64,000 nucleotides of DNA from Cytobacillus firmus (GTDB lineage Bacteria > Bacillota > Bacilli > Bacillales > Cytobacillaceae): positions 4,054,001 to 4,118,000 of the forward strand of contig NZ_CP098323.1 in the NCBI RefSeq assembly GCF_023657595.1, read 5' to 3'. The notes beneath the pieces are model-generated. The model saw only the letters and a list, made by a program, of their open reading frames with translations. It did no database searches and was not told where the DNA came from. Positions 1 to 64,000 of this stretch are shown one piece after another (the stretch's first letter is position 1; the number at the start of each line of letters is the position of its first letter). Made by a program: the position numbers and the translations under genes.

Positions 1-851
1 AAATTAGTGAAATACTTTCGGTTCAATAGATATGTGGCAATGACTCCACCCAGCAAGGCAAGAATAAGTGCAGATTGTGCAAGTGAATCATGAAAAACGA
101 AGGAAATAATTAAAACCACAACTAATGGTACAACACCCATAATTGGATGCGGTAAATCCTTATTTTCTGTTACAGGATCCTGCTTGCGGGATTCAAACGT
201 TTCTCCTTTGTTTACAGCCTTGGTAATCATGCGCTTCAGCCACCAGTAGCCGAAGATCATCATGAACACAGCCACAATTAAGCTGACTTCCCAGCCCGCA
301 TATGGAGTTGTTCCTAGGAATTCAATCGGAATCCAGTTTTGAATTTCAGGTGAACCTGCAGAAGTCATCGTAAATGTTACAGATCCAAATGCCAGTGCTG
401 CAGGGATAAATCTTCTCGGCAGATTTGCCTGCTTAAATAAACTCAACGCCATTGGATATACAGAGAAGGCGACAACGAATAAACTGACTCCGCCATAAGT
501 TAAAATGGCACAGGACGCGACTATGGCAAGAACGGCATATTTCATTCCAAGCTTATCCACGACCATTTTGGATACACTGTCAGCCGCACCGCTATCCTCC
601 ATTACCTTTCCAAAAATAGCACCTAATAGGAACATCAGATACCATGATGTGACAAATCCCGAAAAGCCGGACATATAGTTCCCGACCAAGTTGGCCTCTC
701 CTTCTCCTGCCAGCTGCGGAAATAAAGGCATACCGCTAAAAAGAGCTACAAACAGCGCAGATAATGGACCGACCACCAGCAGATTCATTCCCCGCATCGT
801 CAGGTATATCAGCAGGGCAAGCCCGCCTATTAACCCAATCATACTTAGCAT
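1..851 (-). CDS. GntP-family permease, 3' part beyond the window
   Basis: I translated the minus strand from an ATG at 851 that has a GGGGG Shine-Dalgarno 7-8 bases upstream. The frame stays open for 283 codons to the window edge, so the C-terminus is missing. The protein is very hydrophobic, begins MLSMIGLIGGLALLIYL, and carries TYGGVSLFVVAFSVYP and the TMTSAGSPEIQNW segment expected of GntP (gluconate:H+ symporter-like) carriers. Members of this superfamily move gluconate or other organic acids. In B. subtilis the relative YxjC sits with ketone-body genes (scoAB, hydroxybutyrate dehydrogenase), so a short hydroxy- or keto-acid substrate is possible; the genes that would tell lie outside the window. 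The leader has a sigma-54 promoter and a cre site, and the neighbouring activator gene is probably its dedicated regulator. Confidence 0.85.
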   Translation of the reverse strand, partial: MLSMIGLIGGLALLIYLTMRGMNLLVVGPLSALFVALFSGMPLFPQLAGEGEANLVGNYMSGFSGFVTSWYLMFLLGAIFGKVMEDSGAADSVSKMVVDKLGMKYAVLAIVASCAILTYGGVSLFVVAFSVYPMALSLFKQANLPRRFIPAALAFGSVTFTMTSAGSPEIQNWIPIEFLGTTPYAGWEVSLIVAVFMMIFGYWWLKRMITKAVNKGETFESRKQDPVTENKDLPHPIMGVVPLVVVLIISFVFHDSLAQSALILALLGGVIATYLLNRKYFTN

Positions 852-904
852 TTCATTTCCCCCTTTGTTTTAAATATAAGAAAATTAACAAGTCACCCCT
901 CCTT

Positions 905-919
905 TTGCAAACGTTTTCA
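905..919 (-). promoter_or_regulatory. cre site (CcpA operator) in the permease leader
   Basis: The sequence TTGCAAACGTTTTCA fits the catabolite responsive element consensus WTGNAANCGNWNNCW at every defined position. It lies about 30-40 bases downstream of the predicted transcription start and upstream of the ribosome binding site, where CcpA acts as a roadblock. This predicts repression of the permease on preferred sugars. Confidence 0.7.
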
Positions 920-956
920 AAAAAAGATAAAAAAATAACTTCTTGTGAAATGTTAT

Positions 957-972
957 TGCAAGAAGTGTGCCA
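957..972 (-). promoter_or_regulatory. sigma-54 (SigL) -24/-12 promoter of the permease
   Basis: On the minus strand the sequence reads TGGCAC-ACTTC-TTGCA, an exact match to the -24/-12 consensus TGGCAC-N5-TTGCW. Transcription should start near 946, giving a leader of about 95 bases. The adjacent minus-strand gene encodes a sigma-54 activator, which makes the assignment coherent. Confidence 0.85.
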
Positions 973-1024
973 ACAAAAAAATACTTCTTGGTAAAGGGAA
1001 TGGTGAACATTTAATGAATTATTT

Positions 1025-1040
1025 TTCCGGAAATCTGGAA
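1025..1040. promoter_or_regulatory. Candidate upstream activating site for the sigma-54 activator
   Basis: The near-perfect palindrome TTCCGGAAATCTGGAA is centred about 85 bases upstream of the predicted sigma-54 start. Its core CCGGAAATCTGG resembles the two palindromes at 1140-1151 and 1160-1171. Enhancer binding proteins typically bind such dyads 80-200 bases upstream. The assignment to the 1183-2544 regulator is inference. Confidence 0.55.
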
Positions 1041-1134
1041 CGGGCAGGGAGCAAGTCCTCCAATTTAATAGAATAGTTTTCTGACAATTCCGTCTAACTA
1101 AGGGTTATCAGTATTAAAGATTCCTAGAATCAAA

Positions 1135-1175
1135 AAAGTCCAGAATTCTGGAATATATTCCGGATTTCTGGACTT
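1135..1175 (-). terminator. Terminator of the activator gene, made of two activator-like palindromes
   Basis: A 41-base inverted repeat pairs about 20 of 22 positions (one mismatch and one G-T) and is flanked by A/T runs, so it can work as a rho-independent terminator on the minus strand, 8 bases after the regulator stop. Each arm is itself a dyad: CCAGAATTCTGG at 1140-1151 and CCGGATTTCTGG at 1160-1171, spaced exactly 20 bp. The same motif recurs at 1027-1038, so this hairpin probably doubles as a distal activator site. Confidence 0.65.
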
Positions 1176-1182
1176 TTTAAAC

Positions 1183-2544
1183 CTATACAATTCCATATTT
1201 CTTTAACTTTTCGTACATGGACGATTTACTGATGCCAAGAGCATTTGCTGCTGCTATTCGGTCATTATTATATTTGCTCAAGCTTTGTGACAGAATCCGC
1301 TTCTCTGTTTCCTCAAGAATATCCTTCAAATTCTTTTTTCCAACCGGATATACAGCAGTTTCTTTCATATAATCCGGCAATGATTCTGTGGTGATAGTTT
1401 CATTGCTTGTCAGGTGAATGGATGCCTCGATTACATTTTCAAGCTCCCTGATATTTCCGGGCCAGCTGTATTGATGAAACTTTTCTATGACTTCCTCTTC
1501 AATTGCACTTATTCTCTTTCCTGATTTTTTCGTTATTTTCTTGATAAAGCTGTCGATTAGAAGGGGTAAGTCCTCCATCCTGTCGCGCAAAGAAGGAACC
1601 ATGAACGGCACTACATTAATTCGATAAAATAAATCCTCCCTAAAACGCTTTTCCTCCATCATTTTTTCGAGCGGTCTGTTAGTTGCAGCAATAATCCGGA
1701 CATCCACTTTAACCGGAGAAGTTGACCCAACACTTTCAATCTCGCCTTCCTGCAGGGCACGCAATAACTTCACTTGCATATTAAGCGGCATATCCCCGAT
1801 TTCATCCAAAAACAAGGTCCCTCCATCTGCGAGCTGAAATTTTCCTTTTTTACCGCCCTTTTTCGCCCCTGTAAAAGCTCCCTCTTCATAGCCAAACAGT
1901 TCAGACTCCAGCAGATGTTCAGGAATGGCCCCACAGTTAATTTTTACAAATGGCTGATGGCTCCTGTTGCTGAGCTGATGAATGCTGTGGGCAAACAGTT
2001 CTTTGCCGGTCCCGCTTTCCCCGCGGATTAAAACGGAAATATCACTGGCTGCCACCATTTTCACCTTTTCTTTCAGGCTGTGAATCTGGCTTGAGCTTCC
2101 TAATATATCATCGAGGCTGTATTTTACACTTGGATCAATTCCCTGGATATAGCTCTGGATTTTTGTGAGCATGCTCTTTACATGGCTGTTCATCTGCATC
2201 CATTCCTTTGTATCCCTAAAGAAAACCGTCCCGAATGCGCCAATTACCTCGCCATCAGAAAAAATGGGAATGCGGTTTGCTATCATATAGTTGCCTCTTA
2301 TAAATTGCAGGTCCGCAATTTCTTCCTTTCCTGATTCTGCCACTATATGCATTCGTGAATTTTCAATAACCCCCGATACATGCTTCCCCAGAACCTGTTC
2401 CCTCTCCACCTCAAGGAAATCGCAATAATTTTTATTGATGTAAATGATCGTTCCTTCTTTATTTACAACGACAAGCCATCCAAAGGCGTTTTCTACAATG
2501 GTTTCAACCATTTGAACAGGCAAATCAAATAATGCACTTTTCAT
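1183..2544 (-). CDS. Sigma-54-dependent transcriptional activator with PAS domain
   Basis: This 453-residue protein has an N-terminal PAS domain (about residues 10-115), a AAA+ sigma-54 interaction domain, and a C-terminal Fis-type helix-turn-helix. Walker A GESGTGKE, the sigma-54 contact loop GAFTGA, Walker B GGTLFLDEIGD and the recognition helix region LGISKSSMYEKLKKYG are all present. An enhancer binding protein of this kind uses ATP hydrolysis to open SigL promoters; the PAS domain suggests it senses a small ligand. I chose the ATG at 2544 because it follows GAGGGG by 8 bases; a longer form from 2568 lacks a good ribosome binding site. The gene lies directly upstream of the permease and its sigma-54 promoter, so it most likely activates that operon. 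Confidence 0.92.
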   Translation of the reverse strand: MKSALFDLPVQMVETIVENAFGWLVVVNKEGTIIYINKNYCDFLEVEREQVLGKHVSGVIENSRMHIVAESGKEEIADLQFIRGNYMIANRIPIFSDGEVIGAFGTVFFRDTKEWMQMNSHVKSMLTKIQSYIQGIDPSVKYSLDDILGSSSQIHSLKEKVKMVAASDISVLIRGESGTGKELFAHSIHQLSNRSHQPFVKINCGAIPEHLLESELFGYEEGAFTGAKKGGKKGKFQLADGGTLFLDEIGDMPLNMQVKLLRALQEGEIESVGSTSPVKVDVRIIAATNRPLEKMMEEKRFREDLFYRINVVPFMVPSLRDRMEDLPLLIDSFIKKITKKSGKRISAIEEEVIEKFHQYSWPGNIRELENVIEASIHLTSNETITTESLPDYMKETAVYPVGKKNLKDILEETEKRILSQSLSKYNNDRIAAANALGISKSSMYEKLKKYGIV

Positions 2545-2690
2545 TTTTGATCCCCTCATTTTGGACATTCTACTATTATAAACACCATTTTATCATATTT
2601 TTCTGACAACAAATTCATTTCAATAGGTATTCCATTTGCGTTTACTGTCCATACCATTAGTAATCCGTGCAGACATGGGAGGTGTTTCAG

Positions 2691-3041
2691 CTGAAAGGCA
2701 TATATTTGATCAATCCCCACTGGCAATACTTAAACAAGCCCAAAGAAGAATGTATTCAGCTGCAAAAACAGGCACTGGAATCCTATATTGAGAACCATAA
2801 TATTTATACAGTGAAGCTAAATCAATGGCAGCTGAACGACTACTACACCATTCCACATGCCCTATTGTATGATTTGAAGAAAAAGAAAGCAGAGCTGGAT
2901 ATCCTGCTTCTTTATTCTGAAGAGGTCCTTGAAGACTTTATCCATACTTATCCGGCGAGATGGCTGATTCTGAAAAGCTTCTTCAATGAGGTTGTATTTT
3001 GCGCTAACCAAAAAGAGAACTCTCTTGAAGGCGCAGGTTAA
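2691..3041 (+). CDS. Small conserved-looking protein of unknown function, probable CTG start
   Basis: A 116-residue soluble protein, rich in Leu, Tyr and Lys, with no membrane segment and no family I recognise. Its N-terminus (KGIYLINPHW) has the short beta-strand look of a resolvase-type fold, but no catalytic serine context is visible, so no function is claimed. The start is unusual: GGGAGGTG at 2677-2684 is ideally spaced for CTG at 2691. A GTG at 2667 would extend the protein by eight residues but has no ribosome binding site, and a GTG at 2682 overlaps the Shine-Dalgarno itself. The gene is transcribed divergently from the sigma-54 activator and ends at a terminator shared with the convergent MFS gene. 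Confidence 0.6.
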   Translation: MKGIYLINPHWQYLNKPKEECIQLQKQALESYIENHNIYTVKLNQWQLNDYYTIPHALLYDLKKKKAELDILLLYSEEVLEDFIHTYPARWLILKSFFNEVVFCANQKENSLEGAG

Positions 3042-3060
3042 ATGAATTACAAGACACAAA

Positions 3061-3087
3061 AAACCTGCAGCTCCAAACTGCAGGTTT
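3061..3087 (-). terminator. Terminator between convergent genes
   Basis: The stem AAACCTGCAG / CTGCAGGTTT has a 7-base loop. On the minus strand it is followed by a T run, so it mainly serves the MFS gene; on the plus strand it may also end the small gene at 2691. Confidence 0.75.
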
Positions 3088-3104
3088 CATTCTTTGGTTT
3101 ATAC

Positions 3105-4286
3105 TTATGAAACATGCGCCAATTCTTTAGACTCCTTTAATTTCCGGTCATATACAAGAATCGTCAGAATGGCAAAGACAAATAGAACCATTAATACAGC
3201 AAACAGCATGGAGATTCCATAAAGATCAACCAGAATACCCCCCAGTAAAGGGCCGATCATCCTTCCGCCTGTAGCTGTGCTGTTTACGATTCCCTGGTAA
3301 AACCCTTCCCTCCCTTTAGGAGCAAGCTGGTTGGCAATGGTCGGAACAGCTGGCCATATCAGCATTTCGCCTACTGTCAGAATAACCATGCTGATGACAA
3401 ATGCGGAGAACTGTTCTGCGATCGCCGCAACAGCAAACGAGCCAATAAATATAACCATTCCGGCGACCATCTGAATCTTTAATGTTTTAAACCATTTTAC
3501 CATTGCACTGATAACCGGCTGCCCCAAGACAATCAGGGCTCCATTAATAGTCCACAGCAAACTGTATTGCTTTAACGAAATGTTCAGCTCCTGTGTATAA
3601 GCGGCAATAGTCGATTGCCATTGAACATATCCTACCCAGCACAATAAATAGCCCGCACATAATATGAGCAGCGCATAAAGCTTGGTATGATTTTTAACCA
3701 TGCCATTTTCCTGAAGGATGGAGGTCTGCTGACCGGAAACTGTGTTTATTCCCCTGTAGCCAAAAACAGCGATCAATAAAAAAATGATATACATAACAGT
3801 ATTGGCCAGAAAAATTAACTGAAAAGAGTACGAGGCCACAAGACCGCCAAGAGCAGCACCAATGGCAACACCTGCGTTCTGGGCTACATAGATGGCATTG
3901 AAGGCTTTGCGTCCTCCTTCTTTCCAGACTGATCCGGCCATCGCAAACATAGAAGGAAAAACAATCCCGGAGCCAAATCCGACAAAGGTAAGGAATACCA
4001 CATATGCAGGCCAGCCATGCCAAAAGGTCAAACCGAGGAGCGCCATTACTGTGATGACAATTCCAAGAAGAATCGAACGATAGCCGCCAACTTTATCATA
4101 GAGGCTCCCCCCTATTAAATTTCCGGCGACACTGGCAGCTGCGTTCACCATTAGTACCAGGCCGGCTACCGATAAGGATTTGCCTAAGTGGTCATGAATG
4201 TAGATTGTATTAAGAGGCCACAAAAAAGAAGATCCGGTTACATTCACTGCCATCCCAATAATTAAAAGCCATAAGGTCCGCGGCAT
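3105..4286 (-). CDS. MFS transporter (YttB-like)
   Basis: The 393-residue product has about twelve hydrophobic segments in two halves, with the MFS loop 2-3 motif visible as GGSLYDKVGGYRS, typical of drug:H+ antiporter-like carriers. The central cytoplasmic loop is near residues 185-200. No substrate can be read from sequence; the context (next to ytzC/ytqA-type genes) matches B. subtilis yttB, a putative efflux protein. The ATG follows AAAGGGG and there is a good SigA promoter about 80 bases upstream. It is a monocistronic unit with its own terminator. Confidence 0.85.
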   Translation of the reverse strand: MPRTLWLLIIGMAVNVTGSSFLWPLNTIYIHDHLGKSLSVAGLVLMVNAAASVAGNLIGGSLYDKVGGYRSILLGIVITVMALLGLTFWHGWPAYVVFLTFVGFGSGIVFPSMFAMAGSVWKEGGRKAFNAIYVAQNAGVAIGAALGGLVASYSFQLIFLANTVMYIIFLLIAVFGYRGINTVSGQQTSILQENGMVKNHTKLYALLILCAGYLLCWVGYVQWQSTIAAYTQELNISLKQYSLLWTINGALIVLGQPVISAMVKWFKTLKIQMVAGMVIFIGSFAVAAIAEQFSAFVISMVILTVGEMLIWPAVPTIANQLAPKGREGFYQGIVNSTATGGRMIGPLLGGILVDLYGISMLFAVLMVLFVFAILTILVYDRKLKESKELAHVS

Positions 4287-4365
4287 AAGATAACGCCCCT
4301 TTTTTCGTATTTTTTATGTTTAGCCGGTGCATTATCTCCCGGACACTATTTCGAAATCCAAAATA

Positions 4366-4394
4366 ATTTTAGTTGGTTTTTCCTGTCCTTGCAA
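4366..4394 (-). promoter_or_regulatory. SigA-type promoter for the MFS gene
   Basis: Minus-strand TTGCAA, 17-base spacer, TAAAAT. It lies about 80 bases upstream of the MFS start codon. Its spacing is ideal and the hexamers are each one base from consensus. Confidence 0.6.
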
Positions 4395-4459
4395 TAGGTT
4401 TTTAATCGATTTTAATAGACAGAATACTTCTTCTTTTTCACTTAAAGATTCAGAAAAGT

Positions 4460-4490
4460 AAAGCCCCGATCCTCGGTGGATCGGGGCTTT
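4460..4490 (-). terminator. Rho-independent terminator after the 60-residue gene
   Basis: A perfect 13-bp stem, AAAGCCCCGATCC with GGATCGGGGCTTT, surrounds a 5-base loop. It follows the stop codon of the minus-strand gene at 4502 by about ten bases and ends with a T-rich stretch. Confidence 0.85.
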
Positions 4491-4501
4491 GCCATAATTA
4501 T

Positions 4502-4684
4502 TTATGACGATTGTTCCGGTTCTGGATGAAATTTCGATTTAACAGGCTGTCCGCCTGATTTTTCATAGTGCTTTTTCGACTGCTTTACCGCGTCGAAGTC
4601 CCGGCCAAATTCAACATCCTGGTTATTGGCGCCATTGCGGGTCTTTTGTTCCGGATTGTTTTGTTTTGATCGCTTTTTTACCAT
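4502..4684 (-). CDS. Small, highly charged hydrophilic protein, unknown
   Basis: This 60-residue protein is rich in Lys, Gln, Asn, Glu and Pro, begins MVKKRSKQNNPEQK and has no hydrophobic core. Composition is reminiscent of minor small acid-soluble spore proteins, but no SASP motif is evident, so the role is open. The start is well supported: AAGGAGTGG lies 8 bases upstream of the ATG, and a strong terminator follows the stop. It sits just downstream of ytzC on the same strand, 14 bases apart, and may be co-transcribed with it. Confidence 0.7.
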   Translation of the reverse strand: MVKKRSKQNNPEQKTRNGANNQDVEFGRDFDAVKQSKKHYEKSGGQPVKSKFHPEPEQSS

Positions 4685-4698
4685 CTGTGAACCACTCC

Positions 4699-4962
4699 TT
4701 AATGAGGAAGAATTATCATCTGATTTTGGAGCTGCTGCAGCTGGAGCCTCATACGATGAAGCTGTTCCCGCTGCTGGGAGTTGGCGCTATGGGCCATCTG
4801 GGTTATATCATTATAAGCAGCTTCCAAAGACTGAAGCGCATTGGAGTATTCGAAATCATTGTAATGCTCCTGTGTTCTTCCCGATTCAAACTGCTCCTGC
4901 GCAAAACGGATTGCATCCTCACACTGCTGAAGAAGTGTATCCATTGATTCACGGGTTGCCAT
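4699..4962 (-). CDS. ytzC: YtzC family protein (DUF2524)
   Basis: The 87-residue product matches my memory of B. subtilis YtzC along its length: MATRESMDTLLQQC at the start, EHYNDFEYS in the middle, and QREQLHRMRLQLQQLQ near the end. It is predicted to be an alpha-helical, possibly coiled-coil protein of unknown biochemical role. I chose the ATG at 4962 because AAGGAGGGG lies 8 bases upstream; an in-frame start at 5004 has no such site. Its position next to the mnmL homologue is the same as in B. subtilis. Confidence 0.88.
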   Translation of the reverse strand: MATRESMDTLLQQCEDAIRFAQEQFESGRTQEHYNDFEYSNALQSLEAAYNDITQMAHSANSQQREQLHRMRLQLQQLQNQMIILPH

Positions 4963-5165
4963 GGTATGTTCCCCTCCTTGAAGAATGGGTATAGAAGCTT
5001 GCATGCTTCATGAATTAGTTTGTTCATTTTTCCGTAATCCTTACCACTGTATTTCCTGCCAATTCCCCTTTTATAAGGTTTTGCGTCATGATAAGATTAA
5101 TTTTATGAAAGCACTCATAATGATTTTCACAATATAGATTACTCTTTGATTAAGGAGGGATAATT

Positions 5166-6134
5166 GTGGATAAAGTAAATCCTTTTCCATATGCATCCGA
5201 TAATAAACGGTACCATACATGGAATTATCATTTGCGCAGTGAATTTGGCCATAAGGTTTTTAAAGTGGCACTTGATGGCGGATTTGATTGCCCAAACCGT
5301 GATGGCACGGTCGCACACGGAGGGTGTACGTTCTGCAGCGCCGCCGGTTCTGGAGACTTTGCCGGGAACCGCACTGATGATTTGGACACACAGTTTAATG
5401 CAATCAAAACAAAAATGCATCATAAATGGAAAGACGGAAAATATATGGCCTATTTTCAGGCTTTTACCAATACACATGCCCCTGTTGAAGTGCTTCGTGA
5501 TATGTATGAGCGGGTGCTTGAGCAGGAAGGGGTTGTCGGGCTGTCTATTGCAACCCGCCCTGACTGCCTGCCTGATGATGTAGTTGACTATCTGGCAGAG
5601 CTTAACAAGCGGACTTACCTCTGGGTAGAGCTCGGGCTGCAGACTGTACATGAAAGAACTGCCCTTTTAATTAACCGCGCACATGATTATCAGTGCTATG
5701 TGGAGGGAGTAAGCAAGCTCCGCAAACATGGAATCCGCATCTGTTCCCACATTATTAATGGGCTTCCGCTTGAAACACCGGAAATGATGATGGAAACCGC
5801 CCGGGAGGTTGCGAAGCTGGATGTACAGGGAATTAAAATCCATCTCCTTCATTTATTAAAGGGAACCCCGATGGTTAAACAATTTGAAAAGGGCATGCTT
5901 GAGTTTCTGTCTCTTGATGAATATATAAATTTAGTATGTGACCAGCTGGAAATTTTACCGCCGGAAATGATTGTACACCGCATTACCGGTGATGGGCCAA
6001 TCGACTTGATGATCGGGCCAATGTGGAGTGTTAATAAGTGGGAAGTCCTTAATGGCATTGATGCAGAATTAAAGCGAAGAAACAGCTGGCAAGGTAAATT
6101 TTACAATCCAAGTCAAGTGGAGGCATTGTCATGA
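5166..6134 (+). CDS. mnmL: Radical SAM enzyme MnmL (YtqA)
   Basis: The 322-residue protein is a radical SAM enzyme of the YtqA family. The cluster-binding cysteines lie in FDCPNRDGTV and GGCTFC, followed by WVELGLQTVHE, typical of Elp3-like radical SAM proteins. In B. subtilis YtqA (MnmL) acts with MnmM to convert cmnm5(s2)U to mnm5(s2)U at the wobble position of tRNAs, by way of nm5(s2)U; this assignment is from the literature as I recall it. The GTG start has AAGGAGGG 6 bases upstream. The stop overlaps the start of mnmM by four bases (ATGA), showing translational coupling. Confidence 0.93.
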   Translation: MDKVNPFPYASDNKRYHTWNYHLRSEFGHKVFKVALDGGFDCPNRDGTVAHGGCTFCSAAGSGDFAGNRTDDLDTQFNAIKTKMHHKWKDGKYMAYFQAFTNTHAPVEVLRDMYERVLEQEGVVGLSIATRPDCLPDDVVDYLAELNKRTYLWVELGLQTVHERTALLINRAHDYQCYVEGVSKLRKHGIRICSHIINGLPLETPEMMMETAREVAKLDVQGIKIHLLHLLKGTPMVKQFEKGMLEFLSLDEYINLVCDQLEILPPEMIVHRITGDGPIDLMIGPMWSVNKWEVLNGIDAELKRRNSWQGKFYNPSQVEALS

Positions 6135-6703
6135 AGCTTGAAAGAATCTTACCATATGCAAGACAGCTGCTTGAGAAAGCAATATCACCTGGAGATATCG
6201 TTATTGATGCCACTCTGGGCAACGGCCATGATACCGTATTTCTGGCTGATTTGGTGGGACCTAACGGCAGAGTTTATGGATTCGATATTCAGGAAGAGGC
6301 TGTCATGAGTACAAAAACACGCCTGGCTGATCACGAACTGTCAGACAGGGCTACCCTCTTCCAAACAGGTCATGAACACATTCTTGAGAATGTACCGCCT
6401 GTCCACCATGGAAAAATAACAGCAGCCATATTTAATTTAGGCTACTTGCCCGGGGGCGACAAAGATATTGTCACCCGTCCGCAGACAACCATTTCTGCCA
6501 TCGATCAGCTTTTAGAACTGATGGCTCCGGAAGGGATCATTCTTTTGGTGATTTATCACGGCCATATAGAAGGTGCTGTAGAGCGCGATTATCTGCTCCG
6601 ATATGTCAAGCAGCTGGATCAAAGCATCGTCCATGTTTTGCAGTATCAGTTTATTAATCAAAAAAATAACCCGCCGTTTATCGTTGCAATTGAAAAACGT
6701 TAA
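6131..6703 (+). CDS. mnmM: tRNA nm5(s2)U34 methyltransferase MnmM (YtqB)
   Basis: A 190-residue class I SAM-dependent methyltransferase. The SAM motif is VIDATLGNGHDTVFLA with the acidic residue in VYGFDIQ, and the family signature NLGYLPGGDK is intact. YtqB methylates the nm5 group of wobble uridine in Gram-positive tRNAs. The ATG lies within the mnmL stop (ATGA), and the pair ends at a hairpin, so they form a two-gene operon that finishes the xnm5U34 modification. Confidence 0.93.
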   Translation: MKLERILPYARQLLEKAISPGDIVIDATLGNGHDTVFLADLVGPNGRVYGFDIQEEAVMSTKTRLADHELSDRATLFQTGHEHILENVPPVHHGKITAAIFNLGYLPGGDKDIVTRPQTTISAIDQLLELMAPEGIILLVIYHGHIEGAVERDYLLRYVKQLDQSIVHVLQYQFINQKNNPPFIVAIEKR

Positions 6704-6710
6704 TATGATG

Positions 6711-6742
6711 TAAAAGCCTGCAAAAAAAATTGCAGGCTTTTA
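6711..6742. terminator. Bidirectional terminator between mnmM and ytpB
   Basis: A perfect 12-bp stem, TAAAAGCCTGCA with TGCAGGCTTTTA, encloses an 8-base A-rich loop. It lies 8 bases after the mnmM stop and 2 bases before the convergent ytpB stop, so it can serve both. Confidence 0.8.
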
Positions 6743-6743
6743 C

Positions 6744-7838
6744 TTATTTCACAAAGACTTTTGCAAAACCAGAAGGCATCATCTTCTGCACTGTCCGGTA
6801 AGCTCTTCCGTTCACATAAAAGAAATAGCTCACCATTCCGCCTGTCCTGATCATGCTTTTGGCTAATCTTCTGACATTCCGCTGCTTCCGGACCTTATCA
6901 TCAGAGAGATAGACCCCCAGCAGGCCGCGATTAATCAGTTTATGAAAATGTTTATGAGGCAGCTTTTCCGTATGCTTGTCTGCCTCTGCAACAAAGTGCT
7001 TCAATCTCGAAAACAATCTCTCTTCGCTTTCATAGTAAAAGCAGAAATTCAAGTCTCCCCCGGCCTTGTCCTCTTCCTGATCAATCAGATAATCAAGCAG
7101 AATGTGGAGGCCCTGGATGTAAGGAAAATATCCATTTCTTATATTAACCGCATGCTCCGCTTTAAAATCATCTCTCAGTGCGTATGATACAAGGCAGAAA
7201 ATCCCGAGTGTCGAACCCGAGCAGGCAGAAAACTCATACCATTCCATCTCGGGTATATCTGAACGATATTGGTCGAACCAGTTTTGCAGCCGGGGTACTC
7301 GTTCTTCGACTGCGACATGCTTATGTATTTGCAGATCACAATAGTAACGGCATAATTCAAGCAGATGTCTTTTTATATGGGGATATTGATCGAGACTCGA
7401 CAGCACTTCCCTGCAGGATGCCGCTAAATCTGCAAGATAATTTCCATCATCCTGCTCACTTCTCAGCCGATAATAATTTTTCCCTTCTGCGTCAATAGCC
7501 AGGGCATCCTCCATTGACTCATGAAGTGCGGCAAAATCTCCGGGATCAAGCGAGGTGCTCCGGTCGCAAAGATTGTCCAAATAATCACTGATTGTCTGAT
7601 AAGCGACAATGAACTTAATCGCTTGTTCATATTTTTCCTTTGCCATCAATGACATAATAGCTCCCCCTTCACAGTGAAACGTTTTATGTTCAATGCTGGC
7701 AAGAGCCTGCTTTCTTAACTCCGGATCAGGAATTGCTTCTGCCCGGCCCTTCCAATATGCAAGCTCCTTATGGACAGCAGGCAGAACCTTCCGATAGACA
7801 TGTGACATCAGGCTAATTGGCATGGAAGGGACACTCAT
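6744..7838 (-). CDS. ytpB: Tetraprenyl-beta-curcumene synthase (YtpB)
   Basis: This is a DUF2600 large terpene synthase. In B. subtilis YtpB cyclises long-chain polyprenyl diphosphates to tetraprenyl-beta-curcumene, the precursor of sesquarterpenes. The Asp-rich stretch YQTISDYLDNLCDRST is the likely diphosphate/metal site. I chose the ATG at 7838 (364 residues, MSVPSMPISLMSHVYRKV) because AAAGGAGGT lies about 10 bases before it and because it matches the usual family length. A longer 385-residue form starting at 7901 would overlap ytpA by 11 bases and lacks a clear ribosome binding site. It is co-transcribed behind ytpA. Confidence 0.88.
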   Translation of the reverse strand: MSVPSMPISLMSHVYRKVLPAVHKELAYWKGRAEAIPDPELRKQALASIEHKTFHCEGGAIMSLMAKEKYEQAIKFIVAYQTISDYLDNLCDRSTSLDPGDFAALHESMEDALAIDAEGKNYYRLRSEQDDGNYLADLAASCREVLSSLDQYPHIKRHLLELCRYYCDLQIHKHVAVEERVPRLQNWFDQYRSDIPEMEWYEFSACSGSTLGIFCLVSYALRDDFKAEHAVNIRNGYFPYIQGLHILLDYLIDQEEDKAGGDLNFCFYYESEERLFSRLKHFVAEADKHTEKLPHKHFHKLINRGLLGVYLSDDKVRKQRNVRRLAKSMIRTGGMVSYFFYVNGRAYRTVQKMMPSGFAKVFVK

Positions 7839-7890
7839 GACAGCAGATACCTCCTTTTGATCAGGTCTGGTGAATATCTTAAGGAAATCA

Positions 7891-8694
7891 TTAAACCACA
7901 TAACCCAGCGCCTTTAATTGGCTGTTCACGAAATCCTTCGCATATTCAAATACCTCTTCACGTTCAGGTTCATTAAAGACTTCGTGGTAGCACTTTGGCC
8001 ACTCTTTGAACCTTTTTTCTGAGAAAGGCGCAAGGTTAAACCATTCTCTGACAGTTGTTTTATTCACGATTTTATCATCGCCGCCCTGAACTACGAGAAG
8101 GGGTACATCCTGGATATTATCAAGATTCTCAAAGGCCAGCTTTATGGCATAAACAAGTTCCCTGTACCATCTGACCGAAACTTTTGTCACATACAGTGAA
8201 TCATTTATATCAGCATCAAGGACATCCTGATTCCGCGTCGCCATGTCCACTGACAATCCTGCATCCATTTTCAGGCCGGGCATCACTGAATTGAGTCCAA
8301 GCGATAAAAAGTTCAGTAATTTCGAAGGCTGCTGAACTAAACCTAAACATGGGGATGACAAAATCACTCCAGCGAGATTCATTCTTTCTTCCTGCAGCAA
8401 GCGAATGGCAATCAGTCCGCCCATGCTGTGTCCCAAAAGAAAAACCGGCAATTCAAATTCATAGGCAGCCTGTACCCAATCTTTAACTTCAATGATATAT
8501 TCATCGAAGGAATCAATATGGCCCCTTCTGGATCTTGTAGTCATTCCCTGGCCGGGAAGATCTCCCATAATGACATGGAAACCGGCCAAGCGCCACATTT
8601 CAATCAGCCAGCCATAACGGCGGTGATGCTCCATTGCCCCATGAACCATGACAATAACGCCTTTTGCCTCTCCTTCAGTTTCCCACTTCCACAT
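7891..8694 (-). CDS. ytpA: Alpha/beta hydrolase YtpA (lysophospholipase)
   Basis: The 267-residue protein is a monoacylglycerol-lipase-type alpha/beta hydrolase. The oxyanion region VMVHGAMEHHRRYGW, nucleophile elbow GHSMGG, the Asp in VVQGGDDKIV and the His in CYHEVFNEPE complete the catalytic triad. B. subtilis YtpA has been linked to formation of the lysophospholipid antibiotic bacilysocin. The ATG at 8694 follows GGGAGG by 7 bases; a TTG two codons earlier is possible but too close to the site. It leads the ytpA-ytpB operon, which points to membrane lipid metabolism. Confidence 0.88.
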   Translation of the reverse strand: MWKWETEGEAKGVIVMVHGAMEHHRRYGWLIEMWRLAGFHVIMGDLPGQGMTTRSRRGHIDSFDEYIIEVKDWVQAAYEFELPVFLLGHSMGGLIAIRLLQEERMNLAGVILSSPCLGLVQQPSKLLNFLSLGLNSVMPGLKMDAGLSVDMATRNQDVLDADINDSLYVTKVSVRWYRELVYAIKLAFENLDNIQDVPLLVVQGGDDKIVNKTTVREWFNLAPFSEKRFKEWPKCYHEVFNEPEREEVFEYAKDFVNSQLKALGYVV

Positions 8695-8738
8695 AGTCAA
8701 TCCTCCCTGCCTTTTTACGTACGATCTTATGTAAATAT

Positions 8739-8766
8739 ATTATAGCCTAGATGCAAAAATTGTTCA
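8739..8766 (-). promoter_or_regulatory. Possible SigA promoter of ytpAB
   Basis: Minus-strand TGAACA, 16-base spacer, perfect TATAAT, with the -10 about 45 bases upstream of ytpA. The -35 hexamer is weak (four of six), so the call rests mainly on the -10. Confidence 0.45.
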
Positions 8767-8864
8767 TGAATCAGCCCCTTAAAAAACTCTTTTACCAAAA
8801 TAACGTTTATGATGCCTCATATGATAAAATCAAAATAATCCAACTAATACAGGAGTGTTTACAG

Positions 8865-9386
8865 ATGATCTATCCATATAAAGATAAAGAACCTAAAATT
8901 GCAGAATCCGCATTTATTGCAGATTTCACTACCATTACCGGAGATGTTGAAATTGGGGAGGATTCCAGTATCTGGTTCAACTCCGTCATACGCGGGGATG
9001 TAGCACCAACTATCATCGGCAGGAAGGTTAATATCCAGGACAATTCCGTCCTGCATCAGAGCCCGAATAACCCGCTTATACTGGAAGACGAAGTAACAGT
9101 AGGCCATCAGGTAATCCTTCATAGCTGCATTATCCGCAAGAAAGCTCTAATTGGAATGGGCTCGATTGTCTTAGATCAGGCAGAAATCGGGGAGGGAGCA
9201 TTTATTGGGGCAGGCAGCCTTGTTCCGCAGGGAAAGAAAATTCCGCCCAATACGCTTGCATTCGGCAGGCCTGCAAAAGTGATCCGTGAGCTGACACCGG
9301 AAGATATTAAAGATATGGAACGGATCAGCAGGGAATACGCTGAAAAAGGCCAATACTATAAGTCTTTGCAGAAAAAGCGGAAATAA
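8865..9386 (+). CDS. ytoA: Gamma-carbonic anhydrase-like hexapeptide protein (YtoA)
   Basis: The 173-residue product has the isoleucine-patch repeats of a left-handed beta-helix (for example ADFTTITGDVEIGEDSSIW) and the residues expected at a gamma-CA metal site: RGDVAP, His in SVLHQS, and GHQVILHSC. Such trimers bind zinc or iron between subunits; whether YtoA hydrates CO2 or has another role is not settled. CAGGAGTG is 7 bases ahead of the chosen ATG at 8865. The frame is open upstream to 8751 but without a plausible ribosome binding site. Confidence 0.87.
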   Translation: MIYPYKDKEPKIAESAFIADFTTITGDVEIGEDSSIWFNSVIRGDVAPTIIGRKVNIQDNSVLHQSPNNPLILEDEVTVGHQVILHSCIIRKKALIGMGSIVLDQAEIGEGAFIGAGSLVPQGKKIPPNTLAFGRPAKVIRELTPEDIKDMERISREYAEKGQYYKSLQKKRK

Positions 9387-9450
9387 CTCTCCAGCCTTAA
9401 TAGAATGAGAAATAGGCCGATATTAAATATAAGGCAATAGCTATTGGCGG

Positions 9451-10308
9451 GTGAAGGAATTGAAGATTTATATCGGGGCAATTGTCCTATTCTTATTATT
9501 AATTGTGATATTTAGAAAAACCATAATAAAAACGGCACCCATGTTTTTAATTGTCTTCATCCTTGTTTCTGCAGCATTTGTTTATGACAATCTTGCAGGA
9601 AGCAAGCCTCCATCTGCCGTGAACAAAATAAAATCCTGGCTTTCTGAACCAGCTGAGAAAGCCACTGCTTTTCTTGGAAACAGCACGGCTGTAATTAAGA
9701 TCAAGGAAAAAATAATTATTGATGCACCCGCAATCAATCAGTTTCCTGAGCTCCCCAGGGGATGCGAAGTCACGAGCTTATCCATGCTCCTGCAGCATGC
9801 AGGGATCAAGGCTGATAAAATGACACTTGCTAAAGAAATAAAGAAAAACCCTGAGCCTTATCGTATAGAAAACGGAAAAATCTATTTCGGACACCCGAAT
9901 GAAGGCTTCATAGGCGATATGTACTCCTTTGATAATCCTGGTCTGGGTGTTTATCATAAACCCGTAAAAGAGCTTGCGGAAAAGTACATGCCCGGCTCCA
10001 TTGAAGACCTTACCGGATCCGATTTTGAAGACTTAAAGATTCATTTGTCAGATGGCAGACCTGTATGGATAATTATCAACACAGCCTATAAACAGCTGTC
10101 TGATGACTTTTTTCAGACCTGGCATACTCCGAGCGGAAAAATTCAGATCACCTATAAAGAGCATTCAGTCCTGATAACGGGCTATGACCAGAAATACATG
10201 TACTTCAACGACCCGCTCACAGGCGAAAAAAATAAAAAAGCACCCATACCCGATTTTGAAAAAGCATGGGTGCAGATGGGAAAGCAGGCTATTACCTATG
10301 TCCCATAA
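9451..10308 (+). CDS. Membrane-anchored C39-like peptidase (YvpB-like)
   Basis: The 285-residue protein begins with two hydrophobic segments (about residues 6-21 and 29-47), then an extracellular C39-like papain-fold domain. The putative nucleophile Cys lies in ELPRGCEVTSL, and the His in YKEHSVLITGYD, giving the catalytic dyad of the YvpB/DUF3335 group. Substrates are unknown; a role in processing or sensing at the cell surface is inference. The GTG start at 9451 has only a weak ribosome binding site. A large modular repeat begins exactly at the stop codon. Confidence 0.75.
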   Translation: MKELKIYIGAIVLFLLLIVIFRKTIIKTAPMFLIVFILVSAAFVYDNLAGSKPPSAVNKIKSWLSEPAEKATAFLGNSTAVIKIKEKIIIDAPAINQFPELPRGCEVTSLSMLLQHAGIKADKMTLAKEIKKNPEPYRIENGKIYFGHPNEGFIGDMYSFDNPGLGVYHKPVKELAEKYMPGSIEDLTGSDFEDLKIHLSDGRPVWIIINTAYKQLSDDFFQTWHTPSGKIQITYKEHSVLITGYDQKYMYFNDPLTGEKNKKAPIPDFEKAWVQMGKQAITYVP

Positions 10309-10614
10309 GAAAAGCGGAAGCGCCTTGCCCACGAAGGAACGCAGACTAAGACCGCCACGTCCTGTGGCAACGTCTGCATGACCCGCATCCCGCGGGCCTC
10401 AAGCACAAGACGAACCTTCCGGAAAGGCGTCCTTTGCCTTTTTGGGAGGGGTGCCCGAAATGTGGAGGCGACTGCCCAGGGACGACAGGCATAAGACGGT
10501 TCCTGTAAGAAGGCGTTTTTCCTTCTGAAAGGAAACGACTTATGACCCCGAGTCACTAGGAGCCGCAACTAGACAAGCTTGTGACCTCGAGGGGGTAGGC
10601 GCTGGAGCTAGACA
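10309..10614 (+). repeat. Large modular intergenic repeat, copy A
   Basis: This GC-rich non-coding block starts right at the stop codon of the upstream gene with GAAAAGCGGAAGCGCC and ends GTAGGCGCTGGAGCTAGACA. Internal modules include GACTAAGACCGCCACGTCC, ATGACCCGCATCCCGCGGG, AAATGTGGAGGCGACTGCCC and ACTAGGAGCCGCAACTAGAC. The same modules recur, reordered and partly duplicated, at 22384-22762 on the other strand, and only the two ends recur at 14343-14382. I regard it as a dispersed structured repeat; no open frame in it is convincing. Confidence 0.85.
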
Positions 10615-10651
10615 ATTATCTAAATTAAGAAATTTATACATTCTTATACCT

Positions 10652-10688
10652 AAAAGCGTCCACCAGGGTATTCCTGATGGACGCTTTT
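10652..10688 (-). terminator. asnB: asnB terminator
   Basis: A long stem, AAAAGCGTCCACCAGG with CCTGATGGACGCTTTT (one mismatch), surrounds a 5-base loop and lies 3 bases beyond the asnB stop on the minus strand. Confidence 0.85.
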
Positions 10689-10690
10689 GA

Positions 10691-12595
10691 TTAGCCTTTA
10701 AGAGGCTGCAAATCTTTATCTAACAAGTATTCTTTTTCAAAGGAGTATTTTTTCTCCACATATACCTGATGCCAAACCATGAACATCAGAACTGTCCAGA
10801 TTTTGCGGCTGTTGTCCGCTTTATCCTGACAATGGTCTTCAAGCAGCTGCAATACATAGTCTTTATTAATCAGATGCTCTGTATTGCTTTCACGGATGAT
10901 ATTCTTCGCCCACTCATTCATTTCGTCCTTCAGCCAGTGGCGGATTGGCACAGGGAACCCAAGCTTTTTGCGGTTCAGCACATGATCCGGAACGACTCCT
11001 TCGGCAGCTTTGCGAAGAATATACTTCGTAGTGCCATTTGCCGTTTTCAGGCTGGTCGGTATTTTAGAAGCCACTTCAAAAACTTCTTTATCAAGAAACG
11101 GAACACGAAGCTCGAGAGAATGAGCCATCGTCATTTTGTCCGCCTTTAATAAAATATCTCCTCGCATCCATGTATGAATGTCGATATACTGCATGCGATC
11201 AACCGGATCATAGCCGCGGCTTTCTTCATATAATGGTTTCGTGATATCTGTATAATTTAAATTGTCTTTATATACATGAAGCAGACTGCGCTTCTCTTGT
11301 TCTGTAAACATTTTTGCGTTTCCGATGTAGCGCTCTTCCATTGGCGTAACACCGCGTTCAATAAAGCTTTTTCCCTTCATACCCTCAGGCATCATGCTTG
11401 CAATCATACGGAGAAGCTTTTTGCCGATGGCAGGAATTTTATTGAAGACTTCAAGGGATTGTGGTTCACGGTAAATATTATAGCCGCCAAACAGCTCATC
11501 GGCTCCTTCACCCGAAAGAACGACGGTTACGTGCTTACGGGCTTCTCTTGCCACAAAATAAAGCGGCACACATGCCGGGTCGGCAAGCGGATCGTCCATG
11601 TGCCACATGATTCTTGGAATTTCATTCATGTATTCCTCAGGAGTAATGATATAGCTGATGTTTTCGACACCCAGCTTTTCTGCTGTTTCTTTCGCTACAT
11701 CCACCTCGCTGAAGCCATTGCGTTCAAAACCGACAGAAAATGTTTTAATAGCAGGATGGAATTCCTTCGCAATCGATGCAATGATGGAAGAATCGATTCC
11801 GCCTGAAAGGAAAGAACCTACAGGAACATCGGCACGCATATGCATTTTGACCGAGTCGAATAACACGTCTCTAATTTCTTTTGTAAAATCAGCTTCTGAT
11901 TTCTGCACTGGATGGAAAGCAGCTTTCCAATAGCGCTTAATATCCATCGGAGCACCGATTTTTTTAGTAAAATAATGGCCTGGCTCCAGCTTGTGGATTC
12001 CCTCTGACATTGTGTTTGGCTCGGGCACAAACTGATAGGTCAGAAAATGCTGCAGGGAGTCATAGTTTAATACATCATTCTGAAGTGCCAATAGAATGCT
12101 CTTCTTCTCTGATCCAAAGAACGTGCGGTCTCCCTTATCGTAATAAAAGAAAGGTTTAATCCCAAATGGATCTCTGGCTCCATATAAAGACTGCTCCTGT
12201 TTATCCCATATGACAAACGCAAACATACCGCGCAATTTTTCAACAGCTTTTTCTTTCATATGGCTGTAAAGGGCAATGATGACTTCTGTATCTGAGCTTG
12301 TTTCAAAGCTTAGGCCAGCTTTGAGAAGTTCTTCACGAAGTTCCACATAGTTGTAGATTTCACCATTAAAGATAATCCAATAACGCTCATTCTCGTAAGT
12401 CAGCGGCTGGTGTCCGCTTTCAATATCGATAATGCTAAGCCGGCGGAAGCCAAATTGAATATGATCATCAAAATAGTATCCTGAGTCATCCGGACCCCGG
12501 TGTGTAATGATATCATTCATATTTTGAAATTGTTCTTTATCTGCGTCACGGTAATTTTGTGCTTTTTCATGTACACAACCAATAAAACCACACAT
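10691..12595 (-). CDS. asnB: Asparagine synthase (glutamine-hydrolysing) AsnB
   Basis: The 634-residue enzyme makes asparagine from aspartate, ATP and glutamine. Starting at the ATG at 12595 puts Cys at position 2 (MCGFIGC), the Ntn glutaminase nucleophile, after processing; the frame extends four codons further upstream but that would bury the Cys. The glutaminase domain (HRGPDDSGYY, GEIYNY) covers roughly residues 1-200, and the synthetase domain has the PP-loop SGGIDSS and SGEGADELFGGYN. AGGTGA is 8 bases ahead of the start. The place beside metK is conserved with B. subtilis asnB, a housekeeping synthetase important in cell-wall amidation. Confidence 0.95.
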   Translation of the reverse strand: MCGFIGCVHEKAQNYRDADKEQFQNMNDIITHRGPDDSGYYFDDHIQFGFRRLSIIDIESGHQPLTYENERYWIIFNGEIYNYVELREELLKAGLSFETSSDTEVIIALYSHMKEKAVEKLRGMFAFVIWDKQEQSLYGARDPFGIKPFFYYDKGDRTFFGSEKKSILLALQNDVLNYDSLQHFLTYQFVPEPNTMSEGIHKLEPGHYFTKKIGAPMDIKRYWKAAFHPVQKSEADFTKEIRDVLFDSVKMHMRADVPVGSFLSGGIDSSIIASIAKEFHPAIKTFSVGFERNGFSEVDVAKETAEKLGVENISYIITPEEYMNEIPRIMWHMDDPLADPACVPLYFVAREARKHVTVVLSGEGADELFGGYNIYREPQSLEVFNKIPAIGKKLLRMIASMMPEGMKGKSFIERGVTPMEERYIGNAKMFTEQEKRSLLHVYKDNLNYTDITKPLYEESRGYDPVDRMQYIDIHTWMRGDILLKADKMTMAHSLELRVPFLDKEVFEVASKIPTSLKTANGTTKYILRKAAEGVVPDHVLNRKKLGFPVPIRHWLKDEMNEWAKNIIRESNTEHLINKDYVLQLLEDHCQDKADNSRKIWTVLMFMVWHQVYVEKKYSFEKEYLLDKDLQPLKG

Positions 12596-12845
12596 TATGT
12601 ACGTCACCTACTCCATTCTATTCTCAATATTTAGATATAGCCTTAACGGCTCCTTTGTCTCAGAAAACATACCCTATAATACTACCACTAATCATTTATA
12701 ATTAGCACGTGGATTATAAAAAAAACATGCGCGGAAAATTAAGCCATTATCCGAAGTTTACACGATAACATATAATTATAAACGACTAAAGAGCATAAAG
12801 ACCGAAAAGTGAATTATCACCCTATATGTATAAAGACGCAAAAAA
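12596..12845. other. asnB leader and metK downstream region, no gene
   Basis: AT-rich spacer that should hold the asnB promoter on the minus strand. I see a TATTAT-like -10 near 12670-12680 but no convincing -35, and no T-box leader. No small reading frame with a ribosome binding site was found. Confidence 0.5.
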
Positions 12846-12886
12846 GAAAGCGGGAGTTACATAGTAAATGCAACTCCCACTTTTTA
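12846..12886 (-). terminator. metK: metK terminator
   Basis: GCGGGAGTT pairs with AACTCCCAC on either side of a loop that can itself pair CAT/ATG, followed on the minus strand by a T run. It begins 6 bases beyond the metK stop. Confidence 0.85.
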
Positions 12887-12892
12887 AATTTA

Positions 12893-14089
12893 TTATTCAG
12901 CTTCAGAACGAAGAATTTCTGCCTTGTCAGTACGCTCCCAAGGAAGGTCAACATCTGTACGTCCGAAATGTCCGTATGCAGCTGTCTGCTTGTAAATTGG
13001 GCGGCGAAGGCCAAGCATGTTAATAATTCCTGCAGGACGAAGATCAAAATGCTTTCTTACTAAATCAACTAATACATCTTCATCCACTTTGCCGGTTCCA
13101 AATGTATCAACAGAAATTGAAACAGGCTGTGCCACACCGATTGCATAAGCAAGCTGAACTTCCACTTTTTCTGCCAAACCGGCTGCTACAATGTTCTTCG
13201 CAACATAACGTGCGGCATATGCAGCAGAGCGGTCAACCTTCGTAGGATCCTTGCCGGAGAACGCGCCGCCGCCATGGCGTGCATATCCGCCGTAGGTATC
13301 AACAATGATTTTGCGTCCAGTCAGACCAGCATCCCCTTGAGGTCCGCCGATCACAAAACGTCCAGTCGGGTTGATGAAGTACTTTGTATTCTCATCGATT
13401 AGTTCTTTTGGAACAACCGGGTTAATAACATGTTCCTTCAGGTTGCGCTGGATTTGCTCCAGGCTGATTTCAGGGTGATGCTGAGTAGAAATAACGATTG
13501 TGTCAATGCGGACAGGCTTGTCATTTTCATCATACTCAACCGTTACCTGAGTTTTTCCATCCGGACGAAGGTAAGGAAGGATCTCTTCTTTACGAACTTC
13601 AGTCAGGCGGCGGGAAAGTTTATGTGCCAAAGAAATCGGAAGAGGCATAAGCTCTTTCGTTTCGTTACAGGCAAAACCGAACATTAAGCCCTGGTCTCCT
13701 GCACCGATTGCTTCGATTTCCTGATCGCTCATTTGCCCTTCACGTGCTTCAAGTGCCTGGTCAACACCCATTGCGATATCTGCAGACTGCTCATCAATGG
13801 AAGTTAAAACTGCACATGTTTCTGAATCGAAACCGTATTTAGCACGAGTATAACCGATTTCTTTTACCGTTTCACGAACGATTTTTGGAATATCTACGTA
13901 TGTAGATGTTGTGATTTCACCTGCAACTAATACAAGTCCAGTTGTTACAGAAGTCTCTGCAGCAACACGGGCATTCGCATCTTTAGCTAAAATCGCATCT
14001 AAGATTGCATCAGAAATTTGGTCACAGATTTTATCCGGATGACCTTCAGTAACTGATTCAGAAGTAAACAAACGACGTTTTGTTGACAT
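12893..14089 (-). CDS. metK: S-adenosylmethionine synthetase MetK
   Basis: The 398-residue enzyme forms SAM from methionine and ATP. Signature stretches are present: [20 protein letters not shown] with the metal-site Asp, [10 protein letters not shown], the lysine-rich [16 protein letters not shown] and [13 protein letters not shown]. Length is standard. The start follows a GGAGG-type site. Expression is controlled by the SAM-I riboswitch 350 bases upstream, giving feedback by the product. Confidence 0.97.
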
Positions 14090-14342
14090 CTGGCTTCCTC
14101 CTTATAAATAGAAAATTGAGCGAGAAATAAGAAATGGGGAAGCGGAAAAATAATTTTTCCCTGTCATTTCATGGATCTCTGTTTGATACGGAACTCATTC
14201 CCTTAGTAGTATGAAATAAACATGGAGTTTTTATTAGAAAAATAGACAGCGCCGGCAAGAATGCCAGGTATCCATAATTCATAAGCATGCCAAAAACTCA
14301 CATAAATAGTACATTCCAAAAGCCGTTCATCCCATTGCCAGT

Positions 14343-14382
14343 TAAAAAGCGTAAGCACCCGGGGGTGCTGGAGCTAGATAAG
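14343..14382 (+). repeat. Miniature copy of the modular repeat in the metK leader
   Basis: AAAAGCGTAAGCACC joined directly to GGGTGCTGGAGCTAGATAA corresponds to the left and right ends of the large repeats at 10309 and 22384 with the whole interior missing. The two halves form a short hairpin (AGCACC / GGTGCT). It lies between the riboswitch terminator and the metK coding sequence. Confidence 0.65.
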
Positions 14383-14387
14383 CAAAA

Positions 14388-14416
14388 TAAAAAACCTTCT
14401 CATTAGTGAAAAGGTT
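14388..14416 (-). terminator. Riboswitch-controlled terminator upstream of metK
   Basis: On the minus strand AACCTTTTC and GAGAAGGTT form a stem followed by TTTTTTATTTT. It lies 27 bases downstream of the SAM-I aptamer and is the expression platform: SAM binding lets the terminator form. Confidence 0.88.
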
Positions 14417-14442
14417 GAAAGCAAATCGATTCGCGCCTTTCA

Positions 14443-14558
14443 CTCTTATCGTTCAAGGAATTACGTCCTTGCGTCAGGTTAGCACCTTTGCTGATTATTG
14501 CCTTTAGCAGGTTGCTGGGTTTCATAGGGCCTGTCCCTCCACCAGCTCGGGATAAGAG
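14443..14558 (-). ncRNA. SAM-I riboswitch (S-box)
   Basis: The outer P1 helix CTCTTATC / GATAAGAG encloses the S-box core: GAGCTGGTGGAGGGACAGGCCC, GAAACCCAGCAACC, GGTGCTAACCTGACGCAAGG. These are the invariant stretches of the SAM-I aptamer. The transcript continues into a terminator and then metK, the enzyme that makes SAM, so the logic is product feedback by premature termination. Confidence 0.97.
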
Positions 14559-14577
14559 AGTATCCGTTCAAGGTTGA

Positions 14578-14607
14578 ATCATACCGTATTTTATCGAACC
14601 ATGTCAA
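14578..14607 (-). promoter_or_regulatory. SigA promoter of the metK riboswitch transcript
   Basis: Minus-strand TTGACA (perfect), 18-base spacer, TATGAT. It lies about 20 bases upstream of the aptamer, the right distance for transcription to start just before P1. Confidence 0.8.
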
Positions 14608-14663
14608 CAGATTTTCATTATTTTTCACCGTTAAATTTCGGCTTAAAAATGTACGCTTCCCCT

Positions 14664-15038
14664 TTACAGAGAACAGCTTCCATCGTCACACTTTTTCTTT
14701 AGAAACTTTTGCCTGTTTTTCGCAATCCATTTGTATACCGGATCGCCGAGAATTGCAGTGAATGGTACATATAAAAGGATGCTAATGAAAAAAGATGCAG
14801 GAAAGAGGAACAGCAGTCTCCTTACCGCATAGTACCCCTTTTTCACGCTGCCGGAGGGGGTAATAATATGAAGCTCCCTCCGCAAATCGTTTCGGGAAAA
14901 TGAGATAGACCCAGGCTCTTTTTCATATTCCTGCAGTGAAATCCACTCCACTTTATTCAGCCAATCGAGTTTTTTAAGGATTCTCTTTGTTTCCTTGCAT
15001 AAGGAGCATGTTCCATCATATAGGGCAATTGTCTTCAT
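14664..15038 (-). CDS. DCC-family (DUF393) thiol-disulfide oxidoreductase-like protein
   Basis: The 124-residue protein starts with the family signature in ALYDGTCSLCKETKR: the DGxCxLC motif carries the paired cysteines of the DCC1/YuxK group, a thioredoxin-like fold without a classical CxxC. A hydrophobic stretch (about 74-95) suggests membrane contact. A Cys-rich tail (KKKCDDGSCSL) is notable. The in vivo role of the family is not established. It is transcribed away from pckA; the intergenic region separates them. Confidence 0.8.
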   Translation of the reverse strand: MKTIALYDGTCSLCKETKRILKKLDWLNKVEWISLQEYEKEPGSISFSRNDLRRELHIITPSGSVKKGYYAVRRLLFLFPASFFISILLYVPFTAILGDPVYKWIAKNRQKFLKKKCDDGSCSL

Positions 15039-15187
15039 TTTAGATCAGTCCCATGGTAAAATTAACACTTTCTTCTATAATAGCATATATCGGTTATAAG
15101 GCGATTAAAGTGGATTACCTGTCCAATTGTGACAATTTAATAACAGAGACAAAAAAGTTTCGTAATAGTATAGACTAATCATTTCAA

Positions 15188-15198
15188 TGTGTTATACT
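15188..15198 (+). promoter_or_regulatory. CcpN-like operator over the pckA promoter
   Basis: TGTGTTATACT matches the published CcpN consensus TRTGHYATAYW at all positions and overlaps a plausible -10 (TATACT at 15193-15198). In B. subtilis CcpN represses pckA and gapB under glycolytic conditions, so the placement fits. The consensus is quoted from memory. Confidence 0.55.
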
Positions 15199-15256
15199 AA
15201 TTTCGAGATGTAATCACTTTCATAAAAAAATCGGGAAAAAGGAAGGTATTCATCAG

Positions 15257-16843
15257 ATGAACTCTGTAAGCATATCAAACGAATTGAGTGAATTATTAAA
15301 TGGCAGCAACATTCAAGTGCAATTATCCGTTCCTCAGCTTGTGGAAAAAGTTTTAAACCGCAATGAAGGGTCCCTTACTTCCACTGGGGCTGTACGCGCT
15401 ACTACAGGAAAGTATACAGGGCGTTCCCCTAAAGATAAATACATTGTTGAAGAAGCATCAAATAAAGATAAAATGGACTGGGGCAGCGTAAACCAGCCAA
15501 TCTCTGAAGAAGCATTCTCTAATCTTTATAATAAAGTAATCAATTACTTAAAAGAAAAAGAAGAAGTATTTGTTTTCAAAGGCTTCGCAGGTGCTGATAA
15601 AAAACACCGCATGCCTATCCAGGTGATCAATGAATATGCATGGCATAATCTTTTTGCACACCAGTTATTCATTCGCCCGGCAGAAGACGAGCTATTGGAT
15701 CATCAGGCAGAGTTCACAGTCATTTCTGCTCCTAATTTCAAAGCAGACCCTGCTGTTGACGGCACAAAGTCAGAAACATTCATTATCATTTCATTTGAGC
15801 GCCGCACTGTTTTAATTGGCGGAACAGAATATGCAGGTGAAATGAAAAAGTCCATCTTCTCTGTTATGAACTATATGCTTCCAGAAAACGGAATCCTTCC
15901 GATGCACTGTTCATCAAACGTTGGACGTGAAGGTGATGTGGCTTTATTCTTTGGCTTATCCGGAACAGGAAAAACAACTTTATCTGCAGATCCGAACCGC
16001 AAGCTGATCGGTGATGACGAGCATGGCTGGTCTGCGAATGGAGTCTTCAATATTGAGGGCGGATGCTACGCGAAATGCATCAACTTATCCCGTGAAAAAG
16101 AACCGCAAATTTTTGATGCAATCCGCTTTGGAGCTGTGCTGGAAAATGTGGTGGTAAACAGCGAAACTCGGGTTGCAGATTACGATGACAGCACTTTAAC
16201 TGAAAATACACGTGCGGCATACCAGCTTCAGGCCATCGATAATATCGTTGACCCAAGCATTGCCGGACACCCTAATACAATCGTATTCTTAACAGCTGAC
16301 GCATTTGGCGTATTGCCTCCAATCTCTAAACTGTCAAAAGAGCAGGCAATGTACCATTTCTTAAGCGGCTATACATCCAAGCTTGCAGGAACTGAGCGCG
16401 GCATTACATCACCTCAGGCAACGTTCTCTACATGCTTTGGATCACCTTTCCTTCCGCTTCCTGCAAATCGTTATGCTGAAATGCTAGGCGAGAAAATCGA
16501 TGAGCATAACGCAAAAGTCTTCCTTGTAAACACAGGATGGACTGGCGGAGAGTATGGAGTCGGCGAACGCATGAAGCTTGCCTACACCCGTGCTATGGTG
16601 GAAGCTGCACTAGAGGGTGAACTAAACAACGTAGAAACAATCAAGGACGAAATTTTCGGTCTGGAAATTCCTCAGCACGTGACAGGAGTGCCTGATGAAG
16701 TTCTTCAGCCAAACAAAACATGGGCAGATCAGGCTGCTTATGAAGCGAAAGCAAAAGAGCTTGCTGCTAAATTCCGTGAAAACTTCAAGAAGTTTACAAG
16801 CGTTTCTTCTGACATTGAAGAAAAAGGCGGACCAATTGCATAA
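15257..16843 (+). CDS. pckA: Phosphoenolpyruvate carboxykinase (ATP)
   Basis: The 528-residue enzyme converts oxaloacetate and ATP to phosphoenolpyruvate, the entry step of gluconeogenesis. The substrate-binding [11 protein letters not shown], the kinase-1 P-loop [12 protein letters not shown], the metal-binding GDDEHGW and the NTGWTGG region are all intact. A GGAAGGT-type site precedes the ATG. The gene is flanked by metK on the other strand and its own strong terminator, as in B. subtilis, and an operator-like site suggests control by CcpN. Confidence 0.97.
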
Positions 16844-16848
16844 TAGAG

Positions 16849-16880
16849 AAAGAATTGCCGTTTGCGCGGCAATTCTTTTT
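16849..16880 (+). terminator. pckA: pckA terminator
   Basis: The stem AGAATTGCCG / CGGCAATTCT has a 6-base loop followed by a run of T. It begins 6 bases after the pckA stop. Confidence 0.9.
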
Positions 16881-16938
16881 TTTGAGTTTGCAGAAACATT
16901 GAACAAAAAAACGCCGGACTCTGTCCAGGCGCGCTCTT

Positions 16939-17181
16939 CTAGTTTGTTGAGTTTAAGGAAACAAGCTGATAAGTAATGAGTGTCTGGCTGTTTTCCCACT
17001 CCACTTTTCGGATGACTCCCATTCCGTTCAGGTCGCCGTCAATTGTTCTTTTTACTTCGACCGGGATATCGAGCGGATATAATCTATACCCTTCTTTGAC
17101 AAGTGAAAAGTAATTCTCATCAAGTCTTTTTTCCCTTCCCTTTGTCACGATCATTGTGTTCAGCTCTAAAGGCATACCCAT
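16939..17181 (-). CDS. ytmB: YtmB family protein (DUF2584)
   Basis: An 80-residue protein that begins MGMPLELNTMIVTKGRE and corresponds in size and place to B. subtilis YtmB. The sequence alternates short hydrophobic strands and charged turns, suggesting a small beta domain. Its function is unknown. AAGGAGAG lies 6 bases ahead of the ATG. It is downstream of ytmA on the same strand. Confidence 0.85.
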   Translation of the reverse strand: MGMPLELNTMIVTKGREKRLDENYFSLVKEGYRLYPLDIPVEVKRTIDGDLNGMGVIRKVEWENSQTLITYQLVSLNSTN

Positions 17182-17266
17182 TGGTATCTCTCCTTCATTC
17201 TTTATACTTTCCTCTATTTTACCCCACCTTTTTCTGCTCTGAAAGCCTTTAAGCGAAAATCATTTG

Positions 17267-18052
17267 TCATTTATGACTTTTCATCCACGCACCTAAATCC
17301 TCTACCGTCTTCCGGTTTACGGCTGGCGGAAAGTAGTGGGTATAGTCAGGAAAATACCAGCTATCCACTTTTTTGTTAAGAGCCTTAAGCCTTTTTTCGA
17401 GGCGATAGGAATGCTCCACCGAGACGTTATGATCCTGTTTTCCATGAATGATTAAGACAGGTGCCTGCAGCTGCTCCAGCTGAAAAAGCGGGGTGCGGTA
17501 TTTATACCGTTCCGGAAACTTTGTCGGAGTTCCGCCTATTACCCGCTTCATCATTCTCCGGAGGTCCTTGCGCTCTACATAGGTGAGAAACATATCACTG
17601 ACCCCTCCCCATGTTACAATGGATGCGGCTTGCGGAAACTCGATTGCAGTAAGCAATGCCATTACGCCGCCTCGGGAAAAACCAAATATATGAACTCTTT
17701 TTACCCGGGCATGCTCCTGAAGAAGAGTAAACGCAGCAAACGCGTCCTGTCTGTCCTCCCCTGCAAAGTCTTCATTTCCATCCCCTCCTTGATTTCCTCT
17801 ATAAAAAGGCGCGAAAACAATAAAACCTTCACAGGCAAACTGGACAATCCGGGAAGGCCGTACTTTCCCGACATTTTTTATGCCTCCTCTCAGGTAAAGG
17901 AATCCATCATATAGCTCCTCCCCCTTTGGCTCTGCCAGCAGGCCTTTTATATGTAATCCATTTGCCTGATAAGTAACAACAGATAATTCAATTGCCGGAT
18001 TTGGTGAAGGGAATCTCTGTTTATTGATGATTTGGCCGTTCCTGAATTCCAT
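17267..18052 (-). CDS. ytmA: Alpha/beta hydrolase of the S9 peptidase type (YtmA)
   Basis: The 261-residue protein has the S9/prolyl-oligopeptidase-type hydrolase core. The nucleophile elbow is GFSRGG, the acid is in LIIHGKQDHNV, and the His in FPDYTHYFPP. It lacks a beta-propeller and signal peptide, so it is a compact cytoplasmic esterase or peptidase; the substrate is unknown. GGGAGG lies 8 bases before the ATG. Context ytmB-ytmA next to pckA matches B. subtilis. Confidence 0.87.
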   Translation of the reverse strand: MEFRNGQIINKQRFPSPNPAIELSVVTYQANGLHIKGLLAEPKGEELYDGFLYLRGGIKNVGKVRPSRIVQFACEGFIVFAPFYRGNQGGDGNEDFAGEDRQDAFAAFTLLQEHARVKRVHIFGFSRGGVMALLTAIEFPQAASIVTWGGVSDMFLTYVERKDLRRMMKRVIGGTPTKFPERYKYRTPLFQLEQLQAPVLIIHGKQDHNVSVEHSYRLEKRLKALNKKVDSWYFPDYTHYFPPAVNRKTVEDLGAWMKSHK

Positions 18053-18207
18053 TTTCTCATCCTCCCTCTTGAGGCTTCCTTTTAGTTTGAGCTTTTAGAC
18101 CTTCCTCTAAAAATATTTCCATGGGCATTCACACATTTTTTCGATCTTCATACGATATCCTAGGCTTTTTAATCTGACTTTTTAGCATAAGGGAGGTCTT
18201 ATGGCTT

Positions 18208-19203
18208 ATGAAAAAATGGATGAAAACCAGCATGCTGCTTATGCTTGCAGTGATACTGATCGTTCCATTGGCAGCCTGCGGAAAGGATGAAATGCAAACG
18301 GTCCGCATTGCTGAAGTGACACGTTCCATCTTCTATGCTCCACAATATGTAGCCCTTGAGAAAGGTTTCTTTGAAGAAGAAGGACTTAAAGTAGAGCTTA
18401 CAACAACAGCCGGCGGAGATAAAACAATGACCGCGCTCCTGTCGGATAGCGCTGATATTGCGCTAGTAGGTTCAGAAACTTCCATTTACGTTTCGGCACA
18501 GGGCTCCAATGATCCGGTCATTAACTTTGCACAGCTTACCCAAACGGATGGAACATTCCTGGTTTCGCGCAATAAAATCGATAACTTTTCATGGGATATG
18601 CTGGAAGGCAAAACATTTCTAGGGCAGCGTAAAGGCGGCATGCCGCAGATGGCCGGCGAGTTTGTATTGAAAAAGCATGGCATTGACCCGCACCAGGATT
18701 TGGATTTAATCCAAAATATTGATTATGCCAATATTGCTCCAGCTTTCGCTTCCGGCACCGGTGAATTTGTCCAGCTTTTTGAACCTACTGCAAGTGTATT
18801 TGAAAAAGAAGGAAAAGGATATATTGTTGCTTCCTTTGGAACCGAGTCCGGACATATACCTTATACCACATTCATGACGAAACAAAGCTATATTGATGAA
18901 AATAAGGAAACAGTCGAGAAATTCACAAGAGCAATTTATAAAGCACAGCAATGGGTTGAGCAGCATAGCTCGAAGGAAACGGCAGAAGCTATTCAAGGAT
19001 ATTTTGACAACACTGAGCTTGAAATCATTGAAATGGTAGTAGACCGCTATAAGAGTCAGGGATCTTTTGCAACAGATCCTATTCTGGATACTGAAGAATG
19101 GGATAATCTGCAGAACATTATGGAAGAAGCAGGAGAGCTTCCTAAGCGCTTAGAGCATGGCACACTTGTCAACACAGAGATTGCTGAAGGGGTAATGAAG
19201 TAA
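18208..19203 (+). CDS. ytlA: ABC transporter substrate-binding lipoprotein (YtlA)
   Basis: The 331-residue protein has a lipoprotein signal (hydrophobic to residue 23, lipobox LAACG) followed by an NMT1/THI5-like periplasmic-binding fold (EVTRSIFYAPQYVALEKGFFEEEGL). This family binds pyrimidine thiamin precursors, sulfonates or related small molecules. No TPP or other riboswitch is visible upstream, so the substrate is open. The start at 18208 is 11 bases after GGGAGG; an out-of-frame ATG at 18200 is not used because it does not read the signal peptide. It leads a three-gene importer operon. Confidence 0.88.
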   Translation: MKKWMKTSMLLMLAVILIVPLAACGKDEMQTVRIAEVTRSIFYAPQYVALEKGFFEEEGLKVELTTTAGGDKTMTALLSDSADIALVGSETSIYVSAQGSNDPVINFAQLTQTDGTFLVSRNKIDNFSWDMLEGKTFLGQRKGGMPQMAGEFVLKKHGIDPHQDLDLIQNIDYANIAPAFASGTGEFVQLFEPTASVFEKEGKGYIVASFGTESGHIPYTTFMTKQSYIDENKETVEKFTRAIYKAQQWVEQHSSKETAEAIQGYFDNTELEIIEMVVDRYKSQGSFATDPILDTEEWDNLQNIMEEAGELPKRLEHGTLVNTEIAEGVMK

Positions 19204-19225
19204 CTAAACGAAAGAGGAGGCCGAC

Positions 19226-20005
19226 ATGGATTTTCTGAAAGTTGATGCTGTCCACCACACTTATTTTACAAAAACCTCTGCTGTCACGGCCCTCTCCGAT
19301 GTTTCGCTTGATGTGGAGGAAGGAGAATTTGTTTCCTTCCTCGGTCCAAGCGGATGCGGTAAGACAACATTGCTTTCCATCATAGCAGGCCTGTTTGAAC
19401 CCACAGAAGGCACTGTCACACTTGAAGGAAAGCGGGTTGAAACAGCAGAAAATGAAATTGGCTATATGCTTCAGCAGGATTATCTTTTTCCCTGGAAGAA
19501 CATTGAAGAAAATATACTGCTGGGGCTGAAAATCGGTAATAGCCTCACTCCTGATAAAAAAGCTTATGCACTGAAGCTCCTTCAGGAGATGGGACTGAAA
19601 GGTGTAGAGTCACAGTTTCCGAAGCAGCTTTCAGGGGGAATGCGCCAGCGGGTTGCCCTTGTAAGAACACTTGCAACCGGCCCAAAGCTGCTTATGCTTG
19701 ATGAACCCTTTTCCGCATTGGATTATCAAACCAAACTAAAGCTTGAGGATCTGGTCTCTGACACGCTTAAATCTTTCGGAAAGACAGCCATACTGGTTAC
19801 CCATGATATTGGTGAGGCAATCAGCATGAGTGATCGTGTTTTTCTCTTCTCCGCAAGGCCCGGACAGCTTCATAAGACATTTGTAATACCTAAAGAATTA
19901 CGAGATGAGACCCCTTTTAACGCAAGAAATCATGAAGCATATCCAGCGATTTTTCAAACTATATGGAAGGAGCTGGAGTCCCTTGAGCCCGCAGGAGAAC
20001 GTTAA
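19226..20005 (+). CDS. ytlC: ABC transporter ATP-binding protein (YtlC)
   Basis: A 259-residue nitrate/sulfonate-type ATPase. Walker [11 protein letters not shown]-loop in [11 protein letters not shown], signature LSGGMRQR, Walker [13 protein letters not shown] and the H-loop TVTHD-like VTHDIGEA are all present. GAGGAGG precedes the ATG. It powers the YtlA-YtlD importer; its 3' end overlaps the permease start. Confidence 0.93.
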
Positions 20006-20792
20006 ATTCCTCCACCAGAAATATATCCGGTCGCTGAACCGTGAAAAGAAATGGGTCCGCTTCTATCAGGCTGTCATATTTTTCGTGTTTTTTTCAGGAT
20101 GGGAGCTTGCAAGCCAAAAGCAATGGATTGACCCGCTGATTTTCAGTGCGCCTTCTAAAGTATGGGGATTATTTTTAACCAAACTACAGGATGGCACCTT
20201 GATGGTGGATTTAGGCTACACTTTGTCAGAAACGGTATTTGGGTTCATTTTGGGCACATTTTTAGGCACATTCCTGGCAGCCATCCTCTGGTGGTCACCA
20301 ATGCTTTCAAAAATAGCGGATCCCTATCTGGTTGTCCTGAATTCAATGCCAAAGGTTGCTCTTGGCCCTATTTTAATTGTTGCTTTAGGCCCGAGCTTTA
20401 CTTCGATCGTTGCCATGGGTGCGATTATCTCGATCATCATCACAACCATTGTCGTGTATACATCTTTCAAAGAAGTAGACCCCAATTATATTAAAGTGCT
20501 TCAGACCTTTGGGGCAAATCGATTTCAAATCTTCAGGGAAGCCATTTTGCCTGCTTCATTTCCGACCATCATTTCAACATTAAAGGTGAATGTGGGGTTA
20601 TCCTGGGTAGGGGTGATCGTCGGCGAATTCCTTGTATCCTCAAAAGGTCTTGGATACATGATTATTTACGGTTTCCAAGTATTCAACTTCACCCTTGTAA
20701 TGCTTTCATTGCTTGTAATTGCTGTTTTTGCAACAGTGATGTATCAGCTGGTTGAGCTCCTGGAGAGAAAACTAATTAAGAATGGTTCATAA
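19983..20792 (+). CDS. ytlD: ABC transporter permease (YtlD)
   Basis: A six-helix inner-membrane permease with the BPD-type EAA loop ([24 protein letters not shown]). I favour the TTG at 19983 (269 residues) because GGAAGGAG ends 10 bases before it; it overlaps ytlC by 23 bases. The frame is open to 19905, and an ATG at 19932 is the main alternative. It completes the importer with YtlA and YtlC. Confidence 0.88.
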
Positions 20793-20823
20793 AAAAAACG
20801 GCAAACCGCATGCCGTTTTTTAT
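20791..20823. terminator. Bidirectional terminator of ytlACD and ytkD
   Basis: AAAACGGC / GCCGTTTT with a 9-base loop, A-rich on the left and T-rich on the right. It separates two convergent genes and overlaps the ytkD stop region. Confidence 0.8.
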
Positions 20824-21287
20824 TTTTCCTTCAAAATTTTTTTTAGGCTCTTTTCAACTACCTTATCCTTCATGATGAAGCTGTATTGACTGTTCCACCT
20901 GTCTTCAAGCAGGTTTTCCCCTGTCAGGATGGGACCGTTTGTTTCAAAGTATTGATTTGTATTGTTGAGGTTTCCCACCTCTGCGAAAAAAATAGCTTTG
21001 ACAAAACGCTCATTGTCCAAGTTAACTTCATATTCACCAATAAAACGCAGACTATTTAAGTCTGCTCCGGTTTCTTCATATACTTCTCTTCTGGCTGCCT
21101 CTTCAAGAGACTCACCCTGTTCTCTTTTACCCCCAGGAAATTCCCATCCCCTTTTTTTATGATTCGTCAGCAGCCATTGATCACCATAGCGGCAAATGAC
21201 CAAAACGTGTTCAGGCTCTGTTTCGAATGCTCTTTTATTAAAAGACATGCGCACTTTCCCGCCGTTTTCATCCAAAAAGGTTTCCAT
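20820..21287 (-). CDS. ytkD: Nudix nucleoside triphosphatase YtkD (MutT-like)
   Basis: The 155-residue protein has a complete Nudix box: GGKREQGESLEEAARREVYEE with the catalytic REVYEET core. B. subtilis YtkD hydrolyses 8-oxo-dGTP and other nucleoside triphosphates and guards against oxidised nucleotides. Length and order relative to ytlD fit. The start follows a weak purine-rich site. Confidence 0.88.
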   Translation of the reverse strand: METFLDENGGKVRMSFNKRAFETEPEHVLVICRYGDQWLLTNHKKRGWEFPGGKREQGESLEEAARREVYEETGADLNSLRFIGEYEVNLDNERFVKAIFFAEVGNLNNTNQYFETNGPILTGENLLEDRWNSQYSFIMKDKVVEKSLKKILKEK

Positions 21288-21451
21288 GCTTTTCCCTCAC
21301 TCGATAAGTAAATTTTGATGTTTTCATTATAAAGGTTAATCACGTTTTTAAAAACTTCTGGGGCTAAAGTATCAAATTACATATTTTTGAAACTTTTCTC
21401 CTTTTTTGCCCGTAAAATTAGGTGACTAACATAAATAGAGGAGTGTATATC

Positions 21452-22321
21452 TTGAAAAAGTCTCTCGCAATCCTTACCGGCTTCTTCATGATTTTAATGC
21501 TGACTGCATGTAATGAAACAGCCAAACCAGTTAATGAATCAGCAGCCGGCACAGAAAAGAAAGAAGCAAAAACTGAAGAATCTTCTGAAATGACCTTGGA
21601 GGAAGTTTTAAAGAAATCAACGGAGGCTTCGGAAGAGCTAAAAAGCTTCTCAGTTAAAATGGATATGAGCCAGGAAATGAGCTCGGGTGCTGAAGGGGAA
21701 AATATGAATATCGATTCTGTCATTGATATGGATGTCACCACAGATCCAATGGCTTTTTATCAGAAAATGACTATGTCAATGGCAGGCGCAGCAGAATCCT
21801 ATGATATTGAAAGCTATTTTACGGAAGAAGGCATGTTTCTTTATGATGCAGCCGGTCAGCAATGGATGAAGTTCCCTAAAGAAATGTCTGATGATTTGCT
21901 TCAAATGTCCAGCCAGCAGACGAATCCTGGTGAGGAACTGAAGAAACTGCAGGAATTTGTGGACGATTTCACCTTTGAACAGGACACAAAAAGCTATATC
22001 CTGAAGTTGAAAGCCGATGGAGAAAAATTCAATGATTTCGTGAAGGAAACGGCAGCAGAAACGCTCCCGCCTGAATTGGCCGCCAATGGTGAAATGCTTG
22101 ATAACATGAACATCAAAGGCGTGGAATATGAAATTGTGATTGATAAAGAAACTTTTTACCCAAGCGTGCTGAATATGATTATGGACATGGAAATCACGGC
22201 TGAGGGCCAAAAAATCTCCATGAAGCAGAACATGAACGGCCAATACTCAAACTATAATAAAGTTGAGGCTATTGCTGTTCCACAGGAAGTTCTTGATACA
22301 GCTGTGGAAATGGAAATGTAG
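21452..22321 (+). CDS. Lipoprotein of the DUF6612 type
   Basis: The 289-residue protein starts at a TTG (21452) 6 bases after GAGGAGTG, giving KKSLAILTGFFMILMLTAC, a lipoprotein signal with Cys near position 20. An acidic linker follows and then a Met-, Asp- and Glu-rich beta domain (VKMDMSQEM, MTMSMAGAAESYDIESYF, GVEYEIVIDKETFYP) of the LolA/LppX-like architecture seen in DUF6612 proteins. It is probably anchored on the outer face of the membrane; the ligand is unknown. It is monocistronic with its own terminator. Confidence 0.75.
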   Translation: MKKSLAILTGFFMILMLTACNETAKPVNESAAGTEKKEAKTEESSEMTLEEVLKKSTEASEELKSFSVKMDMSQEMSSGAEGENMNIDSVIDMDVTTDPMAFYQKMTMSMAGAAESYDIESYFTEEGMFLYDAAGQQWMKFPKEMSDDLLQMSSQQTNPGEELKKLQEFVDDFTFEQDTKSYILKLKADGEKFNDFVKETAAETLPPELAANGEMLDNMNIKGVEYEIVIDKETFYPSVLNMIMDMEITAEGQKISMKQNMNGQYSNYNKVEAIAVPQEVLDTAVEMEM

Positions 22322-22350
22322 AAAAGCTGAGGTGCGGCCTCAGCTTTTTA
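22322..22350 (+). terminator. Terminator of the DUF6612 lipoprotein gene
   Basis: AAAAGCTGAGG / CCTCAGCTTTTT with a 5-base loop, placed directly after the stop codon. Confidence 0.88.
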
Positions 22351-22383
22351 TTTCTACTATTATTTATTTTAGTACTTCGAGAG

Positions 22384-22762
22384 CTGTCTAGCTTCAGCGC
22401 CTACCCCCTCGAGGTCACAAGCTTGTCTTGTTGCGGCTCCTAGGGACTCGAGACATAAGCCCTTCCAGAAGGAAAGAACACCTTCTTGCAGGGCTCGTCT
22501 TTTGCTTGAGGCCCGCAGGATGCGGGTCATGCAGACGTTGCCACAGGACAAGGAAAGCTACGGCAGCGATACATCGCACGACCGAAAGCGGCAGCTTTTG
22601 GGAGGACGTGGCGCTCTTAGTCTGCATTCCTTAAAAGGGCAGTCGCCTCCACATTTCGGTTTGTCTTGTTTCGGCTCCTAGGGACTCAGGGTCATAAGCC
22701 GTTTCCACAGGATGTGGCGCTTTTAGTCTGCGTTCATACGTGAGCAAGGCGCTTCCGCTATT
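22384..22762 (-). repeat. Large modular intergenic repeat, copy B
   Basis: Read on the minus strand it starts two bases after the stop codon of the 22763 gene with AGCGGAAGCGCCTTGC and ends GTAGGCGCTGAAGCTAGACA. It shares all main modules with copy A at 10309, but several are duplicated (AGCGCCACATCCTGTGG, GACTAAGAGCGCCACGTCC, CCTAGGAGCCG) and there is an extra segment around 22550-22610. Orientation relative to the upstream gene is the same as for copy A. Confidence 0.85.
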
Positions 22763-23092
22763 CTATTTATGTTCCTCTTCTGTCAGGATTCCCATGCTTT
22801 CAATATGCTTTCTTGCTTCATCATCTCCAAGATTATAAATCATCCCATATATTTTTTTCATTGTGTCATCATAGGCATCATTTTCACGGTCATAGTGGTA
22901 TTGAACATAAGGAACATGGGCTCTGAAAAAATTTTGCCATTCTGTTGAATAGTTCTGGTCAAAATATTCTCTTAAGGCAATAATTTCATCATCATTTGCC
23001 TCAATTTTATAATTCCAGGTGGAGTCAGTAGCACTTTGAGAAATCTCACCCGAACCAAGCGTTATATAATACGTCTTTTTATTTCCTTCCAA
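22763..23092 (-). CDS. Conserved-looking protein of unknown function
   Basis: A 109-residue soluble, acidic, Tyr-rich protein (KKTYYITLGSGEIS, WNYKIEANDDEI, YVQYHYDRENDAYDD). The N-terminus suggests a short beta-hairpin followed by helices. I do not recognise the family. A GGAAGG-like site overlaps the start region; the ATG lies after AGGATTGGAAGG-type purines. The stop codon abuts the large repeat copy B. Confidence 0.65.
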   Translation of the reverse strand: MEGNKKTYYITLGSGEISQSATDSTWNYKIEANDDEIIALREYFDQNYSTEWQNFFRAHVPYVQYHYDRENDAYDDTMKKIYGMIYNLGDDEARKHIESMGILTEEEHK

Positions 23093-23372
23093 TCCTGTCA
23101 GCCCCTTTTTTGTTCATTCCTGTGACGCAGATTCAACACCGGTCAGTTTTTCTTTACATAGCACAATATTTTTCATTTCTATAGTTATCGTATCCCACAT
23201 TTATGATAAAATTATACAAAATTACGATCATTCTTCTTAAGCTGACATATACTAAGTTAAACAAATTGGAAGTCAGCTTTCCAATTTACATGTGGTGAAT
23301 ATTTTTCTGCATCAGGGGTATTAAATTAAGTATACTATAGAAAACCGGAGATTTTTTTAAGGAGGTGTTACC

Positions 23373-23630
23373 ATGAAACTGATTGATGAGCTATATGAAC
23401 TTTACAGGAATAAGCTGACTGGTGATGAAGAAGATATCGATATGCTCGCTTTTGCCTTCTTAGAGGAAATGGACAGGGAAGACCTGCTGAATATTATCAA
23501 GGACCTTGATAATCAGGAATTATATGATTTAATGGGGCTTTATTTGATTGAGAGCTTAAAAGGGAAATTTGCCAGTGAAAATTACGGCCAGCGCAGAAGC
23601 CCGATCATTCACCACCGGAACATACACTAA
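23373..23630 (+). CDS. Small acidic helical protein, probably DUF6154 family
   Basis: An 85-residue acidic protein (MKLIDELYELYRNKLTGDEEDID) that is mostly helical up to residue 65, with a basic tail ending HHRNIH. I recall the same N-terminal pattern in Bacillus proteins labelled DUF6154; function is unknown. GGAGGTG lies 6 bases before the ATG, and a hairpin follows about 40 bases after the stop. Confidence 0.75.
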   Translation: MKLIDELYELYRNKLTGDEEDIDMLAFAFLEEMDREDLLNIIKDLDNQELYDLMGLYLIESLKGKFASENYGQRRSPIIHHRNIH

Positions 23631-23671
23631 ACTATACATATCCGAATTTAGAATAACGATCCATATACTCG

Positions 23672-23697
23672 AAGGCGGCGTGAAGCCGCTTTTTTAT
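23672..23697 (+). terminator. Terminator after the 85-residue gene
   Basis: GCGGC / GCCGC with a 5-base loop followed by TTTTTT at 23690. The stem is short but GC-only and the T run is clean. Confidence 0.7.
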
Positions 23698-23745
23698 TTG
23701 GTCTTTTTCGTTAAAATTATTGCTTTACGTTTATCAATATTGTCC

Positions 23746-23947
23746 GTTGATTTCCTCTCCAGGCTGCTCAGCGAACCGCGGGGCGGGCGGTGAGCCTCCT
23801 CGACGCTGTGCGTCTGCGGTGTCTCACCTGTCCTGCTACTCCCGCAGGACTTTGAATAAGCTTCCTTGAGTAGACACCGCACTAGACACCGCACGAAGAA
23901 AATGCGATAGCATTTTCGAGGATCTCGCACCTTCCGCTCCAATCAAC
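23746..23947 (-). repeat. Dispersed intergenic repeat, GTTGATTGGAGCGGAAGG type
   Basis: Read on the minus strand it starts GTTGATTGGAGCGGAAGGTG, carries CCTGCGGGAGTAGCAGGACA, GGTGAGACACCGCAGACGC and GGAGGCTCACCGCCCGCCCC, and ends near GAAATCAAC. The ends are inverted repeats. I have seen this GC-rich family in intergenic regions of many Bacillaceae. This copy has extra sequence between 23862 and 23920 including a direct repeat of AGACACCGCAC. Non-coding. Confidence 0.8.
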
Positions 23948-24010
23948 TCAGTAAATATAATACAAATAGCAGCAAACTTTGCGAAAAAAGCCCTTATTTT
24001 TCAAAAATAA

Positions 24011-24037
24011 AAAGACCAGCTTTCCAGCCAGTCTTTG
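24011..24037 (-). terminator. dps: dps terminator
   Basis: Minus-strand AAAGACTGGCT / AGCTGGTCTTT (with two G-T pairs) and a GAA-rich loop, followed by TTTTATTTTT. It begins 5 bases after the stop. Confidence 0.78.
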
Positions 24038-24041
24038 TTTA

Positions 24042-24479
24042 TTATCCAAGGTATGCTTTAAGCATCCAGATATGTTTTTTCAAGCTTTGCTTTACAGCAA
24101 TCAGCATGTCGCCTGTTCCTTCATCTTTGGCTTCTTCTGCAAGCTCGATTGCTTCCTGAAGCTCGTCCACCATTTTTTCAAAGTCGTCAACGACAGATTG
24201 AACCATTTGTTCCTCATTTTCTTTTCCTGTCGCTTCTTTAAGGGAACTGGTCTCCAGGACTTCCTTCATCGTTGCAACCGGTTTAGCCTCAAGAGCAAGG
24301 ATTCTCTCAGCCAGTTCATCTACATGTACGTTAGCTTCATTATACAGCTCTTCAAATTTTGCATGAAGGGTAAAAAAGTTTTTCCCTTTAATATACCAAT
24401 GGTAATTGTGAAGCTTTACATATAGAACTGTCCAGTTTGCTACTTGCTGGTTAACAGCTTGTACTAATTCTTTACTCAT
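24042..24479 (-). CDS. dps: Dps-family ferritin-like DNA-protection protein (YtkB)
   Basis: The 145-residue protein is a four-helix mini-ferritin. The ferroxidase-site residues are in [22 protein letters not shown] and [12 protein letters not shown]. Such dodecamers oxidise and store iron with peroxide and protect DNA. I chose the ATG at 24479, 9 bases after GGGAGG; an ATG three codons upstream is too close to that site. A SigB-type promoter lies just upstream, in line with the general stress control of B. subtilis dps. Confidence 0.93.
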
Positions 24480-24503
24480 AATAATCATCCTCCCAACAAT
24501 AGA

Positions 24504-24528
24504 ATACCCACCTTGGCAGAATTAAAAC
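24504..24528 (-). promoter_or_regulatory. SigB-type promoter of dps
   Basis: Minus-strand GTTTTA, 13-base spacer, GGGTAT, close to the SigB consensus GTTTAA-N13/15-GGGTAT. The -10 is 15 bases ahead of the Shine-Dalgarno. B. subtilis dps is SigB-controlled, which supports the call. Confidence 0.65.
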
Positions 24529-24605
24529 CTGTACAAGGCCATGGCTAAATTTTTCATTATTGAGCTGCTTTCATGGTAGAATATTGAGTGAAAAGGGGGA
24601 GAAAA

Positions 24606-24788
24606 ATGTATACGGTATTAGTCATATCGATCATTATCGTGATTGTGGTTCTGCTGCTTAGCGTCATTACTACTTCAAAGGCTTACCAATTCAAGCATAC
24701 GGTAGACCCGATTGATCCGCTTCCTGACAGCGGCAAGGAACAAAAAGAGGCTAACGAGGAGCAAGAAGATAACCAAAACCGTTCGTAA
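24606..24788 (+). CDS. ytzI: Small membrane protein, YtzI-like
   Basis: A 60-residue protein: one hydrophobic helix (residues 3-20), then TTSKAYQFKHTVDPIDPLP and an acidic Gln/Glu-rich tail. The SKAY..KHTVDP block resembles B. subtilis YtzI as I remember it; function is unknown. The ATG at 24606 follows AAGGGGGAG by a few bases; an upstream GTG at 24588 overlaps no ribosome binding site. Confidence 0.72.
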   Translation: MYTVLVISIIIVIVVLLLSVITTSKAYQFKHTVDPIDPLPDSGKEQKEANEEQEDNQNRS

Positions 24789-24806
24789 GCATACGCTATT
24801 ATATAA

Positions 24807-24836
24807 ACAGCCTCCGTACAGCCGGAGGTTTTCTTT
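24807..24836 (+). terminator. Terminator after ytzI
   Basis: CCTCCG / CGGAGG with a 6-base loop, flanked by AACAG and TTTTCTTTTT. Confidence 0.75.
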
Positions 24837-24875
24837 TTAAAGGGACGGAAAAATACATGTGGAGAGGACATTAAG

Positions 24876-26324
24876 ATGGATATATACTCCATGATGCTTA
24901 CAGTATTTTTAGTATTAAATATTATCCTGGCTGTGTTTGTTATCTTTCTGGAGCGAAGGGATGCAGGCGCCACATGGGCATGGCTCATGGTTTTATTCTT
25001 TATTCCTCTTCTTGGTTTTTTCATGTACCTCTTCTTTGGACAGAATTTAACCCGAAGAAAGATGTTCCAATGGGAAGACCGCAAAAAAATTGGAATTGAT
25101 GAACTGCTGAACAGCCAAATCAGAGGAATTAAGGAAAAGGATTTCCATTTTCGCAATGAAATCATTGAAAAATACAAAGACCTTATCTACATGCATCTTG
25201 TAAACAATGATGCAGTATTGACCCAGGATAACGAGGTCAGAATTTTTACAGACGGGAAAGAAAAATTTAATTCACTTGTAGATGATATAAAAAGTGCAAC
25301 CGATCATATTCACCTGCAATATTATATCTTCAAGAGAGACAATCTTGGGAAAAGCTTAATTACTCTCTTAACGGAAAAAGCCAGGGAAGGCGTTAAAGTC
25401 AGGCTTCTCTATGATGAACTTGGCTCAAGGAGCCTGCATAAAAGGGCATTTAAAGAGCTGATTGCTGCAGGAGGAGAAATTGAGGCCTTTTTCCCTTCGC
25501 GGCTGCATTTTATCAATCTAAGAATCAATTACCGGAACCACCGGAAAATTGCCATCATTGACGGACGGATTGGGTATGTTGGCGGTTTTAATGTCGGGGA
25601 TGAATATCTCGGGCTGAATCCAAAGTTCGGGTATTGGCGTGATACCCATCTAAGAATCAGAGGAAGTGCTGTCCATTCTCTGCAGACCCGCTTTATCCTG
25701 GACTGGAACCAGGCTTCCCACCGCCATGATATTTTCTATGCTCCTGAGTTTTTTCCGCTGTGCGAGTCTCAGGATAGCGTAGGGATGCAGATTGTTACCA
25801 GCGGTCCGGATTCTGAATGGGAACAAATTAAAAATGGTTATATAAAAATGATTTCATCTGCTCGTAAGTCCATTTATATCCAAACCCCATATTTCATTCC
25901 TGATGCAAGTCTTCTGGATGCCTTGAAAATAGCTGCATTGTCAGGTGTGGAAGTAAATATTATGATTCCAAATAAACCTGACCACATGTTTGTTTATTGG
26001 GCCACTTACTCCTATATTGGGGAAATGCTAAAAGTAAATGCAAATATTTATATATACGAAAATGGCTTCATACATGCAAAAACCCTGATTGTGGATGAAA
26101 AAGTATCATCGGTAGGAACTGCGAATATAGACGTGAGAAGCTTCAGGCTCAATTTTGAGGTAAATGCTTTTATTTACGATCAGGATGTTTCAAAAGAACT
26201 GACTGAGAGCTTTAAGGAAGATGTCCAGCTATCAGCAAACCTGTCTGCAGGAGATTACAGAAATAGGCCCTTGAAGATAAAGTTGAAAGAATCCATCTCA
26301 AGGCTGCTTTCGCCAATATTATAA
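24876..26324 (+). CDS. cls: Cardiolipin synthase
   Basis: The 482-residue phospholipase-D-superfamily enzyme condenses two phosphatidylglycerols to cardiolipin at the membrane. Two N-terminal transmembrane helices (about 8-27 and 38-57) are followed by two HKD motifs: HRKIAIIDGRIGYVGG and HAKTLIVDEKVSSVGT. Length equals the usual ClsA. GGAGAGGA precedes the ATG and a strong terminator follows. Confidence 0.95.
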   Translation: MDIYSMMLTVFLVLNIILAVFVIFLERRDAGATWAWLMVLFFIPLLGFFMYLFFGQNLTRRKMFQWEDRKKIGIDELLNSQIRGIKEKDFHFRNEIIEKYKDLIYMHLVNNDAVLTQDNEVRIFTDGKEKFNSLVDDIKSATDHIHLQYYIFKRDNLGKSLITLLTEKAREGVKVRLLYDELGSRSLHKRAFKELIAAGGEIEAFFPSRLHFINLRINYRNHRKIAIIDGRIGYVGGFNVGDEYLGLNPKFGYWRDTHLRIRGSAVHSLQTRFILDWNQASHRHDIFYAPEFFPLCESQDSVGMQIVTSGPDSEWEQIKNGYIKMISSARKSIYIQTPYFIPDASLLDALKIAALSGVEVNIMIPNKPDHMFVYWATYSYIGEMLKVNANIYIYENGFIHAKTLIVDEKVSSVGTANIDVRSFRLNFEVNAFIYDQDVSKELTESFKEDVQLSANLSAGDYRNRPLKIKLKESISRLLSPIL

Positions 26325-26354
26325 AACGGGCTGAAAAAATCAGCCCGTTTTCTT
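26323..26354 (+). terminator. cls: cls terminator
   Basis: AAAACGGGCTG / CAGCCCGTTTT with a 7-base loop and a T-rich tail; the left arm overlaps the cls stop codon. Confidence 0.9.
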
Positions 26355-26360
26355 TATCGC

Positions 26361-26614
26361 AGTCTAACGGGCAGTAAGACCCCCACTTCAAGACTCAGAG
26401 AAATCAAAGGAGGATAAGTGGGGGTCTTACTGCCCGTAAAGGCCCGATTGGTGAGATACAGTGAAACTTGCCGACGCGCAGGCAGAGGCTTAGTTGAACA
26501 AATCGGGTTCGTAGTGTCGATTGATCGAAGCGCTAGCGGAGATCTTAGCGACACTAGAACGCGACTAACAATCAGTGGGGAATAAGGAAAACCCCCACTG
26601 ATTGAAGTTTCACT
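26361..26614 (-). repeat. Multi-hairpin intergenic element abutting luxS
   Basis: This non-coding element holds nested inverted repeats: a perfect 22-bp stem (26367-26388 with 26416-26437), CCCGATT/AATCGGG (26443-26449 with 26501-26507), TAGTGTCG/CGACACTA (26512-26519 with 26549-26556), a 12-bp stem (26569-26580 with 26593-26604) and AGTGAAACTT/AAGTTTCACT (26460-26469 with 26605-26614). Read on the minus strand it begins immediately after the luxS stop codon. The last hairpin, followed by T, could end luxS transcription. It looks like a dispersed repeat or decayed small mobile element. Confidence 0.8.
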
Positions 26615-27088
26615 TTATGCAAAAACCTGTTTCAAGTCATTCTTTGATTGCTGCAGCCAGAATCTCATAAGACGCTTTGCCCCATCAAGATCATGAAGCT
26701 TTGCCTGCCCGCATTGCTTCTCATTTGCCGCGGGGATTTCGGTAATTTCAACTGCATCTTCCATTGTAGCTTCCAGCAGATCAATTATTTCTTCAACTGA
26801 CGGCTCACCGCTTACCACTAAATAATAGCCGGTCTGGCAGCCCATCGGGGAAATATCAATAATGTCGAAATGGTCATATTTTTCTGCATGAGTACGGATA
26901 TTAAATGCAAGCAGATGCTCAAGTGTGTGTATGACATCCGGCTTCATCGCCTGTTTATTTGGCTGGCAGAACCGGATATCAAACTTGTTCACTAGTCCGT
27001 CACTGCCCACCTTATGGACACCGCAGTGCCTCACGTAAGGCGCTTTTACAGCATTATGATCCAGCTCGAAGCTTTCTACTGAAGGCAT
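26615..27088 (-). CDS. luxS: S-ribosylhomocysteine lyase LuxS
   Basis: The 157-residue enzyme cleaves S-ribosylhomocysteine to homocysteine and the AI-2 precursor, recycling the product of SAM-dependent methylation. The metal-binding HTLEH motif, the catalytic Cys in MGCQTGYYL and the substrate loop (DIRFCQPN) are present. I chose the ATG at 27088, 8 bases after GGGGAG. The stop codon touches the multi-hairpin element, which replaces an ordinary terminator. Confidence 0.96.
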
Positions 27089-27229
27089 ATAAAACACTCC
27101 CCTAAAGTTTTCCTTTTACTATAGCATAATATCCGACTAAATTCATCAAATTAATATGAAAATTATGACTTTTCCATGATAATATGTTATTTTAAAAGAA
27201 AATATGATTTAACCGGGAAAGGTAATGCC

Positions 27230-27469
27230 ATGCTTAAAAAAATTCTCATTTCAATATTTCGTTTTTATCAAATTGTGATTTCCCCGCTCAAGCCTCCTAC
27301 ATGCCGGTTTTATCCGACATGTTCCCATTATGGGCTGGAGTCAGTTAAGCGATTCGGCGCCTTCAAGGGCGGCTGGCTGACAATAAAACGGATCCTTAAA
27401 TGCCATCCCCTTCATCCGGGCGGTGTCGACCTGGTTCCAGAGCAATGGCCCAAAAAGAAAAAGAATTAA
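27230..27469 (+). CDS. yidD: Membrane protein insertion efficiency factor YidD (YtjA)
   Basis: The 79-residue protein has the UPF0161 signature [26 protein letters not shown] and KCHPLHPGG, with conserved cysteines. YidD assists YidC-dependent membrane insertion. The ATG at 27230 follows AAAGGT and gives the expected length. Its last bases overlap the stop of the convergent carbonic anhydrase gene. Confidence 0.93.
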
Positions 27470-28029
27470 CCCTCATATCCGTCCACTACAAGGTCAAGCT
27501 TGCCTGTGCCAGGATGAATAACAAGCCCATGCACAGGCACATCTGCCGGCATCAGCGGATGCTTTTTCACCATATGTACACTATGGGATACACTATCCTC
27601 TACATTTTCAAAACCTCTTAGCCAATCATCTGCAGCGATTCCTGAGTATGTCATCGTATCCAATGCATCGTCAGTAATGCCTCTCTCCTTCATGCTGCTG
27701 ACAACCGCATCAGCCTTCATTCCACTCATGCCGCAGTCATGATGGCCAATAACAAACACTTCTTTCGCCTGCAGCTGATAAACAGCTATTAATATGCTTC
27801 TCATAATACTTCCAAATGGATGGGTTACTAAGGCTCCCGCGTTCTTAATGATTTTCACATCACCGTTTCTTACATTAAGCGCTTTTGGCAAAAGTTCTAC
27901 TAAACGTGTGTCCATGCAAGTCAGAATAACCATTTTCTTATTAGGAAATTTCGTTGTTTCAAATTCTTCGTACTTTTTTTCTTCAACAAATTGCTGGTTA
28001 TGGTTTAAGATCTCTTCTAAAAGTTTCAA
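27466..28029 (-). CDS. ytiB: Beta-class carbonic anhydrase (YtiB)
   Basis: The 187-residue enzyme interconverts CO2 and bicarbonate. The zinc ligands are in ILTCMDTR and HHDCGM, with NAGALV completing the site. The best start is the TTG at 28029, 8 bases after GGGAG, giving [13 protein letters not shown]; the frame is open to 28170 but that extension (Ile- and Phe-rich) has no family character. It converges on yidD with a 4-base overlap. Confidence 0.9.
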
Positions 28030-28218
28030 TTGTTCCACTCCCTGTCTTTTTGTGAATACTTTGATTGTAAGAGCTATTCGCTCCCATACTTGACGAAAAA
28101 ATGTCAATACTAATAAAGACCTTTCACTGGCCTCTATAATTATGATACATAAAGTAGGTGCTCCAAACAAATTTTTTTCCTTGCTTTTTATCTGGATATT
28201 TTGTAAGATTACTAAGGG

Positions 28219-28239
28219 AAATCGTAATGGTTACGTATT
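28219..28239 (+). promoter_or_regulatory. Zur box 1
   Basis: AAATCGTAATGGTTACGTATT matches the Bacillus Zur dyad AAATCGTAATNATTACGATTT at about 17 of 20 defined positions. It precedes a gene for a zinc-binding lipoprotein, so repression by zinc-loaded Zur is expected. Confidence 0.75.
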
Positions 28240-28284
28240 AAAGGTCATAATTATAAACATTACTTAAAATATGGTCTGTACTTT

Positions 28285-28305
28285 AAATCGTAATAGATAC
28301 GCTTT
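28285..28305 (+). promoter_or_regulatory. Zur box 2
   Basis: AAATCGTAATAGATACGCTTT is a second Zur-like dyad, with an intact left half and a degenerate right half. It lies 66 bp after box 1 and 20 bases before the start codon, overlapping the region upstream of the Shine-Dalgarno. Confidence 0.65.
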
Positions 28306-28324
28306 ATAAAAAGGAGGAAAAAAA

Positions 28325-29329
28325 ATGAAAAAGTCATTTTTGATATATATTCTAGGGCTAATCCTTGTTCTTTCTGGCTGTACAGGTGAAAAGAGAGAGG
28401 AGAGCAGCAGCGATAAAACTATGGTTTATACAACCGTTTATCCTCTACAATACTTTACTGAACAAATCGGAGGAGAAGCGATAGAAGTTGAAACCATCTA
28501 CCCGCCGGGGTCGGATGAACACACATTTGAACCTTCTCAAAAAGATATGATGAAGCTGGCCGATTCAGATCTATTCATTTTTATAGGACTGGGTCTTGAG
28601 GGTTTTGTGGAAAAGGCAAAAGAAACATTGAAAAATGAGAATGTTAAAATGGTCGCCGCTGGAGAAAATATTGAGTTTGTCCACTCAGATGTAAATCATG
28701 ATCCTGCACATGAAGAACATGCTGATGAAGCTGAGCATGAAGATGAACATGCTGACGGACACGGAGCTGAATCATCTGAAGAGGATCATGATCACAACCA
28801 TGGAGATATCGACCCCCATGTTTGGCTGGATCCTTTATACTCGAAAGAATTGGCGGAATCAATTAAGGATGCTTTAGTGGAACAGATGCCTGATCAGAAA
28901 GAGCAGTTTGAACAAAATTATATGGAGCTTGCAAAGAAGCTTGATAATCTTCATTCTGATTTTGAACAGACAGTTCAAAGTGCAAAGCATAAGGAATTCA
29001 TCGTTTCACACGCAGCTTATGGCTATTGGGAAGAACGGTATGGTCTGGATCAAATCAGTGTATCCGGTTTAAATTCTTCCAGCGAGCCTACTCAGAAAGA
29101 ACTGCAGAAAATCATAGCAGAAGCAAAAGAACATGACTTAAAATATGTTTTTTTCGAACAAAATGTGAGCTCAAGACTGACTGAAATTCTGCAGAAAGAA
29201 ATTGGCGCAGAACCGCTAATGCTTCATAATTTATCTGTCCTTACAGAAGAAAATATTACCGAAAATCAAACATATTTTACACTTATGGAAGATAATTTGG
29301 CTTCATTGAAAAAAGCGCTGAATAAATAA
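28325..29329 (+). CDS. Zinc ABC transporter substrate-binding lipoprotein (ZnuA/AdcA-like)
   Basis: The 334-residue protein has a lipoprotein signal ending LSGCTG and a cluster A-I metal-binding fold. A His/Asp/Glu-rich loop (residues about 120-160, with many HE and HD pairs) marks a zinc rather than manganese protein. Metal ligands are likely in DEHTFEPS, DPHVWLDP, VSHAAYGYW and the C-terminal Glu/Asp region. AAGGAGG precedes the ATG. Two Zur boxes upstream fit zinc starvation control. No permease or ATPase gene is adjacent, so it must borrow a partner encoded elsewhere. Confidence 0.92.
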   Translation: MKKSFLIYILGLILVLSGCTGEKREESSSDKTMVYTTVYPLQYFTEQIGGEAIEVETIYPPGSDEHTFEPSQKDMMKLADSDLFIFIGLGLEGFVEKAKETLKNENVKMVAAGENIEFVHSDVNHDPAHEEHADEAEHEDEHADGHGAESSEEDHDHNHGDIDPHVWLDPLYSKELAESIKDALVEQMPDQKEQFEQNYMELAKKLDNLHSDFEQTVQSAKHKEFIVSHAAYGYWEERYGLDQISVSGLNSSSEPTQKELQKIIAEAKEHDLKYVFFEQNVSSRLTEILQKEIGAEPLMLHNLSVLTEENITENQTYFTLMEDNLASLKKALNK

Positions 29330-29335
29330 GCACAC

Positions 29336-29362
29336 CAGCCTCCCGCATTGGGAGGTTTTTTT
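29336..29362 (+). terminator. Terminator of the zinc lipoprotein gene
   Basis: CCTCCC / GGGAGG with a 5-base loop and seven T residues, just after the stop. Confidence 0.88.
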
Positions 29363-29458
29363 GTCTCTTAATTTAGGTAATTCAGGAAAAGATTACATAG
29401 TTGTCTTTTTTTTTGCAGAAACTATTTCCATTGAAGAAATTGAAGGGATGAAAAAGCA

Positions 29459-30820
29459 ATGAGTGATTTATTGATTGCGAGGTCTTTATTTGGGACTACA
29501 ATGGGCTTTCATATTATTTTTGCAACAATTGGAGTCGGCTTGCCGCTGATGATGCTGACAGCGGAACTTCTTTACCAGAAAACGAAGGATCTTGATTACG
29601 TCATTATGGCAAAAAGGTGGACTAAGGCATTTGCGGTGCTGCTTGGAGTAGGAATTCCGACAGGAACCATAGCAGGGACTCAGCTTTCCCTTTTATGGCC
29701 TGGTTTTATGGAGGTTATCGGCAAGGTAATGGCATTGCCATTCCAGATTGAAATCTATGCTTTCTTTATTGAAGCTTTATTTATGTCAATTTATGTGTAT
29801 GCTGCCGAAAGAATCCCTCCATGGATGCGTATATCAAGCCTTATACTGGTAGCTCTTGGCGCTTTTGCCTCAGCTGTATTGATAACTAATGTTCACGCTT
29901 TTGAAGGAACACCACAGGGATTCAGGATTGTCGATGGTGAAATTGTCGATGTGGATCCATGGGCTGCATTTTTTAACCCAAGCTTTATCGTTACAGCAGG
30001 ACATGTGGCACTATCAGCATATACAACAGGGGCATTTGTTGTAGCATCAGTTGCTGCTTTCAAAATGCTTAGAACTCCATTCGGAACACGAGTATATAAC
30101 TTTCATAAAAAAGCACTTATGCTGAGTTTGATTGTCGGCGGAATTTTTTCTTTTCTAACAGCTATTAACGGGCATGAATCGGCTCAATACCTGCATGAGT
30201 ACCAGCCGGAAAAACTAGCAGCAGCAGAGGGGCTGTTTGAAACTCAATCCTATGCTCCCCTTGCGATTGGAGGATTTACAGACCGTGAAACTCAGAGGGT
30301 TAAGTGGGGAATTGAAATTCCATGGGCACTAAGCTTTTTGGCGGGCAACAGCTTTGACACCGAAGTAGTGGGGCTGAATGATTTTCCTGAAGAAGAGTGG
30401 CCTCCGCTTTTTGTTCATACCCTCTTTAATGCGATGGTCGGAATAGGCTCATTGCTCATATTATTATCTCTTATTGCTTTCGTATGGAATAAATTCCTGA
30501 AAAGAGACCATTTTCCCAGGTTCATCATGTGGGCATTTGTTGCCTCAGGCCCGCTCGCAGTTCTTGGAATAGAATTCGGATGGGTATTTGCCTGTACCGG
30601 CCGTCAGCCCTGGACCATCTACCGGGTGCTGTCCACCGCTGATTCTGTTACGACAGCTGAGAATCTGGGGATTTTATTTATTCTTTTTGCCCTTGTGTAT
30701 GTAGTGCTTGGAGTAGCAGTTGTGTTTGTTATGCTTTATTACTTTAAAAAGAATACTGTAATCGATGACATAAATAGAGCCAAACAGAAAAACGTTCCTC
30801 TATACGGATCAAACACATGA
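29459..30820 (+). CDS. ythA: Cytochrome bd-type quinol oxidase subunit I (YthA)
   Basis: The 453-residue integral membrane protein is a CydA homologue with the short Q-loop of the cyanide-insensitive/YthA branch. Haem-ligand and proton-path motifs are visible: SLFGTTMGFHIIFA, TGTIAGTQLSLLWPGFM, the conserved NGHESAQ segment, and GWVFACTGRQPWTIY, the GRQPW signature. It reduces oxygen with menaquinol electrons without pumping. It forms an operon with ythB, only a few bases downstream. Confidence 0.93.
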   Translation: MSDLLIARSLFGTTMGFHIIFATIGVGLPLMMLTAELLYQKTKDLDYVIMAKRWTKAFAVLLGVGIPTGTIAGTQLSLLWPGFMEVIGKVMALPFQIEIYAFFIEALFMSIYVYAAERIPPWMRISSLILVALGAFASAVLITNVHAFEGTPQGFRIVDGEIVDVDPWAAFFNPSFIVTAGHVALSAYTTGAFVVASVAAFKMLRTPFGTRVYNFHKKALMLSLIVGGIFSFLTAINGHESAQYLHEYQPEKLAAAEGLFETQSYAPLAIGGFTDRETQRVKWGIEIPWALSFLAGNSFDTEVVGLNDFPEEEWPPLFVHTLFNAMVGIGSLLILLSLIAFVWNKFLKRDHFPRFIMWAFVASGPLAVLGIEFGWVFACTGRQPWTIYRVLSTADSVTTAENLGILFILFALVYVVLGVAVVFVMLYYFKKNTVIDDINRAKQKNVPLYGSNT

Positions 30821-30833
30821 AGGAGTGAATCCA

Positions 30834-31883
30834 ATGGCGGAAGAATTACTGGCCATCACAGTGTTATGGGGATTCGTCTTCATATATGCGGTTATGGCGA
30901 CAATGGATTTTGGCGCAGGCTTCTGGTCCATGATTTACTTTAATCGGCCTAAAATAAAGGCAACAAATGTGGCAAACCGATATTTATCTCCTACCTGGGA
31001 AGTGACAAATACCTTTATCGTCGCAATTGTAGTGGCAGTTTATAGCCTTTTTCCGACTGCAGCCTACACACTGGGAACTGTACTTCTAATACCAGGAAGC
31101 ATCATATTGCTCTTACTGGCGATCCGCAGTGCATTCCTGGTGTTTTCCAACATTGCGGAAGAATACAGGAAGCCGCTCACCTATATTTCAGGCTTATCCG
31201 GAATTCTTATCCCCGGATTGCTCATCAGCGTTTTGCCCATCACCCATGGAGACTTTGTTGAATTTAGTGATGGCAGGCAATCTCTGGACCTGGCACATCT
31301 TTTTACAAGCCCGAACGAATATGCTTTTATCGGCTTTGCAATCAGCAGCACATTGTTTTTGTCTTCCCTTCTCCTCGCGGACTACTCAAAAGCCTCGGAA
31401 GAGATGGAAGCTTACTCAGTATACCGCAGGGATGCAATCGTGCTTGGGCCAATTTCAATCATAATGGCATTTCTTATTATGTTTACTTTGAAAAGAGAAG
31501 CATTTTGGATTTATGAAAAGATGATAGATGATATGCCTTTGCTTTTGCTGTCTCTTGGATTGTTTCTAATAGGAGGGCTTGCCCTGTTCCTGCCATCCGT
31601 AAACAAAAAAGGAGTTAGGGGAATTCCCAGATTGGCGGTTATTGCCATAACCCTCCAATACCTTGCTGCCAGCTATGCATATGGAAAAGCTCATCTTCCC
31701 TATATCGTCTACCCTGAAGTGACTATTGCTTCTGCGTTTACTGATCCAAGTTCATTCCGGGCCATATTTGCCACCTATATCGCAGGATTCCTTATCCTTT
31801 TCCCCGGGTTCATATACTTTTGGAGCCTTTTCATGAACGACAAACGATATCTTCGGCAAAAACAAACCAAAGACCCGGCTTGA
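30834..31883 (+). CDS. ythB: Cytochrome bd-type quinol oxidase subunit II (YthB)
   Basis: A 349-residue CydB-like partner of YthA with about nine membrane segments and the N-terminal signature WGFVFIYAVMATMDFGAGFW. The ATG at 30834 is 6 bases after AAGGAGTG; a GTG three codons upstream overlaps that site. Together with YthA it makes the two-subunit oxidase. Confidence 0.92.
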   Translation: MAEELLAITVLWGFVFIYAVMATMDFGAGFWSMIYFNRPKIKATNVANRYLSPTWEVTNTFIVAIVVAVYSLFPTAAYTLGTVLLIPGSIILLLLAIRSAFLVFSNIAEEYRKPLTYISGLSGILIPGLLISVLPITHGDFVEFSDGRQSLDLAHLFTSPNEYAFIGFAISSTLFLSSLLLADYSKASEEMEAYSVYRRDAIVLGPISIIMAFLIMFTLKREAFWIYEKMIDDMPLLLLSLGLFLIGGLALFLPSVNKKGVRGIPRLAVIAITLQYLAASYAYGKAHLPYIVYPEVTIASAFTDPSSFRAIFATYIAGFLILFPGFIYFWSLFMNDKRYLRQKQTKDPA

Positions 31884-32002
31884 TCTTCCTGCAAATGCCA
31901 TGACTGAACAAAAAAAGCACTGCAGAAAATAAAGAAGTGACATGCTCCGGAAATTTGTCAATTTCAATGTGGTCACAATTTTCTGTTAAGGGGTGTTTGA
32001 AA

Positions 32003-32155
32003 ATGGCACAAGACGTACTATGTGAAGTTAATAACTGTGCTTTCTGGAAAAATGGAAACCGATGCAGTGCAGACCAGATATACGTAGTCAGCCATACTGG
32101 CAAAACGGCAGACGACTCCAAAGAAACAGACTGCAAAACGTTCGAACCGCATTAA
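32003..32155 (+). CDS. DUF1540 small cysteine-rich protein
   Basis: A 50-residue protein with the DUF1540 pattern: CEVNNCAFWKNGNRCSADQI and a final DCKTFEPH, four cysteines likely to bind a metal. AAGGGGTG lies 7 bases before the ATG at 32003. Similar proteins occur widely in spore formers; function is unknown. It is not in an operon with ythAB as far as spacing shows (119 bases). Confidence 0.82.
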   Translation: MAQDVLCEVNNCAFWKNGNRCSADQIYVVSHTGKTADDSKETDCKTFEPH

Positions 32156-32214
32156 TGGTGACAGGCACCGCCCGTATTTTGTCGAATTCCGGCAGTGCCA
32201 TTAATGCATATTGC

Positions 32215-32246
32215 AAAAGCGGTGCATGTGCTGCACCGCTTTTTTT
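32215..32246 (+). terminator. Terminator after the DUF1540 gene
   Basis: AAAGCGGTGCA / TGCACCGCTTT with a 5-base loop and seven T residues. Confidence 0.9.
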
Positions 32247-32317
32247 AATATAAATAAGTTTATTATTTTTTTTACCGGGAATGTATAGAATAACAATAAC
32301 TAATAGGAGTGATACAT

Positions 32318-32425
32318 ATGTTATCGACCGTTATTTTGCTTGGAGCTGCTTTTGCCGCTGCTGCTGGATTAAGCTCCTTTGCCATTAAAGAAGATTCATT
32401 TATTAAAGACGAAATTACTCAATAA
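32318..32425 (+). CDS. 35-residue single-span membrane peptide
   Basis: A 35-codon frame: MLSTVILLGAAFAAAAGL, then SSFAIKEDSFIKDEITQ. It has a hydrophobic first half and charged tail, so a single-span membrane peptide. TAGGAGTG is 6 bases ahead of the ATG, and a terminator follows the stop by 8 bases, which together make a real gene likely. No known family recognised. Confidence 0.65.
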   Translation: MLSTVILLGAAFAAAAGLSSFAIKEDSFIKDEITQ

Positions 32426-32433
32426 TTGATCAT

Positions 32434-32464
32434 AAAAGGCGCCGCGTATGCGCCTTATTTTTTT
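32434..32464 (+). terminator. Terminator of the 35-residue peptide gene
   Basis: AAGGCGC / GCGCCTT with a 7-base loop, followed by ATTTTTTT. Confidence 0.75.
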
Positions 32465-32475
32465 GCAATCAAATG

Positions 32476-32511
32476 AAAACCGCCGTTCTTCCAAAATAGA
32501 ACGGCGGTTTT
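32476..32511 (-). terminator. menFDHBEC operon terminator
   Basis: AAAACCGCCGTTCT / AGAACGGCGGTTTT with an 8-base loop, 4 bases beyond the menC stop. Confidence 0.88.
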
Positions 32512-32514
32512 CTT

Positions 32515-33621
32515 CTACAAGACAAAGCATTCCTTTGCGATTGTTACTTCACTCAGTCTTTTCTCATTAATCTCATAACCAATACCCGGTTTATCAGGAA
32601 CCATAATCATCCCGTTTTTTACGGTGACTTCAGGGAGAATAATATCTTCTTCCCAATATCTTTCTGATGCAGAAATATCACCGGGAATGGAAAAGCCCTC
32701 CAGAGAAGCCAGCGCAATATTATGGGCACGGGAGATTCCGAACTCGAGCATACCTCCACACCAGACTGCGATCCCTTTATCCAGGCAATAATCATGAATT
32801 TTCTTTGCTGTCCCTAAACCTCCAACCCGGCCAATTTTAATATTAATAACTTTACAGCTTCCAAGCTCGACAGCTCTTCTGGCATCATTAAAGGTAACAA
32901 TACTTTCATCCAGGCAGACCGGTGTTTGCAATTCCTTCTGAAGCTTTGCATGGTCAACAATATCATCATATTCAAGCGGCTGTTCAATCATCATAAGCCC
33001 GAAGTCATCAAGCCTTTTTAACTGGTCTATATCCTCCAATGAGTAAGCTGAATTGGCGTCAGCCATGATTGGCAGATCTGGGTAATAGCGGCGGATCTCT
33101 GAGATCAATTCATAATCATTTTCGGGGCTGATCTTTATTTTGACCCTTTGATAGCCGCTTTCCAGATAGTTTTCAATTTGTCTTCTAACTTCTTCCTTAG
33201 TTTTGGCGCCAACAACTACGCCGGATAGGATCTGTTCCCTCTTACCGCCTATAAATTTAGAAAGAGAAATATCTTCTTTTTTTGCAGCCAAGTCCCATAA
33301 AGCCATTTCCAGCGCTGCTTTCGCCATTTGATTCCTTCTCAGGTCATTAAAAACACGTCCTGCATCTGAAGGATGCTTAATATCCGAATTACGCAAGATA
33401 GGGATAAGAAACTCCTTTAGCACATGATAGCTCGTCTCAACCGTTTCCTCTGTATACCAGGGGGAAGAAAAGGCGACTCCTTCCCCATATCCCTTCCGTC
33501 CTTCTTTATCAGTTACTTCAACTATAATTCCCTCTCTGTCCTTAACAGTTCCTAAATGAGTGGAAAATGGCGTTTTTAAAGGCATCGCAATTCTATACAA
33601 AGTAATAGTTTTTATATCCAT
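32515..33621 (-). CDS. menC: o-Succinylbenzoate synthase MenC
   Basis: A 368-residue enolase-superfamily enzyme that dehydrates SHCHC to o-succinylbenzoate. Catalytic Lys in YQRVKIKIS, metal ligands in MADANSAYS, MIEQPLEYDD and CLDESI, and the second Lys in CKVINIKIGRVGG are in place. The Firmicute-type MenC often also has N-succinylamino acid racemase activity. It is last in the operon, one base after menE. Confidence 0.95.
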   Translation of the reverse strand: MDIKTITLYRIAMPLKTPFSTHLGTVKDREGIIVEVTDKEGRKGYGEGVAFSSPWYTEETVETSYHVLKEFLIPILRNSDIKHPSDAGRVFNDLRRNQMAKAALEMALWDLAAKKEDISLSKFIGGKREQILSGVVVGAKTKEEVRRQIENYLESGYQRVKIKISPENDYELISEIRRYYPDLPIMADANSAYSLEDIDQLKRLDDFGLMMIEQPLEYDDIVDHAKLQKELQTPVCLDESIVTFNDARRAVELGSCKVINIKIGRVGGLGTAKKIHDYCLDKGIAVWCGGMLEFGISRAHNIALASLEGFSIPGDISASERYWEEDIILPEVTVKNGMIMVPDKPGIGYEINEKRLSEVTIAKECFVL

Positions 33622-33622
33622 G

Positions 33623-35110
33623 CTATTTCCCGCTTTCCCCGAGCAGTTCCCGGAGTTTCCTTCTTAATATCTTCTTAGAAGCATTCCTGGGAATTTCATT
33701 AATCATGATGATCTTTTTAGGCACTTTATACTTTGCCAGCTTCTCTAAGCAGTACTCTGTCACTTCTTTTTTATCCAGGCTTTCTTCTCCGGCAATAAAG
33801 GCGACCGGCACTTCACCCCAAACCTTGTCCTTCATGCCAATCACCCCTGCATCTGATATTTGGGAGTGTGAAGCAAGAACACCCTCAACTTCAGCAGGAT
33901 AAATATTTTCCCCGCCTGAAATGATTAAGTCTGAACGCCGATCAAGTACATATAAAAATCCTTCTTGATCGACATAGCCTATATCTCCGGTTGAGAGCCA
34001 GCCATCCTTTATTTTTTTCGCAGTTTCTTCTTCACGGTTTAAATACCCTTTCGTCACATTCGGACCTTTGACAAGAATCTCACCCGCTTCTCCAGGATCC
34101 GCAAGCTCCCCATTCGGATTAACAATTTTCAGCTGGGAAGGAAATAAAGGCTTTCCGGCTGAACCTAATTTGCTGAAACTGTATTCCGGGGCCAGAGTAA
34201 CAATCTGTGAAGAAGTTTCCGTCATTCCGTAAGTCTGGTAAACAGGAATAGCCTTCTCCCTGCAAACTTCCAGAAGAGATTTCGCTGCTGGACCTCCCCC
34301 TAATAACATACATCTAAAATAGTCCGGCAGCTGCTCATTTTTTAGTTCATCTGCAATCCTGGTAAGCATCGTACTCACAACAGACATGATGGTCACTTTT
34401 TCGCCGGAAATGGCTTTGATGGCTTTTTTCTCATGGAAAGATTCAAAAAGAACCATTTTCATGCCGTAGATAATGCTTCGCATTAAAATGGAATAGCCGC
34501 TAATATGAAAAATCGGAACAGCACACAGCCAGCTGTCGTTTTCATTCAGCCCTAAGTTTAATGCAGACCCCACTGCACTCCACCAATGATTACCGTAGGT
34601 TTGCAGAACGCCTTTCGGATTCCCCGTTGTGCCGGATGTATACATGACCGTACAAACCTCATTAAGACTTACTTCCTCTATTAATGCCGGCTCGGCAGGA
34701 TCTTTCCTGAAGAGCTCTTCTTTATGTATCGCTGAAATTCCCCGTAAAGAGTTTACAGCCTTTTGGCTAATTCCATCAAAGGAACTCTCTGTTAAAAGGA
34801 AAGCGGACTTCGAATCATCCAGTTGCCAAATTAATTCCTCGGCAGTCAGCCTATTATTTAATATAACGGCCTTCACATCGATTAGCTGCAGCGCCAAAAG
34901 GATAAAAACACTGTCTTCATGATTTCTCAGCAGCACACCTGCAAACTGGCCTCTCGTTAATCCGGCTGCCTGTAATTGCCCTGCTATCATGTATGCACGA
35001 TCATATACTTCGGAAAATGTATAGGTTTTTTCCAAAAAAGAAAGGGCTGGGCGTTCAGGTGTTAAGAATGCCCGTTTTTGAAGGAAATTCGGTACTATGT
35101 GAGCTTCCAT
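33623..35110 (-). CDS. menE: o-Succinylbenzoate-CoA ligase MenE
   Basis: The 495-residue adenylate-forming enzyme activates o-succinylbenzoate with ATP and CoA. The P-loop VMYTSGTTGNPKG, YQTYGMTETSS, the hinge GWLSTGDIGYVDQEGFLYVLDRR (split here by length) and the C-terminal catalytic Lys in PRNASKKILRRKL are intact. It follows menB by about 90 bases. Confidence 0.95.
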   Translation of the reverse strand: MEAHIVPNFLQKRAFLTPERPALSFLEKTYTFSEVYDRAYMIAGQLQAAGLTRGQFAGVLLRNHEDSVFILLALQLIDVKAVILNNRLTAEELIWQLDDSKSAFLLTESSFDGISQKAVNSLRGISAIHKEELFRKDPAEPALIEEVSLNEVCTVMYTSGTTGNPKGVLQTYGNHWWSAVGSALNLGLNENDSWLCAVPIFHISGYSILMRSIIYGMKMVLFESFHEKKAIKAISGEKVTIMSVVSTMLTRIADELKNEQLPDYFRCMLLGGGPAAKSLLEVCREKAIPVYQTYGMTETSSQIVTLAPEYSFSKLGSAGKPLFPSQLKIVNPNGELADPGEAGEILVKGPNVTKGYLNREEETAKKIKDGWLSTGDIGYVDQEGFLYVLDRRSDLIISGGENIYPAEVEGVLASHSQISDAGVIGMKDKVWGEVPVAFIAGEESLDKKEVTEYCLEKLAKYKVPKKIIMINEIPRNASKKILRRKLRELLGESGK

Positions 35111-35198
35111 CCTAAAACCTCATTTCATGCAATTTTTTCATATAAAAACAGCCTGATGGACTGGCCATCAAGCTGAAAAAAATAGTATACCCTCAAAA

Positions 35199-36020
35199 TC
35201 AAGGGAAACGCGGGAATTGGCCAAAGTCCGGCTTGCGCTTTTCTTTGAATGCGTCACGGCCTTCTTTTGCTTCATCCGTTGTATAGTATAGAAGAGTTGC
35301 ATCACCGGCGAATTGCTGGATTCCAGCGAGTCCATCTGTATCGGCGTTGAAAGCAGCCTTCAAGAAGCGGATAGCAGTCGGGCTCTTCTCCAGAATTTCT
35401 TCACACCACTTAATTGTTTCTTCTTCCACTTTCTCAAGTGGCACAACTGTATTAACAAGCCCCATATCCAGAGCTTCCTCGGCACCGTACTGGCGGCACA
35501 GGTACCAAATTTCGCGTGCTTTCTTATGGCCGACGATTCTTGCAAGATATCCTGAACCGTAACCTGCATCGAAGCTTCCCACTTTAGGACCTGTTTGGCC
35601 AAATACAGCGTTATCAGCTGCAATCGTTAAGTCACATACGATATGAAGAACATGGCCTCCGCCAATCGCATAGCCTTTTACCATCGCAATAACCGGCTTA
35701 GGAATGACACGGATTAAGCGCTGAAGATCCAAAACATTTAAACGAGGGATCTGATCATCTCCTACATATCCGCCATGTCCTCTGACAGATTGGTCTCCGC
35801 CTGAACAAAATGCTTTATCTCCTGCACCTGTAAGGACAATAACACCTACATTTTCATCATCACGTGCGTACGCAAATGCATCAATTAATTCCATTACGGT
35901 TCTTGGAGTAAAGGCATTATGGACTTGTGGTCTATTGATGGTAATTTTCGCAATTCCATTGTATGTTTCATACATAATCTCTTCGTACTTTTTTCCTGCA
36001 ACCCATTCTACAGCTGACAT
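35199..36020 (-). CDS. menB: 1,4-Dihydroxy-2-naphthoyl-CoA synthase MenB
   Basis: The 273-residue crotonase-fold enzyme closes the naphthoate ring. The oxyanion hole segments KAFCSGGDQ and AIGGGHVLH, and the [13 protein letters not shown] active-site stretch, are diagnostic. The ATG at 36020 follows GAGGAGG; upstream codons to 36089 are not family-like. Confidence 0.96.
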
Positions 36021-36101
36021 ACATGAATCCTCCTCAATATGTATTGTATTAGATAGCGCGATAATTGCCGCACAGCTTTGCGCCAGCAAAGGACATCATT
36101 C

Positions 36102-36941
36102 CTAAATCTTTACTGCTTTTGTATTAATCTCCCCTAATTGCGACAAAAACCCACTTACTATTGTACCAAATAATTCAGGTTTCTCCACATGAATTGCATG
36201 TCCTGCATTTTTAACGGCCTTCCACTGAACATTTGGCAATGCTTTCGACATCTCTTCTGCAATTCTGCAGAATTTTTGGTCCAGCTCCCCGGTCAATAGA
36301 AGGACTGGCATTTTCAGATTACCGAGCTCCTCCCACCAGGATGGCTGTGTGCCGGTGCCCATGCCATTCAGGCTGTTTGCCAGACCACCAATAGAATTGG
36401 CCATACGCTGGTTTCTTATTCGTGTTCGGATTTGATCAGGAAGATTTCTTTGGCTTTGAAATAAGGGGATATTCTCCCAATAATCGATAAAATTCACAAT
36501 GCCTTCCTTCCTGATTCTGGCAGCCAGCCTGGCATCCTGCACTCTTCTTTCATGCCTTTCCTCTTCTGTCCTCAGCCCTGGGGAAGCACTTTCCAAAATC
36601 AGCGTTCGGACTTTTTCAGGATATTTAACTGCAAAAGTCAGCGCAAGCCGCCCTCCCATGGAATATCCAAGAACATCAATTTTCCCGATTCCCATCTCTT
36701 CTAAGAGACTGTTTATCACAGCGGCACACTCTTCTATTTGATAATGGCCAATATCAGATGGTGCTCCAGACTTCCCATGGCCGATGATATCCAAAGCTAT
36801 TGTCTTCGAATGACCTTCCCAGAAGGGAACGAACTCTTTCCACCCCTCACTATTTCCCGTGAAGCCATGAAGAAGCAGGAGCGGAAATCCCTTACCCCAC
36901 GTATCGACATGATAGTGAACTCCATTCATGACATATTTCAT
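36102..36941 (-). CDS. menH: SHCHC synthase MenH (YtxM)
   Basis: A 279-residue alpha/beta hydrolase-fold lyase that eliminates pyruvate from SEPHCHC. LLHGFTGNSEGW, the Ser in GYSMGGRLAL and the His in NAGHAIHVEKPE form the triad. GGAAGGGTG fits the ATG at 36941 with 7 bases; an ATG two codons upstream touches the menD stop and is too close to the site. It is translationally coupled with menD. Confidence 0.92.
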   Translation of the reverse strand: MKYVMNGVHYHVDTWGKGFPLLLLHGFTGNSEGWKEFVPFWEGHSKTIALDIIGHGKSGAPSDIGHYQIEECAAVINSLLEEMGIGKIDVLGYSMGGRLALTFAVKYPEKVRTLILESASPGLRTEEERHERRVQDARLAARIRKEGIVNFIDYWENIPLFQSQRNLPDQIRTRIRNQRMANSIGGLANSLNGMGTGTQPSWWEELGNLKMPVLLLTGELDQKFCRIAEEMSKALPNVQWKAVKNAGHAIHVEKPELFGTIVSGFLSQLGEINTKAVKI

Positions 36942-36947
36942 CGGCAT

Positions 36948-38693
36948 TCACCCTTCCAGCAATCGACTTATTTCCCGGGAAACAGAATTCCACAATTCTC
37001 GATGCTCGGTTAAATTCCTGTCCCGGTTTGTCGTAATTTCCAATACCTTCAAGCCAGGTATGCCCATGTTCCGTTTGAAGGCTGAAATAAAATGTTCCCA
37101 ATCTGATATTAAATCATATTGTCCGCCAAACATCTTAATGGCATGGCTGAAATCAAGATCCAGCGGTGTTCCGAACAGTTTTTCAAAGTTATTGGGGTAA
37201 TTCGCCTGAGGAAGGAATGAAAAGATTCCGCCTCCATTATTATTAATCAGCAATATATTGATATCAATTCCATACAGCTTAGAGGCAATTAAACCATTTA
37301 AATCATGAAAGAAGGTTAAATCACCGAGCACAAGATAGAGCGGCTGGGATGCCATTCCGGCACCAAGAGCAGTTGAAACAGTGCCATCAATGCCATTTGC
37401 TCCCCTGTTAGCCATTACTTTAATGCCTTTTTGATTAAAATGGAAAAAAGTATCCAGGTCCCGAATAGGCATACTGTTTCCTACAAATAATGTCGAGCCT
37501 TCCGGCAGCATTTCAGCGAGCTGGAAAAATAATTTACCCTCGCTCAATTCATCTGCTTCATTAATATCAGCAAGCCTTACTCTTGTAAGATCATTGATTT
37601 TTTTCCATAGTGCAATGAATTCATCATTCTCGGAAGTGTTTAAATACGAGGTGACAGATTCGCAGAACAGCAGCTCATCGCAATGAATCATTTCAGTCGA
37701 GAGCAGTGAAGGATCACGCCATCCGCCGCCCCCATCAACAATAATCTGCCGGGCAGTACTGTTTTCTTTCATGAAAATGGACAATGGCTTTGATACAGGC
37801 GTAGCACCGAAGCGAATTATGACATCCGGCTTAAGCGCTTTTTTTGCATCGTCATTTTTCAAAAAGGTATCATATGCATCCATAATAAAGCTGCCATCGT
37901 GCAGTCCGCTTCTCAACTGTGATAATGGATCGGCAATGATCGGAAAGTTCAGCTTTTCCGACAGTTTAATAACGGCAGCCGGGAAGCCGGATTTTTCCAG
38001 ATGACCGCAAATTATAATCCCTTTTTGTGCGGAGTTTAAAACCTGTGCCATTTCTTTGTACTCTTCGTTAGGCAAACTAAGCTTGCCACCCTGAATATTT
38101 ACATACCCTTCTCTTCGTTCACTAAGCTCAAATAAATCAGCACGATCCAGCTGGGGAACTAGCGGCTCACGGAAAGGGAAATTAAGGTGAACAGGCCCAG
38201 CCGGCGAACTCTTAGCGGCGGAAGCTGCTCTCGCACATACTGTCCGGGCATAACGCAGCATTTCTGCTGAATTCTCGGGAGGGGCCATTTCAACAAACCA
38301 CTTTACATTATTACCGTACAAATGGATCTGATCGATCGCCTGTGGAGCGCCTACATCCCTTAATTCATGAGGCCGGTCTGCCGTAAGCACGATTAGCGGC
38401 ACCCTGGAATACCTGGCTTCCACAATGGCAGGGTAGTAATTGGCTGCAGCTGTTCCGGATGTACACAGCAAAGCTGCCGGTTTTTGGGATGCTTTAGCAA
38501 TTCCCAACGCAAAAAAGGCAGCCGAACGCTCGTCTACATGAATATGTACACGAAGCTCCGGATGCTCTGCCATTACCATTGCCATCGGGGTAGAACGGGA
38601 GCCGGGACTGACCACGACATCCTCTACCCCGCTTTTTACTAGTTCAGCCACAAATGCGGCTATATATGAAGTTAAAGTTTCCTGATGATTCAC
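36948..38693 (-). CDS. menD: SEPHCHC synthase MenD
   Basis: The 581-residue thiamin-diphosphate enzyme joins isochorismate to 2-oxoglutarate. The N-terminal VVSPGSRSTPMA, the Glu of the Pyr domain in HIHVDERSAAF, and the ThDP motif GDLTFFHDLNGL are present. It overlaps menF by 4 bases and precedes menH directly. Confidence 0.96.
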   Translation of the reverse strand: MNHQETLTSYIAAFVAELVKSGVEDVVVSPGSRSTPMAMVMAEHPELRVHIHVDERSAAFFALGIAKASQKPAALLCTSGTAAANYYPAIVEARYSRVPLIVLTADRPHELRDVGAPQAIDQIHLYGNNVKWFVEMAPPENSAEMLRYARTVCARAASAAKSSPAGPVHLNFPFREPLVPQLDRADLFELSERREGYVNIQGGKLSLPNEEYKEMAQVLNSAQKGIIICGHLEKSGFPAAVIKLSEKLNFPIIADPLSQLRSGLHDGSFIMDAYDTFLKNDDAKKALKPDVIIRFGATPVSKPLSIFMKENSTARQIIVDGGGGWRDPSLLSTEMIHCDELLFCESVTSYLNTSENDEFIALWKKINDLTRVRLADINEADELSEGKLFFQLAEMLPEGSTLFVGNSMPIRDLDTFFHFNQKGIKVMANRGANGIDGTVSTALGAGMASQPLYLVLGDLTFFHDLNGLIASKLYGIDINILLINNNGGGIFSFLPQANYPNNFEKLFGTPLDLDFSHAIKMFGGQYDLISDWEHFISAFKRNMGIPGLKVLEITTNRDRNLTEHRELWNSVSREISRLLEG

Positions 38694-40099
38694 TTTTCAT
38701 AACCCCCAAGAGCCGTAAGCATTGGCCGGAATTTAATCTTTGTTTCCTGGTATTCGCTTTCGGCATTTGAATCCTGTACCACTCCGCAGCCTGCAAATAA
38801 GGATGCCTCATTCCCCTGGATTAGACCGGATCTTATTGCCACAGCATATTCGCCATTTCCTCTAAAATCCATCCATCCTAATGGAGCAGCATAAAAGCCG
38901 CGATCCAGCTCTTCTGCTTCTCTGATTTTTTCTACTGCTTCTCTTTTAGGCAGGCCACCAAGAGCAGGAGTCGGGTGAAGACGGTCGACTAAAGCAAGAA
39001 GTGAAGCATCTTCCCTGGTCTTTCCTATTACAGGGGTATATAGGTGCTGAATATCCCGCATTTTCATCAGCTGCGGCTCATTCGGCAGTTCAACTTCTGT
39101 GCAGGATTCTTCCATAGCTTCCTTTATCATATCCACCACATATTGATGTTCAGTCAAGTTCTTTTGATCATGCAGTAATGTTTCTCCAAGGATATGATCA
39201 TCATCTTCCGTTTTGCCTCTGGGGATGGAACCTGCCAGACAAGTTGTAAACACGTTTTCCCCGTATTTTTTTATAAGGCGTTCAGGAGAGGCTCCAATAA
39301 AGCAGTCACCGTTCGATTCAAACGCAAAGATAAAGCTTTCACTTTGCATTTTCATGAGATTCTGGAGAACTCTTTCTATCTCAATCGGCTTTTCATAAAT
39401 GAGCCTGGATTCCCTCGCAAGCACAACCTTTTTTAATAGGGATCCTGTTTTTAGTTCATCAACAATTTCATCCACTGTCTCCATCCATTTTTCCGGATTG
39501 ATATCCGCTTCTTCCTGAAGAGTGTTTGCACTCTCAGGATGATAATCATTGATTGAACCTATTAGCATGCTTCTTTCAGCGGCTATCTTTTCAAAAAGTG
39601 ATTCACTATCATGCTGTGTACAGACAACATTTGTTGTCAAAAAGGCTTGTCCATTGATTTCACTATACATATAAGCCGGCACATGAAAAAGGGAATTGGA
39701 ATACTTTGACCAAAGCTTTGTTTTCTGCTTCAGCGGGTCAAAAGAAAAACCGCCAAATATCACGGGCCCTGTTGCATTTTCATTATAAGGGTTAAAAATA
39801 ATACTGTTATTAATAAAACGCTTCCATTCCTTTTCAACCCGTTTAAATCTGTCTGTACTTTCGTCTGACTGGATTTGCCTGCAGATGCCAAGCCCGATTA
39901 TATAAGCTTCACTGGAAGGATCCTTCCAGAAAAAGCGTTCACCAAAAAAACGGCTCTTTCCTGCCGCATAAAAAGAAAGGGGGTCTATATGATTTATTTT
40001 TTTCACTTCACTCACTAAAACAGGCTTTGATAAGGCTTTGGCCCTTTCAATCGCCTCCTGGATCCCTTCTTTTAGTTCCGTATCTTGTATCGTAACCAA
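38690..40099 (-). CDS. menF: Isochorismate synthase MenF
   Basis: The 469-residue chorismate-utilising enzyme makes isochorismate, the first menaquinone-specific step. Conserved parts: FIGASPERLIKK, CLAGSIPRG, HPTPALGGLPK, AGCGVV. The start is a TTG 7 bases after GGAGGG. It leads the menFDHBEC operon, divergent from menA. Confidence 0.95.
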   Translation of the reverse strand: MVTIQDTELKEGIQEAIERAKALSKPVLVSEVKKINHIDPLSFYAAGKSRFFGERFFWKDPSSEAYIIGLGICRQIQSDESTDRFKRVEKEWKRFINNSIIFNPYNENATGPVIFGGFSFDPLKQKTKLWSKYSNSLFHVPAYMYSEINGQAFLTTNVVCTQHDSESLFEKIAAERSMLIGSINDYHPESANTLQEEADINPEKWMETVDEIVDELKTGSLLKKVVLARESRLIYEKPIEIERVLQNLMKMQSESFIFAFESNGDCFIGASPERLIKKYGENVFTTCLAGSIPRGKTEDDDHILGETLLHDQKNLTEHQYVVDMIKEAMEESCTEVELPNEPQLMKMRDIQHLYTPVIGKTREDASLLALVDRLHPTPALGGLPKREAVEKIREAEELDRGFYAAPLGWMDFRGNGEYAVAIRSGLIQGNEASLFAGCGVVQDSNAESEYQETKIKFRPMLTALGGYEK

Positions 40100-40154
40100 A
40101 AAAATCCCTCCAATAACAGCTTAAATTGCCGTTATCCTACTTTAAACTTATTCT

Positions 40155-40184
40155 AAGATACACCTGTGATTCAAGGAATGTCAA
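40155..40184 (-). promoter_or_regulatory. SigA promoter of the men operon
   Basis: Minus-strand TTGACA (perfect), 18-base spacer, TATCTT, about 50 bases upstream of the menF start. A TATAAT further upstream (near 40228) lacks a spaced -35. Confidence 0.55.
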
Positions 40185-40400
40185 TGATGTCAATCCTGCC
40201 ATTCCTTTATTGTATCCTTTATATTATAGCTTACTTTCGGCATCTATAATATCAATTAACTCTGGTTCACTGTAAATAACTGTTACGTTATAACAACCAT
40301 GGCAAATACCGGTACATTTTACGGCAATAATACGTTGACACTCCTGCGGTATTTACCTAAACTTAAGGTGTTTGGTATAGTTGGCTTATGGGGGGTTACT

Positions 40401-40429
40401 TTGACAATACCCTGATAATCAGTTAAAAT
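40401..40429 (+). promoter_or_regulatory. SigA promoter of menA
   Basis: TTGACA (perfect), 17-base spacer, TAAAAT. It lies 66 bases ahead of menA in the divergent menF-menA region. Confidence 0.75.
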
Positions 40430-40494
40430 AAACAAGTTTGAATGATGCAATGGTTGATACCATTACAGAATAGATAATTAAGGGGAGAGTTATC

Positions 40495-41427
40495 ATGCAA
40501 CCACAAGCACAGACCAATTTTCCGCCTGCTTCCGGCTCAAAGAACTGGAGAGTCTGGTGGCAGCTGACCAGGCCGCATACTTTGACCGCTGCTTTTGTTC
40601 CGGTTTTACTTGGAACAGCTCTTGCAATGGAACTTACCGAAATAAATTTCAGCCTGTTTTTTGCCATGCTGGCAGCAAGTCTGCTGATTCAGGCTGCTAC
40701 CAATATGTTTAACGAATATTATGATTTCAAAAGAGGGCTTGATACGGAAGACTCTGTTGGAATCGGCGGAGCGATTGTCCGTGAAGGAATCAAACCAAAA
40801 ACGGTCCTGAATTTGGCTTTTGGGCTTTACGGGATTTCGATATTGCTTGGTTTCTATATTTGCATGAACACAAGCTGGTGGATTGCAGCAATCGGACTTG
40901 CCTCCATGGCAGTAGGATATTTATATACAGGCGGTCCTCTTCCGATTGCCTACACACCATTTGGTGAATTATTCGCAGGTTTTTTCATGGGCATGCTAAT
41001 CATTCTTATTTCTTTCTATATCCAGGCAGGAACCGTAACCGCAACAAGTGTTTTAGTTTCGTTCCCTATATTGATTCTTGTTGGCGCCATTCTGCTGGCC
41101 AATAATATCAGAGACTTGGATGGCGACAAGGAGTTCGGCCGTAAAACATTGGCTATTCTTTTAGGAAAAAAAGGAGCAATTAACCTGCTTGCCGGTATGT
41201 TCATCGTGTCTTATGCATGGGTCTTCATATTAATCGCCATGAGCATCATAACACCATGGCTTGCTATCGTTGTCCTTAGTGCGCCTAAGGCCATTAAAGC
41301 AACGAAAGGCTTCATCGGCAAAACACTTCCGATGCAAATGATGCCTGCGATGAAAGCAACTGCACAGACAAATACAATCTTTGGCTTCCTTTTATCAGTA
41401 GGCCTGTTTCTCGGATATCTACTATAA
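40495..41427 (+). CDS. menA: 1,4-Dihydroxy-2-naphthoate polyprenyltransferase MenA
   Basis: The 310-residue UbiA-family membrane protein attaches the isoprenoid tail to dihydroxynaphthoate. The first Asp-rich motif is NMFNEYYDFKRGLD and the second is NNIRDLDGDKEFGRKTL; about nine helices surround them. AAGGGGAG precedes the ATG. Divergent orientation from menFDHBEC places most menaquinone genes in one locus; menaquinol feeds the nearby YthAB oxidase. Confidence 0.95.
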   Translation: MQPQAQTNFPPASGSKNWRVWWQLTRPHTLTAAFVPVLLGTALAMELTEINFSLFFAMLAASLLIQAATNMFNEYYDFKRGLDTEDSVGIGGAIVREGIKPKTVLNLAFGLYGISILLGFYICMNTSWWIAAIGLASMAVGYLYTGGPLPIAYTPFGELFAGFFMGMLIILISFYIQAGTVTATSVLVSFPILILVGAILLANNIRDLDGDKEFGRKTLAILLGKKGAINLLAGMFIVSYAWVFILIAMSIITPWLAIVVLSAPKAIKATKGFIGKTLPMQMMPAMKATAQTNTIFGFLLSVGLFLGYLL

Positions 41428-41436
41428 TCATTTAAT

Positions 41437-41467
41437 AAACCCCTGCTTCTAAGGCAGGGGTTTTTTG
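41437..41467 (+). terminator. menA: menA terminator
   Basis: AAACCCCTGC / GCAGGGGTTT with a short loop and TTTTTT. Confidence 0.88.
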
Positions 41468-41722
41468 TTTGGAAAAAATCAGCAGATGCCGTCATCCTGG
41501 TTTCATCCCCTTTTTAACGGGTAATTTTTACTTAAGGAAGATGCAGGCCGTAAAATTACTTCTTCCGTTATGATTTTGCAAACTACGTCCATACTAAACC
41601 CATATGGACTAAGATTTGATATCCGGCGGAGCAAAACTGTCAGAGCTCGGCTTTATTATAAGCTTGACTATCAGATCAACAGGCATTTATAAAAATCATC
41701 AAAACTAAGGATGTGACATAAT

Positions 41723-42478
41723 ATGTTGACCAATGAACAGATCAGCACTTTAAAAAAGGAATTGAATGATGAAAAGGAATCACTGGAGTCCCAGCTGCAG
41801 GGCAATAAAGAAGGCAGTCTGGAAGGAGCAAGCGCCAGAGATGCAGTAGGAGAGCTATCTCTATATGATAACCATCCCGCAGATATGGGTTCTGAACTTT
41901 ATGAACGCGAAAAGGATTTTGCATTAGAAGAGCACCATGACTCTGAACTCAATAAAGTGAATGCTGCACTAAAGGCAATTGAAGATGGTTCATACGGTAA
42001 GTGTAAACAGTGCGGTTCTGATATTCCATACGAGCGGCTGGAAGTGATTCCGGCAACCCTTTACTGTAAGGATCATAGTCCTGAACAAAATGTGCCGGGA
42101 GACCGTCCTGTTGAGGAAGATGTGCTTGAACCTGCTCATGGGAATACCTTTCAGCATCATCAATTCAGGGAAGTAGTAGATAATGAAGACAGCTTTCAGG
42201 AAGTTGCCCGTTTTGGCACTTCTGAGACACCCTCTGATTTAAGGGGGGACTATGAAGATTACAATTCCCTTTATAATGAAGGTCATGATGACGAAGGTTT
42301 TACAGAAGATTATGAGACATTTGTCGGAAATGACCTTGAAGGCAAGGAGAGAAAAATCTATCCTTCCAAGAAACAGGAAGAGTATGAAGCCATGCTGGAT
42401 GAAAATGATATCGAAGCACCTTTCGGGGATGTGCCGTATCATGAGACTGACGGCTATGTGGATGAAGATAAGGATTAA
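41723..42478 (+). CDS. yteA: YteA-family protein with DksA/TraR zinc finger
   Basis: The 251-residue protein has a coiled-coil N-terminus (LKKELNDEKESLESQLQ), a DksA/TraR zinc finger whose cysteines lie in YGKCKQCGSDIPYERLE and YCKDH (three Cys and a His visible), and a long acidic C-terminal half (EDYNSLYNEGHDDEG). YteA is known as a sporulation-associated protein in Bacillus; whether it touches RNA polymerase like DksA is unproven. The start is GTG-free ATG with GGATGTGA upstream, a modest site. Confidence 0.85.
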   Translation: MLTNEQISTLKKELNDEKESLESQLQGNKEGSLEGASARDAVGELSLYDNHPADMGSELYEREKDFALEEHHDSELNKVNAALKAIEDGSYGKCKQCGSDIPYERLEVIPATLYCKDHSPEQNVPGDRPVEEDVLEPAHGNTFQHHQFREVVDNEDSFQEVARFGTSETPSDLRGDYEDYNSLYNEGHDDEGFTEDYETFVGNDLEGKERKIYPSKKQEEYEAMLDENDIEAPFGDVPYHETDGYVDEDKD

Positions 42479-42481
42479 AGT

Positions 42482-42509
42482 AAAAGCGATGCAGCTGCAT
42501 CGCTTTTTT
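42482..42509 (+). terminator. yteA: yteA terminator
   Basis: A perfect palindrome, AAAAGCGATGCA with TGCATCGCTTTT around GC, followed by T. Confidence 0.88.
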
Positions 42510-42545
42510 ATGTCAAATGGCAAAATAAGATACCCTTATTTATAT

Positions 42546-42758
42546 TTATAGTTTGGATTCGATATCCTGGATAATCTCATCAATCGTATCGGAAACGTCG
42601 TTTGTGCGGCGGGCAATGGAGATGCTGAATTCCAGCAGTTCTTTATAATTTTTCACCGGAATAGAATCACTTGTTTTCTCGAATTCATTTAGTTGCAGTC
42701 CAATATTTTGAAGATGCAGCAAAACTTCTTCCATTGATCCTCTCTCGATTTGGTACAT
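42546..42758 (-). CDS. Small helical protein of unknown function
   Basis: A 70-residue acidic protein with two amphipathic helices (EEVLLHLQNIGLQLNEFEK and KELLEFSISIARRTNDVSD). No family recognised; the pattern suggests a helical-hairpin dimer. GGGGGT lies 10 bases before the ATG; a second ATG nine codons in is preceded by GAGAGG but only 4-5 bases away. Confidence 0.68.
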   Translation of the reverse strand: MYQIERGSMEEVLLHLQNIGLQLNEFEKTSDSIPVKNYKELLEFSISIARRTNDVSDTIDEIIQDIESKL

Positions 42759-42912
42759 TTAACAGCTACCCCCTTTATATCTAATGATTTCATTATCAGG
42801 GTTTTTAAACCTTTTTTGTAGTGGAAATTATTGTTAATATTTTCGCTTTGCAGAGTAAAACTTTGCCACAAAGGAAATATTAGTTTTAGAATAAATTGCT
42901 GGGAGGTTCATT

Positions 42913-43761
42913 ATGTCCGCACAAATGAAAGCAGCATGCTTTTCAGAATATGACAACCTTGAACAAGTGGTGTTATGTGAACCGAAGTACATGACGATTG
43001 TGGATACTATTAACGAAACACAGAAGCATTATAAAAAAGAAGGAATTAATATCGACGTGGCGATGAAACAGCACAGGCACTTTGTCAGTGCATTGAAGGA
43101 TCAGGGGATCGAAGTCGTTTTACTGCCCCCGTTTGAAAAATACCCTGAGCAGGTTTTTACCCGTGACATCGGATTTACGCTTGGAGAAAAGGTGTATGTT
43201 GCCGAAATGGCTGCTGATATCCGGCAGGGGGAGGAAAATGTTCTGAGACAATGGCTGGAAGTAAATCAGGTTCCTTTTTACAACCTTACGGGTGATCGTA
43301 TAGAAGGAGGTGACGTTCTCATCGATGGCAAAACTATATATGCCGGAGTCAGCAGCCGGACCCACGAGGAAGCAATTGAGCACCTTCGCAGCCTTATGCC
43401 TGAATATGAAGTCGTATCCGTCCCCTTCACTGATACATATCTTCACCTTGATTGTGTATTTAATATCATTTCACCTGAGGAAGCTCTTATTTTTCCAGGA
43501 GAGATTCATGGGGAGAAAGTAAAAATGCTGGAATCGCGCTATGATTTAATAAAAGTGTCGGAAGAGGAGCAATTCACACTCGGAACGAACGTCCTCTCAA
43601 TTGGCAATAAAAAAATCTTCAGCCTTCCCATTAATAAGAATGTCAATAAAGAACTAAGGTCCAAGGGCTATGAAGTCATTGAGGTAGACATTACTGAAAT
43701 TATTAAATCCGGAGGTGCCTTCCGCTGCTGTACCATGCCGGTTAGGCGCAGTAAAGGGTAA
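42913..43761 (+). CDS. Dimethylarginine dimethylaminohydrolase-like enzyme (YkgA-like)
   Basis: The 282-residue protein belongs to the amidinotransferase/deiminase fold. Motifs match the DDAH/YkgA group: FTRDIGF, RIEGGDVLI, the catalytic His in TYLHLDC, and the nucleophilic Cys in SGGAFRCCTMP. Such enzymes hydrolyse methylated arginines or related guanidino compounds; the substrate here is not known. GGGAGG lies 6-7 bases before the ATG. It is monocistronic, followed by a tandem repeat array. Confidence 0.88.
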   Translation: MSAQMKAACFSEYDNLEQVVLCEPKYMTIVDTINETQKHYKKEGINIDVAMKQHRHFVSALKDQGIEVVLLPPFEKYPEQVFTRDIGFTLGEKVYVAEMAADIRQGEENVLRQWLEVNQVPFYNLTGDRIEGGDVLIDGKTIYAGVSSRTHEEAIEHLRSLMPEYEVVSVPFTDTYLHLDCVFNIISPEEALIFPGEIHGEKVKMLESRYDLIKVSEEEQFTLGTNVLSIGNKKIFSLPINKNVNKELRSKGYEVIEVDITEIIKSGGAFRCCTMPVRRSKG

Positions 43762-43834
43762 ATAATGATTATAGAATCTCAGAAAAACGCCTTTTTATGA
43801 TTAACTGCTATTTTCTCATAGGCTTCTACAGTTT

Positions 43835-44060
43835 GGGAGTTAATCCCCCTGATTAACTCCCATTTTCTCTTGACCACTTTCATTTTGGGCGTTATTCCCC
43901 CTGATTAACTCCCTTTTTCTCTTGAGCACCTTCATTTTGGGCGTTATTCCCCCTGATTAACTCCCATTTTCTCTTGACCACTTTCATTTTGGGCGTTATT
44001 CCCGCTGATTAACTCCCTTTTTCACTTGAGCACTTTCCTTTTGGGCGTTATTCGCACTAC
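43835..44060. repeat. 52-bp tandem repeat array, about 4.3 copies
   Basis: GGG of the unit begins at 43835, 43887, 43939, 43991 and 44043, an exact 52-bp period. Each unit reads GGGCGTTATTCCCCCTGATT then AACTCCC, a T-rich stretch and TTGAGCACTTTCATTTT, with a few substitutions. Within a unit GGGAGTTAATC pairs with GATTAACTCCC, perfect in the first copy and imperfect later. No coding frame is evident. It fills the gap between two convergent genes. Confidence 0.92.
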
Positions 44061-44065
44061 TAAAC

Positions 44066-44100
44066 AAAAACAGCCTCTTCTCACAAGAAGGGCTGTTCTT
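44066..44100 (-). terminator. glgBCDAP operon terminator
   Basis: Minus-strand AACAGCCCTTCTT / AGAAGAGGCTGTT hairpin with a 4-base loop and TTTTTG, just after glgP. Confidence 0.82.
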
Positions 44101-44104
44101 CTTT

Positions 44105-46519
44105 TTACTTATTCATCAACTCAACGCCAGCGGGTTTGATTTTCCAGATTTCGCGCGCATATTCGCTGATTGTGCGGTCGCTTGAAAAATAGCCTGAGCC
44201 GGCAATGTTCATTAAGCTCATTTTCAGCCAATGATCCCGATCCTCATAAGCCATCCCGGCTTCTTTCTGGATATTTACGTACGAAGCAAAATCCCTCAAC
44301 ACAAAGTATTGGTCATTTTCCATCAGCAGGGAGTCAAATATAGGCTCGAACTCATCATCAGCATCCGGGAAAAATCCATTCACAAGCTGGTCGATGACCT
44401 GGCGGATTCGCTTATCATGATGGTAATACTCTCTGGAATTATAACCGCCATTCTGGTAATAGCTGAGCACCTCATCTGCCGTTAATCCAAAGATGAAGAT
44501 ATTGTCATCTCCTGCTTTTTCTTTTATCTCAATATTGGCTCCATCCAGTGTACCAACTGTCAAAGCGCCATTCATCATGAATTTCATATTCCCTGTACCG
44601 GAAGCTTCCTTGCTTGCTGCAGAAATCTGCTCGCTGATATCTGCAGCGGGGAAAATTTCCTCTGCCAGTGAAACCCGGTAATTTTCAAGAAAGATAACCT
44701 TTAGAACATCTCTTGTCTGCGGGTCATTGTTCACTTTTTCAGCAACGGTATTAATTAATTTGATGATTTTCTTTGCGTAGTAATAGCCAGGGGAAGCTTT
44801 TGCTCCAAAAATAAAAGTCCGCGGGTGCATGCGGAAATTGGAATCTTCCTTCAGCCTGTTATATAAATGCATAACATGCAGAATATTTAACAGCTGGCGT
44901 TTATAAGCATGCAGACGCTTAACCTGAATGTCAAAAATCGAAGACGTATCAACTTTAATGCCCTGCTGCTCCTGAATGCGCTTCGCCAATCTTTCCTTGT
45001 TCAATTGCTTAATCTGATGCAGCTGACCAAGGAAAACCCTATCATTCTTAAAATCTGCCAGCTCGCGAAGCTTTTCCGGTTCCCGAATCCAGCCTGCCCC
45101 AATGGTCTCATTTATAAGACCAGATAAAAGCGGATTGGCTTTCAGCAGCCATCTTCTGTGTGTAATCCCATTGGTTTTATTATTAAATTTCTCAGGAAAA
45201 ATTTCATAAAACTGAATCATTTCCCGCTTCTTTAAGATTTCTGTATGAAGGGCGGCAACACCATTTACGCTGGAGCTTCCGACAAGGGCAAGGTGTGCCA
45301 TCTTTACCTGGTCGTGCGCGATGATCGCCATATCCTCAATCCGCTTCCAGTCACCCGGATATCTGTCCCAAAGATCGCGGCAAAAACGTTCATTGATTTC
45401 ATTCACTATCATAAAAATCCGCGGCAGCAAAGGCTGGAAAATGCGGACAGGCCATTTCTCCAAAGCCTCTGAAAGAGTTGTATGATTTGTATAGGCTATC
45501 GTCCGGACTGTAATAACCCAGGCTTCCTCCCAGCCCATTCCCTCTTCATCCAGCAGGATTCTCATAAGTTCAGGAATGGCAAGAACCGGATGTGTATCAT
45601 TAATATGAATGCTCACATATTCATGGAAATCTCTTAAACTGGCATGCTGCTTTCGATAGGAACGCACAATGGAACGGATACTGGCCGAAACAAGAAAGTA
45701 TTGCTGCTTTAGCCTCAGGATCTTCCCCTCATCATGGGTATCATCAGGATATAGAAACTCGGAAACAGATTCGGTTTCCCGTTTATATTTTAAAATATCA
45801 TGATTTACAGGATAAGGTGACGGTTCAGCATTCCATAGCCTGAGAGTGTTAATCGTATCTGTTTGATAGCCGGCGACAGGCATATCGTAGGGGACAGCCG
45901 AAATAGTTTCCGCATTTACATGGCGGAACACAAGCCTGCCGTTGTCCTCTGCCGTTTCAACTTTGCCCCAAAAAGGAACCTCAATGGCCAGGTCGGCTTT
46001 TCGGACTTCCCATACATGGCCGTTTCGCAGCCACTGCTCCGGAAGCTCCACTTGATAGCCATCCACAATTTTCTGTTCAAAAAGGCCATGCTTATAGCGA
46101 ATTCCACAGCCATGGCCGGGTAGGTTTAAGGATGCCAGCGAGTCCATAAAGCAAGCCGCAAGACGTCCCAGTCCCCCGTTTCCCAGCCCTGCATCTGCTT
46201 CAATTTCTTCAAGGCGGTTGAGATCAATGCCCAGATCTGCCAGGCCATCTTTTACAACCTGCTCAATTCCCAGGTTTATCAGATTATGATGAAGCAGGCG
46301 GCCCAATAAAAACTCGATGGATAAGTAATATACCTGCTTTTCACGGTCGATGCGGTACCGCTCATTTGTATTAATCCACTCTGTGCTCACATGTTCCCTG
46401 ATCATATTTCCGAGCGTGAAGTAATGATCTCTTTCTGTGCTTTCGCCGAAGCTTTTTCCACAGGTCATCTCCAATTTTTTCAGGAATTCCTCTTTGAACT
46501 CATCGCGATCAGAAAACAT
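44105..46519 (-). CDS. glgP: Glycogen phosphorylase GlgP
   Basis: The 804-residue enzyme releases glucose-1-phosphate from glycogen. The pyridoxal-phosphate Lys lies in the SGTGNMKFMMNGALT segment, and family signatures GNGGLGRLAACFMDS and FGAKASPGYYYAK are clear. The ATG at 46519 follows AAGGAGTG and overlaps the glgA stop by 11 bases; codons upstream to 46606 lie inside glgA and are not family-like. Last gene of the glycogen operon. Confidence 0.96.
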   Translation of the reverse strand: MFSDRDEFKEEFLKKLEMTCGKSFGESTERDHYFTLGNMIREHVSTEWINTNERYRIDREKQVYYLSIEFLLGRLLHHNLINLGIEQVVKDGLADLGIDLNRLEEIEADAGLGNGGLGRLAACFMDSLASLNLPGHGCGIRYKHGLFEQKIVDGYQVELPEQWLRNGHVWEVRKADLAIEVPFWGKVETAEDNGRLVFRHVNAETISAVPYDMPVAGYQTDTINTLRLWNAEPSPYPVNHDILKYKRETESVSEFLYPDDTHDEGKILRLKQQYFLVSASIRSIVRSYRKQHASLRDFHEYVSIHINDTHPVLAIPELMRILLDEEGMGWEEAWVITVRTIAYTNHTTLSEALEKWPVRIFQPLLPRIFMIVNEINERFCRDLWDRYPGDWKRIEDMAIIAHDQVKMAHLALVGSSSVNGVAALHTEILKKREMIQFYEIFPEKFNNKTNGITHRRWLLKANPLLSGLINETIGAGWIREPEKLRELADFKNDRVFLGQLHQIKQLNKERLAKRIQEQQGIKVDTSSIFDIQVKRLHAYKRQLLNILHVMHLYNRLKEDSNFRMHPRTFIFGAKASPGYYYAKKIIKLINTVAEKVNNDPQTRDVLKVIFLENYRVSLAEEIFPAADISEQISAASKEASGTGNMKFMMNGALTVGTLDGANIEIKEKAGDDNIFIFGLTADEVLSYYQNGGYNSREYYHHDKRIRQVIDQLVNGFFPDADDEFEPIFDSLLMENDQYFVLRDFASYVNIQKEAGMAYEDRDHWLKMSLMNIAGSGYFSSDRTISEYAREIWKIKPAGVELMNK

Positions 46520-47960
46520 GGCTTTCACTCCTTGAAACAAGGCCTGCATATAGCTGATTGTATTTGAAAGCAGATTGCGCCCAGCTATTATCCATACCCA
46601 TTGCATTTTTCATAATCTTCTCCCATGTTTTGCTGTCACTGTAAAAGTTTATTGCTCTTCTAATGGTGTACAGCATGTCATGGGCATTAAAATGGCTGAA
46701 GGAAAAACCGTTTCCTTCTCCTGTGACTTCATTGTAAGAAAGAACAGTATCATTTAACCCGCCTGTTTCCCTTACGATGGGAATGGAGCCATATCTCATC
46801 GCAATCATCTGCCCTAACCCGCAGGGCTCAAATTGGGAAGGCATTAAGAATAAATCGGACCCTGCATAGAATTCATGTGCAAGGCCTTCATCAAACCCAA
46901 TATATGCTTTGCACTTATCCGGGTAGGCCGCTTCCACCTCCCTGAAAAATTGCTCAAACTCAGGATCTCCAGTCCCCAAAACAAGGACTTGAATGTCATC
47001 CTGCATAAGCTCATGGAACACACATTTAACCAGATCCAGGCCCTTTTGCTTTGTCAGCCTCGTAACCATGGCTATCAGAGGAACCTCTTCCTTCACCGGC
47101 AAGCTGAATTTTTTCTGAAGATCCATCTTATTTTCTTTTTTAATCTGAAGCTTTTCAAAGGTATAGTTCTCTTTTATAAATGGATCCTTCTCAGGATTAT
47201 AAAACTCATCATCAATTCCATTTAAGATTCCTTCCAGATCATAAGCTCTGCGCTTCAATAAATCATGCAGCTTCTCACCGTAATACTCGGTTTGAATTTC
47301 ATCTTTATAGGTAGGGCTGACTGTTGTAATTTTATCAGCAGCGACAAGTCCGCCCTTCATAAAATTGATATTTCCGAAGAATTCAAGCTTATCCGGATGA
47401 AATTGGCTATAGTCAAGCCCTAATAAATCCCCAAGAGCAGCCCCTGGCATAATCCCCTGAAACTGAAGGTTATGAATGGTGAAGACTGTCCGAATGAATT
47501 CATACCCCTTTTTCGCACGATACTCAACCCTGTGCAGAAAAGGAATCATCCCGGTATGCCAATCATGGCTGTGAATAACATCTGGACAATAATCAATATG
47601 CTGAAGAGCATCCAGCACGGCCCGGTTAAAATAGGCAAACCGCTCTCCATCGTCAAAATAGCCATATAATTTTTCACGGTTAAAATAGTATTCATTATCC
47701 ACAAAATAGAATGTAATTCCCTGGTGCTCAAGTTCTGCAATTCCACAATACTGGTTTCTCCAGCCAACCTGAACTGTAAACTCGCACTTTTTAGACATTT
47801 TCTTTTTTAAGTCATCTGATATGGAACCATACTTCGGAAGAATCACCCGTACGTCAGTCCCCTGTTTGGCAAGCTCTTTCGGGAGTGAACCGGCTACGTC
47901 GGCAAGACCTCCGGATTTGACGAATGGAACACATTCAGAAACAGCAAACAATACTTTCAC
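46509..47960 (-). CDS. glgA: Glycogen synthase GlgA
   Basis: A 483-residue GT5 transferase that extends alpha-1,4-glucan from ADP-glucose. The N-terminal KSGGLADV loop, HSHDWHTG, and EPCGLGQMIAMRYGSIPIVRE-type C-terminal donor site (given in part) are standard. It overlaps glgD by 4 bases and glgP by 11. Confidence 0.96.
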   Translation of the reverse strand: MKVLFAVSECVPFVKSGGLADVAGSLPKELAKQGTDVRVILPKYGSISDDLKKKMSKKCEFTVQVGWRNQYCGIAELEHQGITFYFVDNEYYFNREKLYGYFDDGERFAYFNRAVLDALQHIDYCPDVIHSHDWHTGMIPFLHRVEYRAKKGYEFIRTVFTIHNLQFQGIMPGAALGDLLGLDYSQFHPDKLEFFGNINFMKGGLVAADKITTVSPTYKDEIQTEYYGEKLHDLLKRRAYDLEGILNGIDDEFYNPEKDPFIKENYTFEKLQIKKENKMDLQKKFSLPVKEEVPLIAMVTRLTKQKGLDLVKCVFHELMQDDIQVLVLGTGDPEFEQFFREVEAAYPDKCKAYIGFDEGLAHEFYAGSDLFLMPSQFEPCGLGQMIAMRYGSIPIVRETGGLNDTVLSYNEVTGEGNGFSFSHFNAHDMLYTIRRAINFYSDSKTWEKIMKNAMGMDNSWAQSAFKYNQLYAGLVSRSESHVF

Positions 47961-48985
47961 GAGTTCATCAGCGCTCCTTGTACGGTACCTTTGCGAATTA
48001 CCAGAGGCATTTCACTTCTTCCCTCAATTCTGGCACCGGATTCTACCTTAACATCTTTATCTAAAATAACAGAGTCTAAAACACAGTTCTCGCCAATTTG
48101 GGTTTTTTGCATGATTATACAATTTTTCACGACTGAGCCCTTGCCAATTTTGACGCCGCGGGAGATAATGCTGTTCTCGACTGTTCCTTCAATCATGCAT
48201 CCATTTGCAATCATCGAATTCTTTGCGCTCGCACCTTTTACATAACGGGTTGGCGGTTCATCTTTTACTTTTGTGTAAATGGGCTGGCTGCGCAGAAAAA
48301 TATTTTTCCATGCCTCCGGTTCCAATAGCCCAATGCTGGCAGCAAAGTAATTTTCAATGGAATCAATCATGACAGCCAAGCCGGTATATTCATAATTGCA
48401 TATCGTGTACGAATGGTGGATATCTGTAACAACATCACTCATGCACGTGTATCCTGTTTCGTTTCTATTTTCTATTAAACTAATAAGCAGCGAGGTTTTT
48501 ACAAGGTACATTTCCAGCGAGCGTCCATCCTGGCGAACAACTGTAATATCACACCCCGTCATAATATGTCTATCCAGAACAGGCCTGAAATCCATATTAA
48601 AAACGGTGAAACAGTTTGAGATCAAGGCATACTCCTGCTTGCTGCGATAAAAATAATCCAAATTCGCAGCAAAGTGATTGAAAGATCCGATCCCTTTACT
48701 AGGACTATCCAGCAAAGGAGACGGAAAAAAGAATAGCCCATCCCTTTTTCTGTTTAAGTCCCAGTTTTTCCCTGAACCAAGATGATCCATTAGAGAGCGA
48801 TATTGATACTTCGGAAATATGGCAACACTCTCAATATCCGAGTTGACCATATTTGAGAGAACAAAATCGATCAGCCTATAGCGGCCTGCAAACGGAACAG
48901 CTGCGAGCGACCTGTGTACTGTCAATTCCTCTAAACCTTCATGGTAGGTTGTTGCGTCTATTACACCAAGCATTCTCTTCTTCAT
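47957..48985 (-). CDS. glgD: Glucose-1-phosphate adenylyltransferase regulatory subunit GlgD
   Basis: A 342-residue GlgC paralogue. It keeps the FAGRYRLIDFVLSN stretch but lacks the GGKGSRL nucleotide loop present in GlgC, as expected for a regulatory subunit. The C-terminus has the left-handed beta-helix (RGVKIGKGSVVKNCIIMQ). It forms a mixed oligomer with GlgC. Confidence 0.93.
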   Translation of the reverse strand: MKKRMLGVIDATTYHEGLEELTVHRSLAAVPFAGRYRLIDFVLSNMVNSDIESVAIFPKYQYRSLMDHLGSGKNWDLNRKRDGLFFFPSPLLDSPSKGIGSFNHFAANLDYFYRSKQEYALISNCFTVFNMDFRPVLDRHIMTGCDITVVRQDGRSLEMYLVKTSLLISLIENRNETGYTCMSDVVTDIHHSYTICNYEYTGLAVMIDSIENYFAASIGLLEPEAWKNIFLRSQPIYTKVKDEPPTRYVKGASAKNSMIANGCMIEGTVENSIISRGVKIGKGSVVKNCIIMQKTQIGENCVLDSVILDKDVKVESGARIEGRSEMPLVIRKGTVQGALMNS

Positions 48986-49037
48986 GACATTCCCTCCCGT
49001 TTATTGGCCAGGATCCGTTTTGGCATCCAGCTGTAAA

Positions 49038-50183
49038 TTAAGAACAAATTCCCTGTATCATTTCCTGTGTTATCAGAATGATTTCGTCATCTTCTTCGGA
49101 AGCACTAATCACCACGCCATCAGGTATGTTCATTCCGCTTGGCACAATCGCCTTTTCAATATAGACATTTTCGCCAATCACAGCATCAGGCATGATGACC
49201 GATTCACGGATCACCGAATTCTTCCCAACCAGAACCCCTTGAAAAAGCACTGACTTTTCAACTTCGCCCTCAACCGTACAGCCTTCATTTATCAATGACT
49301 CTGCAACCTCTGCCTGAGTTGAAATATACTGCGGAGGGTGATTCGGATTCACCGAATAAATCCGCCAATCATGATCAAAAAGATTCAGCTCGCATTCGTC
49401 ATCCAGTAAATCCATATTTGCTTCCCACAGGCTCTTAACTGTACCAACGTCCTTCCAGTAGCCATTGAACGGATAAGCGAACAGCTTTTTATTTTCGTCA
49501 AGCATTAATGGAATGATATCTTTTCCAAAGTCATGGCTTGATTCCGGATTGCGGTCATCCATTTCCAAATATTCCTTTAAAACAGACCAATTAAAAATAT
49601 ATATTCCCATGGAGGCCAAATTATTTTTTGGATATGCTGGTTTTTCCTCAAATTCTGCGACCCGCATCTCATCATCCGTGTTCATGATGCCGAACCTGCT
49701 TGCCTCCGGCCAAGGTACTTCAATAACAGAAATAGTGGCATCCGCACCTTTTTCAATATGATAATTCAGCATCAGCTCATAATTCATTTTATAAATATGA
49801 TCACCTGATAAAATCAGGACATATTCAGGATCATACTGCTTTAAATAGTTAAGGTTTTGATAAATGGCACTGGCTGTTCCTGTATACCATTTGACTTCTG
49901 ATGACTCGCTGTAAGGGGGCAGCACTGTCACGCCGCCGTTCTTTCTATCAAGATCCCATGCGCTGCCTATGCCAATATATGAATTCAAAACCAGCGGCTG
50001 ATATTGTGTCAGAACCCCGACTGTATCAATTCCCGAATTGGTGCAATTGCTCAATGTAAAATCAATGATCCTATACTTTCCTCCAAAAGGAACTGCAGGT
50101 TTCGCCAGACTTTTTGTCAGAGAACTAAGCCTGCTCCCTTTCCCTCCTGCTAATAGCATTGCCACGCACTTTTTCTTTCCCAT
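49038..50183 (-). CDS. glgC: Glucose-1-phosphate adenylyltransferase GlgC
   Basis: The 381-residue catalytic subunit makes ADP-glucose. The nucleotide loop [30 protein letters not shown] and SGDHIYKM are intact, followed by a beta-helix domain. AAGGAGAGGAAGGG sits just before the ATG. Its first 59 bases overlap the glgB 3' end. Confidence 0.96.
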
Positions 50184-52071
50184 TTCCCTTCCTCTCCTTC
50201 CGATGTTTTACAGGGCGTAATATTGAAATGCCAAATGGCGGAATAGACATCTCTAAACTGAACGGCTTGCCATGAAACTCAATTTCCTCACTCTTAAGGA
50301 CCCTCTTGTTTGTGCAATTTGATCCTCCAAAGCTATCATTGTCACTGTTAAGTATTTCCCGGTAAGAACCCATATTTGGTACGCCTATACGGTATTTTGG
50401 GTATATAGCCGGTGTGAAATTGCAGACAATCACGAGATAATCACTCTCTTTAGAGCCTTTTCTGATAAAAGAAAAGATGGATTGGTGCGAATTATGACAA
50501 TCAATCCATTCAAAGCCATCCTGAAGATGATCAAGCTCAAAAAGAGGCTTGGAACGTTTATAGACCTTTAATAATTCTTTCACATAATCATTTGCTTTTT
50601 TATGCATCTCGTAATCCAGCAGATGCCAATCTAGCTGTTCTTTGTCTTTCCATTCGGAAAACTGCCCGAATTCACTCCCCATGAAAAGAAGCTTCTTGCC
50701 GGGATGGGCAATCATATAGCCAAGGAGAAGCCTGTATTGGGCAAACTTTTGCCAGTAATCGCCCGGCATTTTATCCAGCAGCGATTTTTTTCCGTGGACA
50801 ACTTCATCATGTGAAAAAGGCAGTATGAAGTTCTCTGTAAAAGCATACAAAAGCGAAAATGTCATTTTCCCATGCACACCAGATCGCCTCTCGGGCTCTG
50901 TTTCCATATATGTAAGAACGTCATTCATCCAGCCCATATTCCACTTGTAATGAAAACCCAGCCCCCCATAATTAACTGGTGCAGTCACTTGCGGCCAGTC
51001 TGTTGAATCCTCTGCCATCATGAGAAAGGAAGAATCATATTGTGAAACCACTTTATTGAGATTTTGAAGAAAGCCGGTACCAAACGGATTTTCTGTTTTT
51101 CCATCCCGGTTCGGCCAATAAATGATATTAGCAACTGCATCAACCCTGAAGCCGTCAATATGGTATTTCTCCATCCAAAAAACAGCGTTGGAAATAAGGA
51201 AACTCTGCACTTCATTTTTGCCGAGATCAAAATTGGCAGTTCCCCATACCCGGTTCTCTCTGTCACCTTCTGTTTCATACTCATACAAATACGAACCATC
51301 AAACTGATAAAGGCCATGGGCATCTTTGCAGAAGTGCCCCGGCACCCAGTCCAGAATCACCCCAACACCATGCTGGTGGCATTGATCAACAAAATACATA
51401 AAATCATGCGGACTGCCATAACGGCTGGTAACCGAGTAATAACCTGTTCCCTGATAGCCCCAGGAAGCGTCGAGCGGATGCTCAATTAGAGGAAGCAATT
51501 CTATATGTGTAAACCCATGCTCCACCACATAAGGTATTAATTCCCCTGCAAGCTCCCGGTACGTATAGGGACTGCCCGATTCTTTTTGCTTCCACGAACC
51601 AAGATGGACCTCATAAATGACCGCAGGCTCTGTAAAAATAGCCTTCTTTTCTTTTTTTTGCATCCATTTGCTGTCATTCCACTGATACCCGTCCAGCGAA
51701 TATACTTTAGAAGCTGTATTCGGCCTTACTTCTGAAAAAAAACTATAAGGATCAGCCTTTAAAAGCATAGCTCCTTTCTTTGTAGTAATTTCATACTTAT
51801 ACAAGGCACCTTCCATGTTTCCATCCAGCTGAATAATCCAGACACCTTCCTTATTCACTCTATGTAAGGTGTAGCCTTCTCCATTCCAATCATTAAAATC
51901 ACCGACTAATCTGATAATTTCAGCATTCGGTGCCCATACACAAAAACGGGTAATCACTGCTCCTCCGTCTGAAACTACATGTGCTCCAAATAACTGGTGA
52001 CTCTCATAAAGCGTCCCTTCATGGAACAAATGCAGCTGATAATCGGTTGGAAACAAAGTATCCACTACCAT
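50125..52071 (-). CDS. glgB: 1,4-alpha-Glucan branching enzyme GlgB
   Basis: The 648-residue GH13 enzyme introduces alpha-1,6 branches. A CBM48 domain (about 20-105) precedes the (beta/alpha)8 barrel, with DWVPGHF, the nucleophile in [10 protein letters not shown], the acid in [10 protein letters not shown] and [10 protein letters not shown] basic tail ([15 protein letters not shown]) runs into glgC. The start is uncertain by a few codons: GTG 52083, ATG 52071 or GTG 52065; I prefer the ATG. It leads the operon. Confidence 0.94.
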
Positions 52072-52294
52072 CCTTCTCCCCACCCAGTCTCGTTTCTTTT
52101 GACTTTCCTGTTATATTCGATGCACCTTTGAAAAGTCCTTGTAAAAGTTTTTTTAATTTTATGACAACAACGTTCATATTCCGCTAATATACGATAGCAT
52201 TTTCCCCATTTTTACAGCCTTCGACATAATCTCCGGTAAACTTAGACAAAATAAAACAAAATATGCAAGCAAAAAATGAAAGGAGAATAATATT

Positions 52295-52492
52295 TTGGGC
52301 AATAAAGAAGAGGAGTTTTTATTGAATGAGGCATCCAAAAAGGAAATAAGGATCCCACTATTTGAAGCACCGGATGGAAAGATTATGGCCACTGGTGATA
52401 TGTTTAGAGGCCCCTATACGGGAATATCTTCTGATATTGATTTGAATAATCCCGGCAATAGATTAAGCAGGGAAGAAGAGAAATTTGATTAA
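52295..52492 (+). CDS. Small acidic protein of unknown function
   Basis: A 65-residue hydrophilic protein starting at TTG (GNKEEEFLLNEASKKEIRIPLFEAPDGKIMAT), 9 bases after AAAGGAG. It has a short beta-like centre and charged ends. I do not recognise a family. It is divergent from glgB, and the hairpin at 52551 could end both it and the tRNA array. Confidence 0.65.
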   Translation: MGNKEEEFLLNEASKKEIRIPLFEAPDGKIMATGDMFRGPYTGISSDIDLNNPGNRLSREEEKFD

Positions 52493-52550
52493 CCAGGAGC
52501 AGAAATGAACTGTAAAGCAGAGTTACACAAATACAAACATAGACAACAAA

Positions 52551-52582
52551 AAAGCTGCCAACAAATTGTTGACAGCTTTTTT
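52551..52582. terminator. Terminator of the rRNA-tRNA operon
   Basis: AAAAGCTGCCAACA / TGTTGACAGCTTTT (one G-T) with a short loop and T runs on both strands. It lies directly after tRNA-Glu. Confidence 0.85.
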
Positions 52583-52585
52583 GTA

Positions 52586-52657
52586 TGACCCCTACGGGAT
52601 TCGAACCCGTGTTACCGCCGTGAAAGGGCGGTGTCTTAACCGCTTGACCAAGGGGCC
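52586..52657 (-). tRNA. tRNA-Glu (TTC)
   Basis: Cloverleaf begins GGCCCCTTGGTCAAGCGG with anticodon loop CTTTCAC. No encoded CCA. Last tRNA of the array. Confidence 0.96.
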
Positions 52658-52661
52658 AATA

Positions 52662-52752
52662 TGGCGGAGAAGGAGGGATTTGAACCCTCGCGCCGGTTAC
52701 CCGACCTACACCCTTAGCAGGGGCGCCTCTTCAGCCACTTGAGTACTTCCCC
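52662..52752 (-). tRNA. tRNA-Ser (GCT)
   Basis: Class II tRNA with a long variable arm; anticodon loop CTGCTAA; CCA encoded. Confidence 0.96.
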
Positions 52753-52757
52753 ATATA

Positions 52758-52833
52758 TGGCTCCGCAGGTAGGATTCGAACCTACGACCGTTCGGTTAAC
52801 AGCCGAATGCTCTACCACTGAGCTACTGCGGAA
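52758..52833 (-). tRNA. tRNA-Asn (GTT)
   Basis: TTCCGCAGTAGCTCAG start, anticodon GTT in CTGTTAA, CCA encoded. Confidence 0.96.
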
Positions 52834-52846
52834 CAATAAAATAAAA

Positions 52847-52923
<77 letters not shown>

Positions 52924-52927
52924 ATTT

Positions 52928-53001
52928 TGGAGCGGGTGAAGGGAATCGAACCCTCATCATCAGCTTGGAAGGCTGAGGTTTTACCACTAAACTACACCCG
53001 C
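52928..53001 (-). tRNA. tRNA-Gly (TCC)
   Basis: GCGGGTGTAGTTTAGTGG start, anticodon TCC in CTTCCAA, CCA encoded. It follows tRNA-Phe directly; the tRNA-His found between them in B. subtilis trnB is absent. Confidence 0.96.
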
Positions 53002-53015
53002 ATAAAGTTATGAAA

Positions 53016-53091
53016 TGGTGGCTCAGGACGGAATCGAACCGCCGACACAAGGATTTTCAGTCCTTTGCTCTACCGACTGAGCTACTGAGCC
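53016..53091 (-). tRNA. tRNA-Phe (GAA)
   Basis: GGCTCAGTAGCTCAG start, anticodon GAA in CTGAAAA, CCA encoded. Confidence 0.97.
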
Positions 53092-53117
53092 ATAAATTCA
53101 TTTATATTGTAAAAAAA

Positions 53118-53194
53118 TGGCGGTCCGGACGGGACTCGAACCCGCGACCTCCTGCGTGACAGGCAGGCATTCTAACCAACTGAACTACCGGACC
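53118..53194 (-). tRNA. tRNA-Asp (GTC)
   Basis: GGTCCGGTAGTTCAG start, anticodon GTC in CTGTCAC, CCA encoded. Confidence 0.97.
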
Positions 53195-53197
53195 AGA

Positions 53198-53271
<74 letters not shown>

Positions 53272-53294
53272 ATAATATTATTAAGAATAAAATA

Positions 53295-53387
53295 TGGAGG
53301 AGGAAAGGGGATTCGAACCCCTGCGCGGTTTGACCCGCCTGTCGGTTTTCAAGACCGATCCCTTCAGCCGGACTTGGGTATTCCTCC
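53295..53387 (-). tRNA. tRNA-Ser (TGA)
   Basis: Class II tRNA, GGAGGAATACCCAAG start, anticodon TGA in CTTGAAA, CCA encoded. Confidence 0.96.
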
Positions 53388-53400
53388 GAATAATGAAAAG

Positions 53401-53477
53401 TGGTGGACCTTGTAGGACTCGAACCTACGACCGGACGGTTATGAGCCGTCTGCTCTAACCAGCTGAGCTAAAGGTCC
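53401..53477 (-). tRNA. tRNA-Ile2 (CAT, lysidine-modified) rather than Met
   Basis: GGACCTTTAGCTCAG start, anticodon CAT, CCA encoded. The C4-G69 and C5-G68 pairs in the acceptor stem are the TilS identity features of tRNA-Ile2, and its slot next to tRNA-Met agrees with the B. subtilis array. It would read AUA after lysidine modification. Confidence 0.8.
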
Positions 53478-53494
53478 AGCATTGTTTAGTTAAA

Positions 53495-53571
53495 TGGTAG
53501 CGGCGGAGGGGATCGAACCCCCGACCTCACGGGTATGAACCGTACGCTCTAGCCAGCTGAGCTACACCGCC
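53495..53571 (-). tRNA. Elongator tRNA-Met (CAT)
   Basis: GGCGGTGTAGCTCAGC start, anticodon CAT, CCA encoded. The acceptor stem lacks the initiator mismatch and the Ile2 C4/C5 features. Confidence 0.88.
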
Positions 53572-53589
53572 AAAATACTAAAATAATTA

Positions 53590-53665
53590 TGGTGGAGCCT
53601 AGCGGGATCGAACCGCTGACCTCCTGCGTGCAAAGCAGGCGCTCTCCCAGCTGAGCTAAGGCCCC
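53590..53665 (-). tRNA. tRNA-Ala (TGC)
   Basis: GGGGCCTTAGCTCAGC start, anticodon TGC in TTTGCAC, CCA encoded. Confidence 0.96.
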
Positions 53666-53674
53666 AAAGATTAA

Positions 53675-53751
53675 TGGTCGGGAAGACAGGATTCGAACCT
53701 GCGACCCCTTGGTCCCAAACCAAGTGCTCTACCAAGCTGAGCTACTCCCCG
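53675..53751 (-). tRNA. tRNA-Pro (TGG)
   Basis: CGGGGAGTAGCTCAGC start, anticodon TGG in TTTGGGA, CCA encoded. Confidence 0.96.
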
Positions 53752-53758
53752 TTAATAA

Positions 53759-53835
53759 TGGCGCGCCCGAGAGGAGTCGAACCCCTAACCTTTTGATCCG
53801 TAGTCAAACGCTCTATCCAATTGAGCTACGGGCGC
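53759..53835 (-). tRNA. tRNA-Arg (ACG)
   Basis: GCGCCCGTAGCTCAAT start, anticodon ACG in CTACGGA, CCA encoded. Confidence 0.96.
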
Positions 53836-53850
53836 ATTATTAAATTCTAC

Positions 53851-53939
53851 TGGTGCCGAGGACCGGAATCGAACCGGTACGGTAGTCACCTACCGCAGGA
53901 TTTTAAGTCCTGTGCGTCTGCCAGTTCCGCCACCCCGGC
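53851..53939 (-). tRNA. tRNA-Leu (TAA)
   Basis: Class II tRNA, GCCGGGGTGGCGGAAC start, anticodon TAA in CTTAAAA, CCA encoded. Confidence 0.96.
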
Positions 53940-53945
53940 AATAAA

Positions 53946-54020
53946 TGGAGCGGAAGACGGGATTCGAACCCGCGACCCCCACCTTGGCAAGGTGATGTTC
54001 TACCACTGAACTACTTCCGC
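53946..54020 (-). tRNA. tRNA-Gly (GCC)
   Basis: GCGGAAGTAGTTCAGTGG start, anticodon GCC in TTGCCAA, CCA encoded. Confidence 0.97.
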
Positions 54021-54028
54021 ATAAAAAA

Positions 54029-54113
54029 TGGTGCGGGTGAAGGGAGTCGAACCCCCACGCCTTGCGGCGCCAGATCCTAAGTCTGGTGCGTCTGCCAATT
54101 CCGCCACACCCGC
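54029..54113 (-). tRNA. tRNA-Leu (TAG)
   Basis: Class II tRNA, GCGGGTGTGGCGGAAT start, anticodon TAG in CTTAGGA, CCA encoded. Confidence 0.96.
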
Positions 54114-54129
54114 AATATGAAATTAAAAA

Positions 54130-54205
54130 TGGTGAGCCATGAAGGACTCGAACCTTCGACCCTCTGATTAAAAGTCAGATGCTCTACCGACTGAGCTAAT
54201 GGCTC
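54130..54205 (-). tRNA. tRNA-Lys (TTT)
   Basis: GAGCCATTAGCTCAGT start, anticodon TTT in CTTTTAA, CCA encoded. One of the substrates expected for MnmL/MnmM. Confidence 0.97.
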
Positions 54206-54228
54206 ATATTCTATAAAAAGAATTGAAG

Positions 54229-54304
<76 letters not shown>

Positions 54305-54324
54305 AGCTTGTACATTTAAATTAA

Positions 54325-54400
54325 TGGTGGAGGATGACGGGATCGAACCGCCGACCCTCTGCTTGTAAGGCAGATGCTCTCCCAGCTGAGCTAATCCTCC
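54325..54400 (-). tRNA. tRNA-Val (TAC)
   Basis: GGAGGATTAGCTCAGC start, anticodon TAC in CTTACAA, CCA encoded. First of the 20 tRNAs, directly behind 5S rRNA. Confidence 0.97.
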
Positions 54401-54409
54401 ATTATTAAT

Positions 54410-54527
<118 letters not shown>

Positions 54528-54654
54528 TATTTTTCAAAGACAAGTTTTATTATACCGTCTTTTCAGGATTTTTCAAGAGGAAATTTCATTTTTTCATTCC
54601 CTCAAAACTAGATAATGCATGAAGAAGTGTTTGCCGAGTATTCACCAATGACTT

Positions 54655-57588
<2,934 letters not shown>

Positions 57589-57789
57589 GTATTTGACTGG
57601 TTCATCGAAGATGAACAGTATCAAAGGTTTTTAACTCTATTTAACATAGAGAGAATTCACTAAAATGGCGATTACTCGGTTATTGCTTCTTCATAATCAT
57701 TATCTAGTTTTCAAAGAACGAATCTTTCATTGAGAGATTGAACTCTCAAAACTGAACGAACAAAGAACGTCACGTTTCTTGTAAATATT

Positions 57790-59343
<1,554 letters not shown>

Positions 59344-59475
59344 TAAGAGTTGATTAAGCTCGTTTTGTCTTTTCAAAAAAGACTAATGATTAAACGTTGA
59401 CGTTTTGTTCGTTCAGTTTTCAAAGATCAATTTCTCTTGTTATATTTTCCCTTGTCGCCCAGAAGCGACTTTATT

Positions 59476-59505
59476 AATATAACATGTTACCCGCAAACAA
59501 GTCAA
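59476..59505 (-). promoter_or_regulatory. rrn promoter P2
   Basis: Minus-strand TTGACT, 18-base spacer, TATATT (or 17 and TTATAT), about 130 bases upstream of the mature 16S end. Confidence 0.78.
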
Positions 59506-59560
59506 TATCTTTTTAACAACTTTTTTCTCTTTCAAACTTGCCTTGTTGAGGACAAGAATT

Positions 59561-59590
59561 AATATACCATGATTCATTAAATGTTTGCAA
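59561..59590 (-). promoter_or_regulatory. rrn promoter P1
   Basis: Minus-strand TTGCAA, 18-base spacer, TATATT, the same geometry as P2 and 85 bp upstream. Tandem promoters about 90 bp apart are usual for Bacillus rrn operons. Confidence 0.72.
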
Positions 59591-59851
59591 TATAATTTTT
59601 CAAAAATGTTTATTTTTATATTTTCGATGCATCTTGTTATTAATCTCTTCTCTATTAGATGATTGATACGGAACCATCCTATTAGAGAATACCTTTAATA
59701 AAGCGGCAGAAAATCTAAATAATATGCACCCTGATCTCATTATAGGTGCATGTTCTACAAATCAAATTAATGCGTATTTAACTTAAACTTTCAATAATAA
59801 GTTATATCAATAAAATATTATTCGAAAGCTTTATCAGACATGCCCACATAC
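59591..59851. other. AT-rich upstream region of the rRNA operon, no gene seen
   Basis: The sequence is about 70 percent A+T with no supported reading frame, repeat or terminator. A TATAAT on the minus strand near 59740 lacks a spaced -35. The region may act as UP-element-rich spacer before the DnaA-box cluster. Confidence 0.5.
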
Positions 59852-59933
59852 TTATCCACTGTGAAATACTTATTATTTCACTTGTCAACAGAGTTACACA
59901 CAGTCTGTGGATAACTTTGTTCACTTTTCCACA
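59852..59933. promoter_or_regulatory. DnaA-box cluster
   Basis: One perfect box TTATCCACA on the minus strand (59906-59914), two with a single change (TTATCCACT 59852-59860 and TTTTCCACA 59925-59933, plus strand) and a weaker TTACACACA (59894-59902) lie within 82 bp of AT-rich DNA. No dnaA or dnaN gene is present, so this is not an obvious origin; DnaA titration or control of rrn is possible. Confidence 0.55.
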
Positions 59934-60106
59934 GTTTTAAAAGCAACCATAAAGAATAATAATTTTTATAAGAAATTTTAATAGCTGCTTATTGAAGTAC
60001 AAACTCAAAATTAAAATATAACCAGTATATAGAAGAAATAGTAATAGTTTGAGTTAATTTTCATAATATCTATTAACTCTACTTTTAACGGAAGGTGTGA
60101 ATTATA

Positions 60107-60280
60107 CTGGAAACCGCAGCACTATACCTATCAGTAATCATGGCCGTATTTTTGTTTGCTTATGCTTATGCAGAGGGAATTAAAATTGCAGACTCAGATG
60201 AAGAGGTCTACGGAGGCACCTTCATCTTTTCAGTTACAGCTGCTTTTATTTTTTCAGCTCTGACCTATGTATTTAGATAA
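60107..60280 (+). CDS. Small two-span membrane protein with probable non-ATG start
   Basis: A frame of 57 codons giving two hydrophobic helices (ALYLSVIMAVFLFAYAYA and TFIFSVTAAFIFSALTYVF) joined by an acidic loop GIKIADSDEEVYGG. GGAAGGTG at 60090-60097 points to a start at CTG 60107 (or ATA 60104); an in-frame TGA lies just upstream. The only conventional start is ATG 60140, which would cut the first helix and has no ribosome binding site. Function unknown. A terminator follows immediately. Confidence 0.6.
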   Translation: METAALYLSVIMAVFLFAYAYAEGIKIADSDEEVYGGTFIFSVTAAFIFSALTYVFR

Positions 60281-60310
60281 AAAAAATCTCCCCGTTTAGG
60301 GAGATTTTTT
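60281..60310. terminator. Bidirectional terminator before the EamA gene
   Basis: AAATCTCCC / GGGAGATTT with a 6-base loop, A run before and T run after, directly after the small gene and 28 bases from the convergent EamA stop. Confidence 0.85.
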
Positions 60311-60338
60311 CACTAATATACCTGTAGACAGCTCCCAT

Positions 60339-61253
60339 TTATCCGGAAACCGTTGTTTTTTTCTTCAATTCTTTCATTCGAATCCTTCTCTCATCTAATA
60401 AGAAGAGAGTTATTCCTCCAATTACGATTGTTCCCCCAAGAACTTGTGTCCATATAATTGACTCATGAAGCAAATAATAAGCTAAAACAGCAGCACCAAC
60501 CGGCTCGAATAAGATGGCCATAGAAATGGTGGAAGTGCTGAGCCACTTTATTGACCAATTAAATAATGTATGTCCCAGCAGGGTGGGAACAAGTGCGAGC
60601 AGGATAAAATATACCCAATCACTGGTTCCATACGGGAGTAAAGGTTCTCCGGCGATTAACACATAAAAGAACAATGTAATAGCGCTAATACTGTAAACAA
60701 CAAAAGTATAAGTGATGAGTGAAAGTCTTTTTCTGACTGTCTGACCAAACATTAAGTAAGCCGTTACAAGGGCACATGCAATGATTGCCAGTATATCCCC
60801 GAACAAAGCAGTCCCGCTGATTTGAAAATCTCCCCAGCTGATAATGACACTGCCTGCAATTGCAAGAAGCCCGCTTAATATTGCTTTCCAGGTAAACTTT
60901 TCTTTAAAGAAGAAATATGTACCTGCAAACGCAAAAAGGGGCTGAAGAGTCACAAGAACTGTAGAACTGGCTACAGAGGTGTAGTTCAGCGACTCAAACC
61001 AAAGAATAAAATGGAAGGCAAGAAACACACCGGCAATGATAGAAAAGATCCAATCCCGCCTTGTAATAAGACGAAGTTCGGGAACATACTTTATAAGAAA
61101 TACAGGCAACATGAAAAGAACAGAAAAAAATAATCTGTAAAAAGCAATGACTCCCGATGGAGCGCTGGATACCTTCACCAAAATTGCCGAAGTAGAGACA
61201 GAAACGACGCCAATTGCCAAGACAACATAAGGGTTTATTTTTGTATTAGACAT
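60339..61253 (-). CDS. EamA/DMT family transporter
   Basis: The 304-residue protein has ten membrane helices in two EamA repeats (first about 5-140, second about 150-290). The repeats share the pattern LLAIAGSVIISWG and GGTIVIGGITLFL. Members export amino acids or other metabolites; no substrate can be assigned. AAGGAG lies 9 bases before the ATG. Confidence 0.88.
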   Translation of the reverse strand: MSNTKINPYVVLAIGVVSVSTSAILVKVSSAPSGVIAFYRLFFSVLFMLPVFLIKYVPELRLITRRDWIFSIIAGVFLAFHFILWFESLNYTSVASSTVLVTLQPLFAFAGTYFFFKEKFTWKAILSGLLAIAGSVIISWGDFQISGTALFGDILAIIACALVTAYLMFGQTVRKRLSLITYTFVVYSISAITLFFYVLIAGEPLLPYGTSDWVYFILLALVPTLLGHTLFNWSIKWLSTSTISMAILFEPVGAAVLAYYLLHESIIWTQVLGGTIVIGGITLFLLDERRIRMKELKKKTTVSG

Positions 61254-61384
61254 TTTTTATACTCCTTGTTACGGTTTCCTAATAATTAGGGTATATTTCA
61301 TTTTACAACGTACAGCCAAACTTTTACTACGGTTTTATTAGATCCTATTTTGGATATATAATACTTTAAAAAGCGGGAGATATT

Positions 61385-62083
61385 ATGAGCAGTTTAGAGA
61401 TAGAAATATTAATGAAGCTGGGGATTTCAGCAGTACTGGGTCTTGTTATCGGACTGGAGAGAGAATTAAAAAGAAAGCCCGTCGGCCTAAAGACCAGCTT
61501 AGTAATTTCCATAGTAAGCTGCCTCTTGACCATTGTGTCCATTGAATCAGCATATATGTTTCCGGGTAATGATGACATCAACATTACGATGGATCCACTG
61601 CGTTTAGCTGCCCAAATTGTTTCAGGAATTGGCTTTTTGGGTGCAGGCGTTATTTTAAGGCGCGGAAATGACAGCATTTCGGGTCTTACAACAGCTGCTT
61701 TAATCTGGGGGGCAGCAGGGATTGGAATTGCTGTAGGAGCAGGCTTTTATATTGAAGCAATGGCTGGAGTAGCACTGCTGATTATTTCAGTAGAGGTAAT
61801 TCCTTTTATAATGGGCTTAATTGGTCCTAAACGTTTAAGGGAAAAAGAGATAAACCTGCAGCTGAAAGTAAGAGATAAAGAAAATATCGCAGACATCATC
61901 CCAGCGGTAAAAGACCTTGATATATCTATAAAACATATTCGCATTAAAGATTTAGAGGATGAGAATCTGCATCTTGTGCAGCTGATCGTTGCCGTCGACT
62001 ACAAAAGAAGAACCACAGATGTTTATTACAGTGTTTCAAGTATTCCTGGAGTACAGTGCATGGAAATCGATAGTATGCAGTAA
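61385..62083 (+). CDS. MgtC/SapB family membrane protein
   Basis: A 232-residue protein with four to five N-terminal helices carrying the MgtC signature (GLVIGLERELKRKPVGLKTS, GIGFLGAGVILR, GLTTAALIWGAAGIGIAVGAG) and a C-terminal cytosolic ACT-like domain (LQLKVRDKENI). The family is linked to magnesium homeostasis and acid or low-Mg survival. GGGAGA precedes the ATG. Confidence 0.9.
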   Translation: MSSLEIEILMKLGISAVLGLVIGLERELKRKPVGLKTSLVISIVSCLLTIVSIESAYMFPGNDDINITMDPLRLAAQIVSGIGFLGAGVILRRGNDSISGLTTAALIWGAAGIGIAVGAGFYIEAMAGVALLIISVEVIPFIMGLIGPKRLREKEINLQLKVRDKENIADIIPAVKDLDISIKHIRIKDLEDENLHLVQLIVAVDYKRRTTDVYYSVSSIPGVQCMEIDSMQ

Positions 62084-62101
62084 ATTTTTTAATAATTCCT
62101 C

Positions 62102-62130
62102 TTGCAAGATAGCCCCGATGTGGTTATAAT
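62102..62130 (+). promoter_or_regulatory. Promoter of the lone tRNA-Ala
   Basis: TTGCAA, 17-base spacer, TATAAT (perfect), 20 bases ahead of the tRNA 5' end. Confidence 0.8.
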
Positions 62131-62149
62131 TTTTCTTGTACCACCACCC

Positions 62150-62222
62150 GGGGGATTAGCTCAGCTGGGAGAGCGCAACGCTGGCAGCGTTGAGGTCAGG
62201 GGTTCGAGCCCCCTATTCTCCA
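62150..62222 (+). tRNA. tRNA-Ala (GGC)
   Basis: GGGGGATTAGCTCAGC start, anticodon GGC in CTGGCAG, no encoded CCA. It stands alone with its own promoter and terminator, away from the large array, and is a possible integration site for the DNA to its right. Confidence 0.96.
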
Positions 62223-62224
62223 TA

Positions 62225-62273
62225 AAAAGCAAAAAGATGCAAGGCCTTTCAGGCCTTGCATCTTTTTGCTTTT
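62225..62273. terminator. Very long bidirectional terminator
   Basis: A perfect 23-bp inverted repeat around TTC (AAAAGCAAAAAGATGCAAGG and its complement, plus CCT/AGG). It serves the tRNA on the left and the convergent nucleotidyltransferase gene on the right, overlapping that gene's stop codon. Confidence 0.92.
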
Positions 62274-63273
62274 ATTGACCCCTTAAATCATTTAACCTTA
62301 TCCATTCGAAAAATTCACTTAAACCATGCCTAACAGTATCATAGCTAAAAAATTGATAGTCTAGGAAGTCCATGTAATTTCTTAAAGATTTATCTGTGTT
62401 TTTTTTAAAAGCATCTAAATGCCAAAAATTAGGTCGCCTTTTCGGAAGTTTTTTCACATTCTGCAAATAAGGATTTTCTTTATACACAATCGATAATGTC
62501 CTGACTAGTCTTTTTAAGGTCTTGTGGTCCTTAGCATCCCTAAATAAGGTTTCATATTCTAAATGATCTTTTAAAAATATTATCATTTGAATGATATCTA
62601 TAAAATATTTTAAAGAATCCATATTATGACGCCATCCATGAAGGCATATCATATAGAAAGTATGGTAATCCGTTAATTCTCTTATGAATCTATATGGGTG
62701 CATCGGCTTTGCTTTTTCCCAAAATTCATTAATCTTTAGAGAAGAAGAATTCTCCTTTAACAAATTCCAATGCAATTCAACTGTTAATGGAATTTGCGAC
62801 CCTGGGAGTTTTTTGCTGAAGCTGCAATGGAAATGAGATGGGATAGGTTCCTCTTCAACTGTAAAGCCCAAGGAAGTTATGGACTTAATGGCTTTTTCAA
62901 GTTGATTTGGCCTTATCAATAAATCAATATCAGAGGTTCCCCTTGATCCAATATGCCCGAAATACTTTTCGGCAAAGATCACTCCTTTTAACGGGATAGC
63001 TTCCACTTCAAACTTATCTAAGTGATTTAGAATTTTTCCTAATTCACTTTTAATAAAAAGATTAAGATACAATGACTCATTATACTTCTCCTTCAATCGC
63101 TCCTGAAAATAAACCGGCGTTTGGTTTAACTTTCCCTGTTCTTTTAATAGATAATAAACCTGTGAAGAGACACCGAAATGAATAATATCTTTTAATGTCT
63201 TCTTAAAAAAGCTTAAATTTTCTGGCAGTGGAAAGCCTGGGTCGTATAATGCCTGAATCCATCTCATGCTCAT
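62272..63273 (-). CDS. Nucleotidyltransferase family protein (PF14907 type)
   Basis: The 333-residue protein has the pol-beta-like metal motif in the order expected for NTP_transf_5: PLKGVIFAEKYFG, then SRGTSDIDLLIRP with the two catalytic Asp, and VELHWNL as third acidic strand. The C-terminal half is helical and basic. Members often tail lasso-peptide clusters of Bacillales, where such an enzyme is thought to modify the phosphorylated or free C-terminus of the peptide. AAAGGATG lies 8 bases before the ATG. It is 24 bases behind the ABC gene, clearly one operon. Codon use is more A/T-rich than in neighbouring housekeeping genes. Confidence 0.85.
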   Translation of the reverse strand: MSMRWIQALYDPGFPLPENLSFFKKTLKDIIHFGVSSQVYYLLKEQGKLNQTPVYFQERLKEKYNESLYLNLFIKSELGKILNHLDKFEVEAIPLKGVIFAEKYFGHIGSRGTSDIDLLIRPNQLEKAIKSITSLGFTVEEEPIPSHFHCSFSKKLPGSQIPLTVELHWNLLKENSSSLKINEFWEKAKPMHPYRFIRELTDYHTFYMICLHGWRHNMDSLKYFIDIIQMIIFLKDHLEYETLFRDAKDHKTLKRLVRTLSIVYKENPYLQNVKKLPKRRPNFWHLDAFKKNTDKSLRNYMDFLDYQFFSYDTVRHGLSEFFEWIRLNDLRGQ

Positions 63274-63297
63274 AAAAATACATCCTTTCTAAAACAG

Positions 63298-64000
63298 TTA
63301 AGCAAGCGATAAGGCAGAAGACTTTTTACTTTGGGATTTGGTTTTATGAAGCTTTCTGTAAAGCCCCGGCTGAGTAATTAATTCCTGATGGGATCCCGTT
63401 TGGACAATTTTTCCCTGATCCATAACAACAATGATGTCTGCATTTTCAACGGTTGATAACCGGTGGGCAATAACAAGTGTCGTCCGGCCCTTCATTAAGT
63501 CACCCAATGCTTCTTTGACATGGAATTCCGTTTCACTATCCAAGGCAGATGTTGCTTCATCCAGTAATAAAATAGATGCATTTTTTAATATTGCCCTTGA
63601 AATTGCTAAGCGCTGCTTTTGCCCTCCAGATAATTTAATGCCTCTTTCTCCAATTTCGGTATCATAACCTTCCGGGAGCGACATGATAAAATCATGTATA
63701 TACGCATCTTTCGCCGCTGAAACCATTTCCGTTTCACTGATTCCAGGCTTAGCAAGCATTAAATTTTCACGAAAAGTCCCCGCAAATAGAAAGGTTTCCT
63801 GCGGAACATGTGAAATCATGCTCCTCAAGTTTGATAAAGTAATATCTCCCACGCTGACTTGATCAATGTATACTCCACCTGATTGCGGCTTATAAAAGCT
63901 CTGCAGCAGATTAAATAATGTACTTTTTCCAGCGCCGCTTGGCCCGACAATCGCAATTACTTTGCCGGCAGGGATGGTTAAATTTAAACCATCAAACACT
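63298..64000 (-). CDS. ABC exporter ATP-binding domain, N-terminal part beyond the window
   Basis: The visible 234 codons are the ATPase domain of a type I exporter: Walker A GPSGAGKST, Q-loop SHVPQETFLFAGT, signature LSGGQKQRL, Walker B ILLLDEATSALD, H-loop IAHRLST. The frame is open at the edge (the first visible codon is an internal Val), so fused membrane spans probably lie outside. MsbA/peptide-exporter type. Followed directly by the nucleotidyltransferase gene; a lasso-peptide exporter is a reasonable but unproven reading. Confidence 0.88.
   Translation of the reverse strand, partial: VFDGLNLTIPAGKVIAIVGPSGAGKSTLFNLLQSFYKPQSGGVYIDQVSVGDITLSNLRSMISHVPQETFLFAGTFRENLMLAKPGISETEMVSAAKDAYIHDFIMSLPEGYDTEIGERGIKLSGGQKQRLAISRAILKNASILLLDEATSALDSETEFHVKEALGDLMKGRTTLVIAHRLSTVENADIIVVMDQGKIVQTGSHQELITQPGLYRKLHKTKSQSKKSSALSLA

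Follow-up and report, generated by a model that had tools for sequence, protein, structure and literature searches.

Modular hairpin repeats beside stop codons in Cytobacillus firmus and related Bacillaceae: probable mobile elements located at intrinsic terminators

The PATEs of Haloquadratum (PMC3119063) are palindrome-associated relatives of IS200/IS605 that lack a transposase; they are too short to encode one, carry palindromes near their ends, are shortened by core deletion, receive nested insertions and lack a fixed target duplication. REP/REPIN sequences are palindromic, intergenic and often located within 15 nt of stop codons, and the REP elements of Escherichia coli at this distance stall ribosomes (PMC12306157). 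The BOX element of Streptococcus pneumoniae is a modular composite repeat of variable length (PMC3049150), group IIC introns are inserted at intrinsic terminators (PMC4424553), and Bacillaceae-1 RNA is among the candidate structured RNAs of Weinberg et al. (2010; PMC2864571). Here, two modular repeats, copies A and B, located in a window of 64,000 nucleotides of the genome of the soil bacterium Cytobacillus firmus, were compared with these systems. The analyses indicated that both copies are probably non-autonomous, PATE-like nested-hairpin elements residing at the T-tracts of terminators and moved by IS200/IS605-type transposition.

As noted in the preliminary description, each copy starts right after the stop codon of the adjacent gene. 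In copy A (10309..10650, plus strand), the TAA of the preceding gene (10306..10308, plus strand), which occurs also in the empty orthologous site, is followed by GAAA, after which the head AGCGGAAGCGCC begins at 10313; the tail GGCGCTGGAGCTAGACA reaches 10614, and the element proper extends to about 10650, the whole element thus comprising 302 nt from AGCG to GACA, the GAAA leader and a 3' tail of approximately 36 nt. It contains a Bacillaceae-1 (RF01690) module (10330..10396, plus strand), the hairpin module M1 of about 60 nt (10400..10453, plus strand), whose structure shows covariation, and module Z (10454..10576, plus strand), which is gained or lost as a single block at other orthologous sites. 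Beyond its 3' end, an intrinsic terminator composed of A-run, hairpin and T-run and common to the convergent genes is kept (10652..10688). Copy B (22385..22762, minus strand) measures 375 nt from AGCG to GACA, with a 3' tail on to about 22351: the TAG of the minus-strand gene (22765-22763) is followed by AAT and by the head from 22759, and GACA ends at 22385. Its Bacillaceae-1 module (22512..22636, minus strand) carries a 59-nt hairpin, module X, inside the first (RTCCT) loop, a second, partial Bacillaceae-1 match lies at 22687-22742, and an intrinsic terminator is retained on the 3' side (22322..22350). The two copies, which lie in opposite orientation in the window, have common blocks of 68-104 nt with 78-87% identity, and the element ends are TAAGAAAAGCG on the head side and CTTTCTTATCTTTT on the tail side.

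Other sites of the window were also related to this family. A third, collapsed copy (14342..14380, plus strand) has only the outer stem left, followed by a terminator hairpin that separates it from a SAM riboswitch on the opposite strand (14443-14558). An empty site was located at 16838..16860 (plus strand), where a relative (L261) has a 118-nt copy between stop codon and terminator. In addition, approximately five tandem units of 52 nt were observed at 43798-44057; every unit contains an imperfect palindrome (GGGAGTTAATC...GATTAACTCCC), and they are not copies of the A/B element.

The A/B family is represented by about 90 copies per genome in the host and its relatives. In the host genome (4.98 Mb), the head search (15-mer, up to 2 mismatches) returned 89 matches, compared to 6 with the reversed control, while the tail returned 61 matches and its control none. 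RF01690 was detected in most same-genus genomes, with a maximum of 69 per genome, and the exact tail 30-mer was found in Cytobacillus species, Aquibacillus, Ornithinibacillus, Lentibacillus, Gracilibacillus and Bacillus infantis; copy A showed no match in plasmid and phage collections. Complete copies had lengths of approximately 58, 118, 178, 240, 302, 360 and 418 nt, and these steps of about 60 nt arise because hairpin modules, including Bacillaceae-1, lie within one another and, from species to species, have been added, removed or swapped without a change of site. The 58-nt form is a single hairpin, the 118-nt form is the same hairpin with an extra 60-nt hairpin in its loop, and in the longer forms Bacillaceae-1, module X (within RTCCT loops) and module Z are added or substituted. 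In a census of 138 clusters, the modules occurred in many different orders, and some clusters were chimeras with the bcr1-like family described below, in which module Z is inverted. Module Z occurred alone in 20 clusters of the host genome and may represent a third mobile family. At L308 (G016:C4:356000-362500), a 312-nt unit is repeated in tandem about 15 times, and every repeat contains two A/B-family elements, one of them with Bacillaceae-1.

Copies were collected genome-wide, and their distance and orientation to the nearest stop codon were measured using genes called by a simple coding-potential script, in which stops are reliable and starts are rough. Where a sense gene precedes the head, the distance from stop codon to AGCG was 1-9 nt in 26 of 34 host copies and in 41 of 62 copies of other genomes. 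Compared to uniform placement within the same intergenic gap, copies at up to 17 nt from the sense stop were strongly overrepresented both in the host (21 of 25 copies against 8.6 expected, P ~1e-9) and in other genomes (44 of 53 against 16.8, P ~1e-19). The abutment to stop codons therefore holds genome-wide, and the placement and orientation of the copies, whose randomness would have contradicted the preliminary description, were non-random. The same orientation relative to the adjacent gene was confirmed for copies A and B but is not a general feature, since for about half of the copies the gene preceding the 5' end is transcribed away from the element; in these cases the head is located near the Shine-Dalgarno sequence of that gene or further upstream. 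Of 88 such copies between co-directional genes, 28 had the head next to the Shine-Dalgarno sequence, and in the remainder it was further away.

Alignment of the 3' side of the elements showed a conserved tail ending in CTTTCTTATCTTTT, followed by an A-run and a hairpin, so that in the opposite-strand reading the element end is flush with the T-tract of a terminator. In a strict search for intrinsic terminators, 36% of 180 copies had one on the opposite strand at 30-65 nt beyond GACA, compared to a rate of 6.7% at random intergenic points; the distances peaked sharply at 36-48 nt, a position flush with the element end. Of 57 convergent cases, 35 had a terminator there on one strand or the other. 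This strict search found a 3'-end hairpin in less than half of the copies, and those abutting a Shine-Dalgarno sequence were often without one. The idea that the mobiliser targets terminators was well supported: terminator hairpins adjoin the 3' end at a sharply defined distance, and empty sites fall between stop codon and terminator. By contrast, replacement of the terminator by the element, also suggested earlier, found no support, since in A, B and most convergent cases the original terminator is retained beyond the element, displaced 60-420 nt further from the stop codon.

Taken together, the distances and the retained hairpins demonstrate, as far as sequence comparison allows, terminator targeting with a fixed polarity. 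The element is inserted into the T-tract of an intrinsic terminator with its 3' end facing that terminator, so that the opposite strand shows hairpin, T-run and element in this order. Where two genes converge, the T-run of one terminator adjoins, or is the complement of, the stop codon of the other gene (TAAAA), and the 5' end lands there. The abutment to stop codons is explained by this arrangement, since the complement of the targeted T-tract, which belongs to the terminator of the opposite gene, includes or adjoins the stop codon. Alternatively, insertion might be random and selection might keep the copies in the harmless gaps between stop codon and terminator; selection against insertion into genes is indeed plausible, as just 4 of the 89 head matches were inside predicted genes. 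Selection alone, though, predicts symmetry, whereas 48 of 58 heads in convergent pairs lay no more than 17 nt from the sense stop, against 10 of 58 tail ends at this distance from the other stop. This one-sided polarity makes an origin without targeting very improbable. Targeting of a replication strand was also considered as the cause of orientation, as 69 copies were head-on and 20 co-directional, but 75% of the genes are on the leading strand and gene-symmetric regions split merely 18:10, leaving terminator polarity as the simpler cause.

The comparison with relatives lacking the element, which had been suggested as a check, revealed orthologous empty sites for both copies. At the copy A locus of relative L261, the sequence CCCATAA-AAAATAGCGTCCACC comprises stop codon, A-run and terminator hairpin and contains no element, and in empty copy B sites the stop codon, which is TAG next to the element (22763..22765, minus strand), is a TAA that continues into the A-run of the terminator. 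The sites at L311, L313 and L314 were also empty. In the nearest relative (97-98% identical) both the A and the B site were empty; among about 26 same-genus loci corresponding to the A site and about 30 corresponding to the B site, the element was absent in most, while the others held forms of 67 to 302 nt and 57 to 375 nt, respectively. Such orthologous empty sites demonstrate, at the level of alignments, true insertions and hence mobility, while precise excision may explain single empty sites in some lineages. Orthologous comparisons, which include reciprocal pairs and were ascertained by element-bearing loci, yielded an empty site in 22 cases, copies that differed in length in 32 and copies of equal length in 17.

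The same comparisons were informative about how the elements change. In G4826102 versus L219, the flanks and the copy-specific variants agreed, while CCCCCGA was swapped for a whole Bacillaceae-1 module, and in G1105270 versus L253 module Z was present or absent as a block. Assembly by module duplication, as originally envisaged, hence appears to be part of the process and is incomplete as an account of it, because between species modules were also inserted, deleted and swapped in place at the same site. These allele pairs demonstrate, by sequence comparison, a turnover of modules in place, for which gene conversion between copies or insertion and deletion of hairpins would both fit. Bacillaceae-1-type modules would be passengers that move between copies, either through conversion or through insertion and deletion of a hairpin within a loop.

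Among the 118-nt copies (88 distinct sequences), 97% of pair cells were standard pairs, and both sides were altered in 16 of 31 pairs, compared to a maximum of 9 in 200 shuffles, which supports, short of proof given that kinship of copies inflates such counts, the maintenance of hairpins by compensatory change. This covariation, together with the very stable computed fold of copy A (-125.5 kcal/mol, z -3.7), the head at 3-9 nt from stop codons, the REP precedent (PMC12306157) and the match to RF01690 (81.8 bits for the core of copy A and 69.8 bits for that of copy B, against a gathering cut-off of 35), would agree with copies being mainly functional RNAs, in which case Bacillaceae-1 would serve as a regulatory RNA and the hairpins next to the stop codon would act on the upstream gene as a 3' UTR structure, for instance by REP-like ribosome stalling. 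By analogy, a stable hairpin 3-9 nt after the stop codon is expected to slow ribosomes. We consider it rather unlikely that such a function is the main explanation, because the orientation relative to genes is not conserved, most relatives have empty sites, the preferred folding strand is sense for M1 and antisense for Bacillaceae-1, and Bacillaceae-1 is not free-standing, with 31 of 32 module-bearing clusters containing other element modules. The asymmetry between strands in folding was rejected as a sign of transcription, since it is contradictory between modules. For RF01690 modules (e.g., 10330-10396), the antisense strand folded better in 47 of 49, and its two hairpin loops each show GGA, as CsrA-binding hairpins do; on the basis of these predicted folds, the strand of RF01690 was possibly misassigned.

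The junctions and the gene content of the genomes were examined in relation to the mobiliser. Clean junctions had overlaps varying from 0 to 6 nt, with no apparent fixed target duplication and with near-constant letters (TTA/TAA); those of the copy B locus were read by eye, the automated overlap being noisy there. Such overlaps do not fix the enzyme class. Some junctions had a short duplication of TA, TAA or TTA, which leaves room for another transposase class. In accordance with the latter, the elements could be classical MITEs moved by a DDE transposase with a short TA/TAA target duplication, given that these overlaps occur at the cleanest junctions and that a weak subterminal inverted repeat (ATAAGAAA / CTTTCTTAT) is present. 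This origin is nevertheless unlikely, since overlap length varies while the letters hardly do, as for a fixed target or end motif, the ends are asymmetric and the polarity toward the terminator is fixed.

A retro-mechanism, either target-primed reverse transcription at the T-tract or trans-mobilisation by the machinery of group IIC introns, would account for the T-rich 3' end joined to an A-run and for a preference for intrinsic terminators, which these introns target (PMC4424553), and group II reverse transcriptases are encoded in many same-genus genomes. The group II reverse transcriptase (TIGR04416) is, however, absent from the host genome and from several element-rich relatives, a search of A and B for group II introns returned nothing at E values as high as 1, and an unsystematic look noticed no graded 5' truncation, all of which render this route quite unlikely.

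The moving enzyme would rather be a Y1 transposase of the IS200/IS605 type acting on single-stranded hairpin DNA, as for PATEs. This mechanism is named mainly because an IS200-like element has the same target and polarity. The element, found in a same-genus genome (G008), is 757 bp long and encodes a Y1 transposase of 176 aa; all ten copies examined (L298-L307), including one relative in G020, lay within the T-run of a terminator, 4-8 nt past its hairpin. Its ends differ in sequence from those of the A/B element, while target and polarity agree; the comparison of ends with IS200/IS605 covers this G008 element. A/B-type modules beside one G008 IS200 gene were discarded as a chance neighbour, being present at one among nine IS copies. 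Against this mechanism, there were no matches to PF01797 in the host genome, the Y1 transposase was likewise missing from several genomes of the genus in which Bacillaceae-1 copies exceed 30, and the search for an autonomous element with matching ends yielded one orphan right end and no transposase between matching ends. Inspection by eye revealed no tracking of copy number by the presence of Y1 or of group II reverse transcriptase.

A second family of the host is bounded by TTTAT. In the window, this bcr1-like element (TTTATCGCAGTC...GTTTCACTTTAT; 26353..26618, plus strand) lies directly after the T-tract of a terminator and its 3' end overlaps the stop codon of the opposite gene. Among 41 copies examined, a terminator was placed right before the 5' TTTAT in 15 (strict search) and the 3' end overlapped the opposite gene's stop codon in 14. 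The geometry of this family is the mirror image of that of the A/B family. Its consensus had no match in Bacillus cereus plasmids, and its likeness to bcr1 of the Bacillus cereus group (PMC6542083), compared by description alone, lies in the TTTAT boundaries, from which the A/B family differs by its other ends and mirror orientation.

On a wider scale, several seemingly unrelated Bacillaceae repeat families (A/B, bcr1-like and module Z) and Bacillaceae-1 RNA could tentatively be viewed as one system of independently mobile hairpin modules, which would insert into hairpins, either at terminator T-tracts or in each other's loops, via single-stranded DNA and an IS200-type transposase, with combinatorial assembly in place. 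At the level of the A/B family, a catalogued orphan RNA family is recast as a module of mobile DNA, the abutment of small repeats to stop codons is explained by terminator targeting with fixed polarity, and the alleles of individual sites, which range from empty through minimal to large, form a natural series suited to direct tests of module gain and loss and of the effect of a 3' hairpin on expression.

Compared to the described systems, the A/B family resembles REP/REPIN in its palindromes and position, but it is longer and modular, and the host has no RAYT or Y1 gene. While BOX grows by tandem boxB units, A/B grows by nested hairpins and module swaps (compared by description), and the likeness to group IIC introns ends at the insertion site, as A/B has neither intron domains nor a reverse transcriptase. 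Bacillaceae-1 RNA corresponds to the 67-nt core of A and B, far above the family cut-off, with the difference that it is here one exchangeable module of larger mobile elements. Like PATEs, the A/B elements are too short for a transposase (58-418 nt), have palindromes near the ends in the form of nested hairpins, are shortened in the core and receive nested insertions, while their junctions show overlaps of 0-6 nt with near-constant letters; they differ in ends that are unmatched to the IS200/IS605 element compared (G008), and in combinatorial modules and terminator targeting, which are absent from the available part of the PATE description (PMC3119063). Small non-autonomous hairpin elements are known; the new features here are that terminators are targeted, that elements are assembled from modules and that Bacillaceae-1 is reassigned, the A/B element being one that works like a PATE and is not classed as one.
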